From the NCBI GenBank assembly GCA_025924315.1, contig JAICIO010000014.1:1-64000 (forward strand): DNA of 64,000 bases, written 5' to 3'. Under the pieces are notes generated by a model. The model was not told the DNA's origin, made no database searches, and worked only from the letters and a program-made list of their open reading frames with translations. Shown piece by piece: positions 1 to 64,000 of the stretch. How positions within the stretch are numbered: position 1 is the stretch's first letter; each line of letters begins with the position of its first letter. Source of the stretch: Phycisphaerae bacterium. Lineage in GTDB: Bacteria > Planctomycetota > Phycisphaerae > Tepidisphaerales > Tepidisphaeraceae. Both the position numbers and the translations under genes were made by a program.

Positions 1-672
1 CTGCTTGCTGACCGGCTTGATGCCGATGCCGACCTGCAGCGTTTCGTCCGATCCATGCCCGAGCTGCTTGCGCCAATCGGCGACTTTCGCTTCGGTGCCG
101 AAGCGCACCTTGCCGAACGACTTTGGGTCCGATTGCTGCAGGAAGTCGAGCACCTTCTTCGCTTCAGCGCTTCCGGCGGCGTATTCGATGCCCGCGTAGA
201 TGTCCTCCGTGTTCTCGCGGAAGATCGTCATGTTCACTTTTTCCGGATGCTTCACGGGAGAGGGAACGCCATTGAAGTACTGCACCGGCCGCAGGCAGAC
301 GTAAAGATCCAGCATCTGCCGCAGCGCGACGTTGAGCGAGCGAATCCCGCCACCGACGGGCGTGGTCAGCGGCCCTTTGATGCCCACGAGGAAATGCTTG
401 AACGCATCGACCGTGTCGTCCGGTAGCCAGTTGTTGAACTTCTTAAAGCTCTTTTCGCCGGCGTAGACTTCCATCCACGCGATCTTCTTCTTGCCCGCGT
501 ACGCCTTCGCAACGGCGGCGTCGAACACGCGTACGGACGCGCGCCAGATGTCCGGCCCGGTGCCGTCGCCTTCGATGAACGGAATGACCGGATTGTCCGG
601 CACATTCAGCTTGCCATTCGAGATCGAAATCGTTCCGCCGGCGGGGGCCTTTACGTCTTTAAAATTGGGCAT
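1..672 (-). CDS. icd: Isocitrate dehydrogenase (NADP+), 5' part, cut by window edge
   Basis: TCA-cycle enzyme that oxidatively decarboxylates isocitrate to 2-oxoglutarate. The 224 visible residues follow the E. coli-type Icd closely: an [11 protein letters not shown] nucleotide/substrate region near residue 40, the [20 protein letters not shown] block that includes the substrate-binding serine, and [16 protein letters not shown]. The ATG at 672 has an AAGGAAA ribosome site about 8 bases upstream. The C-terminal half lies beyond position 1, so cofactor-specificity residues cannot be read. The NADP assignment rests on overall similarity to the E. coli type. Confidence 0.93.
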
Positions 673-735
673 TTTTCGTTTCCTTTCAGGGCGGAGCAAG
701 CTAAACGTGGGGGGTGGGGAAGTCAACTTGTAGAG

Positions 736-766
736 TAACGATGAAGGATGAAGGACGAAGGATGAA
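736..766. repeat. Solo arm of an 'aaggatga' repeat
   Basis: Purine-rich GATGAAGGATGAAGGA-type run, the same motif as the arms of the inverted repeat at 36670-36757. Only one arm is present, between the icd start and the next gene. Confidence 0.4.
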
Positions 767-787
767 ACGGGAGGGCATCGTCGCCAA

Positions 788-1786
788 ATGGACATCGTAG
801 GTTACACAATCGAGGAGCTTCGGAAGCTCAACCTCGCGCGCCGTCAACCCACGGGCTTGGAAGCGATCGAAGCCACGTTTCATTTCAAATGTCCTCCGGA
901 TGCGATTGCCCTTGGTGCGGTGTTCGGAACTGCCGTCATCAACGACTTCGAGCAGTTCGACGCTCCGCGTGTGATTGAGGAAACAGAGCGGCTTCGGGCT
1001 TGGGGCGGATCGCAGACGCAGGTGGTGATCGGAACGCTCGAAGGTTATCTCGTCGCGTATGAGTTCGGATTACCGAAGCCGCGCATGAAGGCGATTGAGA
1101 CCGGCGAACTCGCGGCATTCGACTACACCGGGCTCATCCTCGAGCAAATCGAGCGGGTCCGTTATCGCGACGTGCGCACGGCATTGGAGAAGCAGCATCG
1201 GGATCTCACCGCCAAGTCCGCTCACCAGTGGCGACATCGATGGAACCGTGAAGAGCTTGCAGCGATCGATGCGGAATTGGATCGCGGGAAGCAAATCCCG
1301 GACGGCTTGCCGCGCGACGAAGACGATGATGTGAATCGAAAGCCGTTACGCGATCTGCGGGGCATCGTGCGACAGATCAAGCCGTATTCGGGACAGGCGG
1401 AGCGGCCGGTGACTTTCGCGCGGTTTGATCGGACCGATTTCTCCTTTTGTGAATGGGTCTTCGATCGAATCGACGCCCGCGACTGCGTCTTCCGCGGGGC
1501 GACGATGGGTTGCTATGACAGCCGCTTCGATCACTGCGATTTCACGATGATTGATACGGACCAGTCACACCGGAACCTTCTCCAAGGCGAGTTCGTCGAT
1601 TGCGATTTCACGCGCGCTCGGATGCCCGAGTGCGGGATGTACGGCCGGTTCGTCCGGTGTAACTTCTCGGCCGCCAACCTCTGGCGGGCTCAGCCACACG
1701 ACTCGACGTTCATCGACTGCACCTTCAACCACAACCGCTTCGGCGGCGACGCGCGGCATTGGGACGAGAAGCGAGCGCCTTGGTAA
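788..1786 (+). CDS. Pentapeptide-repeat-like protein of unknown function
   Basis: A 332-residue protein with no signal peptide or membrane segment. Residues about 1-200 are a charged domain I do not recognise. Residues about 220-320 contain regularly spaced Phe/Cys/Asp units ([58 protein letters not shown]), the A(D/N)LXX-like spacing of a pentapeptide-repeat beta-helix. The repeats are degenerate, so the fold is inferred. Function is unknown. The gene stands alone, divergent from icd. The nearest GAGGG is about 12 bases before the ATG, so the start is only moderately certain. Confidence 0.7.
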
Positions 1787-1817
1787 TGACTCACAATCCG
1801 GAACGCATTAAGAAATT

Positions 1818-1857
1818 ATGATGCGCCGTGATGCGCTATGATGCGCCATGATACGCC
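1818..1857. repeat. Four tandem 10-bp repeats
   Basis: Four contiguous units ATGATGCGCC, GTGATGCGCT, ATGATGCGCC and ATGATACGCC. They sit between the 3' ends of two convergent genes and next to a perfect palindrome. Confidence 0.85.
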
Positions 1858-1860
1858 CTT

Positions 1861-1884
1861 GACATCGACTGCCGCATCGATGTC
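1861..1884. repeat. Perfect 8-bp inverted repeat
   Basis: GACATCGA, an 8-base spacer, then TCGATGTC. It lies 3 bases after the 10-bp tandem repeats and before the stop of the minus-strand gene ending at 1906. There is no T-run, so it is not a typical Rho-independent terminator. Confidence 0.7.
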
Positions 1885-1905
1885 GGGTAGTGGTATACTC
1901 TGGCC

Positions 1906-2142
1906 CTAGTCAGTCCTTCGGCACCACTCCGCCATTCCCACAGAAACGATCAATGCGCCGCTGACAACTAGGCCCGTCCCAAAAGTCGCCCAACGGGTTT
2001 CAGCGTCACTCCGCATAACAAGTTCTATGTCGCTCACCGTGTAGGAACCCGGAGTAACGATTGCGTGGGCGCAGAAAAACACGACCACTCCGACTACCGC
2101 AATGGCCGAGCCGATCAAAATGGTTTTTGTGGATCGTTTCAT
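1906..2142 (-). CDS. Small two-helix membrane protein
   Basis: A 78-residue protein with two predicted membrane helices: residues about 8-27 (ILIGSAIAVVGVVVFFCAHA) and about 52-69 (FGTGLVVSGALIVSVGMA), with a short polar loop between them. No family recognised. Its ATG overlaps the stop of a 31-codon reading frame upstream (ATGA), which suggests translational coupling. Hydrophobicity and codon pattern look like a real gene, but there is no functional evidence. Confidence 0.6.
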   Translation of the reverse strand: MKRSTKTILIGSAIAVVGVVVFFCAHAIVTPGSYTVSDIELVMRSDAETRWATFGTGLVVSGALIVSVGMAEWCRRTD

Positions 2143-2234
2143 TCTTGCGTCTTCTTCTTCGCGGGCTTGTAGTCCGTCAGCCGCCCGCCCAGCATCTTCT
2201 CTTCGTTCTCTAGCATCTCAACAAAGTCCACCAT
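2139..2234 (-). CDS. 31-residue ORF coupled to the downstream membrane protein
   Basis: A short frame starting MVDFVEMLENEEKMLGG and ending KPAKKKTQE. Its TGA overlaps the ATG of the gene at 1906-2142 (ATGA). The peptide is charged and could form a helix. There is no clear ribosome site, and an in-frame stop lies 12 codons upstream. It is either a genuine small leader gene or the surviving 3' end of a decayed gene. The 220 bases upstream (2235-2457) hold nothing else I can support. Confidence 0.35.
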   Translation of the reverse strand: MVDFVEMLENEEKMLGGRLTDYKPAKKKTQE

Positions 2235-2457
2235 CGTCGAATGTCGAACCCAAAAATATACCGAACATTAGGCGTGCCGGTCAATCCAAAAATTGCGGAA
2301 TCGCTCTGTTGTAGAACTGACAGGAGACGCTCGGCGTACGTGAAGAATCCGTCTTGCTCCGTCTGCATTTCTGCCGATTGCGCTGGACATCGATTGAATC
2401 GACTTGTAGCTTCGAGTCCCTCACGGGCACTCTTCTCGTACAACGAATGGGGTTCTG

Positions 2458-2664
2458 ATGCGAAAGCACCTTCCGGGCACGCGGGAATTGTTCATCTTCG
2501 CCATCCTCGCGGTGGTTCTGTCGATTATCGTAAGGTTCGCGTCGCATCCGGATACGGCGCTTTCTTTGCTGGCCGCGCCCCTGTTTGTTTTTGCTGCAGT
2601 CCTTGGGTTGTGGAAATCGGGAAGGCTTCGATCGCTCGAAAGTGATGAGACGATCGGGGAATGA
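2458..2664 (+). CDS. Small membrane protein, unknown
   Basis: A 68-residue protein with two hydrophobic segments (about residues 11-26, LFIFAILAVVLSIIVR, and 35-51, ALSLLAAPLFVFAAVLG) and an acidic tail ending ESDETIGE. A GGGG lies 5 bases before the ATG. No family recognised. It stands alone and is followed by a strong palindrome. Confidence 0.5.
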   Translation: MRKHLPGTRELFIFAILAVVLSIIVRFASHPDTALSLLAAPLFVFAAVLGLWKSGRLRSLESDETIGE

Positions 2665-2696
2665 GTCGCTCCCTAAGACATTGAATCAAACTCATT

Positions 2697-2720
2697 TAGC
2701 CCCCGCCGCGGCGGGGGCTA
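2697..2720. terminator. Perfect 24-bp GC palindrome, possible bidirectional terminator
   Basis: TAGCCCCCGCCG followed directly by its complement with no loop, 32 bases after the stop of the small membrane protein and 10 bases before the lpxI ATG. No T-run follows, so the terminator role is only probable. It could also affect lpxI translation. Confidence 0.4.
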
Positions 2721-2730
2721 TATTGTTGAT

Positions 2731-3594
2731 ATGGCGCCGATTGGGCTGATTGCAGGTGAGGGGGTCTTTCCGTTGCTCGTCGCGCGCGGAATGAAAGGAG
2801 CGGGTCGAAAAGTTGTTTGCGCGGCCTTAGCCGGGTGTGCGTGGGACGATCTGCGGAACGAATGCGACGAATTCAAATGGGTCGGAATCGCGCGTCTCGG
2901 GCAATGGGTGAAGGTCTTGCGCGAGGCGGGATGCACGGAAGCCATCATGGTCGGCCGGGTCGTGAAGACCAAGATGTACAGCCGATGGCGTTACCTGCAG
3001 TATATTCCTGACCTGCGAACGCTGAAGTTGTGGCTCACCACGCTGCGGCACGATCGCCGGCCGAATACGATTCTTCAGACGATCGCGAGCGAACTCGCTG
3101 CAAACGGAATCACCTTGATCGACTCCACCGCTTACACCGCCGACCAGCTCGCAACACCCGGCGTGATGACGCGCCGCCAGCCGACCGACCGCCAATGGCA
3201 GGACATCCACTTTGGCTGGGAGCTGTGCCAGAAAATCAGCCGCCTCGACATCGGCCAATCGATCGCAATCCTCAACAAAGACGTGATCGCCGTCGAAGCG
3301 CTCGAAGGCACCAACAGCATGATCGACCGCGCGGGCGAGCTCTGCAAGACCGGCGGATGGACGCTTATCAAAGTCAGCAACAGCGAGCAGGACATGCGCA
3401 TGGACGTGCCCACGATCGGCACGACCACGATCGAAAAACTAGCCCAGGCAAGGGCCGCGTGCGTCGTCCTCGATCCCGGCAAGACGGTCCTGCTCGAAAA
3501 ACAGAAGGTGCTCGAGCTGGCGGACCGGCATAAGATTGCGATTGTTGGGTATGAGAAACGGGAACCACAGATGAACAGAGATCAACACAGATAA
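2731..3594 (+). CDS. lpxI: UDP-2,3-diacylglucosamine pyrophosphatase LpxI (DUF1009)
   Basis: Hydrolyses UDP-2,3-diacylglucosamine to lipid X in lipid A synthesis, as the LpxH alternative used by many non-enteric bacteria. It is 287 residues long, close to family length. Family blocks are visible: GLIAGEGVFPLLVARG at the N-terminus, then RQPTDRQWQDI, IAVEALEGTNSMIDRAGEL, and DMRMDVPTIGTTTI in the C-terminal domain. The last residues (EPQMNRDQHR) are encoded by an inverted repeat that starts at 3561 and also supplies the stop. This tail is probably not native. No other lpx gene is in the window. Confidence 0.88.
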   Translation: MAPIGLIAGEGVFPLLVARGMKGAGRKVVCAALAGCAWDDLRNECDEFKWVGIARLGQWVKVLREAGCTEAIMVGRVVKTKMYSRWRYLQYIPDLRTLKLWLTTLRHDRRPNTILQTIASELAANGITLIDSTAYTADQLATPGVMTRRQPTDRQWQDIHFGWELCQKISRLDIGQSIAILNKDVIAVEALEGTNSMIDRAGELCKTGGWTLIKVSNSEQDMRMDVPTIGTTTIEKLAQARAACVVLDPGKTVLLEKQKVLELADRHKIAIVGYEKREPQMNRDQHR

Positions 3595-3679
3595 GAGGAG
3601 AGAAGAGAGAAAGGACGCGCTATTCTCTCGTCTCTCATCCCTCATTTATCTGTGTTCATCCGTGTTCATCTGTGGTTCC
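3561..3679. repeat. Palindromic repeat, 'accacagatgaacac' family
   Basis: Imperfect inverted repeat. The left arm starts GGAACCACAGATGAAC and the right arm ends GTTCATCTGTGGTTCC, with a purine-rich centre. It overlaps the lpxI 3' end and reaches to 16 bases before the next start codon. Confidence 0.85.
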
Positions 3680-3695
3680 GATTCCGGAGTCGAAG

Positions 3696-4157
3696 ATGTT
3701 CCTCTCCCGCGATTATGTTGGCGAAGACAATCCGCGCGTGATCGCGCAGAAGCGCGGGCAGGACTACACCATCTGGGGGCTGATTGGCCAGGGCATCGCG
3801 GCGATCATGCTCTTCTCGTCGCCGGATCCGTCGATCGAACTCGTGGTCTGCGGTGGCCTACTTCTCGCCCTGGCGACGCCCGTGCTCCTCGTCGGATGTT
3901 TCCGCCACGCGAAGCACAAGCATTATCCGTACGTGCTTGGCATCGCGATGGGATTGCTCAGCTTGCTGGGCGTGATCGTGCTGCACATGCTGCCGGATCG
4001 GTTCGCGTGGACGCGGCGGAAGACGGGCTTTGATGTCGTGATGCCGAAGCGCGCTTCGACGCTCTGGGCGGCGACGGAAGAGGACTTCGCCAAGAACACC
4101 CCGGCCGCCCGTCCCGTCGTCAACTACATGCAGAACGTCAACGTCGATGACGATTAA
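3696..4157 (+). CDS. Membrane protein, unknown
   Basis: The chosen ATG (first residues MFLSRDYVGEDN) has GGAG 7 bases upstream. An in-frame start at 3672 would lie inside the preceding repeat and is rejected. The 153-residue product has three predicted helices: about residues 25-42 (IWGLIGQGIAAIMLF), 47-65 (LVVCGGLLLALATPVLLVG) and 78-96 (YVLGIAMGLLSLLGVIVLH). A soluble C-terminal tail follows. No family recognised. The last 11 bases overlap the moaD-like gene, so the two are probably co-translated. Confidence 0.65.
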   Translation: MFLSRDYVGEDNPRVIAQKRGQDYTIWGLIGQGIAAIMLFSSPDPSIELVVCGGLLLALATPVLLVGCFRHAKHKHYPYVLGIAMGLLSLLGVIVLHMLPDRFAWTRRKTGFDVVMPKRASTLWAATEEDFAKNTPAARPVVNYMQNVNVDDD

Positions 4158-4392
4158 GCTGAAGTTCTTCGCGATCCTGCACGACCTCGCCGGCGTTCGG
4201 GAGAGCGCGCTGGAATTGCCGGAAGGCGCAACCGTTGCGATTGCGGCAGATGCAATCGCGCGACAATTTCCGACGATTACCAAACACCTCCCGCGCATCG
4301 CGTTTGCGGTGAATCAGGAGTATCGATCGAAGGAGACCGTTCTGCGCGAGGGCGATGAGATCGCGCTCATCCCGCCCGTGAGCGGCGGGTGA
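4147..4392 (+). CDS. moaD: MoaD/ThiS-family sulfur carrier protein
   Basis: An 81-residue ubiquitin-like protein starting MTIKLKFFAILHDLAG and ending PPVSGG. The C-terminal Gly-Gly is the thiocarboxylation site of MoaD, the small subunit of molybdopterin synthase, which donates sulfur to precursor Z with MoaE. Length and the EGDEIALIPPVSGG ending fit the family. It overlaps the upstream membrane-protein gene by 11 bases. No moaE, moeB or other molybdopterin gene is nearby, so another sulfur-carrier role is possible. Confidence 0.82.
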   Translation: MTIKLKFFAILHDLAGVRESALELPEGATVAIAADAIARQFPTITKHLPRIAFAVNQEYRSKETVLREGDEIALIPPVSGG

Positions 4393-4471
4393 CAAAGATC
4401 AAATCGGCGAAGTTTATCCTACGTTTTTCGATCCATGTCCGTTAACATTTGATCGGACCGGAGCCCCCACC

Positions 4472-4690
4472 ATGAGCGTGCGCGCAGTATACGAAAACGG
4501 TGTCTTCAAGCCGGCTACGCCGGTTAATCTTCCGGAACGCGCTGAGGTGGAACTTGAAATCGTGTCTCGACGAGATCAGGCAGGCACAGACGAGTCACCG
4601 GCTGCTCCATCCATCTCTCAGATTCTCTCGCGTCGCTATCGAACCGGCCAGACAGACGCCGCCGAACGTCACGACGAACATCAGCCATGA
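4472..4690 (+). CDS. DUF104 (AF2212-like) antitoxin
   Basis: A 72-residue protein whose first 30 residues (RAVYENGVFKPATPVNLPER) match the short beta-stranded DUF104/AF2212 antitoxin family. The rest is a polar, Ser/Arg-rich tail, which in such antitoxins binds the toxin. The stop overlaps the start of the PIN-domain gene (ATGA), the usual antitoxin-toxin arrangement. It probably represses its own operon; no operator was identified. Family assignment rests on the N-terminal motif and gene order. Confidence 0.75.
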   Translation: MSVRAVYENGVFKPATPVNLPERAEVELEIVSRRDQAGTDESPAAPSISQILSRRYRTGQTDAAERHDEHQP

Positions 4691-5088
4691 GACAAATGCT
4701 TCTCGATACGGTGGGGCTCATCGCGCTTTGGGAAGAAACCGATCAATGGCATTTGGCGGCCGAGCGCGCGATGGCGTCCCTCGATCTGCAGCAAGTTCGG
4801 CTCGTTACAACGCCACTGATTCTCGTCGAATGTGCAAACGTTGCCGCCCGCAAACCGTATCGACGCGATGTGGAGCAGCTTCGACGCCGGATGATTGTGG
4901 ACCAAACGGTCGTGGTGCCGACCGACGCCGAATACGAACAAGCCTGGCGTGATTACGCCGCGGGCAGCGTAGGTAACGCCGGAATCGTCGACCACACCTC
5001 ATTCATCGTGATGCGCCGGTTGCAGATTACCGAGGCATTCACCAATGACCGGCACTTTAAAGCGGCAGGATTCGAAACAATGTTCTGA
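4687..5088 (+). CDS. VapC-like PIN-domain ribonuclease toxin
   Basis: A 133-residue PIN domain. Acidic metal-binding residues fall at the expected places: D7 (LLDTVGLIAL), E48 (LILVECANVA), D102 (GIVDHTSFIVM) and D121 (FTNDRHFKAAGF). The toxin is expected to cleave RNA and to be neutralised by the DUF104 protein encoded just upstream with a 4-base overlap. RNA target unknown. The family call is firm, but activity in this organism is inferred. Confidence 0.85.
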   Translation: MRQMLLDTVGLIALWEETDQWHLAAERAMASLDLQQVRLVTTPLILVECANVAARKPYRRDVEQLRRRMIVDQTVVVPTDAEYEQAWRDYAAGSVGNAGIVDHTSFIVMRRLQITEAFTNDRHFKAAGFETMF

Positions 5089-5125
5089 ATTAAGCCGTGA
5101 ACCTTGTGACGGATCTTGGCGACGT

Positions 5126-6076
5126 CTAACGCCCGCCGAAGTCGCGGACGAGGGCGTGCAGGGCGTTCTTCACGTCGTCCTTGGTTCCGACGGCGACGAA
5201 GACGCGGAAGTGATGATCGCCTGGCGTCACTTTCGTCGGGCTGCGCAGGCGGAAGACGCAGTTCCACTTCACGACTTTTTCAGGATTGAACTCAAAGCGG
5301 CCGTAGCCGGGTTTCGGTTGATCCGGCGAGAACACGCCCATCGCGTATCTGCCGTCCTCCGTCGCGTACACGACGGGGAATTCCTGTTCGCCGGGGCCTG
5401 CGTCTAACGGCTCGAGCTTGTCGTCGCGGGGGACGTATTTCCAGAAGTGATCGAACTCCATTGGCATGTACGCCGTCAGCGCTTCGAACTGCGCGAGCGT
5501 GTGCCGCTCATTCGGCGGCATGGTGAACGTGACGTTGTAATCGATCACCTGGCTGAGATTTTTATAACCGATGTGCACGCGCTTGGAGACGAAATGATCG
5601 GAGAGAACCGTGTCATTGAGCGCCGGATGGCCGGATGATTTCTCGCCGGGCGCGAGCCAGAACGCCATCTGCGTTTTCGTGCGCAGCTCAGGGCCATTCG
5701 CGCTGATGCCGAGGAGCTTGCTCGATGAGGTCGGACCGATGTCATCCTTGCGCGAACCGGCTTCGGTGGGGTTGAAGCGCTCGGACCAGAACTCGCCGGG
5801 CTTGGCGAGGTCGAAGCTATCGGCCGACTGCAGCTCGCGGCCGTGATCGTGCGCGTCGATGAACTCTTTGCCGTTCCAGGTGAGCGAGCCGATCGCGCCG
5901 GCGAGTCGATCGGTGGTGGTGATCACGATCTCCGAAGGCCCGGCCTTTGCGCGAATGACCGCGTCACCGTTCACCGGCGCGGCAGTTGTTGGCTGCGCAA
6001 AGACTGATCCGCAAAGTAATCCAAGCCCCGCAGCAATCGACAGCCATCGTCGGATAAGTGTGTTTTCGCAACGCAT
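5126..6076 (-). CDS. Secreted protein of unknown function
   Basis: A 316-residue protein with a clear signal peptide (basic MRCENTLIRRW, hydrophobic LSIAAGLGLLCGSV, cleavage near VFA-QP). The mature part is beta-rich, with motifs such as NGKEFIDAHDHGRELQSA and MPMEFDHFWKYVPRD. The NGKEF..HGRELQ stretch recalls galactose-mutarotase-like folds seen in planctomycete carbohydrate-associated proteins, but I cannot name the family. It is probably periplasmic or surface-located, and may belong with the glycan-related genes elsewhere in the window. Confidence 0.7.
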   Translation of the reverse strand: MRCENTLIRRWLSIAAGLGLLCGSVFAQPTTAAPVNGDAVIRAKAGPSEIVITTTDRLAGAIGSLTWNGKEFIDAHDHGRELQSADSFDLAKPGEFWSERFNPTEAGSRKDDIGPTSSSKLLGISANGPELRTKTQMAFWLAPGEKSSGHPALNDTVLSDHFVSKRVHIGYKNLSQVIDYNVTFTMPPNERHTLAQFEALTAYMPMEFDHFWKYVPRDDKLEPLDAGPGEQEFPVVYATEDGRYAMGVFSPDQPKPGYGRFEFNPEKVVKWNCVFRLRSPTKVTPGDHHFRVFVAVGTKDDVKNALHALVRDFGGR

Positions 6077-6131
6077 ATCGATACGAAACGGTGAGAGCGA
6101 ACCATTATTGCATCGTTAACCCTGCAAGCGT

Positions 6132-6306
6132 GTCATCCTGAGCGCATGTGATCTTTTGGGTGGTGAGGGCATCTTGCCCTCGCATTTGCGGCTATAGCCG
6201 CGCTTGCGAGGGCAAGATGCCCTCGCCACCACGTTGAAAAAGTCTCAAGCTCTGAGCGCAGCGAAGGATCTCGAAATATCGAGATTCTTCGCTTCGCTCA
6301 GAATGA
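6132..6306. repeat. 'Hatcctgagcgaagcg' palindrome interrupted by a second element
   Basis: Left arm TCATCCTGAGCGCA is broken at 6146. It resumes at 6252 with CTGAGCGCAGCGAAGGATC, and the right arm GATTCTTCGCTTCGCTCAG follows. CTGAGCGCA is present on both sides of the inserted block (6138-6146 and 6252-6260). The intact relative is at 25509-25587. Confidence 0.8.
6160..6232. repeat. Palindromic repeat, 'ggtggtgagggcatctt' family
   Basis: Left arm GGTGAGGGCATCTTGCCC and right arm GGGCAAGATGCCCTCGCC, with an inner palindrome GCGGCTATAGCCGC. Same family as 45341-45411. It sits inside the larger element at 6132-6306. Confidence 0.9.
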
Positions 6307-6325
6307 CGGGGGAGATCTGGTGCGG

Positions 6326-6691
6326 CTACCTCGTCGTCCACACCGGCGGTGGGGTGATCGCGTCTTCGGGGCGGGCGCCGGAATCTTTGCGGCCACTGCC
6401 TTCGAAGCGGCTGACGATCTGCACTTCCATATCCTGGTCGCAGAGGATCTGGCAGCTGAGGCGCAGGCCGTTCTGGCCGAGCAGGCCTTTTGCTGCCAGC
6501 ACGTCCTTTTCGGCTTGCGTCATCTTCTGCGGTTCGCCGGAAACGAACTGCACGCGGCAGGTGGTGCACTTGGCGAAACCTCCGCAGGCGTGGAGCTGAT
6601 CGATCTTGCATTCGTCGATCAGCGCGTTCACGAGGCGCTTGGTCGGCGCGATTTCACATTCCCCGCCATCTTTGATCTTAAGCTTGGGCAT
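6326..6691 (-). CDS. 2Fe-2S ferredoxin
   Basis: A 121-residue beta-grasp ferredoxin carrying one [2Fe-2S] cluster. Candidate ligands are C36, C42 and C45 (ACGGFAKCTTC, C-x5-C-x2-C spacing as in adrenodoxin/Isc-type ferredoxins) and C80 (LRLSCQIL). It transfers electrons in the cytoplasm; partner unknown. ATG 6691 is chosen because AAGGA lies about 9 bases upstream; a TTG two codons earlier would sit on top of that site. The Pro-rich tail is unlike the family. It lies 24 bases after the secreted-protein gene at 6716-7405, so the two may be co-transcribed. Confidence 0.88.
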   Translation of the reverse strand: MPKLKIKDGGECEIAPTKRLVNALIDECKIDQLHACGGFAKCTTCRVQFVSGEPQKMTQAEKDVLAAKGLLGQNGLRLSCQILCDQDMEVQIVSRFEGSGRKDSGARPEDAITPPPVWTTR

Positions 6692-6715
6692 CGGCAAATC
6701 CTTCGATTGAGAGAA

Positions 6716-7405
6716 CTACTTTCCGCTGGGCTGGCTCGATGGTTCCGGCATTTGCGGCGGCGCGAGATACGCGCGCAGCAGGCCATCCAGGTTGAGCTTG
6801 TTCGCGTCGAGCGTGAAGCTTTCGAGATGCGCCCGAAGTTTTTTCGACATGTCGCTGTCGGGCTTGGGCAAGATGCTCTGGTCGCCGGCCGAGACGTATG
6901 CGCTCACCGCCCAACGATGATCCGGTCCGGAGACGAGCAGCTTCTGCATGTACGTCCGCCGATTGTTTCCCACGAGCGAGAGCGACAGGAGAAGCGAATC
7001 GTGTCCGTCCGCCAGTTTTAAATGTTCGGTCTTGGGCTTGCCTTCAATCGTAACGGACTTTTCCTTCTTGTAGCGATCGATAAGGCGATTGGCTTCATCC
7101 TCGAGCGAGTCGGTCGCCTTGGTCAGTCGCTCGACCGAAAGGCCCACGTCGAGCGGCTGCCGCGTTTCGTCCTTGATTCCCTGCTTCGCGATGAAGAGGA
7201 CCATATTCGTCCGCGGGGGGAGATTGGCCCACTTCTGTGGGACGGCGATGCCGAATTGCTCGGTGCGAACGACGTTCCAGTAGGGCCCCGGCTCGACGGT
7301 GGCGTGGAGCGAATCTTTCGTTGAAGGTTGCGAGGCCGGCGCATCCGCCGCCAAGGCGAGCGGGGCGACGAGCGATGCGATCAGAATAAGGATCAAACGG
7401 TTCAT
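6716..7405 (-). CDS. Secreted protein of unknown function
   Basis: A 229-residue protein with a signal peptide (MNRLILILIASLVAPLALA, cleavage before ADAPAS). A Ser/Pro linker comes next, then a compact domain (YWNVVRTEQFGIAVPQKWAN ... GHDSLLLSLSLVGNNRR ... SGPDHRWAVSAYVSAGD). The pattern of a beta-rich domain assessing a 'QFGIAVPQKW' stretch resembles DcrB/PsbP-like folds, but I cannot confirm that. The C-terminus is Pro/Ser-rich. It lies upstream of the ferredoxin gene on the same strand. Confidence 0.7.
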   Translation of the reverse strand: MNRLILILIASLVAPLALAADAPASQPSTKDSLHATVEPGPYWNVVRTEQFGIAVPQKWANLPPRTNMVLFIAKQGIKDETRQPLDVGLSVERLTKATDSLEDEANRLIDRYKKEKSVTIEGKPKTEHLKLADGHDSLLLSLSLVGNNRRTYMQKLLVSGPDHRWAVSAYVSAGDQSILPKPDSDMSKKLRAHLESFTLDANKLNLDGLLRAYLAPPQMPEPSSQPSGK

Positions 7406-7461
7406 TGAACGGATTGTCTCGGAACATTGCAGGCGTCGTCAATGGGAGGAGTCTGTCTCTT

Positions 7462-7542
7462 ATTTAGCCGCGGGGCTCGCCCCGCGCGGTCGCCGCGGAG
7501 GGAAATGACGTTTTCGCGCGGGGCAAGCCCGCGCGGCTAAAT
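7462..7542. repeat. Palindromic repeat, 'tttagccgcgggg' family
   Basis: Left arm TTTAGCCGCGGGGCTCGCCC and right arm GCGGGGCAAGCCCGCGCGGC followed by TAAA. It ends 3 bases before the recQ stop codon, between recQ and the secreted-protein gene. Confidence 0.8.
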
Positions 7543-7544
7543 GA

Positions 7545-9197
7545 TCATTTGTCGAATGTCAGTAGCTTGTTCTCGATCAGGAATTGTGTGACGAGGCTTT
7601 TGTAACCTTCGGTGTCGAAGAGAATCACGATCTTATCGCCTTCATAGCGCATCACGGTGCCGAGGCCGAGTTTTTTGTGCAGCACGCGCGCTTGCAGGGG
7701 AAACGGCTTGTCTTCCGTGTCGAGTTTCGCCTGTTTCACCAGGCCCGATTCGCAATTGTCGCAATGGCCGCAGGGCTCGGGGAGATCTTCGCCGAAATAG
7801 TGCAGCAGATAACGTCGGCGGCAATCGAAGGTTTCCGCGTAGTCCATCATCAGCTCGACGCGACCAATGCGATATTGGCGAAACGCTTCCTGCTCCGCGA
7901 CGGTTTGCTCGGCGAGCTCGGTTGCGTCGATCTTGCTATCGGTCGCGATGACTTGCCCGCCTTCGACGACGGCGACGGCGCCGGCTTCTTCGAGACGCGT
8001 GAGGGCGGCGTGGACTTTGGTTTTGGAGAGCTCGGTTTCTTCGACGAGCGTTTTGCGATCGACGGGCTGTGAGCGGCCGTCGATTTCGGTAATGAGCTCC
8101 TCGACCTGATCGACCGTCAGCTTCCCACCCGCGGCCATGGCGCGGCGAATGCCGACGTCTTCGGGTCGATAGAGCAGGATCGCGTCGGCCGACTCACCGT
8201 CGCGACCGGCGCGCCCGACTTCCTGGTAATACGCGTCGATCGATTCCGGGATGTCGTAGTGAAAAACGAACCGCACGTCAGCTTTATCGACGCCCATGCC
8301 AAACGCGTTCGTCGCGACGATCACCGGCCGCCTGCCGGACATGAACTCATCCTGGATGCGATGACGATCGGCGCCTTTCAATCCGCCGTGATAGAAAACC
8401 GCATCGATGTTTTCCTTCTGAAGTTGTTCCGCTATCGCTTCCGCATGGCCGCGCGTGGCGACGTAGACGATACCGGGCTTCGGTGCGTGCTTCACGCGCT
8501 GAATGAGCACGCGCGTTTTCGTCGATTCGTCTGGGCATTGCTCGACCGTGAGATGAATGTTCGGCCGATCGAATCCCCACACGACGACGCGGTGATCTTT
8601 GAGGCCGAGCCGCTTCACAATGCCCTCGCGCACGTGGGGTGAGGCAGTGGCAGTGAGTGCGATCACGCGAGGATGGCCGAGCGCTTCGATCACGCTGCCA
8701 AGCCGCATGAAGTCCGGCCGAAAATCGTGGCCCCATTCGCTGATGCAGTGCGCTTCATCGACCACGAACAACGACGGCGGATTCTCCTTCACCTTCGCGA
8801 GCGTCTCTTCATTGGCGAGTTGTTCCGGCGAGAGAAAGAGGAACTCGAGGTTTCCCGAGTCGAGTTCATCAAACGCTTCGCGCTTTTCGGACGCGCGAAT
8901 GGTCGAATTGACGACCGCCGCCTCCGCCACGCCTTGGCCGGCGATGAAATCGACTTGATCCTTCTGCAGCGCGATCAGCGGAGAGACCACAACCGTCGGC
9001 CCGTCGATAAACAGCGCGGCCAGCTGATAGATCGCCGACTTGCCAAACCCGGTCGGCATGACCGACAGCGTGTCGTGTCCTTCGAGGACGAGGCGAATCA
9101 CCTCTTCCTGACCGGGCTTCAGTTGGTCAAAGCCAAGTCGTTCTTTCGCGAGTTTTCGGACTTGGGTGAGGTCGAAGGGGCGTTTCTTGCGAGGCAT
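7545..9197 (-). CDS. recQ: RecQ-family DNA helicase with DUF3553-like C-terminus
   Basis: ATP-dependent 3'-5' DNA helicase for recombination and repair, 550 residues. Walker A is TGFGKS at 49-54, the DEAH box is at 147-150 and [14 protein letters not shown] follows. Motif VI is in [14 protein letters not shown] zinc-binding set of cysteines follows ([13 protein letters not shown], then CGHCDNC, about residues 455-485). Instead of an HRDC domain the protein ends in about 50 residues ([20 protein letters not shown] to the end) that look like the Tudor-like DUF3553 domain found at the end of UvrD/PcrA helicases. That domain call is from motif memory. Confidence 0.9.
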
Positions 9198-9257
9198 GCA
9201 ATGAATGGAGCAAACGCTGGGCCTCTAAACTCCTTTCAGACGCGAAGAGGCTGTCAA

Positions 9258-9361
9258 TGGTGGCACCGACATTCCTGTCGGTGATCGGGCGTGGTAATCC
9301 ACGACCGATATGCGTCGAGGCGTACCTCGCCGCATCACAGGCAAGAATGCCTGTGCCACCA
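9258..9361. repeat. Palindromic repeat, 'ggtggcaccgacattcctg' family
   Basis: Left GGTGGCACCGACATTCCTGT and right GCAAGAATGCCTGTGCCACC, with the inner pair CGTGGTAATCCACG. It is related in layout to 50475-50577, and sits in the 311-base gap between recQ and the LEPR gene. Confidence 0.75.
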
Positions 9362-9520
9362 AAATAGTCTTCCCTGCGCTTGAACAACGAAGCGCAGCTT
9401 CCACGCGTTATCGGTCCGCACTACCCCGTTCTTGCCGATCTGCGCGAACTTCTGGCGAATCTTCGCCTTGACATCCGATAAGTGAGATTGAATATCCGAG
9501 ACGAGAAAATGAGCTGTAAA
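9335..9520 (-). pseudogene. Possible gene remnant ending inside a repeat
   Basis: On the minus strand 9365-9505 reads SDVKAKIRQKFAQIGKNGVV ... WKLRFVVQAQG, with A/T-rich second codon positions and GC-rich third positions, as in a real gene. Towards 9335 the frame runs into the repeat at 9258-9361, which gives the ending WWHRHSCL and the stop. No start codon is evident and no family is recognised. The frame continues antisense to the LEPR gene, where it is not credible. Confidence 0.25.
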
Positions 9521-12500
9521 TCCGTACTCACTTCGCCGAATCTGTTTGAATTGCACCGGCTCGAGCAACGCGTGCTGCTCAGCACCTCGGCGCTGGCGGC
9601 GCCGTTTCATGTGGGTGTGGCGCCGACGAATGTCGAATATGCGCCGCTGGGCGTGACGACGACGATGCCGTCGGCCGTTGTCAGCAAGGCAATGCGGCAG
9701 GATCTGCTGGCACACTGGAACGGCAGCAACAAGGCGACGCTCACGAGTCTGCTGAACGCGGGGAAATACGGAGCGTTCGACAATAATCTGCTCAGCTACA
9801 TGCGCTCGCGCACGACGGCGGATTTCTTTTTCGATCCGACGGCGCTGTCGAGTTACACGACCTACATCAATGCCAACCTCCCGACCAGCGGGACGATCAG
9901 CAACGCGGACAACATCGTCAACCACCTGTTCCCGGATACGTACGGCGGGGATTACACAATCCAGCTTCCGACCGGCGACATCAACTGGCTGAGCCAGAGC
10001 GCGACCGCGAGCCATCCCGATTTCCTGCACACGCTCAACCGCATGGAATCGTGGATCGATCTGGGCAATGCCTACGCAATCACCGGCGACACGAAATACC
10101 TCGACGAAATCAAGAACGAGCTGGCAGCGTGGACCGTGCAAAATCCGCCCCTGGCCAAGCCAGATGACTGGGCGACGAGCGATCCGAAGTGGTGGCTGCT
10201 CGACACGAGCACGCGCGCGGAGATGTGGGTCTGGACCTACTTCACCGTGATGGGATCGAGCAACTGGGACGCGGCGAGCAACACCGTGTTCCTCGATGAG
10301 ATCTACAAGCACGCGGACTTTCTCGATCGTGTCACGCCGCAGGAGCTGTCGAGCAATCGCACGATCTCGCACGCGAAAGCGCTGCTCTTTATCGGCGACA
10401 TGTTTCCGGAATTTACGGGCGCCAGCACGTTCCAGAGCCACGGCCGGCAGCTGCTGTTCGATTCGATGGACGCGAACTTTTACGACGACGGCGCGCACGT
10501 CGAAGAAAGCCCGACGTACGCTTCTGGCGTCATCGAAGATCTGCTCGACGCGAAATATCTCGACCAGATCAACGGCCACTCGTGGGACAGCGCCCGCAGC
10601 GCGAAGCTCGACAACGCGATCGACTCGTATTGGCAGATGCTCTCGCCGGACGGAAAACGCCCGGCGATTGGCGACGCGTATCGCACGACTTCGGTCACAT
10701 TGTTCTTGAAGGCGGATCTGATCGAAGGCGTCACGACGTGGCCCGCGGCCAAGCCGCGCATCAAGGATGTGTGGGAGTTCGGTCCGACCGGCGTGAACCC
10801 GTACATCAGCAACAGCTCAAACCCCGCCATGGGCAACCGCGGAAGCACTTTCGCTGAACCCGACGGCGGGTATTACATGATGCGCAGCGGTAATGACGCC
10901 AACGCGCGGCAGGTGATCTTCGACGCGGGCCCGTTCGGTGGAAATCACGGGCATTACGATCTGCTCAATTTCGAGCTGTTCGGCTACGGTCATCCGCTCA
11001 TCGCCGACCCCGGCCCGTACATCTACGGCACCAGCACCGATCGAAACTACGCCATCAGCGCCAAGGCCCACAACACGATCAACGTCGACGGCCTGAACAT
11101 GGGCCAGCTCGAAGGGGCCGACAACCCGGGCATCCAGGTCACGCAATGGGATGTCGATTCGAATCACGCGCAGATCACGGCCGCGCAGGATGGGTATCAG
11201 TACCTCGACGGCGGGCCGATCGTTTCACGCAGCATGTGGTACGACCTCAACGGCACGATGGTGATCGTGGACTGGGGCGAAGCTTCGTCCAGCCACACCT
11301 TCTCGCAGTCGTTCAACCTCGTCGGCGATTCGACGCAGGTCGCGCCGGCGCAGGCGGATGGGTCGTTCTACACGCGATACAGCGCCGGCGGAAATGTGAA
11401 GGTCGCGCCGGTCCCGCGGTCGGGTCAGACAATCTCGCGCTCGCTGACTTTCGTTACGAGCACGCCGACCGGCGACTACAAAGACACCGCGTATCGCTAC
11501 AGCGTCAGCCAGACGGGCACGTTCGTCTGTTTCGTGACGCTCATCACGACCGCCTCGGGCAGCGTTGCGTCCGACACCACGACCGCGACGCTCCTCGCCG
11601 CGCCCACGCCGGGCAAGACGGTGAAGGTGCAGCTCTCGGAAAATGGCGTCGATCAGACGCTCTACTTCACCCCGCCCGGCGTGACGCGACTCAATTCGAC
11701 CGCGCAGAATCCCGGCTCGTACAACGACATCGCGTATGACAAGTCGGGCAACCTGCACATGGCGTATTACGATCGCACGAATCATCACCTCATGTACACG
11801 GTGCGCGGAACCAACGGAAAATGGTCGCCCGCAGAAGTAATCGACGCGGGCACCGACACGGGTCTCTTCCCCAGCATCGCGGTGGACAGCAAAGGCCGGC
11901 CGGGCATCGCGTACTTCGACGCGTGGGACGGCAACTTGATGTATGCCGGCATGGATGCGAACTCGCACTCTTGGCACGTGCAGACGGTGGAATCGCGCGG
12001 CAGCACGGGCCTCTATCCGTCGCTCGCGTTCAGTCGCGGAGATGGACCGGTCATCAGCTACTACAACCGCTCGCGCGGTGTGCTTCGTCTTGCTTCGAGC
12101 GCATCAAACGGTGGTTGGGATTTCCGCGATGTCGATACGTCTGCCGACGTCGGCCGCGGAAGCTCGCTCGTGCTCGACCCGGCGCGTCCAACCGCGAGCA
12201 AATGGGCGATCGCCTACGAAGACAGCACGCACGGCACGTTCAAATACGCCATTCAATACAACGACACGTGGAAGTATTCGGTGGTCGACGCAACGACGAT
12301 CGCCGGCGGGGGATACACCTCGCTCGCGTTCGACTCGACCAACATGCCCGGCGTCAGCTACTACGACGCCGCCAACAGCGCTGTGAAGTTTTCGCAATAC
12401 GACGGCAAAGTCTGGACGAACAAGACGATCGCCAGCCAGCAGGTGCAGGGCCTGTACACCCAGTTCTATTTCAACAGCAGCAACAAGGCGACGATCTTCT

Positions 12501-12679
12501 TCTTCGACAAGACGCACAACCTGATGAAGCGCGCGACGGGTACGGTTTACAGCAGCTGGAGCGTCGCCGACATGGAAGCCGGCGGCCGCGAAATCCACAT
12601 CTCCATCAGCCCCACAGGCAACATCGCCTACACCAACCTCGATGAAAATCTTGGGTACATGGATGTGACGATTCTGTAA
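9509..12679 (+). CDS. Secreted heparinase II/III-like polysaccharide lyase with LEPR-XLL-type N-terminus
   Basis: A 1056-residue protein. The N-terminus NLFELHRLEQRVLLS matches the LEPR-XLL export/anchoring signature of planctomycetes. Residues about 60-390 form a helical (alpha/alpha)6-like domain (ESWIDLGNAYAITGD, ADFLDRVTPQELSSNRTISH, SPDGKRPAIGDAYR). A heparinase II/III-type beta domain follows (YYMMRSGNDANARQVIFDAG, then GGNHGHYDLLNFELFGYGHP, then KAHNTINVDG). Residues about 730-1056 are BNR-like repeats (GLFPSIAVDSKGRPGIAYFD, GLYPSLAFSRGDGPVISYYN). Probably an extracellular uronate-polysaccharide lyase; substrate unknown. ATG 9509 is preferred over GTG 9482. Confidence 0.8.
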   Translation: MSCKSVLTSPNLFELHRLEQRVLLSTSALAAPFHVGVAPTNVEYAPLGVTTTMPSAVVSKAMRQDLLAHWNGSNKATLTSLLNAGKYGAFDNNLLSYMRSRTTADFFFDPTALSSYTTYINANLPTSGTISNADNIVNHLFPDTYGGDYTIQLPTGDINWLSQSATASHPDFLHTLNRMESWIDLGNAYAITGDTKYLDEIKNELAAWTVQNPPLAKPDDWATSDPKWWLLDTSTRAEMWVWTYFTVMGSSNWDAASNTVFLDEIYKHADFLDRVTPQELSSNRTISHAKALLFIGDMFPEFTGASTFQSHGRQLLFDSMDANFYDDGAHVEESPTYASGVIEDLLDAKYLDQINGHSWDSARSAKLDNAIDSYWQMLSPDGKRPAIGDAYRTTSVTLFLKADLIEGVTTWPAAKPRIKDVWEFGPTGVNPYISNSSNPAMGNRGSTFAEPDGGYYMMRSGNDANARQVIFDAGPFGGNHGHYDLLNFELFGYGHPLIADPGPYIYGTSTDRNYAISAKAHNTINVDGLNMGQLEGADNPGIQVTQWDVDSNHAQITAAQDGYQYLDGGPIVSRSMWYDLNGTMVIVDWGEASSSHTFSQSFNLVGDSTQVAPAQADGSFYTRYSAGGNVKVAPVPRSGQTISRSLTFVTSTPTGDYKDTAYRYSVSQTGTFVCFVTLITTASGSVASDTTTATLLAAPTPGKTVKVQLSENGVDQTLYFTPPGVTRLNSTAQNPGSYNDIAYDKSGNLHMAYYDRTNHHLMYTVRGTNGKWSPAEVIDAGTDTGLFPSIAVDSKGRPGIAYFDAWDGNLMYAGMDANSHSWHVQTVESRGSTGLYPSLAFSRGDGPVISYYNRSRGVLRLASSASNGGWDFRDVDTSADVGRGSSLVLDPARPTASKWAIAYEDSTHGTFKYAIQYNDTWKYSVVDATTIAGGGYTSLAFDSTNMPGVSYYDAANSAVKFSQYDGKVWTNKTIASQQVQGLYTQFYFNSSNKATIFFFDKTHNLMKRATGTVYSSWSVADMEAGGREIHISISPTGNIAYTNLDENLGYMDVTIL

Positions 12680-12691
12680 AAAAGAAAAATC

Positions 12692-12769
12692 GAACCACGA
12701 AGCCTCAAAGACACGAAGCAGGCGCTCTAACACCAAAAACCGCTTCGTGTCTTGGTGGCTTAGTGGTTC
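12692..12769. repeat. Palindromic repeat, 'gaaccacgaagcctc' family
   Basis: Left arm GAACCACGAAGCCTCAAAGA with ACACGAAG, and right arm CTTCGTGTCTTGGTGGCTTA with GTGGTTC. It lies downstream of the lyase stop. Confidence 0.8.
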
Positions 12770-12781
12770 ATAATTCGTTTT

Positions 12782-12810
12782 GTAGGGCACCGGCTGGTAG
12801 CCCGTGCTAC
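12782..12810. repeat. Solitary REP-like hairpin with GTAG ends
   Basis: GTAG, then GGCACCGGCT, a GGT loop and AGCCCGTGC, then TAC. The stem has one mismatch. It resembles a single arm of the GTAG-headed elements elsewhere in the window. Confidence 0.6.
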
Positions 12811-12848
12811 TTTTTCTTACACGCCGCCTCGCTTACAACCTCCGCTTC

Positions 12849-14789
12849 ATGACTGAGGCGGAGGCTCTTGATCCCGAACGTTCGGCGCGCGCGTGGCTTC
12901 CCGCGATGTTGCTTATCGCGGCGGTGTTTGCGTGGGTGGCGCCGACGTTGTGCTGGCTCGAGTTCAACAATACGCCGGAAAACCTGAACGTCGCGACAGC
13001 TCAGGAGATGCGTCGCGGCGGGCCTTGGCTCGTGCCGAATCTGCAAGGGGAGCTGCGCGCGGCAAAACCGCCGCTCGCGGCGTGGATCACCGCGGCGCTG
13101 ATTCGGCCGGAGACGATGAAGACGATTTCGTCGCCCGATGCCCTCACGCGCAATCGTGGATTTATCGAGCTCGAATGGGAAACGCGCTGTCCCGCGCTCG
13201 TCGCGATGTGCATCTTGCTCGTCGCGGTCTTCGGGCTGGCGCGAACGCTCGGCGGCGACACGCTTGCGCTCGTGAGCGTCGCGATCTGCGGGACGAACTT
13301 CATGTTCCTGCGCTTCGGGCGGCTGTCGACGACGGACGTTCAACTTTCGCTGTGGGTGTCGATCGCCGACTGGCTCCTCGCGATCGCGATCATCCGCGGA
13401 CGGGCGTGGGTCGGCTTTATCGGGGCCGCGATTGCGCTATCGCTTGCGATGCTCGCGAAGGGCCCGGTGTGCCTGGTTCAATCCGCACTTCCCGTGGCGC
13501 TCTTTGCGCTCTGGCGCGGATGGAGCAATCGCAGGCACACGCTCGTCGCGACCGATGAAAAGCCGCGATCGCGTAAACTTCCGCTCGCGATCGGCATCGT
13601 CGTCTTCTTCGCTCTGGCGACGCCGTGGTTCATCTACGTCGCGATGAAGCACGACGTCATCCACATCTGGTACACGGAAGTCACCCGCGTGCACGCGCGC
13701 GATCTTCCGCCGGACCCGTGGTACATGTACTTCGTCATCTTTGCCTACATCGCGCCGTGGATCGCGTTCTTTGTCGTCGGATTGATCGTGCTCACGCAGG
13801 AAACCTTCGCGCCCGCCCGGCGCGCTATGCTTTCTCCCTCTCCCGGTACCCGGGGAGACGGCGGGGGTGAGGGTTCTTCTTTGGGGGCAATCGATCACCC
13901 GTCGCAGCACAACCCTCACCCTAACCCTCTCCCTGGAAGGGAGAGGGGAGAAGGCGCAAACGATGTGCTGGCTCTGTTCCTCGTCGTCGTCCCAATCGTG
14001 ATCATGTCCTGCGTTCGCGACAAGGAAGATCGCTATCTGCTGCCGATGATCGGCCCCGTATCGATCATCGCGGCGCGCGGGGTGATGGAGCATCTGAAGT
14101 CGTGGGCGCGGTGGAAATGGGAAGACACGCTCGTCGTCGCGCTACACTGGCTCGCGGTGGTCGTGATCGTGGTGGGGCTGCCGATCATTGGGTCTCTCAC
14201 GAGCAACAACGCGCAGCCGAAGAGCGCCGATCAGGTGTCAAGCGTGCTTCAGCCGGAGCAGTCGGGCAAGCAGGCGGAGAGATTCGCGGCGTTCAAGCGT
14301 GTCGATGGTTCGCCGTGGTATGAAAAGGAATTTGCCTATCCCGCTGCGTTCACGGCGCTCGTGCTGATCGGTTTTGCGATTTATCTCCATCGCATCTGGC
14401 GCGGGACGCTCGTGTTGGCGACGTTCATGTTGATGCTCATCACACAGGTGATCTTCATGGCCGGCTACGCACAGAGCAAACTCGGCCATGCCGAGACGCG
14501 TCCGCTGGCGGAGGGAATCGCGTCGCTCTATCCCGACGCCGAGGTGTACAACGCGCACCCCGAAGGAAAGCGTCCGCCATCGGATGTGGGGATTTATCTG
14601 AATCGTACGATTCCGTGGGTCGAGAACCCGGAGACGATCGCGCCAAGCAGCAAGCCGCAGATCCTGCTGATGCTGCAAAATGCCGGCGAGGCGGCGCCGA
14701 AGGCTCCGCCGGGCTGGGATCTGCTCGACGTCAAACCGCGCGACAAGGATTTCTGGTACGTCTTCGTGCGCACGCCGAAGGAAGGCTAG
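12849..14789 (+). CDS. ArnT-like membrane glycosyltransferase (GT39 family) with in-frame repeat insertion
   Basis: Polytopic inner-membrane transferase expected to move a sugar from a lipid-phosphate carrier to a surface acceptor. About ten helices can be seen. The first luminal loop has the family-type acidic/KPP region (ENLNVATAQEMRRGGPW ... ELRAAKPPLAAWITAAL), and a later loop has DLPPDPWYMYFVIFAYIAPW. Residues about 327-370 (SPSPGTRGDGGGEGSSLG ... NPHPNPLPGRERGEG) are encoded by a palindromic element at 13831-13953 that keeps the frame open, lengthening a loop between two helices. The start at 12849 is chosen over GTG 12804, which lies inside a REP-like hairpin. The methyltransferase gene follows after 4 bases. 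Confidence 0.85.
   Translation: MTEAEALDPERSARAWLPAMLLIAAVFAWVAPTLCWLEFNNTPENLNVATAQEMRRGGPWLVPNLQGELRAAKPPLAAWITAALIRPETMKTISSPDALTRNRGFIELEWETRCPALVAMCILLVAVFGLARTLGGDTLALVSVAICGTNFMFLRFGRLSTTDVQLSLWVSIADWLLAIAIIRGRAWVGFIGAAIALSLAMLAKGPVCLVQSALPVALFALWRGWSNRRHTLVATDEKPRSRKLPLAIGIVVFFALATPWFIYVAMKHDVIHIWYTEVTRVHARDLPPDPWYMYFVIFAYIAPWIAFFVVGLIVLTQETFAPARRAMLSPSPGTRGDGGGEGSSLGAIDHPSQHNPHPNPLPGRERGEGANDVLALFLVVVPIVIMSCVRDKEDRYLLPMIGPVSIIAARGVMEHLKSWARWKWEDTLVVALHWLAVVVIVVGLPIIGSLTSNNAQPKSADQVSSVLQPEQSGKQAERFAAFKRVDGSPWYEKEFAYPAAFTALVLIGFAIYLHRIWRGTLVLATFMLMLITQVIFMAGYAQSKLGHAETRPLAEGIASLYPDAEVYNAHPEGKRPPSDVGIYLNRTIPWVENPETIAPSSKPQILLMLQNAGEAAPKAPPGWDLLDVKPRDKDFWYVFVRTPKEG
13831..13953. repeat. 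Palindromic repeat inside the glycosyltransferase gene
   Basis: Pyrimidine/purine-rich arms (CTCCCTCTCCC ... GGTGAGGG against CCCTCACC ... GGGAGAGGGGAG). Same family as 62329-62466 and 39798-40030. It contains no stop in the gene's frame. Confidence 0.85.
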
Positions 14790-14793
14790 TCCG

Positions 14794-15432
14794 ATGACGC
14801 GAATGATTCGCACCGTCACCGATCGATTCCCCATTATCGAGCAATACATCCGCGGCGGGCGCGAAGTGATGGATCTCGGCTGCGTCGATTCACGTCCCGC
14901 GCGTCACGACGCCGCCGCGCGCATCGAATACAAGGCGAACCTCCTCCACAAACGCATCGCGGAGGTGAATAAGCAAACGCTCGGCGTGGACATCGATCCG
15001 GAAGGCGTGCGAATCCTCAACGAGCAGGGCTATCACGCGATCGTCGGCAACGTCGAAGAGATGGATCTCGGAAGAAAGTTCGACACGATCATCGCCGGTG
15101 AAATCATCGAGCACCTGGAAAATCCCGGCCGATTCCTGCGTAACATGCATCGCCACCTCAAACCTGACGGCGTGATCATCGTGAGCACGCCGAATCCGTT
15201 TTATTCCGGATCAGCATGGAAGATTTGGCGCTACGGCTCGCCGGCGGTGCATGAAGATCACATGGGCTGGCAGGACCCGACGACGCTCGAGCAGCTTTTC
15301 CGCCGAACTGGATTTGAGCCGTTCGAAGGCTATTGGATCCAACCAAAGCCGGCGTTACTGAAAACTTGGAAGCGATTACTCCGCCCGTATTTCTCTCATA
15401 CGTTCATGATGCTCGCGCGCCCGAAGACGTGA
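14794..15432 (+). CDS. Class I SAM-dependent methyltransferase
   Basis: A 212-residue cytoplasmic methyltransferase. Motif I is EVMDLGCVDSR near residue 25, the acidic end of strand 2 is TLGVDIDPEG, and FDTIIAGEIIEHLENPGRFL is the usual Methyltransf_11-type motif. HLKPDGVIIVSTPNP follows. AAGGAAGG lies 9 bases before the ATG, which is only 4 bases after the glycosyltransferase stop, so co-transcription is likely. That suggests modification of a glycan or its lipid-linked precursor, but the substrate is unknown. Confidence 0.85.
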   Translation: MTRMIRTVTDRFPIIEQYIRGGREVMDLGCVDSRPARHDAAARIEYKANLLHKRIAEVNKQTLGVDIDPEGVRILNEQGYHAIVGNVEEMDLGRKFDTIIAGEIIEHLENPGRFLRNMHRHLKPDGVIIVSTPNPFYSGSAWKIWRYGSPAVHEDHMGWQDPTTLEQLFRRTGFEPFEGYWIQPKPALLKTWKRLLRPYFSHTFMMLARPKT

Positions 15433-15439
15433 TGCTTCT

Positions 15440-15511
15440 GTAGGGTGCGCTTCAGCGCACCGGTTATTACTTTAGAAACGCAAATAACCGGTGCGCTGAA
15501 GCGCACCCTAC
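15440..15511. repeat. BIME-like pair of GTAG REP hairpins, copy 1
   Basis: Left hairpin GTAG-GGTGCGC-TTCA-GCGCACC then GGTTATT; the right hairpin is the exact inverse and ends in CTAC. It sits between the convergent methyltransferase and giant-protein genes. Confidence 0.92.
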
Positions 15512-15523
15512 GGAACGGATGCA

Positions 15524-18500
15524 TCATCCAACCGGGATCAATCTTGCTCCTGCCCAATCCGCATGATCGTAATCGATTCCGCTCACGCCGTTCGTCGCGA
15601 CGAGCTGAAGCTGCTGCACGCCCGCGACGCTTACGTTGATGCTCTGCGTTGGACTGCTGCCCGTGACCGCGCCGCTGTCGTAGATCTTCACGCCATCCGC
15701 GTACACCTGGAAGATCACGCTGCCGTTGCCGTTCACTTCGTCATCGACGCCGACATCGGACAGGAAGTTCGTGTACTGGCCGTTGAGGTTGTAAACGATC
15801 GTCGAGACGGCATGCACGCCGAGGCCTTTCGCGTAGGTGACCCCGCGGAGCGTGATTGTTTTTCCGTTGACGGTCTTATCCTTGCCAACCGTGCCGAAGC
15901 CGGTCGTCGCGCTGGTCCACGTCAGATCGCTGATGTAAACCGGGACCGCCGTCGCGGAGAAGGTGGTCGCCGACGCGGTGTTCGACGAATTGGAATCGCC
16001 CGCGGTGTTGGAAGCGACGATCTCATACGTGTAGCTCGTCGAAGGGTTCAGGCCGGTATCGATGAAGCTCGTCGCGTTGGCGAGCGTCGTTGCGACCGGT
16101 GTGAAGTTCACGCCATCCGTTGAGCGCAGGATCTTATTGCTCGTCTGGTTTGTGGCGGTGTTCTGCCACGAGAGCGAGATCTGCGAAGACGAAACCGCGC
16201 TCGCTTTCACTCCCGTCGGCGCCGCAGGTTTCGCCGGCTCACCGAGCAGGGCGGCGCCGGCCCAGTCCGCGTGATCGTAATCGATTCCGCTCACACCGTT
16301 GGTCGCGACGAGTTTCAGCTGTTGAACGCCGGTGACGTTGAGGTTGATGCTCTGCACCGCGCTTGATCCGGTCAGCGCGCCGCTGTCGTAAACTTTCACC
16401 CCGTCGGCGTAGACTTGGAAGATCACGCTGCCATTGCCGTTCACTTCGTCATCGACACCGACGTCCGATGTGAAATTCGTGTACAGCCCACTCAGGTTGT
16501 ACGTGATCGTCGAAACCGCATGCGTGCCGATGCCCTTCGCATACGTGGTTCCGCGAAGGGTGATCGGTTTACCGTTGATCGTCTTGTCGAGCTGCACCGA
16601 ACCAAAGCCACTGGTTGCGCTCGCCCAGGCGAGATCGCTGAGATAAGCCTTCGTCGCGGTCGCGCTGAACGTCGTTGCAGACGAGGTCGCGGACGGATCC
16701 GAATCGCCCACCGCGTTCGTCGCGCGCAGACGATAGGTGTATGTCGTCGAGCCGGTGAGATTGATATCGCTGTATGTCGTCGCGGTTGCGCCGACCGTCG
16801 TGACCGGAGTGAAGTTCACGCCGTCGATCGATCGCTCAATCTTCACGCCCGTCTGATTGGCGGCGTTGTTCTGCCACGTGAGATTGATTTGCGACGCGGA
16901 GATCACCGTCGTTTTGAGATTGCTCGGCGCGGCCGTCGGCCCCGCGGGGACCCCGAGGACGGCGGCGTTCGCCCAATCCGCGTGGTCGTAGTCGATCCCG
17001 CTCACGCCGTTCGTCGCGACGAGCTTCAGCTGCTGCACACCCGACACGTTGAGATTCAAACTTTGCACCGCGCTCGAGCCGGTCAGGGCGCCGCTGTCGT
17101 AGATCTTCGTACCATCGGCGAAGACCTGGAAGATGACCGAACCGTTTCCGCTGACTTCATCATCCACACCGACGTCGGACGTGAAGTTCGTGTAAAGCCC
17201 ACTGAGGTTGTACGTGATGGTCGACACCGCATGGGTGCCGATGCCTTTCGCGTACGTCTTTCCGCGGAGCTTGATGACGTTGCCGTTGATCGATTTGTCT
17301 TTCTGGACGGTGCCGTAGCCAGCCGTAGCGCTGCTCCACGTGAGATCGCTGAGGTAGGTGGCCGTGGCGTTTGCGTTGAAGGTCGTGCCGGATGCGGTTG
17401 CAGACGGCGCCGAATCGCCGACGCTATTCGTCGCGCGAACGCGATAGGTGTACGTCGTCGAACCGGTGAGATTCGTATCGCTGTACGTCGTCGCGGTCGC
17501 GCCAACGGTCGTGACGGGGCTGAAGTTCGTGCCGTCGGTCGAGCGCTCGATCTTTACGCCGGTCTGGTTGGCGGCGTTGTTCTGCCACGACAGGTTGATC
17601 TGCGACGCGGAGACGACGGTCGTCTTGAGATTGCTCGGCGGTGAAGAGGGCGCTTGCGGAATGCCGAGCACCGCTGCGCCGGCCCAGTCGGCGTGATCGT
17701 AGTCGATGCCGTCGCCGGCATCGGTCACGATCAGGTCCAGCTGCTGTACGCCGGTAATGTCGACCGCGATGTGCACGGCGTCGCTGCTGTTCGTGAGGGT
17801 TCCGCTGTTGAAGAGCGTCACGCCGTCGCCTACGACGCGGAAGATCACGGTGCCTGTGCCTTTGCTGAGGATCTCGTCATCGAGTCCGACGTCACTGACG
17901 AACGTGTTGTATTGACCGCCGAGGTTGTACGAAATCGTCGAGTTCGCGTGCGTGCCGATCCCGCTCGTGTAAGTCGAGCCGCGAATCTTCAGCGTGTTTC
18001 CGCCGATGCTTTTGTTCTTCTGGATCGTGCCGTAGCCGGTCGTGGCGCTGGTCCAGGTGAGATCGCTGAGATTCGTCGTGGTCGACGTGGCGGCGAGCGT
18101 GGTGGCATTGTCCACGTTCGAATTCGCAGAGTCGCCCGCGGCGTTGGTCGCGCGGACGCGATAGTAGTACGTCACATTGGGCGCCAGCCCCGTGTCGGAA
18201 TACGTCTGCGACGGGATGTTGAACGCGAGCACCGTCCAGTTCACGTTGTCGGTCGAACGATCGATGTTGAAGCCGGTTTCATTGGTCGAATTGTCGGTCC
18301 ACGTCAGATCGATCTGCGAGCTGGAAGAGGCTGTCGCTTTCAAATTGCTCGGCGCATTCGGAACTGTCGCGGCGCCGGTCAGCGTGTACTTGAACCAGTT
18401 GAAGTTGCCGATATTTCCGCTCGATCCGCCGGCGTCCATCACGAGACGCATCTGATGAATCCCCGAGCCAAGTGTGACGCCGGTACGGGTGAGCGTCTGC

Positions 18501-20041
18501 CAGGTGTTGTTCGTCCCGGTGCTCGGAACGCGCAGCGAGCCGGTCACGTTCACGCCATCGACTTCGAGATGAAACAGCCCGCCGGTCGATTGCGCCGTCG
18601 CGACGCGGAAGTCGAAGTTGTAGTTGCCGTCCTGTGGAATGTTGACGGTGTACGCCATCCATTCGCCTTTTACCGTGGACGTGACGTCGTAACCCGAGAT
18701 TCCGCCATCGGTGTTCGGCTCGATATCGACGCTTTCGTATTCGCGATAGTAATCGACATTATTCGGCACGTCCGAATCAACGTACGCGAGTCCGGTTCCG
18801 CCCTCGTCGAATTCCTCCGCCTGGATCGGCGCGCCCGCGGTCGCTGGGGTGCCCAAAAACGGATACTGCATCGTCGCGATCGGCGCGGTCGCCCAATTGC
18901 TGTAGAGGACGGCGTTCCCGTTCGCTTGAATCGCGTCGCCGGTGCCGGGGCCGTCGCCGCTGGGACCGCTGGCGCTGCCCCAGTAGTTGTTGCGCGCGTC
19001 GAGCGTGCCGGTGTACTGCTGCGAGAGTACGCGCAGCCCGCCGACGAATCCGTCCTGACCGTTGTTGATGAAGTTGTTGCCGGTGATGACGAAATTCGTG
19101 TTGTCGCCCGGCACCGCTTTGTTGTCGATGCGGATCGCCGTGCCCGGGCCGTCCATCATCGTGTTGCCGGTGACGGTGACGTTGTTCAGCCCGCCTTCAA
19201 AGCGCAGGCCGGCGCTCGATTCGTCGTGGTTGTAGGTGGAAAAATTTCCCGTGATCGAGAGGTTCGTCACATTCCAAGCCAGCACGCTCTTGCCGTTGGA
19301 ATCGAAGATGTTGTTGCTGATCGTGATGTTCGACTGCGAGTTCGCCGTGTACGACCCGAGATGAATCGCGGCCTCGTAAAGCGACGTGCCCGATCCGCCG
19401 GAGTTGTGCGAGAAGAAGTTGCCGTCGATGAGGACGTTGGTCAGGTTTCCGCCGGAGACCGAGGCATCGGTGTAAATGCCGCGCCCGCCGGTTTCGCCGT
19501 CGTTGTTGTTGTTTCGGAAGACGTTGTGCTGGATCACCGCCTGATTTGTGCTGCTGTTGTTCGCGAGCCGCAAGCCCGACACGTTATTCTGGAGGATGTT
19601 ATCGAGGATGTGCGTGCCGCTGCGGTTCGGGCTAATCACGATGCCGGCGCCGTACTTGCTTTCGGATGTGTCGCCCTGAACGGTGAAGCCGTCGATCGTG
19701 ACGTTATCGGCGGTGATATAAAAACCGCTCGATCGCGTGCCGGTGCTCGTTGTGGTGCCGGTAACGATCGATTCACCCGTGCCGGTCTGACGCGTGTTCA
19801 GCCGCGCATCGACGCCCGCCTGCGCTCCGCGGATCGTCAGCGATTTCGAGACCGTCACCAGTTCCGGGTACGTCCCCGCGTCGACGTTGATCGTCTGCCC
19901 CGCGAGCGCCGCATCCACCGCGGCCTGGATCGTCGTGTAAACGGTCGTGCTTCCGGCGATCTGCGCATTAAAGAGCTGGCGCTGTTCGAGCGATTCGAGG
20001 TGCGCGCGAGACCCGCGCGCACGAATGCGGCTACGTTGCAT
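15524..20041 (-). CDS. Giant secreted beta-helix / CBM / (FnIII-NPCBM)x4 protein
   Basis: A 1505-residue surface or extracellular protein with an LEPR-XLL-type start (HLESLEQRQLF). Order of domains: a right-handed beta-helix at about 27-390 (many NNxF/NxxxN turns, ending NNYWGSASGPSGDG); a CBM6/35-like sandwich at about 405-555 (EEFDEGGTGLAYVDSD ... WFKYTL); then four tandem units of about 235 residues. Each unit is a fibronectin III domain (SQIDLTWTDNSTNETGF) plus an NPCBM domain (GIGTHANSTISYNL ... GIDYDHADWAGA). No catalytic residues identified. It probably binds or cleaves polysaccharide. GGGAGAGGG lies 8 bases before the ATG. Confidence 0.88.
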   Translation of the reverse strand: MQRSRIRARGSRAHLESLEQRQLFNAQIAGSTTVYTTIQAAVDAALAGQTINVDAGTYPELVTVSKSLTIRGAQAGVDARLNTRQTGTGESIVTGTTTSTGTRSSGFYITADNVTIDGFTVQGDTSESKYGAGIVISPNRSGTHILDNILQNNVSGLRLANNSSTNQAVIQHNVFRNNNNDGETGGRGIYTDASVSGGNLTNVLIDGNFFSHNSGGSGTSLYEAAIHLGSYTANSQSNITISNNIFDSNGKSVLAWNVTNLSITGNFSTYNHDESSAGLRFEGGLNNVTVTGNTMMDGPGTAIRIDNKAVPGDNTNFVITGNNFINNGQDGFVGGLRVLSQQYTGTLDARNNYWGSASGPSGDGPGTGDAIQANGNAVLYSNWATAPIATMQYPFLGTPATAGAPIQAEEFDEGGTGLAYVDSDVPNNVDYYREYESVDIEPNTDGGISGYDVTSTVKGEWMAYTVNIPQDGNYNFDFRVATAQSTGGLFHLEVDGVNVTGSLRVPSTGTNNTWQTLTRTGVTLGSGIHQMRLVMDAGGSSGNIGNFNWFKYTLTGAATVPNAPSNLKATASSSSQIDLTWTDNSTNETGFNIDRSTDNVNWTVLAFNIPSQTYSDTGLAPNVTYYYRVRATNAAGDSANSNVDNATTLAATSTTTNLSDLTWTSATTGYGTIQKNKSIGGNTLKIRGSTYTSGIGTHANSTISYNLGGQYNTFVSDVGLDDEILSKGTGTVIFRVVGDGVTLFNSGTLTNSSDAVHIAVDITGVQQLDLIVTDAGDGIDYDHADWAGAAVLGIPQAPSSPPSNLKTTVVSASQINLSWQNNAANQTGVKIERSTDGTNFSPVTTVGATATTYSDTNLTGSTTYTYRVRATNSVGDSAPSATASGTTFNANATATYLSDLTWSSATAGYGTVQKDKSINGNVIKLRGKTYAKGIGTHAVSTITYNLSGLYTNFTSDVGVDDEVSGNGSVIFQVFADGTKIYDSGALTGSSAVQSLNLNVSGVQQLKLVATNGVSGIDYDHADWANAAVLGVPAGPTAAPSNLKTTVISASQINLTWQNNAANQTGVKIERSIDGVNFTPVTTVGATATTYSDINLTGSTTYTYRLRATNAVGDSDPSATSSATTFSATATKAYLSDLAWASATSGFGSVQLDKTINGKPITLRGTTYAKGIGTHAVSTITYNLSGLYTNFTSDVGVDDEVNGNGSVIFQVYADGVKVYDSGALTGSSAVQSINLNVTGVQQLKLVATNGVSGIDYDHADWAGAALLGEPAKPAAPTGVKASAVSSSQISLSWQNTATNQTSNKILRSTDGVNFTPVATTLANATSFIDTGLNPSTSYTYEIVASNTAGDSNSSNTASATTFSATAVPVYISDLTWTSATTGFGTVGKDKTVNGKTITLRGVTYAKGLGVHAVSTIVYNLNGQYTNFLSDVGVDDEVNGNGSVIFQVYADGVKIYDSGAVTGSSPTQSINVSVAGVQQLQLVATNGVSGIDYDHADWAGARLIPVG

Positions 20042-20278
20042 TTCTAAACCCTCTCCCTTGCGACTTGTCTGCTAGCGCGCGCCCGAGCGCGCAAGAACAA
20101 ACGAGAACACCCACGTGTAGGAAAACCAATGTGCTCTCTGGCGAGGGAAACTTACACCGCGTTCCGCGCGCGTCCAAAAAAACCCCGAAATAGCGGCTCT
20201 TAAGATAGGAAAGCTGTTCCGCGCGTAAGGTTTATTTCCGCGCGCAGGTGATACGGCTTACCGAGATTGAAGAGATGT
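20042..20278. other. Upstream region of the giant-protein gene
   Basis: No gene seen. Read on the minus strand it holds three copies of CGCGCGGAA (two near 20220-20250, one near 20163) and a T7 run near 20175. A hairpin-forming GCGCGCTCGGGCGCGCGC lies near 20080, just before the ribosome site. A long 5' leader is possible; no promoter hexamers could be fixed. Confidence 0.3.
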
Positions 20279-20371
20279 ATCGCGAAGACGCGAAGAGCGC
20301 GAACGTTCGCGAAGGCGTTTCCATTCGCTCCTCTTCCTCTTCTTCGCGAGCCTTCGCGTCTTCGCGATAAA
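20279..20371. repeat. Palindromic repeat, 'tatcgcgaagacgcgaag' family
   Basis: Left arm TATCGCGAAGACGCGAAG and right arm CTTCGCGTCTTCGCGATA form a perfect 18-bp inverted repeat. It is downstream of the SDR gene. Confidence 0.88.
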
Positions 20372-20379
20372 CGGATTAT

Positions 20380-21138
20380 TCAAAGCCGTCGAAAGTGATA
20401 TCCACCATCGACGTCGATCACTTCCCCCGTCGAGAACGGCAGCAGATCCATCGCGATCGCCACGACGGCTTTGGCGACGTCTTCCGGTTTCCCCCAGCGT
20501 TTGATCGGCGTGAGATCTTTCTGGTGGATCAGCTCGTCGTACTTCGCCTTCACTGGACCGGTCATGTCGGTTTCGATGATGCCGGGGCGGATTTCGTAGA
20601 CATTGATGTTGTCGGCGGCGAGACGGGCCGCGAAGAGTTTCACCGCCATCGAAAGCCCGGCTTTTGAAATGCAATAATCCCCGCGATTCGTGCTGGCGGC
20701 GTAGGCGCTGACCGACGTGATGAAGACGATCTTCCCCGCGGTGTTGGTCTTGATCATCTCGCGCGCGACGAGCTGCGTGAGGAAGTAGGGGCCTTTGAGG
20801 TTGGTGCTGATCAGGCGGTCAAAGCTCGCCTCGCCCGCTTCGAGAATGTCCGCGCGCACGTCCGGCGCGACACCGGCATTGTTCACGAGCAAATCGATCT
20901 GGCCGAAGGTCTCAATCGTCTCTCGCACGATCCGTTCACGATCCGCGGATGAACCGACATCGCCCTGGACAGACAGTGCACGCTGTCCCGATTGCTCCAC
21001 GATTGCCTTCACCTCGTGCGCAGCAACCACGTTCTTCGCGTAGTTGATCGCGCAGTCATATCCCTGCTTCGCCAGTGCAATCGTGATCGCGCGCCCGATT
21101 CCCCGCGACGCGCCAGTGATGAGAGCGGTCTTACTCAT
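20380..21138 (-). CDS. SDR-family oxidoreductase (3-ketoacyl-ACP reductase-like)
   Basis: A 252-residue classical short-chain dehydrogenase. The nucleotide motif TGASRGIG is at 8-15, NNAG at 86-89, and the catalytic Tyr-x3-Lys is Y155-K159 (GDYCISKAG), with a serine 11-13 residues before it. It ends with the usual [17 protein letters not shown] preference is suggested by the Arg after the Gly motif. The substrate is not predictable; FabG-like and sugar-type SDRs look alike. ATG 21138 is chosen over a TTG two codons earlier. It follows the permease stop by 6 bases, so the two are probably one operon. Confidence 0.9.
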
Positions 21139-21144
21139 GTCCAA

Positions 21145-21945
21145 TTATCCGCGATGCGAAAGTGTCCACGTGCCTTCGGTCAGAATATACACGCCGAGAA
21201 GGAACGTCACGATATAGATGATCCGCGTAAAGAGCTTGTCATTAATTCGCCGATTGAGCCAAACACCGCAGAAGGCCCCAACGAGCACCAGCGGCATGAA
21301 TCGTCCGGTCAGCCCGAGACCGGCTTTGTTGAATTGGCCTAGGTAGTAATAGAACGGAAGTTTCGCGGAGTTGAGGAGGAAAAAGTAGAGCGCGCTCGTG
21401 CCGACATAGCTTGCGCGATCGAGCCCCAGCGGAAGCAGATACGCGCTAATGACGGGTCCTGCGCCGTGGCAAAGCGTCGAGCTCGTGCCGGCGAAGCATC
21501 CGGTGACATTGCTGCGCGTGGGCTCGCGCATCAGATGCGTCTGCACGCCTCTGTATTGCCGCCACCAGTGAATGCCGACGAGCAGCATGCACTCAAACCC
21601 GATCTCAATCTGCAACAGCGCGCTGAGCACCTGGGGATCGCGCTTGTAATGATGAAACGCCCAAAGAATGGTGCTGCCGAGCACCACGCCGATCATCGTC
21701 CCGGGAATCAGCCGCTTCACGATCGCGCCGGTTAATTGCCGCCGCCACTGATAAACCGCGATGAGATCGCCGAGCACGAGCAGCTGCGCCAGGAAGCCGA
21801 GCGACGCCTCGGTTCCGCGATCGGTGTGCCCAATCGCGATCGTGAGCAGCGGAATGAGCATCAATCCCATTCCGCTGCCGAACCCGCTTTTGGTGATCCC
21901 GATGCCCAGCGCGCAGAACCCCATCAGCGCCCACCAGAAATTCAT
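21145..21945 (-). CDS. TauE/SafE-family sulfite/anion permease
   Basis: A polytopic membrane protein of 266 residues with about eight helices and the two-half TauE/SafE architecture. The first half starts MGFCALGIGITKSGFGSGMG; the second carries CFAGTSSTLCHGAGPVISAY, the repeated G-x-G motif, and ends in LFTRIIYIVTFLLGVYIL. Family members export sulfite, sulfoacetate or related organosulfur anions. The ATG at 21945 is preferred over a GTG at 22002 that would add a polar extension. The substrate is unknown. The SDR is encoded directly downstream. Confidence 0.85.
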   Translation of the reverse strand: MNFWWALMGFCALGIGITKSGFGSGMGLMLIPLLTIAIGHTDRGTEASLGFLAQLLVLGDLIAVYQWRRQLTGAIVKRLIPGTMIGVVLGSTILWAFHHYKRDPQVLSALLQIEIGFECMLLVGIHWWRQYRGVQTHLMREPTRSNVTGCFAGTSSTLCHGAGPVISAYLLPLGLDRASYVGTSALYFFLLNSAKLPFYYYLGQFNKAGLGLTGRFMPLVLVGAFCGVWLNRRINDKLFTRIIYIVTFLLGVYILTEGTWTLSHRG

Positions 21946-22014
21946 CGCCGAGACGTTAGCGACGCTGCATGAAGACGCAAGCAATCGATGAAGCAATACC
22001 ACTGCGCTTGATTT

Positions 22015-22092
22015 GTAGGGTCCGCTTCAGCGGACCGGTTATTCGTTGTACTCGCACAGAATAAATAACCGGTCCGCTAAAGCGGACCCTAC
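22015..22092. repeat. BIME-like pair of GTAG REP hairpins, copy 2
   Basis: Same structure as 15440-15511 but with the stem GGTCCGC / GCGGACC in both arms. It lies between divergent genes. Confidence 0.92.
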
Positions 22093-22150
22093 GGATTAGC
22101 GCATGAGCACCGCTTGCTTCCCTGCGCGACTGTCCCATACCCTACGGCGC

Positions 22151-23761
22151 ATGAGTGTTGTGACGGCGCCGCTTGCGCTGGAGAAATCTCAACAGGCCGA
22201 GATTCGCACGCGCGCGATCCTTGCGCTCTGGGTGGCCAGCCTTGTGCTCCTCACGCTGTTTCTCCGCAATCCGCCGGTCACGCGCACGCAGGAGGCGCGC
22301 GTGCTGGAAACCGCGCGCCAAATGCTCGGGCAGAGCGCTCACGAGTGGTTTGTTCCGCGGCTCAATGGCTCGCTCCGCCTGCAAAAACCGCCGCTGACGT
22401 ATTGGATGAGCGGCGGTGCGTTTTGGATTGGTCGCGTCGACGAATTCTGGGGACGCCTGCCGACAGTCATCACCGGGTGGCTCACGCTCGCCGTGGTGTA
22501 TCTCGGCACGAAATGGCTCTTCGGCCAGCGCGCCGGATTGATCGGCGCGACCGCATTGCTCGGCAGCTACTTCTTCTATCGACATTCACGCTTGGCGGAA
22601 ACCGACATCCCCGCGGCGCTGTTTGTGACGATCGCGATACTTTCCGCGTGGCGGGCGGCGGACGAAAGCTCCTTCGGGCGAAGAGCCGCGTGGTTCCACC
22701 TCGCCGCTGCAAGTACGGGACTCGCGATCATGTCGAAGGGCGCGCCTGGCGGATTTGCGGTATTGTTCCTCGTCGCGTTGATTCTGTGGGAGCGCAACTG
22801 GCAACTCGCGATCGATTTTCTCAAGAGCGGCGCGTTGATCACGGGCATCGTCATCGCGTTGCCGTGGTTCGCGTACGTCGGCACGAGCGAAGGATGGAGT
22901 ACTTTTCTCGCGGAGATGAAGAACAACGCCGAGGGCGGCGATCATCCCGGGACGTTTCTGCAATACATCCCCGAACTCTTCGTCGGCACAGCGCCGTGGT
23001 GCGTGCTGATGCCGGTCGCGATCTACGGCTCAATCAAGCAGCGCCGCGACGTCCGCTTTCGGCGAATGAATATCTGGCTGCTGTCGATTGCCGTTCCACT
23101 GTGCCTGCAAGGCAACAAGCAGAAGCACTATCTGCTGCCGCTAATCCCGCCGATCATGATGCTCGTCGGCTGGTTGGTCGATCGCGCGATGAGCCGAAGT
23201 GATCGCGTGTTCGGCCTGGCGCGAATCATCCTGTGGCTCACGATTCCGGTGATGTTGCTCGCCGCGGTGGGGGTGATCATCGCATCGCGCGCGATCAATC
23301 ATCGGATCGACGCGATCGACATCATCGTCGCGCTCGCGCTAGTGATCTTCGCGATTTTGTGCGGGTGGATCTGGCGGCAAAAAGCGCCGGCGGGGATGGC
23401 GGCGCTGCTGGCCTGCGGAACGGTGCTCATGCCGCTGATCGTCGGACTCTGGGAGCCGGCGATGACGAAGAACACCGCGCGCGACACCGCTGCCCAGCTG
23501 ACGCAGAATTTCGGCGCCGGCCCTTACGCTTTCATCGGCGGAGATATCAGCCTGCCGCTCTGCTGGGAGATGCGCGAAGCGATTCCGCGTTACTATACCG
23601 AGGCGGATGCGCTCCAGGTCGCGCAGCGCGATCCGGCGCTCGCGATCATCTCGCTTGCGAAGGACAAGCGTCCGCCGATGCAGTTGTCGTCGCCGTTCGT
23701 GAAGAAGCTCACCTTGCGCTCAGAGGATCGGATTCTTGAAGTTTACCAACTCGCCCGCTGA
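22151..23761 (+). CDS. ArnT-like membrane glycosyltransferase (GT39 family)
   Basis: A 536-residue polytopic protein with about eleven helices. The first loop shows the family signature: TRTQEARVLETARQMLGQSA, then WFVPRLNGSLRLQKPPLTYW. Next comes a helix-turn with YRHSRLAETDIP, and later GNKQKHYLLPLIPPIMML. The short C-terminal domain is soluble. Expected to glycosylate a lipid or protein at the outer face of the inner membrane from an isoprenyl-phosphate sugar; substrate unknown. An in-frame ATG at 22103 lies just after a repeat and is a possible alternative start. It overlaps the next gene by 26 bases. Confidence 0.85.
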   Translation: MSVVTAPLALEKSQQAEIRTRAILALWVASLVLLTLFLRNPPVTRTQEARVLETARQMLGQSAHEWFVPRLNGSLRLQKPPLTYWMSGGAFWIGRVDEFWGRLPTVITGWLTLAVVYLGTKWLFGQRAGLIGATALLGSYFFYRHSRLAETDIPAALFVTIAILSAWRAADESSFGRRAAWFHLAAASTGLAIMSKGAPGGFAVLFLVALILWERNWQLAIDFLKSGALITGIVIALPWFAYVGTSEGWSTFLAEMKNNAEGGDHPGTFLQYIPELFVGTAPWCVLMPVAIYGSIKQRRDVRFRRMNIWLLSIAVPLCLQGNKQKHYLLPLIPPIMMLVGWLVDRAMSRSDRVFGLARIILWLTIPVMLLAAVGVIIASRAINHRIDAIDIIVALALVIFAILCGWIWRQKAPAGMAALLACGTVLMPLIVGLWEPAMTKNTARDTAAQLTQNFGAGPYAFIGGDISLPLCWEMREAIPRYYTEADALQVAQRDPALAIISLAKDKRPPMQLSSPFVKKLTLRSEDRILEVYQLAR

Positions 23762-25586
23762 TCGATCGCCTGGCGTTTTTCTCGCTGCGCTGCTCCTCGC
23801 GGGCATCGCGTTCTTTTCGCTGCTCGGTCGGCGCGACATCGTGACCAGCCACGAAGCGCGCGTGATCCAGGTGGCGCGGCAGATGGCCGAGTCCGGTTGG
23901 CCGTGGAATACGAAGCGCGTGAGCGTGCCGAGCGTGGAGCTGGCGACGATCAACGGCATCACCACGCTCGCGCCGAGCCCCGAATCGCGCATGACCGTCA
24001 ATCCGTGGATCGTGCCGGTTCTGAACAACGAAATCCGCCTCAAAAAGCCGCCGCTGCCGTACTGGTGCGACGCGATCCTCTTCCGACTCTTCGGCTGGTC
24101 CGAAGCCATCGCGCGATTTCCCACCGCGCTGCTCGGTTTCCTCGGCGCGCTCCTGATCTACGATCTGGCGAAGAAAACCTTCGGCCCGCGCGCCGCGATG
24201 CCCGCGCTGCTGATCTGGATCACGACACATTTCGTCGTCGACGAATACCGCAAAGCGATGGCCGACCCGTACCTCGCGTTCACTACGCTGATGGCGGTGT
24301 GGGCATGGATTCGCGCCTCCGTCGGCGGAGGAAAAAAAGGTGCCCGGTACCTTTTTCTGATCCTGTTCTACGTTGCGCTGGCGATAGGGGGCTTGGCGAA
24401 GGGGCCGATTGTATTGCTGACGAGCTTGCCGGGGATTGCGGTGTGGGAACTCGTTACATGGGGAAGGAAACCGAAGCGCGGCGGTGCGTGGTGGATTGGG
24501 CATCTGATTGGAATTGCCATTTTCGCGCTGCTACTTGTGCCGTGGATTCTGCTCGTCCTGCGCGAGTTGCCGCAGGCGCCAGCGATCTGGAAATACGAGA
24601 TCGAAGCGCAGGAGAAGCCGCGCGAGGCGTATTACTACTTCCTCACCATCTGGCAGTTGGCGCTGCTGTGGACGATTCCCTGGGCGATCGGAATCGTGAT
24701 GGCCTTTATTCATGGCAAACGCGGCCTGTTTTCACCGCGCGGGCGACGGCGCGCGTTTGCGGTCGCGTGGCTCGTCATCGTCGGCGGAGTCTTTTCGCTC
24801 AATGGCGTGAAGAAGAACGCGTACCTGCTGCCGATCATGCCCGCGCTGGTGCTGCTCGCGGCGGACGTCGTGAGCATGATTCTCGTCACGGCGCGGCGAA
24901 GGTCGCGCGAAGGTCTCGCGGTGATTGCGATGATTGCGCAGGTGGTAATCGGAATGGGTTTCGCGGTGAGCGTGCTTGTGCTTGCGGTGAAGAATCACTT
25001 CGGCGCGAGCGCGATCGGCGCGTGCGGCGTTGTGCTGATCCTGAACATCCTGCCGATCCGATCGATCTTTGCGCACCGTCCGCGGCAGTGGCTGTTCCTG
25101 CAGGCGACGGCGTATGTGGCGGTGATCGCGATCTTCATTGGGCTGTACATCGCGTCGCTCGACAATGCCCGCTCGCCGCGCGCGTTCGCGAGCGCCGCGC
25201 TCAGCGTGAGCAAGCAGTTGAACGTCCCGATCTGGCGAGCGCAGTCGCCTGAGGAGATGTCGGTCTATCTGCCGATGCACCTGCCGGATGGTTCGCTCTC
25301 ACCGCGCGTTTTGATCGGCGTGGATGATCCAAAGCATGAGTTCGTACCGTCGCCGGTTACGTTCGAGAAGTCGCTGTATGGGATCAAAGTGACGGACTTC
25401 CGCGAGATTGATCTGCCGGTGACCACGACGAAGCGGCGGTATCGACTCTTCGATCTGACGCTGGATCGAGGGGCGGGGAAGATGGCGGCGCGAGGACGTG
25501 CCGACGACGTCATCCTGAGCGAAGCGAAGGATCTCGATACCACGAATCGCTTCCGATCCCGAGATTCTTCGCTTCGCTCAGAATGA
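23736..25586 (+). CDS. ArnT-like membrane glycosyltransferase (GT39 family) with repeat-encoded C-terminal tail
   Basis: A 616-residue paralogue of the preceding gene. SHEARVIQVARQMAESGWPW, then NNEIRLKKPPLPYW, then DEYRKAMADPY and NGVKKNAYLLPIMPALVLL mark the family. It has about eleven helices and a soluble end. The start is TTG 23736, supported by GAGG 9 bases upstream and by overlap with the previous gene. The native protein probably ends near RLFDLTLDRGAGKM. The final residues DDVILSEAKDLDTT ... RDSSLRSE are encoded by the palindrome at 25509-25587, which also supplies the TGA. Confidence 0.85.
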   Translation: MKFTNSPADRSPGVFLAALLLAGIAFFSLLGRRDIVTSHEARVIQVARQMAESGWPWNTKRVSVPSVELATINGITTLAPSPESRMTVNPWIVPVLNNEIRLKKPPLPYWCDAILFRLFGWSEAIARFPTALLGFLGALLIYDLAKKTFGPRAAMPALLIWITTHFVVDEYRKAMADPYLAFTTLMAVWAWIRASVGGGKKGARYLFLILFYVALAIGGLAKGPIVLLTSLPGIAVWELVTWGRKPKRGGAWWIGHLIGIAIFALLLVPWILLVLRELPQAPAIWKYEIEAQEKPREAYYYFLTIWQLALLWTIPWAIGIVMAFIHGKRGLFSPRGRRRAFAVAWLVIVGGVFSLNGVKKNAYLLPIMPALVLLAADVVSMILVTARRRSREGLAVIAMIAQVVIGMGFAVSVLVLAVKNHFGASAIGACGVVLILNILPIRSIFAHRPRQWLFLQATAYVAVIAIFIGLYIASLDNARSPRAFASAALSVSKQLNVPIWRAQSPEEMSVYLPMHLPDGSLSPRVLIGVDDPKHEFVPSPVTFEKSLYGIKVTDFREIDLPVTTTKRRYRLFDLTLDRGAGKMAARGRADDVILSEAKDLDTTNRFRSRDSSLRSE

Positions 25587-25587
25587 C
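25509..25587. repeat. Palindromic repeat, 'tcatcctgagcgaagcg' family
   Basis: Left arm GTCATCCTGAGCGAAGCGAA and right arm TTCGCTTCGCTCAGAATGAC. It forms the last codons and stop of the glycosyltransferase gene. Intact relative of 6132-6306. Confidence 0.9.
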
Positions 25588-25608
25588 ACCGTAAACCGGT
25601 GACATGAC

Positions 25609-27246
25609 TCACTTCGCCTGCGGCGCCGCCTCCGGCAACTGTCGTCCAAACCCTTCGAACAAATACGCCCGCAGCGCCTTCGCGCTGAACTTTGACATAT
25701 CCACTCCACGTTCCATCTTTCGCGCTTCGGTCATGAACGCGTCGACCGTCGGCGTGAGACCAAACGATTTCATGTAGCTCTCGACATCGCGGGTTGGATC
25801 GGGAAAGGCGGGGACATTTTGATCGCCTTGCTCGCCGGTTTGTGCTTTCCATTGATCGAACGTGAGGGCGCTGTCGCCGATGGAGAACGGCTGTGGGCGA
25901 CCATTCGTGCCGTAGTGATTTTGAAACGTGTGCGTCGTCGGCACGCGGCCGTTGACGATCATGATGATGTGTCCGCCGTCGCGCGGGACGATCACGTTGT
26001 CGGTCATCGTCAGATCGACGTTGCTCCCGAGATATGCGTTCACCTGCTGGTATTTGTAGATGATGTTGTTGCGGATCACGATCTTGGCATTGTCGGCGGG
26101 GTCCACGGGTGGGTCGCCTTGGATGAACGGCTTGCGCGTCACGGGGTTGATGTTGAGCGCGGGCGATCCGCCGGCGCCGGGCTTCTTGTTCAGGATGAGG
26201 TTGTTCTCGAACACGCCGTTGTCGGTGCGGATCATTTCGAAGCCGAGTCCGATGCCGGTGTTGGAATCGGTGATGACATTGCCCGCGATGACGGACGGCT
26301 GCTGCGGCGCCATCTTGATCCGCGTGACGAAGCCCGCGCCGCGGTTGTCGATCAGTACGTTGTTTCGCATCTCTCCGCCGCTGCGCATCTGCAACCCGAT
26401 GGAGGCCGCGCGGGCGACGATGTTGCCTTGAACCAGTCCCGGCCCGCTGTCTTCGGCGCAGTAGACGTTGTGCGAAAAGTTGAAGACGCCGGATTCTTTC
26501 TTGGTGAACTTGTCGTTCCAGCCGTTGTGATCGAAGACGTTTTCCTCGAGCAGATAAGGATCGCTCTTGGTGTGGAGATAGATGCCCTGCGATTTTTCGC
26601 TCTTGTTCTTCTCGGTCCAGAGCGTCCACGCGTCGGCGATGACGTTGCGGCGGATGAGCGGCTCGATCTGGCCGAGAATCTGAATGTTGTAAACGAACCA
26701 ATCGATCTGGCAGTCTTCGATGTAGAGCATGTCGCCGCTGGCGCCCCAATCGATGCCGTTCTTCACATCGACATTGCGCTTGTCGAAGTCAGCACGTGTG
26801 GTGTTGCGATTCGGTGCCGTGATGCGCAGCGAGACGAGCCCAACCGAACCGAGCGTCGCACCCTTCCTCGTCGAAATGTGCCCCACATTCGGCCGCGGGC
26901 CGGTGCCGTACGCGGTGAGGATCATTGGCTCCTTCGCCGAGCGCCCGCCTTTCTTCCAGTCCCCGATCGGCCCGAACGTGTCGCCTCGGCGGAAGAAGAT
27001 CCAATCCGGATACCCATCGCGCGCCTTGCGCTGCGCCGCGATCGGCGTTTGCAGCGGATGTTCCATCGAGCCGTCGTTCGCATCATTGCCGTCGCTCGAA
27101 ACAAAGATCGCGTGGCTGTCCGGGCTCGGCTGGAAGTTCGTCCAGCCATCCTTCGTGTAGCCCATCGGCGGGGTGGGATAGGGAATGGCGGCGAGCGCCG
27201 ACCACGCAATCAAGAAAAATGTGCAAATTGAAAACAGCTTCATCAT
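25609..27246 (-). CDS. Secreted right-handed beta-helix protein (pectate-lyase-like fold)
   Basis: A 545-residue protein with a signal peptide (MMKLFSICTFFLIAWSALA, cleavage before AIPYP). FVSSDGNDANDGSMEHPLQT is the typical entry into a DUF1565/pectate-lyase-3 beta-helix. Coils are seen through IEDCQIDWFVYNIQILGQ, LLEENVFDHNGWND, GLVQGNIVARAASIGLQM and FENNLILNKKPG. It probably binds or cleaves a polysaccharide, but no catalytic triad could be assigned. ATG 27246 or the adjacent ATG 27243 is the start. A BIME-like element sits 5 bases upstream, so promoter signals must lie beyond or within it. Confidence 0.82.
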   Translation of the reverse strand: MMKLFSICTFFLIAWSALAAIPYPTPPMGYTKDGWTNFQPSPDSHAIFVSSDGNDANDGSMEHPLQTPIAAQRKARDGYPDWIFFRRGDTFGPIGDWKKGGRSAKEPMILTAYGTGPRPNVGHISTRKGATLGSVGLVSLRITAPNRNTTRADFDKRNVDVKNGIDWGASGDMLYIEDCQIDWFVYNIQILGQIEPLIRRNVIADAWTLWTEKNKSEKSQGIYLHTKSDPYLLEENVFDHNGWNDKFTKKESGVFNFSHNVYCAEDSGPGLVQGNIVARAASIGLQMRSGGEMRNNVLIDNRGAGFVTRIKMAPQQPSVIAGNVITDSNTGIGLGFEMIRTDNGVFENNLILNKKPGAGGSPALNINPVTRKPFIQGDPPVDPADNAKIVIRNNIIYKYQQVNAYLGSNVDLTMTDNVIVPRDGGHIIMIVNGRVPTTHTFQNHYGTNGRPQPFSIGDSALTFDQWKAQTGEQGDQNVPAFPDPTRDVESYMKSFGLTPTVDAFMTEARKMERGVDMSKFSAKALRAYLFEGFGRQLPEAAPQAK

Positions 27247-27250
27247 GGCT

Positions 27251-27332
27251 CTTGTAGGGTCCGCTTTAGCGGACCGGTTACTTTTTCTGTTCGAAAGGCG
27301 AATAACCGGTCCGCTGAAGCGGACCCTACAAG
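27251..27332. repeat. BIME-like pair of GTAG REP hairpins, copy 3
   Basis: Arms CTTGTAGGGTCCGC ... GCGGACCCTACAAG, stem GGTCCGC/GCGGACC. It lies between two divergent start codons, so it is part of both 5' regions. Confidence 0.92.
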
Positions 27333-27392
27333 AGTGACACGAATCGCCGCGCATGGCTAGGGCTCGCATGGGCGATTACAGTTTCTGTTGCG

Positions 27393-28136
27393 ATGACTTC
27401 CGCCATTTCGGAATACACGGTTCGCACGATCGACGTGACGCGTGAGTATCAGATGGGCAGCGAAACCGTGCACGCGCTGCGCGGCGTGTCGATCTCGATC
27501 GCGCGCGGCGAGTACATCTCGATCATGGGGCCGAGCGGATCGGGGAAGAGCACACTGTTCAACATGATCGGCGGACTGGATAAGCCGACCAGCGGAAAGG
27601 TTTACATCGACGAGGTCGATATCGCGCAACTTGACAGCTACGAGCTCGCGTGGATGCGCTGCCGGAAGATCGGCTATATCTTTCAGACGTTCAACCTCAT
27701 TCCGGTAATGACGGCACTCGAGAACGTGATGCTCCCGATGATCTTCGCGGGCCTTGCCACGAGCGACGCGCAGGACAAGGCCGCGGGCATTTTGAAGCGC
27801 GTCGAGCTCGGTCATCGGCTCATGAACAAGCCGAACGAAATGTCCGGCGGCCAGCAACAGCGCGTCGCGATCGCCCGGGCCTTCGCGAATGATCCGTCGA
27901 TCATCCTGGCGGATGAGCCGACAGGAAATCTCGACCTGCAAACCGGCAAGCTGATCATCGAGCTCTTGCGCGGCCTGAATCAGGAACGCGGCGTAACGGT
28001 CATCAGCGCCACGCACGATCACAAGATGCTGGCGGTGAGCGACCGCATTCTGTGGATCAGCGACGGGCAGGTGGAGCGGATTCAGAACCGCGATGAGCTG
28101 AAGATCGAGGCGGGGACGATCGAGGCGGTGAAGTGA
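27393..28136 (+). CDS. ABC transporter ATP-binding protein, MacB/LolD type
   Basis: A 247-residue ATPase. Walker [10 protein letters not shown] is at 46-54, the Q-loop in FQTFNLIP, signature MSGGQ at 150-154, Walker B with D174-E175 ([10 protein letters not shown]), and the H-loop in SATHDHKM. It resembles ATPases of MacB, LolD and FtsE, which pair with FtsX-type permeases in lipoprotein release, macrolide or peptide export. No permease is encoded next to it. The stop overlaps the GTG start of the first of two paralogous single-pass proteins (GTGA), so they form one operon. Confidence 0.92.
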
Positions 28137-28891
28137 GGAGCGACTCACCTCAACTTGAATACGCGCCGAAGCCCGCGCTTTTGCGGCGGCGATGGCGTGC
28201 CATTGTCGTGATCCTGACCATCGCTCTCGTGTCTCTCTGTGGATTCGTTTGGCGCGAAAAGCTTTCGGCGATTTGGTTGAACTACCAGGAGCTGCGCGCT
28301 CAGCGCATCTGGCTGAAGTATCAGATCGACCCGAACCGCGTGGTTTATGACGACGATCCAGAGCGGGCCTCGGAACTCGCAACGCTTCCGGATTATTTTG
28401 ATTTTAAGAAAGACGACGGTGCACATGTCACGATGTGGCACCCGAACATCAACGATCCGCATTGGTCGACCTCAAACATGACCGACGGCGCTTTGCTCTT
28501 CCTGCATGAGCGAATCACCGAGGGCGGGCGGCGGTTGCTGACGACCGTCCACCTCTACTTCGTTACAGATCCAACCCTCGGCCCGGGAAGTCATCTGATG
28601 TTTCAGCTGCAGGAATTCGTGCCTTACGACTGGGGCGAAGTGATCCAGCCGCGAAATGGATTGCTGACGCCGGTGTTGGGACTCGATTTTTCGGAACGAA
28701 AAGCACCGGTACGGATCTTTGGCGGACAAGTCGATCCGGACGATCGGACGCACTTCACGATTCGGTATCAAATCGGAGACAAGGAAGGGATCCTCGATGG
28801 ATACGATGGTGAAAGAATGGTCGATTCGCAGGGGATCCCGACGCCGGGGTTGAGACTTGAGGCGAGGAAGAAAAAGGGGGGTTCGCCGTGA
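28133..28891 (+). CDS. Single-pass membrane protein, tandem paralogue 1
   Basis: A 252-residue protein with a GTG start inside the upstream stop. It has a short basic cytoplasmic N-terminus (LLRRRWR), one helix at about residues 24-39 (AIVVILTIALVSLCGF), and an external domain. Blocks shared with the next gene: IDPNRVVYDDDPERA, ALLFLHERITEGGRRLLTTV, and FGGQVDPDDRTHFTIRYQIG then KEGILDGYDGE. No family recognised. Placement after an ABC ATPase suggests a linked role, but nothing in it resembles a permease. Confidence 0.72.
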   Translation: MRSDSPQLEYAPKPALLRRRWRAIVVILTIALVSLCGFVWREKLSAIWLNYQELRAQRIWLKYQIDPNRVVYDDDPERASELATLPDYFDFKKDDGAHVTMWHPNINDPHWSTSNMTDGALLFLHERITEGGRRLLTTVHLYFVTDPTLGPGSHLMFQLQEFVPYDWGEVIQPRNGLLTPVLGLDFSERKAPVRIFGGQVDPDDRTHFTIRYQIGDKEGILDGYDGERMVDSQGIPTPGLRLEARKKKGGSP

Positions 28892-29643
28892 GCGAGGGCG
28901 CGACGGAGCTTCACTATGAGCCAAGAAAATCCGTGATCCGTCGGCGGCACGTTCGCATCGCGCTCGTATGCGCGGTGATGGTCAGTGCGATCGTTCTCTT
29001 CGTGTACCGTTCTGCGATCCTGCAGTATGTCGCAACCAGTCGCTTTCTGTGGCAGCAACATCGGCAGCTCAACTTCACGATCGATCCGAACCGGGTTGTG
29101 TACGAGGAAGATCCGGTGCGGGGCGCGCGGCTAATGAAAGAGCGCGGATACTCTCACTACCCATGCGACTCTGGAAATACGTATACGCTGTGGCGGCCGT
29201 CGATTGCCGAACCAGTGACACAGCCCGGCGCGTTACTGTTCATGCACGAAAGACAAACCGAGACAGGGCAGTGTTTGCTATTGGTCGTGAGCGTTTGGAG
29301 AGCGCCAAAGGATTCGCGAGTTGTCAGCAAGCGAGATCACCTCATCTTCTCGATGGAAGAATTTCACATCGCCAATCGGAATAGCCCCCGGTATTGGGCT
29401 CGAGATGGCGATCGCATCGATCTTGCGGAACTCGATCCCGGGGGGCGCGACGGGCCGCTGCGATTGTTTGGCGGGCAAGTCGATCCCAATGATCCGACGC
29501 ATTTCACGATTCGGTATCAGATCGGGTCGAAGGAAGGTGTTATCGATGGGTACGAGGCTGAAGGACGGCTGGGGGAGTACGGGCGAAAGGAGCCGGGGCG
29601 GAGGCTGGAGATCAGAAAAGAAAAGACGGGGTCACTGAAGTGA
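28888..29643 (+). CDS. Single-pass membrane protein, tandem paralogue 2
   Basis: A 251-residue protein homologous to its upstream neighbour along most of its length: IDPNRVVYEEDPVRGA, ALLFMHERQTETGQCLLLVV, FGGQVDPNDPTHFTIRYQIG. The start GTG overlaps the previous stop (GTGA). There is one N-terminal helix (VRIALVCAVMVSAIVLFVY) after a basic segment. It carries two cysteines in the middle part (PCDSGNTY, GQCLL) that its paralogue lacks. The pair arose by tandem duplication; function unknown. Confidence 0.72.
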   Translation: MSEGATELHYEPRKSVIRRRHVRIALVCAVMVSAIVLFVYRSAILQYVATSRFLWQQHRQLNFTIDPNRVVYEEDPVRGARLMKERGYSHYPCDSGNTYTLWRPSIAEPVTQPGALLFMHERQTETGQCLLLVVSVWRAPKDSRVVSKRDHLIFSMEEFHIANRNSPRYWARDGDRIDLAELDPGGRDGPLRLFGGQVDPNDPTHFTIRYQIGSKEGVIDGYEAEGRLGEYGRKEPGRRLEIRKEKTGSLK

Positions 29644-29690
29644 CCCCGCCGGGTGAATTTCAAATCGCAAATCGAAAATCGCAAATCCAA

Positions 29691-30176
29691 CTAGATCCAC
29701 TGATCGCGGATGAGCTTCAGTTGCGACCAGTCGGATTCGTTGAACCATTCGGCGCAGCCTTCGCCGGAGCCGAGGAGGCGGCCGAAGAAGGCTTCGGCGT
29801 CGTCTTCGATCTTGTCGCGGTTCTGACCCATCGAGAGGCGAGCGGCGTAGAGATCGTCTTCCAGGCTCGCGAGGCGCAGGGCTTCCTGGCCCGAATACTG
29901 GCGAACCAGATCCGCGAGCTGCTGGTAGAACATCCACACTTCGTCGTCCGGATAGGGCGGCGGATTGCAGTGCCGCTTCAGCGCGTGGCGGAAGTACTTC
30001 AGCTTCTCTTCCCACGTCAGATGGGGATCCATCGCAAGCGTTACATATTGCCCGACTTTGTACGCTTCGTGTGCGTGAATCTCGCCGGCCTTGTCGGCCT
30101 GATGAACGAGCTTGGCGTAATAGGACTCAGGACGTCCGATCTCGGGCATCGAAGGAAGATGTCGTGATTGCGTCAT
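29691..30176 (-). CDS. Conserved-looking cytoplasmic protein, unknown
   Basis: A 161-residue, mostly helical, hydrophilic protein with motifs such as PESYYAKLVHQADKAGEIHA, MDPHLTWEEKLKYFRHALKR, and SLEDDLYAARLSMG. ATG 30176 is chosen because GAGAGG lies 8 bases upstream. The frame remains open further up, but with low-complexity sequence. No family recognised. Upstream of it is a region of 379 bases without a gene. Confidence 0.6.
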   Translation of the reverse strand: MTQSRHLPSMPEIGRPESYYAKLVHQADKAGEIHAHEAYKVGQYVTLAMDPHLTWEEKLKYFRHALKRHCNPPPYPDDEVWMFYQQLADLVRQYSGQEALRLASLEDDLYAARLSMGQNRDKIEDDAEAFFGRLLGSGEGCAEWFNESDWSQLKLIRDQWI

Positions 30177-30555
30177 CACGCGAGCCTCTCGAGCGGAATT
30201 GTTATGCGGAAGCCGTTGTCCGATGTGATGCTGACGCGGCTCCGATTGTAGCTTACTCATAAACGACACCGAATAATAGAAAATTGTTCCTGAATCCGTG
30301 AGGACACAGTCACTTATGGTTTATCGGCGCTGCTTCGCGGGGACGTAAGCAAAATATGCGCGTGTTTTTCCCAATAATCCGCAAATTCCGATGCGTACGG
30401 ACCTTGTAAACGCCGAAAAAATTCGAGCCCCCGAAGCGATGGAATCTGCGATGCCCGTTTTGGTATTAAACGGAGGCACCCGCGCTTTATTTCGGGGTTG
30501 CCATCGAAATGGATTTATCGGTCATCACGCGAAAATACCTCACTTTTCGCAGAAA
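30177..30555. other. Gene-free stretch upstream of the 29691-30176 gene
   Basis: No credible gene on either strand. A 72-codon frame at 30391-30609 has poor composition and runs into a repeat. The stretch is more A/T-rich than its surroundings (for example near 30270-30300) and may hold the promoter of the minus-strand gene, but no hexamer pair stands out. Confidence 0.4.
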
Positions 30556-30632
30556 AACCCGCGGTGCTGCGCACCGCCGCTAATTATGGGCAGCGGTCGC
30601 CCTATTTAGCGGCGGAGCGAAGCTCCGCGGGT
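30556..30632. repeat. Palindromic repeat, 'aacccgcgg...tttagcgg' family
   Basis: Left arm AACCCGCGGTGCTGCGCACC then GCCGCTAAT; right arm TTTAGCGGCGGAGCGAAGCT then CCGCGGGTT. The left hairpin stem (GGTGC/GCACC) and right hairpin stem (GGAGC/GCTCC) differ, each being self-complementary. Same family as 41791-41873. Confidence 0.85.
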
Positions 30633-30648
30633 TCGTCTGTGATGAACC

Positions 30649-31941
30649 CTACTTCTGCCCCGCCTTTTCCTTCGCGTCCTTCAGCTGCTGCTCGAACGTG
30701 TCCTTGTCCATCACATGCTCGACATGCCCGTCGCCGTAACCGACGTTGATTCCCTCTTCCGGCCACGCGTTCTCATCGAAGTCTTCGTAGATGACGAGCC
30801 GATCGGCCCCGGCGCTCGTACCTTCCGGCGGCTTGATGTACTTGTAGCCGTCGTCATCGCCCGTCGCGGCCGGGTTGATCTGCACGTCGGTGTTTCCGTC
30901 CATGTATTTCTTGATGATCGAATCCATGTCGTCGGGATACGCGCCGCCGTTGTCGTTCGCGTAAAGAAGCATCCCCTGCAACAGCTGCCGCTCGTTGCTC
31001 GCGGATTTCACCATGTTCGCCTGTTGACGCGCCGCGATGATGGCGGGCGCCATGGCTTCGCTGATCGCTTTCACTTTCGCTTCGTCGAACGCGAGCACGA
31101 CCTGATCGCCTTTCGCTTCCGGCTTGATCCCTTCGAGTTGGGCCTTGAACTCTGCGAATTTGTCGAGCTCGGGATTGTCCTTCGCCATGCCGAGTAGCTC
31201 GTTCGCGGCGGATGCGGCTTTCTCGGCGGCGTCGTTGTTTTGAGCTTGACCGATCGCGCGAAGTGTCGGATGCGGCGGAAGATGCACGGCCGCGGCGAGC
31301 CAGTCGAGGTTGTCGAACATCTCCTTCGCCTGTGGGATTGGCGCCTGCTGCATGATCATCCGCACGTCCGGCGTGACGCAGATCGCCGCGCGGATCGGCG
31401 CATCGCCGATCGTTTCAAACGCCTTGGTCAACTCCGGTTGATCCGACGGCTCAAGGTTCTTCAAGCGCTCAACGGTCGCCGCCGGACCGGAGACGATCGC
31501 GTCGCCGACCCGTTCGCTCTTCTCGTTACTGCTCTGCGGCAGAAGCTTGATGATCTTTTCGTCGTTCGCATTTCCCTCGACGGGGATCACCATAAAGAAC
31601 GGATCGTTCCGCATGTCGGCGAGGCTCGCGATCCAGTAAACGCGATGCGCGCCGGCCTTGCGCAGATCGTCGACGGTCTTCTGCGCCTTCGGCAGTATGT
31701 CGCTCGTGAGCGTTTTCTGCGCCTGCGCGGCCTTTTCGACCTTTGAGCCCGTCAGCACGGACTCGATCCACTTCGACACGTCATCCGGCTTGGTGCGCGT
31801 GAGGTCGATTTCGACGACGCAGCAGGTGTGAGTATCGAGATACGGCTTGAGCACCTCCGTCGGCTTCGTGGCGGCGGAGAGATTGAGCGAGATGAGAAGT
31901 GCCAGGACGACGGCGCCGAGGCGCAGAGCGGTTTGTTTCAT
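30649..31941 (-). CDS. Secreted protein with DUF1559/prepilin-like C-terminal region
   Basis: A 430-residue protein with a signal peptide (MKQTALRLGAVVLALLISLNLSAA). The first ~290 residues resemble planctomycete periplasmic proteins that score a value per item (VVEIDLTRTKPDDVSKWIES). Near the end are NERQLLQGMLLYANDNGGAY, PDDMDSIIKKYMDG and NVGYGDGHVEHV. This is the pattern found in DUF1559 / H-X9-DG type proteins, but without the N-terminal prepilin methylation motif. Function unknown. The start ATG has AGGGA 7 bases upstream. Confidence 0.75.
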   Translation of the reverse strand: MKQTALRLGAVVLALLISLNLSAATKPTEVLKPYLDTHTCCVVEIDLTRTKPDDVSKWIESVLTGSKVEKAAQAQKTLTSDILPKAQKTVDDLRKAGAHRVYWIASLADMRNDPFFMVIPVEGNANDEKIIKLLPQSSNEKSERVGDAIVSGPAATVERLKNLEPSDQPELTKAFETIGDAPIRAAICVTPDVRMIMQQAPIPQAKEMFDNLDWLAAAVHLPPHPTLRAIGQAQNNDAAEKAASAANELLGMAKDNPELDKFAEFKAQLEGIKPEAKGDQVVLAFDEAKVKAISEAMAPAIIAARQQANMVKSASNERQLLQGMLLYANDNGGAYPDDMDSIIKKYMDGNTDVQINPAATGDDDGYKYIKPPEGTSAGADRLVIYEDFDENAWPEEGINVGYGDGHVEHVMDKDTFEQQLKDAKEKAGQK

Positions 31942-32022
31942 GGGTATCCCTGTTGGAGGTATATGGCCGAACGGGCAAAGAACGGACATGACGCTCGAAT
32001 TTCCCCGAAGGCACATGAACGG

Positions 32023-32086
32023 ACGCGAAATCGCAAGCGACCTCACGGCGGTCACCGGCACTCGAGCTTCGCTTGCGATTTGGCGT
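32023..32086. repeat. Palindromic repeat, 'cgcttgcgatttc' family
   Basis: Left ACGCGAAATCGCAAGCGA and right TCGCTTGCGATTTGGCGT, one mismatch. Related to the elements at 34365-34420 and 39885-39947. It lies in the intergenic region between two divergent genes. Confidence 0.8.
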
Positions 32087-32173
32087 CTGTTTGTCGAGGC
32101 ATCGCGTATAACTTCGTAAAGGGCAAATCAACCCGTCCGGTGAAGCGGAGCCGACGAAAAATAAAAAAAGCCA

Positions 32174-32201
32174 TTGCATCTGAAGTGAACCCGTGTATAT
32201 G
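32174..32201 (+). promoter_or_regulatory. Possible sigma-70-like promoter of the VIT-VWA gene
   Basis: TTGCAT at 32174-32179 and TATATG at 32196-32201 with a 16-base spacer, 43 bases before the start codon. It fits the consensus partly; planctomycete promoters are poorly known. Confidence 0.3.
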
Positions 32202-32214
32202 TTAGCGAACACTA

Positions 32215-32230
32215 GTTAGTAAAAACTAAC
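32215..32230. promoter_or_regulatory. Perfect dyad, possible operator in the VIT-VWA leader
   Basis: GTTAGT-AAAA-ACTAAC, preceded by another GTTAG at 32201. It lies just downstream of the proposed promoter and just before the GGGAGG ribosome site. It could be a repressor site or an RNA hairpin. Confidence 0.35.
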
Positions 32231-32244
32231 CCAGGGAGGTTCGC

Positions 32245-34356
32245 ATGTTCAAATCCTTCTTCGCACGGTGTGGGCCCACGGCGCTCGTCGCGCTCGGTCT
32301 CATGCTCATCGGTTTACAAGCCCGGGCAGCCGGGCTTCTCATCGCGGATGGTGGCACCGGCGGGGTGCTGCAGATCAAATCGCATGACGTTCACGTCACG
32401 ATCAACAACGGCATCGCCGTCACGACCGTCGATCAGGTGTTTCAGAACATGGAAGATCGCCAGGTCGAAGCGCTCTACACCTTCCCCGTTCCGCGCGGCG
32501 CGTCGGTCGCGAATTTCAGCATGTGGATTAACGGCAAGGAAATGGTCGGCGAGGTGGTCGAGAAGAAACGCGCCCGCGAAATCTACGACAGCTACAAGGC
32601 CAAGCGCCGCGACCCGGGGCTGCTCGAGCAGACGGATTATCGCACATTCGAAATGCGCGTGTTTCCGATCGCGCCGCGAGCCGAGCAGCGCGTGCAGGTG
32701 ACGTATTACCAGGAGCTGCAATTCGATCACGACTGTGCGACGTATGTTTATCCGCTGCAAACCAGCACGCGCCCGGGCGTCGATTCGCGCGCGCAGGGCA
32801 AATTCGCGATCAACGTTGATGTGAAGAGCGAGATCCCGATCGTCTCGATGGAAAGCCCGAGCCACTCAAAAGACTTCGCGGTCGCGAAGCAGACGGATTC
32901 GTATTTCCAGGCGTCGTTGGAGACGCGCGAAGGCTCGCTGAACAAGGACGTCGTGCTCAACTACAAAGTCTCGCGGCCGCATACGGGAATTGACGTCATC
33001 GCGTCGAAGCAGAAGGGCGAGGATGGCTATTTCGCCCTCACGCTGACCGCCGGCGAGGAGCTTCCGCAGAAGGAAGCGCTGATGGATTACGTTTTCGTCC
33101 TCGACATTTCCGGCAGCATGAACGACGACGGCAAGCTCGATCTCTCACGGCAGTCGCTCGGCGCGTTCATCAAGTCGCTCGGCGCGAAAGATCGATTTGA
33201 AGTGATGACGTTCAACGTCCAGCCGACGACCGCGTTCGGCAAACTGCGCGAAGCAGACGACGCCGCGAAGAAGGACGCGGAGAATTTCCTGGCGGCACAG
33301 GTTGCGAAAGGCGGGACGATTCTCAATCCCGCGATGACGACCGCGTACAAGTATGCGTCCGATCGTCCGCTCAACGTGATCATCCTCAGCGACGGCATGA
33401 CCGAGCAGACCGAGCGACAGCAATTGTCGGATCAGATCCGCCAGCGGCCGAAGGATTCGCGCGTGTTCTGCATCGGCGTGGGCAACGACGTGAACCGTGG
33501 ATTGCTCGAGCAGCTTGCGGATGATTCGGGCGGACTCGCGGCGTTCATCAGTCGCGAAGACAACTTCGAGCAGCAGGCGGCCGCGTTTCGTCGCAAGCTG
33601 ATGCGTCCGGTCGCGACGAACGTGAAGATCGATTTCGCCGGCGCGGATGTCTACGACGTCGAGCCGAAGCAAGTGCCGAACCTCTATCACGGCGCGCCCG
33701 TGCGCGTGTACGGCCGCTACAAGTCCGGCGGAAACGTGACGGTGAATCTCGCCGCCACCGTGCTCGATCATCCAATCAAGGATTCGCTGGCGGTCGAATT
33801 GCCCAAGGAAGAAGGCGGAAACCCCGAAATCGAGCGGATGTGGGCGTGGCACAAGGTCGATCGCTTGCTCAAGGAAGCCGATGCCACTGGCTCGCGCAGC
33901 AGTGTGATCGATGAGATCGTGCGCCTGGGCGAGGGTTATTCCATCGCGACGGAGTACACGTCCTTCATCGTGCTGGAGAACGATCTCGAATTCCAGCGCT
34001 GGCACATCGAGCGCAAGAACGCGACGCGCCTGGCGCGGGATCGAGCAGCGCAGGAAGCGCTCACGTCGCGTCTCGATGCGCTTCGCAACAAGGCGACCGA
34101 AGAACTCGGGCCGGAGGCGATCAGCGCATCGGCAAAGCCTATGAGCGCCGATCAAACGGTTATTCCGAATGTTTTGTCGCCGATTTCGAATGCAACTCCG
34201 GCCCCTTCCAACAACAGCCCGCGGAGTCGGGACATCACGCTGCCGTCGGTGGGTGGTGGGGCGATCGATTGGACGACCATGAGCGCGATCGTGGCGCTCG
34301 CTGTCGTTGCGATCGTGACAGGGCGTGAAAAGAAAGCGCGCGCTTTATCTCAGTAG
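32245..34356 (+). CDS. VIT and VWA domain surface protein with GlyGly-CTERM-like tail
   Basis: A 703-residue exported protein. It has a signal peptide (ending LQARA), a VIT domain at about 35-165 (inter-alpha-trypsin-inhibitor type, VDQVFQNMEDRQVEALYTFP then KKRAREIYDSYKAKRRDPGL), and a VWA domain at about 280-450. The metal site is DISGS, with D at 287. The end is SVGGGAIDWTTMSAIVALAV followed by VAIVTGREKKAR. This is a Gly-rich stretch, a helix and a basic tail, the layout of the GlyGly-CTERM sorting signal cut by rhombosortases. A rhombosortase-like gene follows after 95 bases. GGGAGG precedes the ATG. Confidence 0.88.
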   Translation: MFKSFFARCGPTALVALGLMLIGLQARAAGLLIADGGTGGVLQIKSHDVHVTINNGIAVTTVDQVFQNMEDRQVEALYTFPVPRGASVANFSMWINGKEMVGEVVEKKRAREIYDSYKAKRRDPGLLEQTDYRTFEMRVFPIAPRAEQRVQVTYYQELQFDHDCATYVYPLQTSTRPGVDSRAQGKFAINVDVKSEIPIVSMESPSHSKDFAVAKQTDSYFQASLETREGSLNKDVVLNYKVSRPHTGIDVIASKQKGEDGYFALTLTAGEELPQKEALMDYVFVLDISGSMNDDGKLDLSRQSLGAFIKSLGAKDRFEVMTFNVQPTTAFGKLREADDAAKKDAENFLAAQVAKGGTILNPAMTTAYKYASDRPLNVIILSDGMTEQTERQQLSDQIRQRPKDSRVFCIGVGNDVNRGLLEQLADDSGGLAAFISREDNFEQQAAAFRRKLMRPVATNVKIDFAGADVYDVEPKQVPNLYHGAPVRVYGRYKSGGNVTVNLAATVLDHPIKDSLAVELPKEEGGNPEIERMWAWHKVDRLLKEADATGSRSSVIDEIVRLGEGYSIATEYTSFIVLENDLEFQRWHIERKNATRLARDRAAQEALTSRLDALRNKATEELGPEAISASAKPMSADQTVIPNVLSPISNATPAPSNNSPRSRDITLPSVGGGAIDWTTMSAIVALAVVAIVTGREKKARALSQ

Positions 34357-34364
34357 CGCATGGT

Positions 34365-34420
34365 GGTCGCTTGCGGTTTCGCAGACGAACACGCGTCGAT
34401 CTGCGAAACCGCGAAGCGAT
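34365..34420. repeat. Palindromic repeat, 'gtcgcttgcggtttcgcag' family
   Basis: Left GTCGCTTGCGGTTTCGCAGA and right TCTGCGAAACCGCGAAGCGA. It fills the gap between the VIT-VWA stop and the rhombosortase-like start. Confidence 0.85.
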
Positions 34421-34451
34421 TGCGTAAGGTCCATTCTGATTTGAGACGCTC

Positions 34452-35060
34452 ATGTTCTTGCAGCTGCTTCAATACGACCGCGTCGCCATTGCAGGGGGGC
34501 AATGGTGGCGCGTGTTCACTTGCCACTTCGTTCATTGGTCGGCGGATCATGCGCTGTGGGACTTCACGGCGTTTGTGATTCTGCTCGCGATGTGCCTGGG
34601 TCGCGACGTTCGGCGAACGATCCTCACCATCGCACTCTCGTCGCTCGCCATTCCGGTCGCGCTCCTCGCGCTTCTTCCTTCGATGCAGACCTATCGTGGA
34701 TTAAGCGGAATTGACTCTGCCCTCTTCGGACTCGCGTGGATGCTGATCCTTCGACGCTTGAAACACGGACGCATTGGAATGTGGATGCTGGGCGCCGCGT
34801 TCCTCGCCAAGCTCATCTTCGAGACAATCACTGGCTCGTCGATCTTCGTCGATAGCGCCGCCGCGCAGTTTGTGCCGGTTCCGCTGGCGCATCTGGTGGG
34901 ATTTGCTATCGGACTGTTCTGCGGCATTGCAGGCGTAGGCAGATTTGCACATGCCCGATACGATGGCCTGCGAAATGAGCGACACGCTTGGCAGTCTCTG
35001 TATCGTTCTGCACGGACATCTCCCGTACGTGCTGCACCACGGGTCCTATCCGCACGGTGA
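34452..35060 (+). CDS. Rhombosortase-like rhomboid intramembrane protease, apparently N-terminally short
   Basis: A 202-residue polytopic protein. It starts MFLQLLQYDRVAIAGGQWWR then VFTCHFVHWSADHALWDF, matching the rhombosortase loop after helix 1. The nucleophile serine is S85 in YRGLSGIDSALFG and the catalytic histidine is H147 in PVPLAHLVGFAIG. Family proteins cleave GlyGly-CTERM tails such as that of the upstream VIT-VWA protein. The usual first helix is missing: a stop at 34437 closes the frame, and a palindromic element lies at that spot. The last 29 codons overlap the GH57 gene and may be non-native. Confidence 0.78.
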   Translation: MFLQLLQYDRVAIAGGQWWRVFTCHFVHWSADHALWDFTAFVILLAMCLGRDVRRTILTIALSSLAIPVALLALLPSMQTYRGLSGIDSALFGLAWMLILRRLKHGRIGMWMLGAAFLAKLIFETITGSSIFVDSAAAQFVPVPLAHLVGFAIGLFCGIAGVGRFAHARYDGLRNERHAWQSLYRSARTSPVRAAPRVLSAR

Positions 35061-36666
35061 AGCCTGGCTGTACGAAGCGGCGGCGGAGACGTATCTGCCA
35101 CTGCTCGACATGATCGGCGCGTGCGCGCTGAACAACGCGCGACCTGCGATCACGATGGGCCTCACGCCGGTGCTGCTCGAACAGCTCACGCACGACCGAT
35201 TCAAAACCGGGTTCGTTGCGTATCTGAACGAGCGCATGGAGCGCGCCGCGAGCGATCGGCGGGAGTTTGAGGCGAGCAATCAGCTTCATTTCGCCTATCT
35301 CGCCCAGCAATGGGAGCACTGGTACGGCGCCAAGCTCGAACAATTCAACAAGATCAAGCGCGACATCGCCGGCGAATTCGCATCTCGCTTTCGCGAAGGG
35401 CACATCCAGATCCTCACCAGCAACGCGACGCATGCCTACATGCCGCTGCTCCTGAACGATCAGATGATCACGGCACAGATGGCCGCCGGCACGACGACGA
35501 GCAAACGTCATCTCGGCATCGCGCCGCGCGGAATGTGGCTGCCCGAATGCGCCTATCGACCGACGTGGGAACATTGGATGCCGTCGGTGCTGTACGACAA
35601 TCCACGCTATCGTCCGGGGCTGGAGTATTTCATCGCCGACGCCGGCGTGACGCATTTTTTTGTCGATACGCACATGATTGCCGACGGTCAGCCGATGGGC
35701 ATCATCGAGAAGGGGCATTTCAAAGCCGTCAACGAAACGCAGCTGCACTGGGATCAGAAGCGCGGCTGGCGAAGCGTCCTCGAGCCGATCGGCGTGGTGA
35801 GCAAGCCCGAGCCGCCGCGGGTGTTCGCGTTTGCGCGGCATCCGCGCGTCAGCGAACAGGTCTGGAGCGGATCGATCGGTTATCCCGGCGCCGGCGAATA
35901 CCTCGAGTTCCACCGAAAGTACGGCGAGCGCGGCTTGCGTTATCACAAGGTCACGAACAACAAAACGGCGCTCAGCGAAAAGCACCCGTACTATCCCGAC
36001 GACATCAAGGGAAAGGTCTACGAGCACGCCATTCACTTCTGCAATGTCATCAAAGAAACGCTGCGCGGCTATCGCGATCACACCGGCCGGCAAGGCGTGG
36101 TCGTCGCGCCGTTCGACGCGGAGCTTTTCGGCCACTGGTGGTTCGAAGGCCCCACGTTCCTCCGCGATGTCGTGCTCACCCTCGCGAACGATCCGCAGGT
36201 GAAGTTGCTGACGGCCGAGGAAGCGCTCTACAACGTGTCGCCCGACAAAGTCATGCGCATGCCCGAAGGGAGCTGGGGCGAAAAAGGCAATCACAGCGTC
36301 TGGATCAATGATCACACCAAGTGGATGTGGGAAATCGAATACCGCGCCGAAGGAAAGATGCTCAAGTACCTGCACGAGCTGCCGTGGAAGAACAACCAGC
36401 AAGTGAAGGACTTGATGACGCGCGGCGCGCGCGAACTGCTGCTGCTCCAAGCCAGCGACTGGCCGTTCGTCGTGCATTCGCAGGGCGCGGTCGATTACGG
36501 CATCATGCGCTTCAGCGGACACGCCACGCGCTTTGAGCGCATGACCGACATCGCCTTCGACGTCGCGAAAGGCTCGCCGATCAATCCGCTGCAGCAAATC
36601 CAGATCGACGAGATGGATTCGCACGACAACATCTTTCCGAACATCGATCTCAACTGGTGGATGTGA
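34975..36666 (+). CDS. GH57 1,4-alpha-glucan branching-enzyme-like protein
   Basis: A 563-residue cytoplasmic glycoside hydrolase family 57 protein. It starts with SLCIVLHGHLPYVLHHG. Catalytic nucleophile E191 is in GMWLPECAYRP and the acid/base D381 in PFDAELFGHWWFEG; these correspond in position to E183 and D354 of the archaeal branching enzyme. The helical C-terminal domain follows (NHSVWINDHTKWMWEIEYRA ... LLLLQASDWPFV). Expected role: introduces alpha-1,6 branches into glycogen. ATGs at 34951 and 34963 are alternative starts. It overlaps the rhombosortase-like gene by 86 bases. Confidence 0.9.
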   Translation: MSDTLGSLCIVLHGHLPYVLHHGSYPHGEAWLYEAAAETYLPLLDMIGACALNNARPAITMGLTPVLLEQLTHDRFKTGFVAYLNERMERAASDRREFEASNQLHFAYLAQQWEHWYGAKLEQFNKIKRDIAGEFASRFREGHIQILTSNATHAYMPLLLNDQMITAQMAAGTTTSKRHLGIAPRGMWLPECAYRPTWEHWMPSVLYDNPRYRPGLEYFIADAGVTHFFVDTHMIADGQPMGIIEKGHFKAVNETQLHWDQKRGWRSVLEPIGVVSKPEPPRVFAFARHPRVSEQVWSGSIGYPGAGEYLEFHRKYGERGLRYHKVTNNKTALSEKHPYYPDDIKGKVYEHAIHFCNVIKETLRGYRDHTGRQGVVVAPFDAELFGHWWFEGPTFLRDVVLTLANDPQVKLLTAEEALYNVSPDKVMRMPEGSWGEKGNHSVWINDHTKWMWEIEYRAEGKMLKYLHELPWKNNQQVKDLMTRGARELLLLQASDWPFVVHSQGAVDYGIMRFSGHATRFERMTDIAFDVAKGSPINPLQQIQIDEMDSHDNIFPNIDLNWWM

Positions 36667-36669
36667 GGA

Positions 36670-36757
36670 ATAAGGATGAATTATGAATTATGAAGGATGA
36701 AAAAGGCGACGTGCAATTTTTCCCCTTTCATCCTTCATCCTTCATAATTCATCCTTA
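36670..36757. repeat. Palindromic repeat, 'aaggatgaattatgaattatg' family
   Basis: Left AAGGATGAATTATGAATTAT then GAAGGATGAA; right TTCATCCTTCATCCTTCATA then ATTCATCCTT. It is located between GH57 and lipB. Confidence 0.88.
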
Positions 36758-36769
36758 CGGTTACCGCCT

Positions 36770-37438
36770 ATGCAGATTCAAGACCTCGACATCATGCCGT
36801 ATCGCCAGGCGTGGAAGCTGCAGGAGAAAATATTGGACGAGGTCGCGGAGGGGGGCGAAGAGCGGATCCTGCTGGTCGAGCATCCCCCGGTGATTACGTT
36901 TGGCCGGCGCGCGGAGCTGAGCGCGTCGCATCTGCGCGTGCCGCGCGAACAGCTCGCGAACATGAAGATCGACGTCGTAGAAAGCGACCGCGGCGGGGAC
37001 GTCACGTATCACGGTCCGGGCCAGATCGTGGCCTATCCGATTCTTCGCCTCGCGGATCGTCGCCTCTCCGTCGGCGGATATGTGCATCGGCTCGAAGACG
37101 CGGTCATCGATGCGCTCGCACAGCTGAACATCCCCGGCAAGAAGGACAACTGCGCGGTCGGCGTGTGGGTCGACGAGAACGATGTGCTCGCGAAGGTCTG
37201 TGCGATCGGCGTTCGCATCAAACGCGGCGTGACGATGCATGGCCTGGCGCTGAACGTCGAGCCCGATCTCTCGCACTATAGTTTAATCGTCCCCTGTGGC
37301 CTCGATTGCCGCCCGGTGACTTCCCTACGCCACATCATGCACCTGAAAGCTCCAAGCTTCATCGCGGTGAAACAGGTACTCAGCAACGCGCTTCTTCGTC
37401 ATTTCGCGGTGGAGACCGCACCCGCGCAGGCGCCGTAG
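36770..37438 (+). CDS. lipB: Octanoyl-[ACP]:protein N-octanoyltransferase LipB
   Basis: Transfers octanoate from ACP to lipoyl domains, the first step of protein lipoylation. It has 222 residues. Motifs: ILLVEHPPVITFGRRAE, then VVESDRGGDVTYHGPGQIVA, then catalytic K142 (VLAKVCAIGVRIKRG), VTMHGLALNV, and catalytic C176 in LIVPCGLDC. Both positions agree with E. coli K135 and C169. The stop codon TAG (37436-37438) is part of a GTAG repeat, so the last residues may differ from the ancestral protein. No lipA is in the window. Confidence 0.95.
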   Translation: MQIQDLDIMPYRQAWKLQEKILDEVAEGGEERILLVEHPPVITFGRRAELSASHLRVPREQLANMKIDVVESDRGGDVTYHGPGQIVAYPILRLADRRLSVGGYVHRLEDAVIDALAQLNIPGKKDNCAVGVWVDENDVLAKVCAIGVRIKRGVTMHGLALNVEPDLSHYSLIVPCGLDCRPVTSLRHIMHLKAPSFIAVKQVLSNALLRHFAVETAPAQAP

Positions 37439-37511
37439 GGTGTGCGTAGGGTGTGCTTCAGCACACCACTTGTCTGATCCCCCGATGACGGTGTGCTGAA
37501 GCACACCCTAC
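37435..37511. repeat. BIME-like GTAG element, copy 4, with a duplicated end
   Basis: GTAGGGTGTGC is present twice in tandem (37435-37445 and 37446-37456). The left hairpin is GGTGTGC-TTCA-GCACACC and the right is its inverse, ending in CTAC. The first GTAG gives the lipB stop. Confidence 0.9.
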
Positions 37512-37558
37512 GATCGAATCCGCTTGCGGCTTTGCACATCCGGCCTACACTTTCCCCA

Positions 37559-38278
37559 ATGCGCTTTGCTTTACTGATTCCGGCGATCTTCGTGAACCTC
37601 GCCTGCGCCGCGCAGGCCGCGACGCATCCGACCACCCGCGCCGCCGCGACCACACAAACCTCCGCGATCAGAAGATCCGACGCGACCGACCTCATCAAGC
37701 TCGAGAAAGACGGCGCCGAGGCGACGATGCTGTATCAGATCAAAACCAGGCGCTCGCAGCGGATCTGCTTCGGACAGCTCGAAACGTACGACGACGATGA
37801 CAACGTCGTCACGACGGTTCCGTGCGTCGCATGGGTTTCGCACGATCACTGGCAGGCTGTGGAGATCGACGATTCGCGGCTGAATAACGCGGCGTGGGAA
37901 ACCGTCGTCGCGGGCCCATCGAAGGGCGAAATCTGGGGCGTTCTTGATCAGAACCTCGACGACCGCCAGGCGAACGTGTTGCTCGTGCACTCGATCGATG
38001 GGGGCGAAACATTTCAGATCACCGCCATCGCCAAGCCGAGCGAGAACGCCGATTACGATTCGTTCTGCATGGACGAGCATGGTCACGGACGCATGACGGT
38101 TTACCTCGACGCGAAGAACGAAAAGCACGCCAAGGCCGGCTTCTATCACTACCGCACGACCGACGGCGGACGCACGTGGTCGAAAGCCGAATACGAACCC
38201 GATGGCACCGCGCCCGCTGAAGATGTGCCGGATGACGATCAACCCGACGATTCATCCAAACCCGTGCAGAAGGTTTGA
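37559..38278 (+). CDS. Secreted protein with BNR/sialidase-like repeats
   Basis: A 239-residue protein. ATG 37559 starts a signal peptide (MRFALLIPAIFVNLACAAQA, cleavage before ATHP); an in-frame start at 37493 would lie in the repeat and is rejected. The mature domain has beta-propeller-type units with S-x-D-G-G-x-T-F and DGGRTWSKAEY (residues about 148 and 205), the Asp-box motif. The C-terminus is acidic (DVPDDDQPDDSS). Too short for a full propeller. Function unknown. The CPBP protease gene starts 3 bases after the stop. Confidence 0.7.
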   Translation: MRFALLIPAIFVNLACAAQAATHPTTRAAATTQTSAIRRSDATDLIKLEKDGAEATMLYQIKTRRSQRICFGQLETYDDDDNVVTTVPCVAWVSHDHWQAVEIDDSRLNNAAWETVVAGPSKGEIWGVLDQNLDDRQANVLLVHSIDGGETFQITAIAKPSENADYDSFCMDEHGHGRMTVYLDAKNEKHAKAGFYHYRTTDGGRTWSKAEYEPDGTAPAEDVPDDDQPDDSSKPVQKV

Positions 38279-38280
38279 CG

Positions 38281-38994
38281 ATGACCCGGCCGACCGTTGT
38301 CGATTACGAATCTCCTCCGCCCGCGCCGCGCACGACTCGCCGCGACGATCTCGCCTACGTCGCACCGATGGGCGCGTTTCTGCTGTTCACCTGGATCAGC
38401 GGAAACTGGATGCAGTTCTATCCCATCTGCTATGTGCTCAAGACGCTCGCCGCCGCGGCGCTGCTTGTGATTTTCTGGCGACGCTACACGCCCGCCCGCT
38501 GGACGCACCTGGGCCTCGGCGTGCTCGTCGGCGTGATCGGCATCGTGCAGTGGGTGGGGATGCAGAAGCTGCTGTGGAAATTCCCGGCCCTCTCTTGGAC
38601 GAGCATGGGCGCCGATCCGTGGGACCCGACTCTGGCGATTCACAATCACGCGCTGCTGTGGAGCTTCATCGCCTTCCGCTGGGCGGGCGCGACGCTGCTT
38701 GTGCCGGTGATGGAGGAGCTTTTCTGGCGCGATTACGCCTGGCGAACGATCATCGCACCGAATGATTTCAAACTCGCGCAGGTCGGCGAGTGGGATCCGA
38801 AAGCGTACTTCGTCGTCCCGATTATCTTCGCGTTCGTTCACATTCAGTGGCTGACCGCGATTGTGTGGGCGCTGATGATTGGGCTGCTTTTGTTGCGAAC
38901 AAAGAGCATCGGCGCGTGCATCGTTGCGCACGCAGTGACGAACTTCCTTCTCGGTGCCTATGTACTGTGGACGAAAGAGTGGATCTTCTGGTGA
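38281..38994 (+). CDS. CPBP-family (CAAX-protease-like) intramembrane metalloprotease
   Basis: A 237-residue polytopic protein with about eight helices. The catalytic motifs are E-E at VMEELFWRDYAWR, H at FAFVHIQWLTA, and H-x3-N at AHAVTNFLLG, as in Rce1/CPBP proteases. Length and the EELFWRDYAWR form resemble the CAAX-protease-related proteins found near exosortase systems, but no exosortase is seen here. The substrate is unknown. It begins 3 bases after the preceding secreted-protein gene, so the two may be co-transcribed. Confidence 0.85.
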   Translation: MTRPTVVDYESPPPAPRTTRRDDLAYVAPMGAFLLFTWISGNWMQFYPICYVLKTLAAAALLVIFWRRYTPARWTHLGLGVLVGVIGIVQWVGMQKLLWKFPALSWTSMGADPWDPTLAIHNHALLWSFIAFRWAGATLLVPVMEELFWRDYAWRTIIAPNDFKLAQVGEWDPKAYFVVPIIFAFVHIQWLTAIVWALMIGLLLLRTKSIGACIVAHAVTNFLLGAYVLWTKEWIFW

Positions 38995-38999
38995 GGCGG

Positions 39000-39076
39000 C
39001 TTGTAGGGTGCGCTTCAGCGCACCGGTTATTTCTGTTCGAGATGAGTAACCGGTGCGCTGAAGCACACCCTACAAG
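39000..39076. repeat. BIME-like pair of GTAG REP hairpins, copy 5
   Basis: Left CTTGTAGGGTGCGC then TTCA and GCGCACC; right GGTGCGC-TGAA-GCACACC then CTACAAG, so the right hairpin has one changed pair. It supplies the stop codon of the DUF434-like gene (39070-39072). Confidence 0.9.
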
Positions 39077-39783
39077 TGCACGACCGTTGCCGACGGAACG
39101 TCTTGTTCGACGACGTGGCGTGCGAGATTGAACCATTTCGTGCATCGATCGAGGATCACGCTGTCAGACGTCGCGATAACTTCGGGCGACTTTGACAAAA
39201 TCGCATCCGGATTTTGCACGATTTCGACTTCCCAATTCCATCCCTCCTGTGTCGCGTGATCCCGAAGAATCGCGGCGAGCCGACCACTATTCGAGACCGG
39301 GCTATCGAGAAGCCATCGCACGCCTGAAACGTTCAACTGCTTGAGCATGGCACCTGCCAACTCAATCGCGGGAATCGTTTCTTCCACCTTCCGATACGTC
39401 CCATGAATGCTCGCGATGTCGCGGAAGGTTTCGTCGCGGCAGTGAAGGAGGATTCCACCCGCGAGGGCGGCTTCGATGGTGGTCAGAACGTTGTAGCCGT
39501 CGATTTCAATCGGATGATTTGCTAATAATTCAAGTGTGACTTGCGAGGTCCGTCGCTTGGCGCGCGATTTATCCGAGCAAGAGGCACGGGTGACGGCCAT
39601 GCGCTGGCGCTCGTTCAACTGATACCGATCGCCGACGAGTTTCACGGCTGAAGGCCGTGCGTACTCCCGCGACAGCAACCACGAGAGATCAAGCGTTGCT
39701 TCGCGAAGCGCCTCACGCTGCGATGGATCGAACAGCTTCGCGTCTTCCGGATGCTTTCCACGATGGGCGCGGCGATCGGGCAT
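39070..39783 (-). CDS. DUF434-family protein
   Basis: A 237-residue cytoplasmic protein. Residues about 18-75 (LREATLDLSWLLSREYARPS, AVKLVGDRYQLNERQRMAV) match the DUF434 domain. The rest fits its usual partner domain, with NHPIEIDGYNVLTTIEAALA and CRDETFRDIASIHGTYRKVE. A DGYN motif in a Rossmann/PIN-like context suggests a nucleotide- or RNA-related role, but function is unknown. The family is common in archaea and planctomycetes. Its TAG stop lies in a GTAG repeat. Confidence 0.82.
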   Translation of the reverse strand: MPDRRAHRGKHPEDAKLFDPSQREALREATLDLSWLLSREYARPSAVKLVGDRYQLNERQRMAVTRASCSDKSRAKRRTSQVTLELLANHPIEIDGYNVLTTIEAALAGGILLHCRDETFRDIASIHGTYRKVEETIPAIELAGAMLKQLNVSGVRWLLDSPVSNSGRLAAILRDHATQEGWNWEVEIVQNPDAILSKSPEVIATSDSVILDRCTKWFNLARHVVEQDVPSATVVHL

Positions 39784-39797
39784 ACGGGAATCTTACA

Positions 39798-40030
39798 CCT
39801 CTCCCGGGCGCGGAGGGGCAGGGGAGAGGGGCGAGCGGGGCGACAGTTCACGGACGGAATCTCGCGCGGACGATGTGATAACTTCTGCGAAACCGCAAGC
39901 GACTCTCGCACGTTGCGGCGCGCTCGAAGTCGCTTGCGGTTTCGCAGACCAATACGCGCGGATTCACGAATTACTCCGTCAAGCTTCCACGCTCCTCTCC
40001 CCAACCCTCTCGACAGTGGTGAGAGGGAGC
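39798..40030. repeat. Split palindrome, 'cctctccc...' family, with another element inside
   Basis: Left arm CCTCTCCCGGGCGCGGAGGG and GGGGAGAGG; right arm CTCCTCTCCCCAACCCTCTC and GTGAGAGGGAG. The centre contains the independent inverted repeat at 39885-39947. Confidence 0.7.
39885..39947. repeat. Perfect 19-bp inverted repeat nested in the preceding element
   Basis: CTGCGAAACCGCAAGCGAC and its exact inverse GTCGCTTGCGGTTTCGCAG, with a 25-base centre. Same family as 34365-34420 and 32023-32086. Confidence 0.92.
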
Positions 40031-40041
40031 AAGGGCGCAAG

Positions 40042-40068
40042 AAAAAAACCTCCGCGTTTCCGCGGAGG
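40042..40068 (-). terminator. Rho-independent terminator of the Arg-rich protein gene
   Basis: On the minus strand CCTCCGCG-GAAA-CGCGGAGG is followed by seven T. It lies 33 bases after the stop of the gene at 40101-40529. This is the clearest terminator in the window. Confidence 0.9.
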
Positions 40069-40100
40069 TTTAAGGTTCCCCACAGCTTAATCGTTTTGGC

Positions 40101-40529
40101 TTACGCGACTTTCGTCAGCGTCGGCTCGGGGACATTTTCCAATTTGATGTCGCGCGCCAGCACCTTGCGATAGCCGAGCTGGCGGACGACTTCGAGGACC
40201 TCGGTCCACGTCGGATACATCCGCTTGTTGACCTTTTTGTAGGCGGCGATCGCCATGCAGAATTCGAACTGCTCGGCGGTCATCTCGCCTTCTTCGGCGG
40301 CGCGACGATCGTCGCTGCGGCGGCGTCCCGGTCCGCGGCGGCGCTCGAGACCCGTCTCAACGCGGCGCTCGACGCCGCTTCGGCGCTCGGGGCCGGTGTA
40401 GCCGGAAGCCTCGGCGGTCAGTTGACGACGATCGACGCCGGAGCGGCGATCGACCACCGTTTGCCTGCGATCGGGGCCCTTGCCTTCGCGTCGTTCCCCT
40501 TCACCGGATGTCGCTGCTGCATTAGACAT
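40101..40529 (-). CDS. Arg-rich repeat protein with helical C-terminal domain, unknown
   Basis: A 142-residue protein. Residues about 15-80 repeat a (D/E)RR unit: GPDRRQTVVDRRSGVDRR, GPERRSGVERRVETGLERRR. The region is highly basic and probably disordered. Residues about 85-140 form a compact helical domain (EFCMAIAAYKKVNKRMYPTW then TEVLEVVRQLGYRKVL). It could bind nucleic acid, but no known family is recognised. ATG 40529 has GAGG 7 bases upstream. It has its own strong terminator, so it is monocistronic. Confidence 0.72.
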   Translation of the reverse strand: MSNAAATSGEGERREGKGPDRRQTVVDRRSGVDRRQLTAEASGYTGPERRSGVERRVETGLERRRGPGRRRSDDRRAAEEGEMTAEQFEFCMAIAAYKKVNKRMYPTWTEVLEVVRQLGYRKVLARDIKLENVPEPTLTKVA

Positions 40530-40696
40530 GAACACACCTCATCTCCATCATCGAGCCACGCGCGGCCGGACTTAATCAGATTGAATCGAGAGCGGGTTAA
40601 ATCAGTGAAATTGTGCGACGATTATCGGCCGCAATCCGCAAAAAGCGTCGCAAACGCACGTTGCTTAAAAAAACGACCCGCCCGCACAATCCGGGC

Positions 40697-41782
40697 ATGC
40701 CCCAGGCCCCCGACCATTCCGAGCTTGTCCGAACCCGCTGTCTGGTTGTGCTTACTACGATCGCCGTAATTGCGGCGTGTTATTTCGGCGCCGAGTTCCT
40801 CATTCCCATCGCGCTGGCGATTGTGCTGAACGCATTGCTTCGGCCGGTGGTCCGCGCGATGGAGCGACTCAAGATCCCGACGACGGCGGCCGCGGCCGTT
40901 GTGACGCTCGCGCTGACGGCGCTGTTGGCGGCGATCGTCTGGGGCGTGTCGGCGCCGATGAAACGATGGATCAACGCGGCGCCACAGAATTTCGCGGCCG
41001 CGGAAGGAAAAATCCACCGCCTCCGCGCTCCGCTTGAAAAGGTGAGCAACGTCGTGACGAAGGCGGAGAACGCCGTGCAAGGCCCGACGAGCGGTCCGAC
41101 AACCCAAGCCTCCGCCCCCGCGCCCGTGCAACCGCCCGCGCCGCCGCTGGGAATGGGATCGACCGTGCTCGGCACCACCACGCAAATCGTCGGCGGGCTT
41201 GCCGAAGTGCTGCTCTTGCTCTTTCTCCTGCTTGCGTCCGGCGGAATGTTTTTCCAGAAGCTGATGCACGTCATCCGCCGCCGCAGCGACAAGGAAATCG
41301 CCGACGACGTCATCAGCGAAGCCGAACATGTCACGCTGCGCTACGTCGTCGCGACCGCGATGATTAACATCGGACAGGCCACGATCATTGGCCTGCTCAT
41401 GTGGTGGTACGGCATGCCCACGCCGCTGCTCTGGGCGATATTCACTTTCATCTTTGAATTCGTTCCCTATCTCGGCGCCGCCGCGATGATCGTCCTGATC
41501 GGCGCGACCGCAATCGCCACATTCGACAACCCGGGGAAGATTCTCCTTCCGCCGTTCACCTACTTCATCGTGACAACGCTGCAGAACAACCTCGTGAGCC
41601 CGATCGCATACGGAAAACAACTACGGCTGAACCCGGTGGCCGTGCTGATCGGCGTACTCTTCTGGTGGTATGTGTGGGGCGTGGCGGGCGCGTTCCTGGC
41701 GGTCCCGCTCATCGCGATGGCGAAGATGTTCGCGTCGAAACATGAGCGGCTGCGACCGGTTTGTGAGTTTCTGAGCGAGTAG
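40697..41782 (+). CDS. AI-2E family transporter (PerM/DUF20)
   Basis: A 361-residue polytopic protein. Helices surround the family motifs: FLIPIALAIVLNALLRPVVR near the start, then FIFEFVPYLGAAAMIVLIGA, then PIAYGKQLRLNPVAVLIGVL and GVAGAFLAVPLIAMAKMF. A Pro/Ala-rich insertion (residues about 133-157, TSGPTTQASAPAPVQPPAPP) lies in the loop before helix 4. Family members export AI-2 or act as Na+/H+ antiporters, so the substrate is open. The chosen ATG follows a basic stretch that is not credible as protein. Confidence 0.88.
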   Translation: MPQAPDHSELVRTRCLVVLTTIAVIAACYFGAEFLIPIALAIVLNALLRPVVRAMERLKIPTTAAAAVVTLALTALLAAIVWGVSAPMKRWINAAPQNFAAAEGKIHRLRAPLEKVSNVVTKAENAVQGPTSGPTTQASAPAPVQPPAPPLGMGSTVLGTTTQIVGGLAEVLLLLFLLLASGGMFFQKLMHVIRRRSDKEIADDVISEAEHVTLRYVVATAMINIGQATIIGLLMWWYGMPTPLLWAIFTFIFEFVPYLGAAAMIVLIGATAIATFDNPGKILLPPFTYFIVTTLQNNLVSPIAYGKQLRLNPVAVLIGVLFWWYVWGVAGAFLAVPLIAMAKMFASKHERLRPVCEFLSE

Positions 41783-41790
41783 GTGAGTCG

Positions 41791-41873
41791 AACCCGCGGA
41801 GCTGCGCTCCGCCGCTAATTAACGAGCGGCGCGTCGTCTCAATATTTAGCGGCGGAGCGCGGCTCCGCGGGTT
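41791..41873. repeat. Palindromic repeat, 'aacccgcgg...tttagcgg' family
   Basis: Left AACCCGCGGAGCTGCGCTCC then GCCGCTAAT; right TTTAGCGGCGGAGCGCGGCT then CCGCGGGTT. The end of the right arm supplies the TAA of the propeller gene. Same family as 30556-30632. Confidence 0.9.
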
Positions 41874-43845
41874 AGTCTTCCGGCCCAACCTTCACGCGAT
41901 AAATCGTCGTCTGATCTCCAACGATCCACAGACCGGCCGACGCTTCGGTGAAGAACATGCATCCCGGCGCGCTCGCGACGGGAACGAGCGAATTCTCCGC
42001 GAGATCCCAGCGATACAGCACGCCGTTGCTCAACGCGTAACTCGCGCCGTCGCGCCCGCGTCGCAGTTTCGACCCCTCGATCGGCCATTGTTTTCCCCAC
42101 AGCGCTTTCAGATCACTCGTCGCGATGAGCGTCGCTTCGGCGCCGTTGGTTGCGAGAATGAATCCGTCGGCGGGCGAGCCGATCACGCGCACGACATCCG
42201 CGCCAGGCCACGGCGTTTTCGTCGCGACGCGTTTGCCTGTCGCAGGGTTGAAACCCCACAGCATGGCACTCGGCTGTGTCGGCGCGACACTGTGCATTTC
42301 GCCCCAGCGGTCTGTTCCACCCCATACGCATTTGCTTTTAGGGTCATACACCATCGTGTTCAGGTTCTGGTCCTGCACGAGCTGCGGATAGACCTTCACC
42401 TCGCCGGTCTTCGGTGTAACGACTGCCAGCGCGCCGCCCAACGTGCCGTAATTCCCTTCGTTGCTGATGAACACGTGCGAGCCATCCGTGATCGCATCGA
42501 TCGGCCGCGTTTGGTGATCCTCCGGGAAAAGATCGGCCAGCACTTTCGGGTTTTGATCGAAAGCGAACGGCTGTTTTGGATCGTACTCCGCGATGAGCGA
42601 GTGAATGTAGATGCCGATGTATGCCTTTCCTTCTACCGCGGCGGCGCAGCACGCTTCGCCGGAGATGCGCACCGAATATCCCTTCGACGAGTGCAGTTCA
42701 CCTGTCTTTGGATTGATGGCGAAGAGATTCTGCTGGCTGTAATTTCCGCCGATGACGCAGTCGGGCGTGACCGCTTCGAGAAACATCAGGTGATTTGCGC
42801 CGGGAGCTTCGTTGTCGACTTGTCCGCGCGTAAAAGCGTTCGTCGCGAGATCGAAACGGAAGAGCGTGCCGAAGTGACTGATGCCGATGATCGCGTTGTC
42901 GGCTTGTTCGAGATACCAAGCTTGCGCGGGCGCCTGTGGATCTCCACGAAGCGTATTCTGTTCGTAAAATTTGCCGGAACGCGCCGCGATGCCGAAGTGA
43001 CGATCGTTCACCTTGATGGTCTTTTGCCATCCGGACTCACCCGGGGCAGGCGGCGGAGATGGGGGCGTCGGCGGTATGTAACGAGTGATGATGCTTGGCC
43101 CCGCGGCTTTCCGATCGATTTCGATCCATTGCGAGCCTTCGCCCCACGCACGTGCAACAACACGACCTCCTTCCTCCGCTTCGAAATCCGTCACATACGT
43201 GGCTTTAGGCACAACGTGCGGCCACACGGTCCACTTCTTGGTCGCGATTTCGTATCGGCCGAGGCAGGCATTCGGATAGGTGCCGAAGTAGATGCATCCG
43301 TCGGTCGAGCCGATCGCGTCCCATGTAAATTCGTCCGAGGGAATGTTCTGCACCGCAAGTTGTTCGAAGGCGCGTTTCGTTACGTCGAATCGATAGCCTC
43401 GCCCGGTTTGGTAGGGCATCAGGTAAATGTTGCCGTCGGAGCCCAGGGCGGCGGAGTGCGAGCCGATGTCGTTGTTGGGGATGTCGTAACGCTTGCTGCT
43501 CAAATCTCGCGAATCGATCAGAAACAACCAGTTTGCCTTGGCAGCATTTGCATACGAAAGGACGGCGAGTGTGTGGCCGTCGTGCAGGTGGAGGATCCGT
43601 CGCGTATACCCAAGCAACGCCGGCATCGACGGCGTTGCGAGTTTTTCGGCTTTGGGAAGGGGAAGGATCGCTTGAGCGACCGACGGCGGTTCAGTGCGGA
43701 AATCGCCTGCAAGTGCGTGTTGCGCGATGAGCAGTATCGACACGACTAGTAGGGTCCGCTTCAGCGGACCGGTTCCGTGCTTGTGGCCCGGCTGACTACC
43801 CGGACCGCTGCCGCGGACCCGTCGCAGAAGGAAGCGCGGAAGCAT
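41872..43845 (-). CDS. Secreted beta-propeller protein with repeat-derived N-terminus
   Basis: A 657-residue protein of repeated blade-like units (HDGHTLAVLSYANAAKAN, LGSDGNIYLMPYQTGRGYRF, GSTDGCIYFGTYPNACLGRY, MVYDPKSKCVWGGTDRWGEM), like YncE/SMP-30-type propellers. The signal peptide core LLVVSILLIAQHALA ends before GDFRTEP. The only upstream in-frame ATG (43845) directly abuts the stop of the DUF1501 gene (TAAATG). From there translation must cross a degenerate BIME-like element that encodes GTGPLKRTL, the basic n-region. An in-frame CTG or GTG within or just after the repeat could also start it. Function unknown. Confidence 0.78.
   Translation of the reverse strand: MLPRFLLRRVRGSGPGSQPGHKHGTGPLKRTLLVVSILLIAQHALAGDFRTEPPSVAQAILPLPKAEKLATPSMPALLGYTRRILHLHDGHTLAVLSYANAAKANWLFLIDSRDLSSKRYDIPNNDIGSHSAALGSDGNIYLMPYQTGRGYRFDVTKRAFEQLAVQNIPSDEFTWDAIGSTDGCIYFGTYPNACLGRYEIATKKWTVWPHVVPKATYVTDFEAEEGGRVVARAWGEGSQWIEIDRKAAGPSIITRYIPPTPPSPPPAPGESGWQKTIKVNDRHFGIAARSGKFYEQNTLRGDPQAPAQAWYLEQADNAIIGISHFGTLFRFDLATNAFTRGQVDNEAPGANHLMFLEAVTPDCVIGGNYSQQNLFAINPKTGELHSSKGYSVRISGEACCAAAVEGKAYIGIYIHSLIAEYDPKQPFAFDQNPKVLADLFPEDHQTRPIDAITDGSHVFISNEGNYGTLGGALAVVTPKTGEVKVYPQLVQDQNLNTMVYDPKSKCVWGGTDRWGEMHSVAPTQPSAMLWGFNPATGKRVATKTPWPGADVVRVIGSPADGFILATNGAEATLIATSDLKALWGKQWPIEGSKLRRGRDGASYALSNGVLYRWDLAENSLVPVASAPGCMFFTEASAGLWIVGDQTTIYRVKVGPED
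43749..43820. repeat. Degenerate BIME-like GTAG element, copy 6
   Basis: Left arm GTAGGGTCCGCTTCAGCGGA is intact. The right arm is decayed (CCGGACCGCTGCCGCGGACC then CGTCGC). It lies inside the 5' coding region of the propeller gene. Confidence 0.8.
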
Positions 43846-45318
43846 TTACGCGATGATCCCCTTCACTACCTCGCCATGCACGTCCGTCAGGCGGAAATCT
43901 CTGCCTTGATACCGGAACGTCAGGCGCGTGTGGTCGATGCCCATCAATCGCAGGATCGTCGCGTTGAGGTCATGAATGTGAACCGGGTCCTTCACGATGT
44001 TGTAGCTGAAGTCGTCGGTCTCGCCGTACGTGATGCCGGGCTTAATGCCTCCGCCGGCCATCCACATCGAATAGCAGCGCGGGTGGTGATCGCGGCCGTA
44101 GTTGTCGGCGGTCATCGCCCCCTGACTGTACACCGTGCGACCGAATTCACCCGCCCAGATGACCAGCGTTTCGTCGAGCAGCCCGCGCTGCTTGAGATCC
44201 TTGATCAGCGCCGCTGACGGTTGATCGGTATCGCGCGCCTGCCCGCGAATTTGCGTGGGAAGATTGCCGTGCTGGTCCCAACCCGTGTGGAAGAGCTGCA
44301 CGAATCGCACGCCGCGCTCACTGAGGCGACGGGCGAGCAGGCAGTTCGACGCATAGCTTCCGCGTTTCATCACCTCGGGGCCGTACATCTCAAGGATTTC
44401 CTTCGGCTCCTTCGAGAAATCCGTCAGCTCCGGCACGCTCGTCTGCATCTTATACGCCAGCTCATACTGGCTGATGCGCGTGGTGATTTCCGGATCGCCG
44501 ACCGCATCGAGGTGCTGCTGGTTGAGCTTGTCGAGATCGTCGAGCATCTTTCGGCGGCTCGTGCCGTCGATCCCTTCGGGATTCGACAAATACAAAACCG
44601 GATCGCCCGTTCCGCGGAACTTTACGCCCTGGTGTTTGCTCGGCAGAAACCCGCTGCCCCAGAGGCGATCGTACAGCGGCTGATCGAGCGGATTCCCGCT
44701 GCCGCGCGAGATCATCACGATGTACGCGGGCAGATCCTGATTGTCGCTGCCGAGGCCATAGCTGCTCCACGCGCCGATGCTCGGCCGCCCGGCTTGTTGT
44801 GAGCCGGTGTGGAGGAGCGTGATGGCGGGGTCGTGATTGATCGCTTCGGTGTAGAGCGAGCGAACGACGCAGATGTCGTCGGCGACTGTGGGCAGATGCT
44901 GCCACACTTCGCTCATCCACGTGCCGTTCTTTCCGTGCTGCGCGAACTTGAGCAGCGAGTTGGCGACGGGAAACGTCGCCTGGCCGGAGGTCATGCCGGT
45001 GAGGCGCTGACCCATCCGAATCGACGCGGGAAGATCCGTGCCGCGAAGTTTGTCGAGCTTGGGTTTGTAATCGAACAGATCGATCTGCGACGGCGCGCCG
45101 GATTGGCAGAGGTAGATGATGCGCTTCGCTTTGGGCGGAAAGTGCGTGTGACCGAGAACGCCGGGGACGGTCATCGTGCCGTCGGCGTTCATCTTCGCCG
45201 CGGCGCGCAGCAGATCCGGATTCAGCAGCGTCATCAGAGCGGCGGCGCCGATTCCACCCGCACCTCTTTTAATGAAGGCCCGGCGGCTGAGATGATTGCG
45301 AAGGTTCTCAGGAAGCAT
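43846..45318 (-). CDS. DUF1501 family protein (Tat-exported)
   Basis: A 490-residue protein with a twin-arginine leader ([20 protein letters not shown]). It has the sulfatase-like DUF1501 fold: [20 protein letters not shown], then [20 protein letters not shown], then [36 protein letters not shown] and [16 protein letters not shown]. These genes accompany PSCyt1/DUF1553 genes in planctomycetes, as here, in the same direction and 101 bases after the DUF1553 gene. Substrate unknown. Translation probably couples to the following gene through TAAATG. Confidence 0.92.
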
Positions 45319-45340
45319 TTGTTACCTCTTCCATGTCTGC

Positions 45341-45411
45341 GTGGCGAGGGCGTCTCGCCCTCGCATCCGCGGCTATAGCCGCCCGTGCGAGGGCAAGATG
45401 CCCGCGCCACC
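45341..45411. repeat. Palindromic repeat, 'gtggcgagggcgtctcgcc' family
   Basis: Left GTGGCGAGGGCGTCTCGCCC; inner GCGGCTATAGCCGC; right TGCGAGGGCAAGATGCCCGC then GCCAC. It lies between the DUF1501 and DUF1553 genes. Same family as 6160-6232. Confidence 0.9.
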
Positions 45412-45419
45412 ATGCGAGT

Positions 45420-48400
45420 TCACTCCCGCGTGATCGTTTCGTCCAGATTCAGGATCACGCTCGCGACGGCGGTGTACGCCGCGAGTTCGCGTTGATCGAC
45501 GCTGGGATTTCGATTCGATTCACCGGCTCCGAGCAGCTTCGCAGCTGCTTCAGGCGCGGAGAAATACGTCGCCAAATGGAAATTGAAATCGTCCACGAGG
45601 ACCTTCAGTTCATCCGCGGTCGGCTTGCGCGCCGTCGCGAGGCGGAATGCGTACGTTAATCGCTCCGCCGGCTTCACTCCGCCTTGTGCGACGATGCGCT
45701 CGGCCAACTTTCGCGACGCTTCGACGTATACCACGTCGTTCATCAGCGCCAGCGCCTGGATCGGCGTGTTCGTTCGCGAACGGCTCACCGTACACACCTC
45801 GCGCGACGGCGCATCGAACGCCGACATCATTGGCGGCGGAACGGTTCGCTTCCAATACATGTACAAGCTGCGGCGATACAGCGCGTCGCCGTGATCCTGC
45901 ACGAACGTTTCACCGATGCCACCCGGCGTCGCCAGTTCGGCCCACAGACCTTCCGGTTGATACGGCTTCACCGATGGCCCGCCAATCTTTTCAACGAGCA
46001 GCCCGCTCATCGCGAGCGCTTCATCGCGGATCGATTCCGCCGGCAAACGCAATCGCGGACCGCGCGCCAGCCACTTGTTCGTGGGATCCTGTTCCAGCAT
46101 CTCCTTCGTGATGTGCGACGACTCCCGATACGTCGCGCTCGTCACGATCAGCTTCTGCATCGCCTTGATGTCCCACTTGCTCTCGATGAACTTCACCGCG
46201 AGCCAGTCGAGCAGCTCAGGATTTGACGGATACTCCGATTGCGTGCCGAAATTCTCCGGCGTCTTCACGAGCGCGGTTCCGAAATACGATTGCCAGAACC
46301 GATTGACCGCCACGCGCGCCGTGAGCGGATTCGACGGATCGACCAGCCACTTCGCGAGGCCCAGCCGATTTTTCGGCAGATCCTTCGCCATCGGAGGCAG
46401 GCATGCGGGCGTGCCGGCAGTGACCTTGTCGCCAGGTTGATCGTATTGCCCGCGCTTGAGGATGTGCGTCTCGCGCGGGGTGGGCATCTCCTGCATCACC
46501 ATCACGGTGGGGGCGGTATCGAGGATCTGTTTCTGCTGCGCTTTGAGCGATTCGACTTTCGCGAAGGCGTCGCGCATCTCCGCGGGGCCTTTTTCCAGGA
46601 ACGCGGCGCGAACCGCGTGCGCCTTCGCCGGCGAGCGCATCGCGAGCGGGATCTTTACCGCTGCCCGCGCGATCGCGCGCGTGCCCGCAAGCGCGGCAAC
46701 TTCGTCCGCGGTGAGCGGGCGATTGTAAAAGCGAACGTCGTCGATCTTGCCAAGGAACTTTCCAGTCGCCTCTCGTCCGCCGATCCGCGTGGGGACGCTC
46801 GTGTAGATCGATTCGGTCAGGTTGTCGCTCGCGACGGTCATGTCGAGCGGCTTGCCATCGAGGTAGACCTTCGCGCCCGCGGCCTTACCGGAGCCGTCGT
46901 AGGTCGCGACGAGGTGATGCCACGTGTCGCTCGCGATCGGCGCCTTGCTGACGATCATCAGCGCGTTGCCGGGGAACTTGGCGATCAGTTGGAAGTGAAC
47001 CAGCCCGCGCTGCAGGTAAAGCGTGTAACCACGCACGCCGTCGGCTTCGTTCTGTCGCGCGACGACCGCGGCGTCGTTGGCGGCGAGCGGATAGGCCCAC
47101 GCGCTGATGCTGAACGGATTCGTGCGCTCAAATGCGCCCACGTCGTCCAGATCGATCGACCGCTTGCCGTTGAAATCCGCGGCCTGGTCGATCATGCCGG
47201 CGGAATAGGGCCCCTCACTCCCGCGGAAGGCGCCGTTCTGACCTGAGAATGCGACGTCGTTCGTATCGCCGTCGAGCGGGTAATGCGCAATCAGCCCGTT
47301 GTTGAGCGACGCTTCTTCCTTCTCCGCTGCGAGCGTCGGCTCATACGCCGCCTGCGCCGTCGCGATCTTCGGCTCCATATCCGCGAGCGTTTTCTCCGCG
47401 ACCGTCAGACCCGCGGCGATCTCGCCGAGCTTGATCTGGTCCGCCTTCAGCGGCGCCGGGATCATCGGATCGAAATTCCGATCGCGGCCGGGCGTGCCCA
47501 GACCCGCTTCCGGCACGTTGTTGAAGAACGCGAAGAATTGATAGAACTCTTTCTGCGTGATCGGGTCGTACTTATGATCGTGGCACCGCGCGCAGCCCAT
47601 CGTCAGCCCGAGCCACGTCGTGCTCGTCGTCTCCACGCGATCGATCACGTATTCCGTGCGGAACTCTTCCGGAATCACTCCGCCTTCAACCGTGATGCGG
47701 TGATTGCGGTTGAAACCCGTCGCGATCTTCTGATCGGTCGTCGCATTCGGCAGCAAATCGCCGGCGAGCTGTTCGATCGTGAACTCGTCGTAGGGCATGT
47801 TGCTGTTGTATGCATCAATGACCCAATCGCGCCAGCGGAACATGCTGCGGTGGTTGTCTTCCTGGTAACCGTTCGTGTCGGCGTAGCGGGCGAGGTCCAG
47901 CCACTTCATCGCCATCTTCTCGCCATAGCGCGGCGAGGCGAGCAGGCGATCGACGACCGTCTCGTAGGCGTTGGCAGAATCATCCGCGACGAACGCATCG
48001 ACTTCCGCGGGCGTGGGCGGAACGCCGGTGAGATCGAGCGTCACACGCCGAATGAGCGTGACCTTGTCCGCCTCAGGACTCGGCGCGAGCCCGTGCGCTT
48101 CCATCTTCGCGAGCACGAAGCGATCGATATCGTTCTTCGGCCAGCTCGTTTGCTTGACCTCGGGCGCGGGTTCGGCGACCGGCTTCATCAGCGCCCAGTG
48201 CGGTTGATATTCCGCGCCTTGAGCGATCCAGCGCTGCATCGTGTCGATCTGCGCCTTGGTCAGCGTGAGGTGCGACTTCGGCGGGGGCATCTTGTCTTCG
48301 GGGTCGTCCGTGAGCATGCGGCGAACGGCTTCGCTTTGCTCGGGATGACCGGGGATGATCGCCCCGTAACCGTCGCCGAGATCTTCCGTCGCGCCTTCGA

Positions 48401-48815
48401 AGGTATCGAGGCGAAGATCCGCCTGTCGCGCCTTGGCATCAAACCCATGACACTTCAAACACGTGTCGCCGATGATCGGTCGGATGTCGCGATTGAAGGA
48501 GAGCTTTGGACCTGCTGCAAGCGGAGAGGGCGCGGTCGATGGATGCGCCTTCGCAACCGCTTGTGTCGTCGAATGTTTGATCTTTCGCGGCCCGGTCGCT
48601 TCAGCGACAGGGGAAGTGGCGACAGGGGTAGAAGCGACGGGAGCAGTGGTCGTCGAAGCAGCAACAGTTTTTGCAGGCGCGGTCGCAGGTGCGCTGAGAG
48701 TTGTAGCGGGCGCGGCTTTCGGTGCAGTTGTCGGCGCCGCAGCACCTGCCGGGATACTGTATGCAATCGCACAAACTGCCAGCCCCAACGCTCGTCCGCT
48801 TACCCCAAATCGCAT
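45420..48815 (-). CDS. PSCyt1 / DUF1549 / LamG / DUF1553 protein
   Basis: A 1131-residue exported protein typical of planctomycetes. Order: signal peptide (about 1-25); an Ala/Thr/Pro linker to ~100; a cytochrome-c-like PSCyt1 domain with the heme motif CLKCHG at about 121; DUF1549 from about 225 (NDIDRFVLAKMEAHGL); a LamG/concanavalin domain at about 505-705 (LIAHYPLDGDTNDVAFSG); and DUF1553 at about 790-1085 (RVAVNRFWQSYFGTALVKTP, RTNTPIQALALMNDVVYVEA). Probably acts with the DUF1501 protein on an extracellular, possibly glycan-related, substrate; the reaction is not established. CAGGATG and AAGGGA precede the start. Confidence 0.93.
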   Translation of the reverse strand: MRFGVSGRALGLAVCAIAYSIPAGAAAPTTAPKAAPATTLSAPATAPAKTVAASTTTAPVASTPVATSPVAEATGPRKIKHSTTQAVAKAHPSTAPSPLAAGPKLSFNRDIRPIIGDTCLKCHGFDAKARQADLRLDTFEGATEDLGDGYGAIIPGHPEQSEAVRRMLTDDPEDKMPPPKSHLTLTKAQIDTMQRWIAQGAEYQPHWALMKPVAEPAPEVKQTSWPKNDIDRFVLAKMEAHGLAPSPEADKVTLIRRVTLDLTGVPPTPAEVDAFVADDSANAYETVVDRLLASPRYGEKMAMKWLDLARYADTNGYQEDNHRSMFRWRDWVIDAYNSNMPYDEFTIEQLAGDLLPNATTDQKIATGFNRNHRITVEGGVIPEEFRTEYVIDRVETTSTTWLGLTMGCARCHDHKYDPITQKEFYQFFAFFNNVPEAGLGTPGRDRNFDPMIPAPLKADQIKLGEIAAGLTVAEKTLADMEPKIATAQAAYEPTLAAEKEEASLNNGLIAHYPLDGDTNDVAFSGQNGAFRGSEGPYSAGMIDQAADFNGKRSIDLDDVGAFERTNPFSISAWAYPLAANDAAVVARQNEADGVRGYTLYLQRGLVHFQLIAKFPGNALMIVSKAPIASDTWHHLVATYDGSGKAAGAKVYLDGKPLDMTVASDNLTESIYTSVPTRIGGREATGKFLGKIDDVRFYNRPLTADEVAALAGTRAIARAAVKIPLAMRSPAKAHAVRAAFLEKGPAEMRDAFAKVESLKAQQKQILDTAPTVMVMQEMPTPRETHILKRGQYDQPGDKVTAGTPACLPPMAKDLPKNRLGLAKWLVDPSNPLTARVAVNRFWQSYFGTALVKTPENFGTQSEYPSNPELLDWLAVKFIESKWDIKAMQKLIVTSATYRESSHITKEMLEQDPTNKWLARGPRLRLPAESIRDEALAMSGLLVEKIGGPSVKPYQPEGLWAELATPGGIGETFVQDHGDALYRRSLYMYWKRTVPPPMMSAFDAPSREVCTVSRSRTNTPIQALALMNDVVYVEASRKLAERIVAQGGVKPAERLTYAFRLATARKPTADELKVLVDDFNFHLATYFSAPEAAAKLLGAGESNRNPSVDQRELAAYTAVASVILNLDETITRE

Positions 48816-48948
48816 CCTGTTCCCTTCATTTCCGCGGATGGTTCGACCCGACCTCGCCCGGATCCAATCTTACCCGAAAATCCAGCCTTGGTTAGCCCGG
48901 CCGCTCGCCGCCCGAATCCCGCCGCAAGTGCCAGGGCTAAAACGGGCG

Positions 48949-50424
48949 TCAGTCTGTACGCACCGCGCGGATCACAAGATCGTGCCGAAATCCCGGTATC
49001 TCCACCGTTTGCGGCTCGCCGCCCATCACATCGGTGAAATCCTGATGGCTGCCATCCACGGGTGAATACGCCCCGATCTGCCATTTTCCCGCGGGCAACG
49101 ACACCTTCGCCGCCGCACGAATCGCCGACCCCGCGGACGGATCGGTCACCTCTCGCGCATCACACAAATACGCCATGTAATCTTTACCCCTCACCGCGAA
49201 TGTCGTTGCCACGACATCTTGAGGCAATTCATTCACCCACTCGACTCCGGCCGCGGCATGAACGAAGTCGATCGACGCGAAGAATGCTGAAAGATGTTTG
49301 AACCACGTCCGCAGCATCTTCTGCGCTTCGCGGGTTCCGGTTTCCAATCCGTTCTGAATCGAAAAATCGATCATGTCGTAATGCGCTCCGTTTAAAAGCG
49401 CCGTCCACGCGCGCTTGCGGTGAATCGTCCACCCAATCTCATCGCGGAACATCGTGGCGCAATTGTCCTCGTCCCACACCACCGGCTTCTTCCGCTCATA
49501 GGACACCCGCGCGAACTCATTCAGCTCCCAAAGCTGCAACTCCTTCGACATGAAATTCCCCAGCTGATAAGCCTTTCCGCCCAGCACCGTGTTCGGCAGC
49601 GGATGGACGTTTACCACATCCACCATCGAACCCTCGAACGTCGCATCGAGTCCCTGCTTAAACTCCGGCGTGTACGTGAACGCTTCCGACCCGAAGATCA
49701 AATGCGCCGATCCCGCGCGCTTCATTTCCTCGCGAATCGTTTTCGCGATCTGGATCTGCCACGCATCCACCTCCGCGGGCGTCACATGCCCCGCGACACC
49801 TCCGCCGGGCTCGTTGCAGATCTCGTAGTAAACGTTCTCGTACGACTGCGTTTCATCCACGATCTTCCGCACGTGCGCGAGCTGATACGCAAGCACGTCG
49901 CCATTCTTCAGCGACGTGTATTCCGGCCATTCGATCGCCCCGACACCTTGAATATTGTTCTCCGCGCGCAGCGGATTGAGCGCCCAAACCTCGGGCGAAT
50001 AACTGTTACTCAGCAGCGTCAGCTCCACAATGATCCCGCGCTCGGATGCAAGATTCAGGAACTTGTGCAGCCGCTCGAAGAACTCATCATTCCATCGCGA
50101 CAGATCAAACTGCGGCTGGCCATCGAGCGCTTTCTTCGCACCGGTGCGCGGCCAGGGCGCGATGTAATCCTCCGGCTTTGGCTTGCACGTCGATGCCGGA
50201 TTTTTCTCCGACGCAATCTCGCGAAACAGGCAGAACGTCCGCGTGCAGGTCATGCGCTTGTCGACGAGGTCATCGAGATACTTATGAAAGTCGAACGGCC
50301 GATTCAGCACAGATCCGTAATGCTCGGTCGCGGTCAGCAGGAACGTCGGCTTTCCGCGAAAGAGAAAGTATTTCCCGTTCTCCGGATGAATCGAAATCGG
50401 CGGATGGTTTGCGCGTGTTTGCAA
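48949..50424 (-). CDS. TIM-barrel glycoside hydrolase (cellulase-like), cytoplasmic
   Basis: A 491-residue protein without a signal peptide. The fold is that of clan-A glycosidases: YFLFRGKPTFLLTATEHYGS at the entry, FLNLASERGIIVELTLLSNS, candidate acid/base Glu near 204 in YYEICNEPGGGVAG, and VWDEDNC near 319 as candidate nucleophile region. The C-terminal domain is beta (FAVRGKDYMAYLCDAREVTD). The start is TTG 50424, with AGAGG 7 bases upstream; no ATG is near. Family and substrate cannot be fixed. It is divergent from the GH140-like gene, with a repeat between. Confidence 0.82.
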   Translation of the reverse strand: MQTRANHPPISIHPENGKYFLFRGKPTFLLTATEHYGSVLNRPFDFHKYLDDLVDKRMTCTRTFCLFREIASEKNPASTCKPKPEDYIAPWPRTGAKKALDGQPQFDLSRWNDEFFERLHKFLNLASERGIIVELTLLSNSYSPEVWALNPLRAENNIQGVGAIEWPEYTSLKNGDVLAYQLAHVRKIVDETQSYENVYYEICNEPGGGVAGHVTPAEVDAWQIQIAKTIREEMKRAGSAHLIFGSEAFTYTPEFKQGLDATFEGSMVDVVNVHPLPNTVLGGKAYQLGNFMSKELQLWELNEFARVSYERKKPVVWDEDNCATMFRDEIGWTIHRKRAWTALLNGAHYDMIDFSIQNGLETGTREAQKMLRTWFKHLSAFFASIDFVHAAAGVEWVNELPQDVVATTFAVRGKDYMAYLCDAREVTDPSAGSAIRAAAKVSLPAGKWQIGAYSPVDGSHQDFTDVMGGEPQTVEIPGFRHDLVIRAVRTD

Positions 50425-50474
50425 CGTTGGGCCTCTTGTGGTGTTGTAACGTACGCGACTGCGTGGGTCTCATC

Positions 50475-50577
50475 GGTGGGGCAGACATTCTTGTCTGCCA
50501 TCGGACGCGGTACTCCGCGGGCGAATCGTCTCGATGAGTACATCGAGCCGAGGACGACAAGATTGTCTGCCCCACCA
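50475..50577. repeat. Palindromic repeat, 'ggtggggcagacattcttg' family
   Basis: Left GGTGGGGCAGACATTCTTGT and right CAAGATTGTCTGCCCCACC; inner CTCGATGAGTACATCGAG. It occupies the divergent promoter region of the glycosidase genes. Confidence 0.85.
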
Positions 50578-50592
50578 ACTGTACGGAGGAGA

Positions 50593-52206
50593 ATGAACGC
50601 CGTTGTTGAAGCCAATGTGGTGTGGGAGTGGTCGATCCAAAGCGACCGCGAAGGCGATACGGTCGAAGTGAACGTCGACTGGACCGCGCCCGAAGGATCA
50701 AAGCGCACGATTCCCGCATTCTGGCGCGGCGGAAAGACATGGTCCATTCGATTCGCTTCGTCGGTGCCTGGTGAGCATCAGTTGTCATGGCGAGAGATCA
50801 AAAGTGAATCGATTCGCGTCACCGTCGAGCCATACCGCGGCGACAATCCGCTGCTGAAGCACGGGCCGATCACTACCAAGCTCGGCGAACACATCTTTCG
50901 CCACGCCGACCGCACGCCGTTCTTCTGGCTCGCGGACACCTGGTGGATGGGCTTGTGCGATCGCCTGCACTGGCCCGGCGAATTCCAGCGCTTCGCGCTC
51001 GACCGGCTCGAACAGGGCTTCAATGTCATTCACCTGGTCGCGGGACTCTATCCCGACATGCCGCCGCTTCACGACGCGGGGAAGAACGAAGCCGGCAAAC
51101 CATGGGATGAGAAGTTCACGCAACTCAATCCCGCCTATTTCGATTACGCCGATCGTCGCATTCAATACCTTTGCAGTATAGGCATCAGCCCATGCATCTT
51201 CGGCTGCTGGGGTTACTTCGCGAAATTCATGGGCGTGGAGAAGCTCAAGAAGCACTGGCGAAATTTGATCGCGCGGTGGGGGGCGTATCCGATCACGTGG
51301 AGTTTGGCCGGCGAAGCGGTGCTGCCGTACTACCTCGACGAAAAGTTTGGCAAGTGGGACGAATACACCCCGCAGGCGAGGAAGGATTGGACGGAGATCG
51401 GGCGCTATGTGCGATCGATCGAGCCGTTCGGCCGGCCGATCACGATCCATCCGCCGAACTACATGGGCAAAGAGCAGGGCGGGCACGACCAGGTCGAAGA
51501 TCGCAACCTTCTCGACTTCGACATGCTGCAGACCGCGCATGGATCGCAGAACTTTTACTGGCACGCGGTCACGGCCGGTCGTCACGCCTATTCGCTCGAA
51601 CCTGCGATGCCGGTCATTCAAGGCGAAGGCTTCTACGAGGGCATCCTCGAATCGTGCCGCGAAGAAACCCAGCGGTGGTTCTTCTGGAGTTCGATTCTCA
51701 CCGGCGCCGCCGGTCACTCGTACGGCGCGAACGGCATCTGGCAGCTGAATCGCCCCGGCGAGCCGTTTCGCGCCAATCCGATGGGCATGCACTGGGGCGA
51801 CATCCCCTGGCAGGACGCCGCAAAATTAAGCGGCGCGAAACAGATCGCCCTCGGCAAGAAACTGCTCGAAACATTGCCTTGGTATGAAATGCAACCACAT
51901 CAGGAGTGGCTCGAACTTGGCAAGCCGAGCGAGTTCGTTCGACCGGAAAACGCGCAGTACATGACGCCGTACTGCGCCGGTATCCCAAACAAACTGCGAT
52001 TGATTTACTGGTCCCCCAACGAGTCTTTCCTGCCGCTCGTCGGCTTAGCGGGAATCGAAAAAAGCGCTCGATACAACGCGACGCTCATCAACCCCAGCAC
52101 GATCGAACCGCTCGATCTCGGCGAAGTGAAACCGGATTCCGATCAGAACTGGAAGATTCCAAAAACACCCATCACGCGCGACTGGTTGCTCATGTTGTCT
52201 ACGTAG
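50593..52206 (+). CDS. DUF5060/DUF4038 (GH140-like) glycosidase, cytoplasmic paralogue
   Basis: A 537-residue protein. The N-terminal beta domain (to ~90) contains NVVWEWSIQSDREGDTVEVN; a TIM barrel follows (ADRTPFFWLADTWWMGLCDR, NVIHLVAGLYPDMPPLHDAG, SLAGEAVLPYYLDEKFG, VIQGEGFYEGILESC). Candidate acidic residues are E~240 and E~344. The DUF4038 family includes GH140 apiosidases; substrate here unknown. There is no signal peptide, unlike the paralogue at 60115. GGAGG is just before the ATG. The TAG stop (52204-52206) is part of a GTAG repeat. Confidence 0.87.
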   Translation: MNAVVEANVVWEWSIQSDREGDTVEVNVDWTAPEGSKRTIPAFWRGGKTWSIRFASSVPGEHQLSWREIKSESIRVTVEPYRGDNPLLKHGPITTKLGEHIFRHADRTPFFWLADTWWMGLCDRLHWPGEFQRFALDRLEQGFNVIHLVAGLYPDMPPLHDAGKNEAGKPWDEKFTQLNPAYFDYADRRIQYLCSIGISPCIFGCWGYFAKFMGVEKLKKHWRNLIARWGAYPITWSLAGEAVLPYYLDEKFGKWDEYTPQARKDWTEIGRYVRSIEPFGRPITIHPPNYMGKEQGGHDQVEDRNLLDFDMLQTAHGSQNFYWHAVTAGRHAYSLEPAMPVIQGEGFYEGILESCREETQRWFFWSSILTGAAGHSYGANGIWQLNRPGEPFRANPMGMHWGDIPWQDAAKLSGAKQIALGKKLLETLPWYEMQPHQEWLELGKPSEFVRPENAQYMTPYCAGIPNKLRLIYWSPNESFLPLVGLAGIEKSARYNATLINPSTIEPLDLGEVKPDSDQNWKIPKTPITRDWLLMLST

Positions 52207-52278
52207 GGTGCGCTTCAGCGCACCGGTTATTTCTTTTGTGTGCGAACGAATAACCGGTGCGCTGAAGCGCACCCTACG
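52202..52278. repeat. BIME-like pair of GTAG REP hairpins, copy 7
   Basis: GTAG-GGTGCGC-TTCA-GCGCACC and the exact inverse. It lies between the GH140-like stop and the GH36-like start, supplying the stop of the former. Confidence 0.92.
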
Positions 52279-52291
52279 AATGTGGAGAGTT

Positions 52292-55200
52292 ATGCCTTCA
52301 TATGTCGAACAAATTGAGAACGGCTATCGGCTGTCGAATGATCACTTCGAAGCCGTCATTTCGGCCAACGGCGAAACCATCGGCATCACGCATCTCGCCT
52401 CTCGCGGCGAGCCGAAACGGGAAACCGTCACGGTCAAAGAACAACCAATCATGCTCCGCCTGGCGACCGACGCTCCGCGTGAAGATTTTGTCGATTGGCA
52501 ATTTCACGCTGGCTCCGGCACCGAAATTCCGCATGAAGACGATTGGGGCATCGCGCTCGAGCTGCATAAAAAGCCGACGAACAACGGCGCCGGTCCGCGG
52601 TGCGGGCGGCTAATCGACACGCTGCTCGGCAATGCGTGGTACACCGACATTTATTACCCGGGCTACTGCTGGTATCGGCGGATGGTGAACCTGCCGAAGG
52701 AATGGGCGGGCAAGCCGATCGTGTTCGTTCTCGGCGGAGGCGACACGTGGGATTGGCGGAATTACTGGGTGTATCTCAACGGCGAGCAGATCGGCCGGCA
52801 CAGTTACGACACGACCTACACGAGCGCGTTTCACGAAGTCCCGCGATATGTCATCAAGCCGGGCGACGCAAATTACGCGAAGCTGAAGTTCGGCGAGGAG
52901 AACTTGCTCGCGGTGCAGGCGCGATTGCTCGATCGCCGCACGCCGGACATGCACCGGCTGGATCTCGAACGTTACAGCGGTGCGTCGTTCATCTGCGATC
53001 AATACGTCAGCGCCGGCGAGCCGACACGCGATGTCACCGGCTTTACGCTGAAGCAGCATTCGTCGTCGATGGACGGCGACAACGCCGTCGTCGAGTTGCT
53101 CCTCATGCATCCGACCGAGCCGCTCTCCGTCACAGCGCGGTACTGGCTCGCGCCAAATGACACCGCCATTCACAAGCGTCTCGTTGTCCGCAACGAAGGC
53201 AATGCGCCGATCGCGTTGCTCGAAGCGGACGTGTCACATCTTCTCTTTGAGAAGGTTCAATACTTCGACGGCGGGCACGGCTGGCCGGCGCGCATCGGCG
53301 AAGACTGGTTCGCGGGCGTCGCGCACCCCGCGGGGATTTCGCGCTTCGATAAGACCGGCGTGCGATTGCAGTGTTATCCCGGAGTCACGCTCGATCCGAC
53401 GCACTCGCACGATTACACGAGCAAAACCGCGGTCGTCGGCCTCGGCAACGGCCGGCGCGCGTTCAGCGAATACCTGCAGGCGCACGGCCGGCGAAAGCCC
53501 GAATTCCTCAACATGTATTCGCTCTACGGCCTATGCGAAATCGCCACCGGGCTGTACGAGAAAGTCGAGCTGACCGAATCGCTCGTGATGAAAAATCTCG
53601 AGCAGATGACCGACCTGCAGAAGCGCGACATCCGGTTCGAGTACTACTGCATCGACACCGGCTGGAATGATCCTCTCGGCGACCTCAAGCAATTTCATCC
53701 GAAGAATTTCCCGCACGGATCGGACGAGACATTCAAGAAGATTCACGACCTCGCCATGAAGCCGCTGCTGTGGATGTCGCCCGCACAAGGCCCGCCGGCC
53801 TTTCGCTTCGGAACAACCAATCCGCTGCTCAAGCCTGAAGACAACGTCGGCGCCGGCTGGTTCCTCTGCTGCGCATCGACGACCTGGCGCAACATGCTCC
53901 GCGAGGCGATGCTTTATCACGTCAAAAACAACGGGGTGCGTGGCTTCAAGCTCGACGAAGTCGCGTTCTACTGCGGCCGCACAAATCACGGCCACATGAT
54001 GAACAAGTACGGCGTCGAAGCGACGATGGACGCGTTCATCGACACGCTGAACGCCGTCAAACAAGAATGCCCGGATGTTCTATTAATGCTCTATTGGCGC
54101 TTCATGTCGCCGTGGTGGCTGCTGCATGCCGACACGATGTATCAGCGGCGATTGCAGATGGAGGGCTCAACGCCGTCGCCGTTCCCGTCGCGCATCATTC
54201 GCCAGTCGGTCACGGTCAGCCTCGATCAAGGCCACGACTGGAACTGGGACCTCATGCCGCTAATCGCGCAGGACAGCCTCGGTGTCTGGCTCAGCAACAC
54301 GCGCTGGGGCAGCTGGATGGGGGCGGAGGGCTGGCGCGAAGCATGGATCATGGATTTCGTCCGCGGAAACATGATGCATCAGCTGTGGGGAGATCTTTCC
54401 CTGCTCCATGAAGACGACGTCGTGTTCATGCAGGCGATCGCGAAATGGACGAGTGAGAATTGGAAACTGCTCAAACATCCGCGGCGCATTTTGGGAAGCC
54501 CGTGGCGGCAGGAACCATACGGCTACGCCTGCTGCGAAGGCGACCGCGGACTGATCGTGATCAATAACGCGCAGTTTTCGAACGATACCGTGCAGATTGC
54601 GCTCGATGAGACCATTGGGCTTTCGCGGGGAAAAACATACGACGTTCACTGGATCTATAAGAACGGGAACGTCGGAGAGCAGCGTGCCCAGCGCGTGGGG
54701 CCCGGCGAGATGCTAAAGGTCGACCTTGGATCGTTCGAAGCGTGCATGGCGGAGATCGTCCCGATGGCGGACGTCGTGCGCACTGCTCCGCCCACGCCGG
54801 CTTCCGCGCCAAAGCGCATTCACGTTCGTGCGATTCAAAATGCCTATCGCAAGCTCGATTGGTACGCCAAAGAGGACCAGGCGACGCTTGCGCTCGTGAT
54901 GAATGGTCGCATTACACCCACGACCGCGCCGACGACGCTGGCCGCGGGGCCGGATCGCACGGACGAGCGCGATCGCGACATCGTGCAGGAACATCTGACA
55001 ACAACGGCGCTGCTTGCGCCGAAGAGCTCGCCATCGAAACTGCTCTTCTTCACGCGATTCGACCGCGACGGAATCGCCTGGCATCACCTCGCGCCGTTCG
55101 AAATCATCAAAGTGATCGCGACGGTAGACGGCAAGCCCCTCGAAATGAAAGTGACCCCGAAACGATGGCACGAAGAGGCAGGGGCGTGGAGCTGGGTGTT

Positions 55201-55309
55201 GCACGAGTTCGATGTCCGCGCGGGCACGAGTGAGATCGCGCTTGCGATCGAGGCGGCGCATCCGAAGACGGTGTCGCTTGCTTTTGAGGCGTGGCATGCG
55301 GACGCGTAA
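52292..55309 (+). CDS. GH36/clan GH-D-like glycosidase, cytoplasmic
   Basis: A 1005-residue protein. The ATG at 52292 is chosen because GGAG is 5 bases upstream; the frame also reads back through the preceding repeat. Domains: a beta-sandwich to about 130, a GH2-like jelly-roll (WYRRMVNLPKEWAGKPIVFV, VYLNGEQIGRHSYDTT) to ~250, a beta-sandwich, and a TIM barrel from ~420. The barrel has RFEYYCIDTGWNDPLGDLKQ and GFKLDEVAFYCGR, where D~554 is the candidate nucleophile. C-terminal beta domains follow. Probably an alpha-galactosidase-type exo-enzyme; substrate unknown. Confidence 0.83.
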   Translation: MPSYVEQIENGYRLSNDHFEAVISANGETIGITHLASRGEPKRETVTVKEQPIMLRLATDAPREDFVDWQFHAGSGTEIPHEDDWGIALELHKKPTNNGAGPRCGRLIDTLLGNAWYTDIYYPGYCWYRRMVNLPKEWAGKPIVFVLGGGDTWDWRNYWVYLNGEQIGRHSYDTTYTSAFHEVPRYVIKPGDANYAKLKFGEENLLAVQARLLDRRTPDMHRLDLERYSGASFICDQYVSAGEPTRDVTGFTLKQHSSSMDGDNAVVELLLMHPTEPLSVTARYWLAPNDTAIHKRLVVRNEGNAPIALLEADVSHLLFEKVQYFDGGHGWPARIGEDWFAGVAHPAGISRFDKTGVRLQCYPGVTLDPTHSHDYTSKTAVVGLGNGRRAFSEYLQAHGRRKPEFLNMYSLYGLCEIATGLYEKVELTESLVMKNLEQMTDLQKRDIRFEYYCIDTGWNDPLGDLKQFHPKNFPHGSDETFKKIHDLAMKPLLWMSPAQGPPAFRFGTTNPLLKPEDNVGAGWFLCCASTTWRNMLREAMLYHVKNNGVRGFKLDEVAFYCGRTNHGHMMNKYGVEATMDAFIDTLNAVKQECPDVLLMLYWRFMSPWWLLHADTMYQRRLQMEGSTPSPFPSRIIRQSVTVSLDQGHDWNWDLMPLIAQDSLGVWLSNTRWGSWMGAEGWREAWIMDFVRGNMMHQLWGDLSLLHEDDVVFMQAIAKWTSENWKLLKHPRRILGSPWRQEPYGYACCEGDRGLIVINNAQFSNDTVQIALDETIGLSRGKTYDVHWIYKNGNVGEQRAQRVGPGEMLKVDLGSFEACMAEIVPMADVVRTAPPTPASAPKRIHVRAIQNAYRKLDWYAKEDQATLALVMNGRITPTTAPTTLAAGPDRTDERDRDIVQEHLTTTALLAPKSSPSKLLFFTRFDRDGIAWHHLAPFEIIKVIATVDGKPLEMKVTPKRWHEEAGAWSWVLHEFDVRAGTSEIALAIEAAHPKTVSLAFEAWHADA

Positions 55310-57182
55310 TTCTCGTAGGGTGCGCTTCAGCGCACCGGTTATTTATCTCTTCGAAGAACCAAATAACCGGTGCGCTGAAGCGCGCCGTACAAATCGATTC
55401 TTTGCGTGGACGTTTGTTCTTGGAGTCGTGATGGTGCAACCCGCAATCGCCAAACCGGTATTGCGCGCGGATTTCAATGCCTCGCGCTCTGAATTAACCG
55501 CGCTGAGTTGGGACACCGAAGGTGGAACGCGCGCGGCAATGAATCTGTTTCGGCACGGGAAAACTGTGACGTTGCAGCGCTCGTGGCGGGTCGAAGCGCG
55601 CGATGGCGCGATCACCATGACCATCGAAGGCGGTGAGAAGGCTGAACTGGTTTTTCCGTTCGATCCGCTGGTTTGCGCGACGACCGTGATGCCGAGCCAG
55701 TGGGATTACGACGGCACACTTCACCTGCCGGCGATCATCAGCGCGCCGGATTTCGGGCAGATGCGATTGTCGGAAGCGAACGGCGCGAAAATCACGGGCC
55801 GACTCGTCGGCAGCCGAACTGATCATATTGTCGACCTCATAATCGAACTTCCGGCACAGGCAATCACGCTGAAGCTTGAGCCTGTCATCCTGCCGACGCC
55901 GAAGGGGATCGACGAAAAGACCTGGCGGATGGCGCGGCGGGGATGGTGGAACGCGATCGAGCCGAGCGCGAAGTGGGGCGAGCAATCGCGGAAGTTCAGC
56001 GCGCCGGCGGGGGTGCTGGCGAATAATGTGGTGAGCGATCCGGTGAGTTGCCTCATGCATGTCTGGGCGGATCAGGTTCTGCTCACCCCGAGTTTTGATG
56101 AGCGCGCGTATCTGACGGATCTCGTGCGGCGAACGATCGACTGGTGGATCGATCATCGGACCAAAGAGAATGGTGAGGTGTACGCGTACTGGGATCACGC
56201 GGACATGCTCGACGCGAATTGCAGTCCGCTGATCGCCTCGTGGGACTATGTGGAGTCGTCGAACTCTCGCGCGTGGCTGGCAAAGCGGATCGGGAAGCTT
56301 GAGTTCCTCGCCGACTATCTGCTCAAGCGCGACCTCGACGGCGACGGCCTGATCGAATCAACGCACAGCGGAAACTCGGGCACGCTCATCGAGCCGATGC
56401 GTGCGGGCTCTGCGTATGACACGATCAACGCGGGGTACAAGGACGCGTACAGCAACATCCTCGCGTACCGCGCATTTCGCTGCATGGCGGATCTGGAAAA
56501 GCAGCTGAATCGGCCGGAAAAGTCGGCCGTTTATGCGAAACAGGCTGAAAAGCTGAAGGCGGCTTTTGGGCCGCTGTTTTTCAATCCGAAGACCGGCTGG
56601 CTCGCGTGGTGGAAGAGCGAAGACGGAAAGATGCACGATCTCTCCGCACCGATGATCACGAGCCTTGCGATCGAGTATGGCCTTGTGCCTCCCGAGCAGG
56701 GACGCGCAATGCTCAACAAGCTGTGGGCGAAGATCGAATCGGTTGGCTTTAAGAGATTCGATCTAGGCGTGCCGTTCACGCTCGCTCCGGTGCCTCGCGG
56801 GGACTATCTGATCGGCCTCGAAGGTGCGGGGGTGCCAAAAAGAGAGGACGGCTCCGACACCTTCGGCCAATATCTCAACGGCGGATGCCTGGTGAACGAC
56901 GCCATTCACTTCATCACCGCGCTCTACATTTGCGGAGAGACAGAGAAGGCGGATCGCATTCTCAGCGCGATGCTCGAGCGGCAGGACAACGGGGTTTTTC
57001 CCAATGGCGGCGGGTTTCAGAATGGGGTCGTGAACGAATGGCCGAAAGGCGCGGAATTTTACGAATGGGACGGCAAGACGAGTGGTTACGAGGGGCACCT
57101 CACGTATAGTTTCACCTTCCTGCAGGCGATCTTCCTGCGCGATCCCGCGTATCGCGCGAAACTGTTTCGTCCGCTGCAATGA
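55296..57182 (+). CDS. Secreted six-hairpin (alpha/alpha-barrel) glycosidase with repeat-encoded leader
   Basis: A 628-residue protein. ATG 55296 has GAGG 6 bases upstream and overlaps the previous gene by 14 bases. From it, translation crosses the BIME-like element 55315-55390 (encoding VRFSAPVI ... NNRCAEARR) before the signal-peptide core FFAWTFVLGVVMVQPAIA. If this start is wrong, ATG 55431 or GTG 55428 would give no full signal peptide. The catalytic domain shows YAYWDHADMLDANCSPLIAS, DGDGLIESTHSGNSGTLIEP, YDTINAGYKDAYSNILAYRA and WWKSEDGKMHDLSAPM, six-hairpin type. Acid/base not assigned. The stop overlaps the next start (ATGA). Confidence 0.8.
   Translation: MRTRNSRRVRFSAPVIYLFEEPNNRCAEARRTNRFFAWTFVLGVVMVQPAIAKPVLRADFNASRSELTALSWDTEGGTRAAMNLFRHGKTVTLQRSWRVEARDGAITMTIEGGEKAELVFPFDPLVCATTVMPSQWDYDGTLHLPAIISAPDFGQMRLSEANGAKITGRLVGSRTDHIVDLIIELPAQAITLKLEPVILPTPKGIDEKTWRMARRGWWNAIEPSAKWGEQSRKFSAPAGVLANNVVSDPVSCLMHVWADQVLLTPSFDERAYLTDLVRRTIDWWIDHRTKENGEVYAYWDHADMLDANCSPLIASWDYVESSNSRAWLAKRIGKLEFLADYLLKRDLDGDGLIESTHSGNSGTLIEPMRAGSAYDTINAGYKDAYSNILAYRAFRCMADLEKQLNRPEKSAVYAKQAEKLKAAFGPLFFNPKTGWLAWWKSEDGKMHDLSAPMITSLAIEYGLVPPEQGRAMLNKLWAKIESVGFKRFDLGVPFTLAPVPRGDYLIGLEGAGVPKREDGSDTFGQYLNGGCLVNDAIHFITALYICGETEKADRILSAMLERQDNGVFPNGGGFQNGVVNEWPKGAEFYEWDGKTSGYEGHLTYSFTFLQAIFLRDPAYRAKLFRPLQ
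55315..55390. repeat. BIME-like GTAG element, copy 8, right end decaying
   Basis: Left GTAG-GGTGCGC-TTCA-GCGCACC is intact; right GGTGCGC-TGAA-GCGCGCC then GTAC has lost the CTAC end. It lies inside the leader region of the six-hairpin gene. Confidence 0.88.
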
Positions 57183-60118
57183 AACTGCTTCCGATCATCC
57201 TGTCGTTGTTTGTCGCCCTCGGTTGCTCCGGTGCGACATCGCAGCAGTGGCGATTGAAAACCGACGACACGCAACTTACGGTCTCCGTGCGCGATGATCG
57301 GATTTTCCTTACTGATCTTTCCAGCACGGCAAACCGCGACTCCTGGCTCGCAAAGGAGTCACCGGTCCCGCTCATCTCCCACGTCTGGATCGGCGATCGT
57401 GAGGTGCAGACGTCGTGGTCGCTGGTGAAGGAGTCTTCGAACTTCTCCCGCTTTTCGTTTCTTCCCCACTCGGCCGAGGGCCGCGGAACGGTCACGCTGA
57501 CGTTTGTAAATACGGAACCGAAGCTGCGGCTGCAATCGATCTGGCGAGCCCGTCCCGGCCGCGGGCCGATCGAACATTGGATCGAGATTCAGAACCTCTC
57601 GAACGAGCGCGTGACGATTCCGCAGCAGGAATCTCTCCAGTTGTCTTCCCTCGGTCCCGCCGATCGTGACGATCATTCGCTTTCAATCTGCTGGATCAAG
57701 CGTGGCGGAAGCAATGCGAGCACGCAAGGCGGTGTCGAGATTGAATGGTGCAAGGTGCTGCGGACTCTGACGCTCGCGAGCAATCCGGAGGATGGCGCAT
57801 CACCGATTCCCTGGCTGGCGATTGAAAATGCTTATGGCGGGGGCCTCTATGTCGGTTGGGAATTTTCTGGCCTTGGACGGATCGAGGCGAGCGCCGCGGG
57901 GTTATTCAGAGACGTTAATTTGCGGGTTGGATTGAATCCCGATTTCAAAACGGACATCGCGCCCGGCGAAACGTTCGTCGTCCCGCCGGCGTTTGTCGGG
58001 TGCTATGCCGGGGACATCGATGAAGGCGCATACAGCCTGCATCGCTTCATTCTTCAGAAACTTCGTCCGCGCGTGCCGCGGGATTACGCCGATCCGACGC
58101 TCGCGTACAACCTCTACCTGGATGCCGGCGGAAACAAGGCGACGGAAGCGGATGTGCTCAAAAGCGTCGCGACGTGTCATGAGTTGGGATTCGAAACGTT
58201 CATGCCGGATGCGATGTGGTTTCCGGAGACCGGCGATTGGCGGTGGGATCCGAAACGCTTTCCTCGCGGGATTGAGCCGATCGAGCGCGCGGTGCATGCG
58301 GATGGGATGAAGCTGGCGCTGTGGTGTGCGTGGACGAACGGCGGGGTGTCGAGCGATCCGGGGGCGCTGAGCATTCGCGGGCCGGTCGCGCATCCGGATT
58401 GGTTTCGATCGGACGTGCCGGCGGATTGGCAACCGGCCGCGTTCAGCGGCGCGCAGGTTTGTCTTGGGTGCGATGAGGCGAAGCAGTGGGAGATCGCCAA
58501 GACGCAATGGCTCGTCGCGCATCACAAGCTCGATTACCTGAAGCACGACATCTCGCCGATCGTCACGAGCTGCACGCGCACCGATCATCGCCATCACTTC
58601 GGCACGGACGCGAGCTATTGGGCGACGATGGGGTATTACGAAGTTCAGGAGAAACTGCTCGCGAATAATCCGGGGCTGATGCTCGAGGACTGTAGCGGCG
58701 GTGGGCAGATTAAGGATTTCGGCATCGTTCAGCGAACGCATTACACCGTCGCGACGGACACGCTTTCGAATCTGCCGGACAGGCGAGCGATATACGATTC
58801 GACCTATTGCTTTCCGCCGCTCGTTTTGCAGGCCTACACGTACGACAATTACTACCCCGTGAAAGGCGACGAGCCCGGCCCGTTCCTCTGGCGCAGCGGG
58901 ATGATGAGCGCGTGGCAAATCGATCCAACCGACACGGGGCGCTGGACTGACGCCGAGCGCGACATCACGCGGCGGCACACGCAGATCTACAAAGAATGGA
59001 TCCGCCCCATGCTGCAGGACGTGAAGGTGCATCACATCCTCCCGCGCCCTGACGGCGTGCATTGGGACGGGATGTTTTATTTCAGCGAGCCGATCAAGCG
59101 CGGGATGCTGTACATCTTTCGGCCGGATGCGCGGGAGGATTCGCAGACGGTTCGGCTCAAAGGTCTCGATGAGAAGAAGAGCTATTGGATCTGGGGCGAA
59201 GACGCTTCGCTCGCGCCCGCAAAGAAAACCGGCGGCGAGCTGATGCGCAAGGGTGTAACGATTTCGCTGCCCACGCGCTACTCCTCGGATCTGGTGTATG
59301 TGCAGGATGCGTCGCTCGGTCAGCCGGCGGGGATGGATCCACCGGGCGAATTCACGTTGAGCAATTTCGAGACGAGCAGTGATGCGTTCTCTTCGTCCGC
59401 CAAACTTACTTGGACCGCGAGTGCGAACGCTCGCAGCTATCACGTCATCGTTTCGCCAGATTTCGATTTTCACGATGCCGCGTTCGATTCGATCACGACG
59501 AAAACTTCGCTCGTCGCCAGTCATCTGCCGCCGGCGGGCGAGCTGTACTGGAAAGTGCAGGCGATTTCGTCCGGCGGGCGTCGCGATCAAACCGGCGAAA
59601 TTGGCCACTTCAAAACGCCCGAGCTCAAAAAACTTCCCGGTGTCACATTTGTTTCCGACATGCCATGGCTTCGCTCCAATGCCGGCGCCGGCAACACCGT
59701 TCATCGCGATACGAACCTCACCGGCAAGACGATCCGCATCGCGGGGATCGCTTACGAGAAGGGCGTCTGGACGCATTCGAACAACGACGGCTCGCCCGCC
59801 GACGTCGTGATCGATCTCTCGAACAAAACTTTTGCGCGATTTATCGCGGATAGCGGCGTGGAAGATTCCTCCGGCGGGGGCTCGATCCAATTTCACGTGT
59901 TGCTCGATGGGAAGGTGAAAGCCGAAACTGGCGTGATGCGATCGGGTGAATCGCATCATTTCGATGTCGATGTTTCGGGGGCGAAAGAAGTCACACTGCG
60001 CGTGCTCAACGGGGGAGATGGCTATAGCTCAGATCACGCGGCCTGGGGGTGTGCCCGCTTCATCGATCGCGGCGCGGTCGATCCGGTCGAAGCGATCATT
60101 CATGGAGTTGCGAAATGA
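57179..60118 (+). CDS. GH36 alpha-galactosidase-like lipoprotein with NPCBM domain
   Basis: A 979-residue protein. The lipobox in SLFVALGCSG makes Cys16 the likely lipidation site. A beta-sandwich (to ~280) is followed by a melibiase TIM barrel: YNLYLDAGGNKATEADVLKS, DAMWFPETGDWRWDPKRFPR. The nucleophile is D457 in LDYLKHDISP and the acid/base D513 in LEDCSGGGQIKDFG, matching GH36 motifs. Residues ~720-810 look FnIII-like. Residues ~820-975 form an NPCBM domain (GVWTHSNNDGSPADVVIDLS ... YSSDHAAWGCARF), similar to those in the giant protein. It removes terminal alpha-galactosyl-type residues; exact sugar unknown. Confidence 0.88.
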   Translation: MKLLPIILSLFVALGCSGATSQQWRLKTDDTQLTVSVRDDRIFLTDLSSTANRDSWLAKESPVPLISHVWIGDREVQTSWSLVKESSNFSRFSFLPHSAEGRGTVTLTFVNTEPKLRLQSIWRARPGRGPIEHWIEIQNLSNERVTIPQQESLQLSSLGPADRDDHSLSICWIKRGGSNASTQGGVEIEWCKVLRTLTLASNPEDGASPIPWLAIENAYGGGLYVGWEFSGLGRIEASAAGLFRDVNLRVGLNPDFKTDIAPGETFVVPPAFVGCYAGDIDEGAYSLHRFILQKLRPRVPRDYADPTLAYNLYLDAGGNKATEADVLKSVATCHELGFETFMPDAMWFPETGDWRWDPKRFPRGIEPIERAVHADGMKLALWCAWTNGGVSSDPGALSIRGPVAHPDWFRSDVPADWQPAAFSGAQVCLGCDEAKQWEIAKTQWLVAHHKLDYLKHDISPIVTSCTRTDHRHHFGTDASYWATMGYYEVQEKLLANNPGLMLEDCSGGGQIKDFGIVQRTHYTVATDTLSNLPDRRAIYDSTYCFPPLVLQAYTYDNYYPVKGDEPGPFLWRSGMMSAWQIDPTDTGRWTDAERDITRRHTQIYKEWIRPMLQDVKVHHILPRPDGVHWDGMFYFSEPIKRGMLYIFRPDAREDSQTVRLKGLDEKKSYWIWGEDASLAPAKKTGGELMRKGVTISLPTRYSSDLVYVQDASLGQPAGMDPPGEFTLSNFETSSDAFSSSAKLTWTASANARSYHVIVSPDFDFHDAAFDSITTKTSLVASHLPPAGELYWKVQAISSGGRRDQTGEIGHFKTPELKKLPGVTFVSDMPWLRSNAGAGNTVHRDTNLTGKTIRIAGIAYEKGVWTHSNNDGSPADVVIDLSNKTFARFIADSGVEDSSGGGSIQFHVLLDGKVKAETGVMRSGESHHFDVDVSGAKEVTLRVLNGGDGYSSDHAAWGCARFIDRGAVDPVEAIIHGVAK

Positions 60119-62322
60119 AGTTCGTCTTCTTCTGTATCGTGACGATTGCGTTATGCGTCGTCGCTCATTCGGTGCGCGCCGACAACAATGTGCAGGGGCA
60201 GGCGAATGTGATGGTCGAACTGTCGTTCACGGCCAAGGACCAGCACAACGATCCATTCAACACTGTGACGCTCGATGTGCTCGTCACCGATCCGAAGGCC
60301 AACCTGATCCGCGTGCCGACGTTCTGGGCGGGGAAGAACGTGTGGAAGATGCGGTACGCTTCGCCGATCGTTGGAAAACACAGTTACCAAACCGTGATGG
60401 TTGGGGCTGCCGATAAAGGGCTGCACGACATTCACGGCACGATCGACATCCAGCCTTACACCGGAACGAATCCGCTCTATCAACATGGCCCGCTGCACGT
60501 GTCGACGAACAAGCGTTACCTGCAGTACGCCGACGGCACGCCGTTCTTCTGGCTCGGCGATACTTGGTGGATGGGACTCTGCGCGCGGATGCGCTGGCCG
60601 GAGGACATCAAGAAGCTCGCGGAGGATCGGAAGGCGAAGGGGTTCACCGTGATTCAGATCGTCGCGGGGTTGTATCCGGACATGTTCCCGTTCGACCCGC
60701 GCGGCGCGAACGAGGCGGGGTATCCGTGGGAGAAGGATTACGTCGCGATTCGACCGGAGTATTTCGACAAGGCGGACGAGCGGATCGAGTATCTCGTCGA
60801 TGAAGGTTTCTCGCCGTGCATCGTCGGCGCGTGGGGATATTTCATGGAATGGATGGGCCCGGAAAAGATGAAGCAGCACTGGCGATACCTCATCGCGCGA
60901 TACGGCGCGCTGCCGGTCGTGTGGTGCGCCGCCGGCGAAGCGAACCTGCCGTGGTATCTCGATAAAGGTTTCCCGTACGACGATCGCGAGCAGGTGACGA
61001 AGTGGACAGAGGTGATGAAGTACATCCGCGCGACCGATCCGTTCCATCATCCGCTGACGATTCATCCGACGGGCATTGGCCGGTTGTCCGCGCGTCATGC
61101 GACCGACGACCCGAAACTGCTCGACATCGATATGCTGCAAACTCCGCACGGCGAGCACGCGGCTGTGGTGCCGACCATTTCAACCGTGCGCGAGTCGTAC
61201 AAAGACACGCCACGCATGCCGGTGATCGACGGCGAAGCAAGCTACGAGATGCTGAACGACAGCATCAAAACCGAGTGGACTCGCCGAATGTTCTGGAGCT
61301 GCATGACCAACGGCGCCACGGGTCACACCTACGGCGCCAACGGCATCTGGCAGGTGAATCGCAAGGGTCAGCCGCACGGTCCTTCGCCGCACCATCCGAA
61401 AGGGAGCAACGGCTATGGGGTGATCGCGTGGGACGACGCGATGAATCTGCCGGGTTCGGCGCAGGTCGGTTTCGGCAAGAAATTCTTCGAGCAGTTTGCG
61501 TGGCAGAAGTTCGAGCCGCATCCGGAATGGGCGACTTACACGACAAAGCCCGCGCTCTCGCTCGAAGGGGCGGAGTGGATCTGGTATCCCGAAGGCGATC
61601 CGAAGACCGATGCGCCCGCGGAGAAGCGATATTTCCGGCGGAAGTTTGAGATTCCGCTCGGGATGAAGATCAAATCGGCAACGATGCGCGTCACCGCGGA
61701 CGATCGCTTCGCCCTGAAGGTGAACGGCAAATCGATCGGCGAATCATCGCCCGGTCAAATGAGCTGGAACTCCGGAAAGCAGTTCGATCTCACCACCGCT
61801 CTGAGCGAGGGCAAAAACGTCGTCGCGATCGAAGCGGAGAATCTGCCGACGACCGGCTCAGTCAATCCCGCCGGCTTGATCGCAAAGCTCGAAATCACGC
61901 TCGACAACGATTCCACGCAAAGCATCACGACGGACGATCAATGGATGACCTCGATGGAAGCGCCGGCGGGATGGGAAACGACAGATTTCAATGATGCGCA
62001 ATGGTCAAAAGCGCTCGTCACCGCGCATTATGGCGACGCGCCGTGGGGGAAACTCGATTCAGGCAACAGCGACCCGTTGCTCGGACCGCAATCCACGGGA
62101 ATCCCGAAGGACGTTCGCGTGACGTACGTCCCGGATCCGCAGGTCATCGAGCTGCACGAGCTCAGCAAAGGCGCGACCTTCACGGCGTCGTGGTTCGATC
62201 CGACGACCGGCGAAACGCACGAGTTGCCGAAGATCCAGGCGAGCGATAAAGGCATCGCCAAATGCGACCCGCCGAAAGTCGATCACGATTGGGTGTTGGT
62301 ATTGAAATCGCCGAAACCGTGA
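60115..62322 (+). CDS. DUF5060/DUF4038 (GH140-like) glycosidase, secreted paralogue
   Basis: A 735-residue protein with a signal peptide (MKFVFFCIVTIALCVVAHSV, cleavage after RA-DN). A DUF5060-like domain and a DUF4038 TIM barrel follow: DGTPFFWLGDTWWMGLCARM, FTVIQIVAGLYPDMFPFDPR, CAAGEANLPWYLDKGFPYDD, MPVIDGEASYEMLNDS. It has an additional C-terminal galactose-binding-like sandwich (about 495-640, KRYFRRKFEIPLGMKI, MRVTADDRFALKVNGKSIGE) absent from the 50593 paralogue. The start overlaps the previous stop (ATGA), so it is in the same operon. Substrate unknown. Confidence 0.88.
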   Translation: MKFVFFCIVTIALCVVAHSVRADNNVQGQANVMVELSFTAKDQHNDPFNTVTLDVLVTDPKANLIRVPTFWAGKNVWKMRYASPIVGKHSYQTVMVGAADKGLHDIHGTIDIQPYTGTNPLYQHGPLHVSTNKRYLQYADGTPFFWLGDTWWMGLCARMRWPEDIKKLAEDRKAKGFTVIQIVAGLYPDMFPFDPRGANEAGYPWEKDYVAIRPEYFDKADERIEYLVDEGFSPCIVGAWGYFMEWMGPEKMKQHWRYLIARYGALPVVWCAAGEANLPWYLDKGFPYDDREQVTKWTEVMKYIRATDPFHHPLTIHPTGIGRLSARHATDDPKLLDIDMLQTPHGEHAAVVPTISTVRESYKDTPRMPVIDGEASYEMLNDSIKTEWTRRMFWSCMTNGATGHTYGANGIWQVNRKGQPHGPSPHHPKGSNGYGVIAWDDAMNLPGSAQVGFGKKFFEQFAWQKFEPHPEWATYTTKPALSLEGAEWIWYPEGDPKTDAPAEKRYFRRKFEIPLGMKIKSATMRVTADDRFALKVNGKSIGESSPGQMSWNSGKQFDLTTALSEGKNVVAIEAENLPTTGSVNPAGLIAKLEITLDNDSTQSITTDDQWMTSMEAPAGWETTDFNDAQWSKALVTAHYGDAPWGKLDSGNSDPLLGPQSTGIPKDVRVTYVPDPQVIELHELSKGATFTASWFDPTTGETHELPKIQASDKGIAKCDPPKVDHDWVLVLKSPKP

Positions 62323-62328
62323 TCTGAT

Positions 62329-62466
62329 CCCCTCTCCCTTCCAGGGAGAGGGTAAGGGTGAGGGTTCGGCGTGGTGGATCAGATCGCGTTTGATTTGCGA
62401 ATTAACGACGTGCGACTTCGAACGGTTCACCCTCACCCCAACCCTCTCCCTCAAGGGAGAGGGGGG
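62329..62466. repeat. Palindromic repeat, 'cctctcccttccagggagag' family
   Basis: Left CCCCTCTCCCTTCCAGGGAG then AGGGTAAGGGTGAGGGTT; right AACCCTCTCCCTCAAGGGAG then AGGGG. It lies between convergent genes and is the same family as the in-gene element 13831-13953. Confidence 0.88.
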
Positions 62467-62474
62467 AAGAGTGG

Positions 62475-63380
62475 TCACGCCGGCGCGTTTGCCCGATCGA
62501 CGTCAAAGGCGCGGCGGCCTCTCACGATGAACCCCTGCTGATTCTCCTTCTTCGCCTGCTCCATCGCGGCGGCGGAGGCTTTGCGTTTGTCGACGCTCGT
62601 CGCGGTGACGACGACGTAATCGTTGGCGGCGCGGTAGCGGTGGATCATGACCGGTCGCGAAGCTTTGGAGAAGTTTGACTTCGATCCGTGCACCGTTTTC
62701 ACGTGGAAGAAGATCGCGTCGCCGGCTTTTCCGGTGATCGGCAGAGCGCGCTCCCACGGCCATTCGTGTTCATCGAGGCCCAGGTGCGATGACGTGTCGA
62801 TGTGATCGAGCACGCCGAGGCGATGCGTGCCCGGAATCACGTGCAACGCGCCGTTGTTCAGATCGGTATCCACACAATAGTTGAGCACGCCGACCGGGCC
62901 TTCGTAGCGGTGCTCGAAGTAGGCGACGTCCTGGTGCAGGTTCTTCGCATGCCCGCCCACGGGTTCCTTGTAGAGGCACTGGCCGTCCATGAACAGCTCG
63001 ACGTCCGCGCCGAGAATGCCTTCGACGATGTCGAGACATTTTTTATCGAGCGCGGACATGAACGCGGCGGCGGAATTCTTGTATCCACAAGCGAGCACCA
63101 TGATCTGCTTGTCGCGCGAGAAGCCCTTCGGCGCGGGAATCCACAACGTGTGGTCGGGCGTGACCCATCCTTCCGGCGTCTTCACCGCTTTGTCGTAAAG
63201 CGCGAGCGCCTCTTTCGCGGCGAGCTCGATGTCCTGGCGGATGCGCTCGATGTACGGTGACATGAGCCCGCGGACGACAAGCGCGCCGTGCTCTTTGTAG
63301 ATGTCGGCCGCTCGTTTGGGGTCCAAACGATCGGCGAAGACTTCAAGGTCATTTACGGTTACGGTGTTGGCGGTGGTCAT
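62475..63380 (-). CDS. Phytanoyl-CoA dioxygenase (PhyH)-family Fe(II)/2-oxoglutarate oxygenase
   Basis: A 301-residue cytoplasmic oxygenase. The iron-binding H-x-D is in NLHQDVAYFEHRYEG (about residues 151-153), the distal His in KTVHGSKSNFSKASRPV (about 230), and the 2-oxoglutarate Arg is close by. It starts MTTANTVTVNDLEVFADRLD; ATG 63380 has GGAGG 5 bases upstream, and a TTG precedes it. Substrate unknown; its place beside glycosidase genes makes a sugar-linked or secondary-metabolite substrate possible but unproved. Divergent from the gene at 63457. Confidence 0.88.
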   Translation of the reverse strand: MTTANTVTVNDLEVFADRLDPKRAADIYKEHGALVVRGLMSPYIERIRQDIELAAKEALALYDKAVKTPEGWVTPDHTLWIPAPKGFSRDKQIMVLACGYKNSAAAFMSALDKKCLDIVEGILGADVELFMDGQCLYKEPVGGHAKNLHQDVAYFEHRYEGPVGVLNYCVDTDLNNGALHVIPGTHRLGVLDHIDTSSHLGLDEHEWPWERALPITGKAGDAIFFHVKTVHGSKSNFSKASRPVMIHRYRAANDYVVVTATSVDKRKASAAAMEQAKKENQQGFIVRGRRAFDVDRANAPA

Positions 63381-63424
63381 CAAATCCTCCGAACGGAGAT
63401 GGTATCAAGTGATTGCATTGCAAA

Positions 63425-63491
63425 GTAGCACGGGTTTTCAACCCGTGCATCGAATTATGAAACAGCTGCACGGGTTGAAAACCCGTGCTAC
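63425..63491. repeat. GTAG-headed palindrome, 'cacgggttttcaacccgtg' family
   Basis: GTAG-CACGGGTT-TTC-AACCCGTG on the left and its exact inverse ending in CTAC on the right. Same two-REP layout as the BIME-like elements but a different stem sequence. The centre contains the ATG of the next gene. Confidence 0.92.
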
Positions 63492-64000
63492 GGCTGTCGC
63501 TCTTGCGTTGCTCGTTGCTTTCGCGCTTCGAGCGGATGTGGTCACCGGAAAAAACGCACCGGAACTCGATCGCCTCGCGGCGAGCGAGCTCTCAGGCTAT
63601 CTGCAGAAGCTTTTCACGAACGACGCGAATGTCAGTTTCTTGGTTGGCAATCCGGAGACAAACAGCTCAATTCCGCGAGATCAGTTTCCGCAAGTTTCCG
63701 ATCAAGGAGTCGTCCTCAAATCAATTCAATTGAACGGAAATCCGGCGCTGATCGTCGGCGGCGGCAGCCCTCGGGCGACGCTCTGGGCGGTTTACGATCT
63801 CGTCGAGCGGTGGGGCGTGCGGTACCTGCTTCACGGCGATGTGCTGCCAGCGAAGCGCGCCTTTGAAGTGCCGAAGCTTGATGTCGTCGAAGAACCGACG
63901 CTCCGCGTCCGCCAGTGGCGCGTGCTGAACGAGCACGCGATGGGCCCGATCTCGTGGGGCATCGCGGATTACAAGCCGGTCATCGATCAGCTCGCCAAGC
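63457..64000 (+). CDS. Secreted GH67-N-like protein, 5' part, cut by window edge
   Basis: 181 codons visible. The ATG is in the centre of a palindrome; its right arm encodes QLHGLKTRAT, forming the basic n-region of the signal peptide, followed by the core AVALALLVAFALRA. The mature part has LASELSG-like start (LDRLAASELSGYLQKLF), IVGGGSPRATLWAVYDLVER then WGVRYLLHGDV. This is the pattern of the alpha-glucuronidase N-terminal (GH67-N/glyco_hydro_20b-like) domain. The catalytic domain lies outside the window, so the enzyme class is uncertain. Confidence 0.75.
   Translation, partial: MKQLHGLKTRATAVALALLVAFALRADVVTGKNAPELDRLAASELSGYLQKLFTNDANVSFLVGNPETNSSIPRDQFPQVSDQGVVLKSIQLNGNPALIVGGGSPRATLWAVYDLVERWGVRYLLHGDVLPAKRAFEVPKLDVVEEPTLRVRQWRVLNEHAMGPISWGIADYKPVIDQLAK

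Follow-up and report, generated by a model that had tools for sequence, protein, structure and literature searches.

In the window, i.e. the whole 64,000-nt stretch of Phycisphaerae DNA analysed here, a GTAG-REP inverted dimer is wedged between two closely spaced divergent genes, with its right end probably inside the leader of a secreted-enzyme gene, and there is good reason to think that bases of the repeat are translated into the export signal of that enzyme. As a whole, RAYT-type mobilisation would have placed the dimer between the divergent genes, its right end entering the leader. Translation would then begin within the repeat (at ATG 63457 or TTG 63475) or a little upstream of it (at GTG 63409), the contribution of the repeat would be either HGLKTRAT, as the basic n-region, or all of STGFQPVHRIMKQLHGLKTRAT, and the signal-peptide core right behind it would lead to export of the product. 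The features concerned are listed in Table 1.

Table 1. Position of the GTAG-REP dimer, the candidate start codons and the neighbouring genes in the window
Feature	Coordinates	Strand	Remarks
Divergent phytanoyl-CoA dioxygenase (PhyH) family gene	62475..63380	-	gene start 45 nt from REP dimer
Candidate start GTG, upstream of repeat, whole repeat translated	63409..63411	+	Shine-Dalgarno -6.6 kcal/mol (GGAG 63395-63398); opening 9.5-13.2 kcal/mol
67-nt GTAG-REP inverted dimer with outward GTAG ends	63425..63491	.	perfect 25-nt arms; ~60 genomic sites with like unit
Left REP unit GTAGCACGGGTTTTCAACCCGTGC	63425..63448	+	consensus matched exactly
17-nt spacer TCGAATTATGAAACAGC	63450..63466	+	differs among copies (no conservation)
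Candidate start ATG, in spacer, 1222-aa product	63457..63459	+	Shine-Dalgarno lacking (+0.6 kcal/mol); 28.6 kcal/mol to open
5' part of large, probably secreted protein: GH67-N-like region, then BNR repeats	63457..64000	+	weak Pfam matches, sub-cut-off
Right REP unit, left-unit sequence inverted	63468..63491	-	consensus matched exactly
Candidate start TTG, right arm, MKTRAT leader	63475..63477	+	no Shine-Dalgarno; within stem
Hydrophobic core of putative signal peptide, AVALALLVAFALRA	63493..63534	+	direct translation; hydropathy 2.98

The two arms of the inverted repeat (63425-63449 and 63467-63491) are complementary at 25 of 25 positions and enclose the 17-nt spacer. Since either arm can form a separate hairpin, GTAG-CACGGGTT-TTC-AACCCGTG, the element is a GTAG-REP inverted dimer. 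Its RNA form has a folding energy of -50.2 kcal/mol (z-score -10.2), and the chance expectation for its core motif in the window is 0.00 occurrences. ATG 63457 sits in mid-spacer between the perfect arms, just as an earlier note on this DNA had placed it, at the centre of a GTAG palindrome. From this codon, translation continues as KQLHGLKTRAT-AVALALLVAFALRA; the note had assigned QLHGLKTRAT to the right arm, which holds for HGLKTRA(T), whereas the earlier codons belong to the spacer or its border.

The genome, a draft in 262 contigs, gave 62 matches when searched with the DNA of the repeat, and the unit GTAGCACGGGTTNNNAACCCGTGC, with up to three mismatches, was matched 61 times per strand vs. 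0 for the reversed control. When the surroundings of the listed copies were fetched, 60 sites were counted, among which 33 dimers of 56 to 77 nt with opposed units and outward GTAG ends. Two subfamilies can be told apart by their inner sequence, GGTTTTCAACC and GGCTACCAGCC. This dispersal over some 60 genomic sites supports the description of the palindrome as a repeat of mobile type. Within the family, two further genomes (G001 and G020) also carry the repeat; it is absent from six other family genomes tested, while the genome of the closest orthologue gave no match. With about 60 sites in a draft of so many contigs, an assembly artefact at the focal repeat could be envisaged; yet the focal spacer is unique to this copy and the identical runs shared with other copies are of about 30 nt or less, i.e. 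short vs. usual read lengths, and an artefact is highly improbable.

Mobilisation of GTAG-type REP dimers is attributed to REP-associated tyrosine transposases (RAYTs). Ten matches to PF01797 (IS200-like transposase family) were found in the genome. The focal element resembles the REPINs or BIMEs moved by RAYTs in its two inverted units, its short spacer and the occurrence of Y1-type transposases in the genome but differs from them in that none of the ten PF01797 genes is flanked by the exact REP unit. One of them (L014, G000:C124:13242-15893; 1148 and 1818) is found between related GTGA-type hairpins, GTGACACGGGCTTTCAGCCCGTGC and GTGACACGGCCTTTCAGGCCGTGC, and this locus is a possible parent or sister REPtron of the repeat.

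Di Nocera et al. (2013; PMC3733652) reported GTAG-REP dimers from Verrucomicrobia, and Opitutus terrae is among the PVC bacteria in which they are known. The present repeat has the GTAG-ended palindromic unit of this family, many dispersed and mostly intergenic copies near 3' ends, and opposed pairing. It also shares with the published dimers the short hairpin unit, the short spacers, the location near ORF ends, the TAG used as ORF stop and the presence of some copies at N-termini, and differs from them in that the focal copy abuts a signal-peptide core. The string CACGGG of the focal unit has no occurrence in the main text of PMC3733652. Rickettsia palindromic elements (RPE), on the description given of them in that paper, are likewise palindromes read in frame in proteins, also at the NH2 end; their sequence and host are different, and here the frame is open through the repeat, whose translation is putative.

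Gene positions around the copies were obtained with our own simple codon-model gene caller. Thirty-six of the 60 sites are clear of called genes, 21 overlap a gene ending at the TAG of GTAG, and three lie inside genes. Many further genes stop at a distance of 2-22 nt ahead of an element, while 23 genes have their start 2-20 nt past one. Since the supply of stops by the TAG of GTAG has already been reported (PMC3733652), it is not new. Among the 60 REP sites (loci L072-L126), gene starts often come 1-13 nt past the CTAC end, mostly without a Shine-Dalgarno sequence; at some of these tight starts the upstream gene is divergent, so that translational coupling is impossible there. Right-hand units often carry ATG-CAC-GGG (MHGL..RAT) as well as open frames.

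Elsewhere in the window, a lone GTAG-REP unit belonging to the GGCTACCAGCC subfamily (12787-12810) is found just upstream of a predicted membrane-protein frame (12804-14789); because this unit includes the mechanically assigned GTG start at 12804, the true start is probably later. A second palindromic family, with CCCTCTCCCTT...AAGGGAGAGGG arms and 105 matches in the genome, fills a convergent-gene gap (62326-62467). Another copy of it (13911-13949, in the segment 13830-13960) is located inside the same open frame 12804-14789, that of a predicted membrane protein, where it is read in frame as MLSPSPGTRGDGGGEGSSLGAIDHPSQHNPHPNPLPGRERGEG and is apparently translated within the gene. Matches to Rfam microRNA families, far below their gathering scores, were rejected as palindrome artefacts.

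The frame from ATG 63457 has 1222 codons and ends at contig base 67125. Matches of its product to Pfam families are weak (to the N-terminus of GH67, E 0.007; to BNR repeats, E ~1e-6, just under the cut-off), and no match to the gene product was found among solved structures. The gene is conserved, judging by a relative in a Verrucomicrobiia genome (L041/G397), which is 67-68% identical over residues 201-1222, its contig being cut off at residue 201. The putative Sec signal peptide was judged by hydropathy and distant homologues. Hydropathy and inspection, rather than a trained predictor, gave Lys/Arg before the core, and A-F-A and R-A before DVV. Two distant homologues with ordinary short leaders (L023, MNLRAALLFVLVICASSLYGAE; L029, MRTLWMSLIVLAATVVATIGARAE) have their core at the matching place. 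A signal peptide and export of the gene product are predicted on these features.

Between the repeat and the core, which starts 1 nt farther on, there is no start codon; an exported product must therefore start in or before the repeat, and export would imply that codons of the repeat are translated. The first in-frame start past the repeat, TTG 63508, is already in mid-core. According to the earlier note, no other in-frame ATG preceded the core; the open frame in fact extends upstream as far as ATG 63301, which lies antisense to the PhyH-type gene. Besides this codon, the in-frame candidates are GTG 63409 and TTG 63418 before the repeat, and GTG 63445, ATG 63457 and TTG 63475 inside it, none of which combines a good codon with a good Shine-Dalgarno sequence. 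Scanning the + strand for promoters gave no hits.

Initiation at ATG 63457 in the spacer, with the right arm as n-region, was the reading of the earlier note, and its chances fall somewhat short of even. This codon is the sole ATG near the core and would give an n-region of about ten residues with Lys and Arg, which is normal; however, it lacks a Shine-Dalgarno sequence and lies in the loop of a hairpin of -50 kcal/mol with a 25-bp stem, where opening is harder than for 98% of 221 called genes. The predicted starts 1-7 nt behind other copies are equally occluded (24.7-35.6 kcal/mol) and mostly without a Shine-Dalgarno sequence, an arrangement that may be tolerated. As a case against ATG 63457, mRNA accessibility is weakened by these starts, and occlusion alone therefore leaves this codon possible.

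From GTG 63409, a credible if less probable start, the whole element would be translated in frame within an extended n-region (MIALQSSTGFQPVHRIMKQLHGLKTRAT-). The strength of its Shine-Dalgarno sequence is reached by 16% of genes here vs. 4% of random places; it lies outside the stem, with an opening cost (9.9 kcal/mol) easier than for 81% of genes, and REP dimers inside ORFs, coding for 20-30 residues, are already known (PMC3733652). On the other hand, GTG is a minority start here (44 of 316 called starts), the 10-nt Shine-Dalgarno spacing is long, and the n-region would reach 26 residues, vs. mostly 1-16 (by eye) in the clear signal peptides of the same loci. TTG 63475 is likewise viable, with a leader of normal shape, although its use is very unlikely. 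With two other viable starts, the identification of ATG 63457 as the start could not be upheld as such; leader shape and start codon put it slightly ahead.

Alternatively, the repeat may be extragenic, with translation from TTG 63508 or GTG 63538 and a product that has lost its leader and is not exported. Many REPs annotated at ORF N-termini may indeed be extragenic, the true start being downstream, as Di Nocera et al. warned (PMC3733652), and GTG 63538 is the choice of the crude gene caller; yet the codon model of the caller is blind to signal peptides, and a late start would truncate the good hydrophobic core of a protein whose homologues have leaders. Such a start after the repeat is improbable, and initiation in or before the repeat is preferred.

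The earlier note had also suggested that a mobile repeat here builds a secretion signal. Eight secreted-protein genes lie directly behind copies, and all have an ATG after the element: L081 (MRRVFFVTLILLASPVFA), L094 (MQNLLVVVSFFLTVTSLAAG), L124 (MMKKVCTFIAILAIGTTMA), L110 (MRNTRHNLLFVFILVLFG), L088 (MRVLILLLAFSIVAASSFAE), L113 (MKLLLALCSALCAASVVAAD), L107 (MKATVALAGLSLLSIFV) and L117 (MNHLRSSVFICGFLLFCSAIHA). Among the secreted-protein genes behind copies, the focal gene is the only one without such an ATG. Spacers vary among dimers, with an ATG on the listed strand in only 3 of 33, and the ATG in the focal spacer is private to that copy. Since spacers vary, few carry an ATG and eight other genes keep their own start, the building of secretion signals as a general trait of the repeat is not borne out, and its part in the focal leader seems to be due to chance placement and reading frame rather than to a function of the repeat family.

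Orthologues with a repeat-free leader were searched for in 26 family genomes, 397 class genomes and genome contigs, as well as in 384 + 320 genomes around the closest relative. The leader is readable in none of the three orthologues found in these genomes: the sequence of L041/G397 begins only at residue 201, L128/G769 (43%) has no leader at the matching place, its frame continuing upstream into other protein sequence, and L129/G983 covers the C-terminal half only. These searches brought up no repeat-free orthologous leader, so that the repeat may have replaced a native start codon, but this is unproven. Deleting 67 nt joins ATG 63399 to the core in frame (MVSSDCIAK-AVALALLVAFALRA), and deleting 63 nt does so for GTG 63409 (MIALQSR-AVALALLVA); shuffled flanks, however, join an in-frame ATG in 22% and any start in 42% of cases, so that this empty-site test was rejected as evidence of insertion. 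The frame of ATG 63399 now stops at the TAG of GTAG (MVSSDCIAK, then stop). That the REP dimer jumped into the leader, cut a native ATG 63399 frame, and gave a new start and basic n-region while export was kept is rather unlikely.

As a whole, the focal copy appears to be an isolated instance of something already known, with no new system revealed. The n-region of signal peptides tolerates many basic sequences and, if the repeat is translated, it would illustrate neatly how a REP element can contribute residues to a signal peptide. Start-codon calls beside REP elements need care, because right-hand units so often bring their own ATG and open frames. The TAG-stop part being already known, it is the tight gene starts behind REP copies that merit attention.
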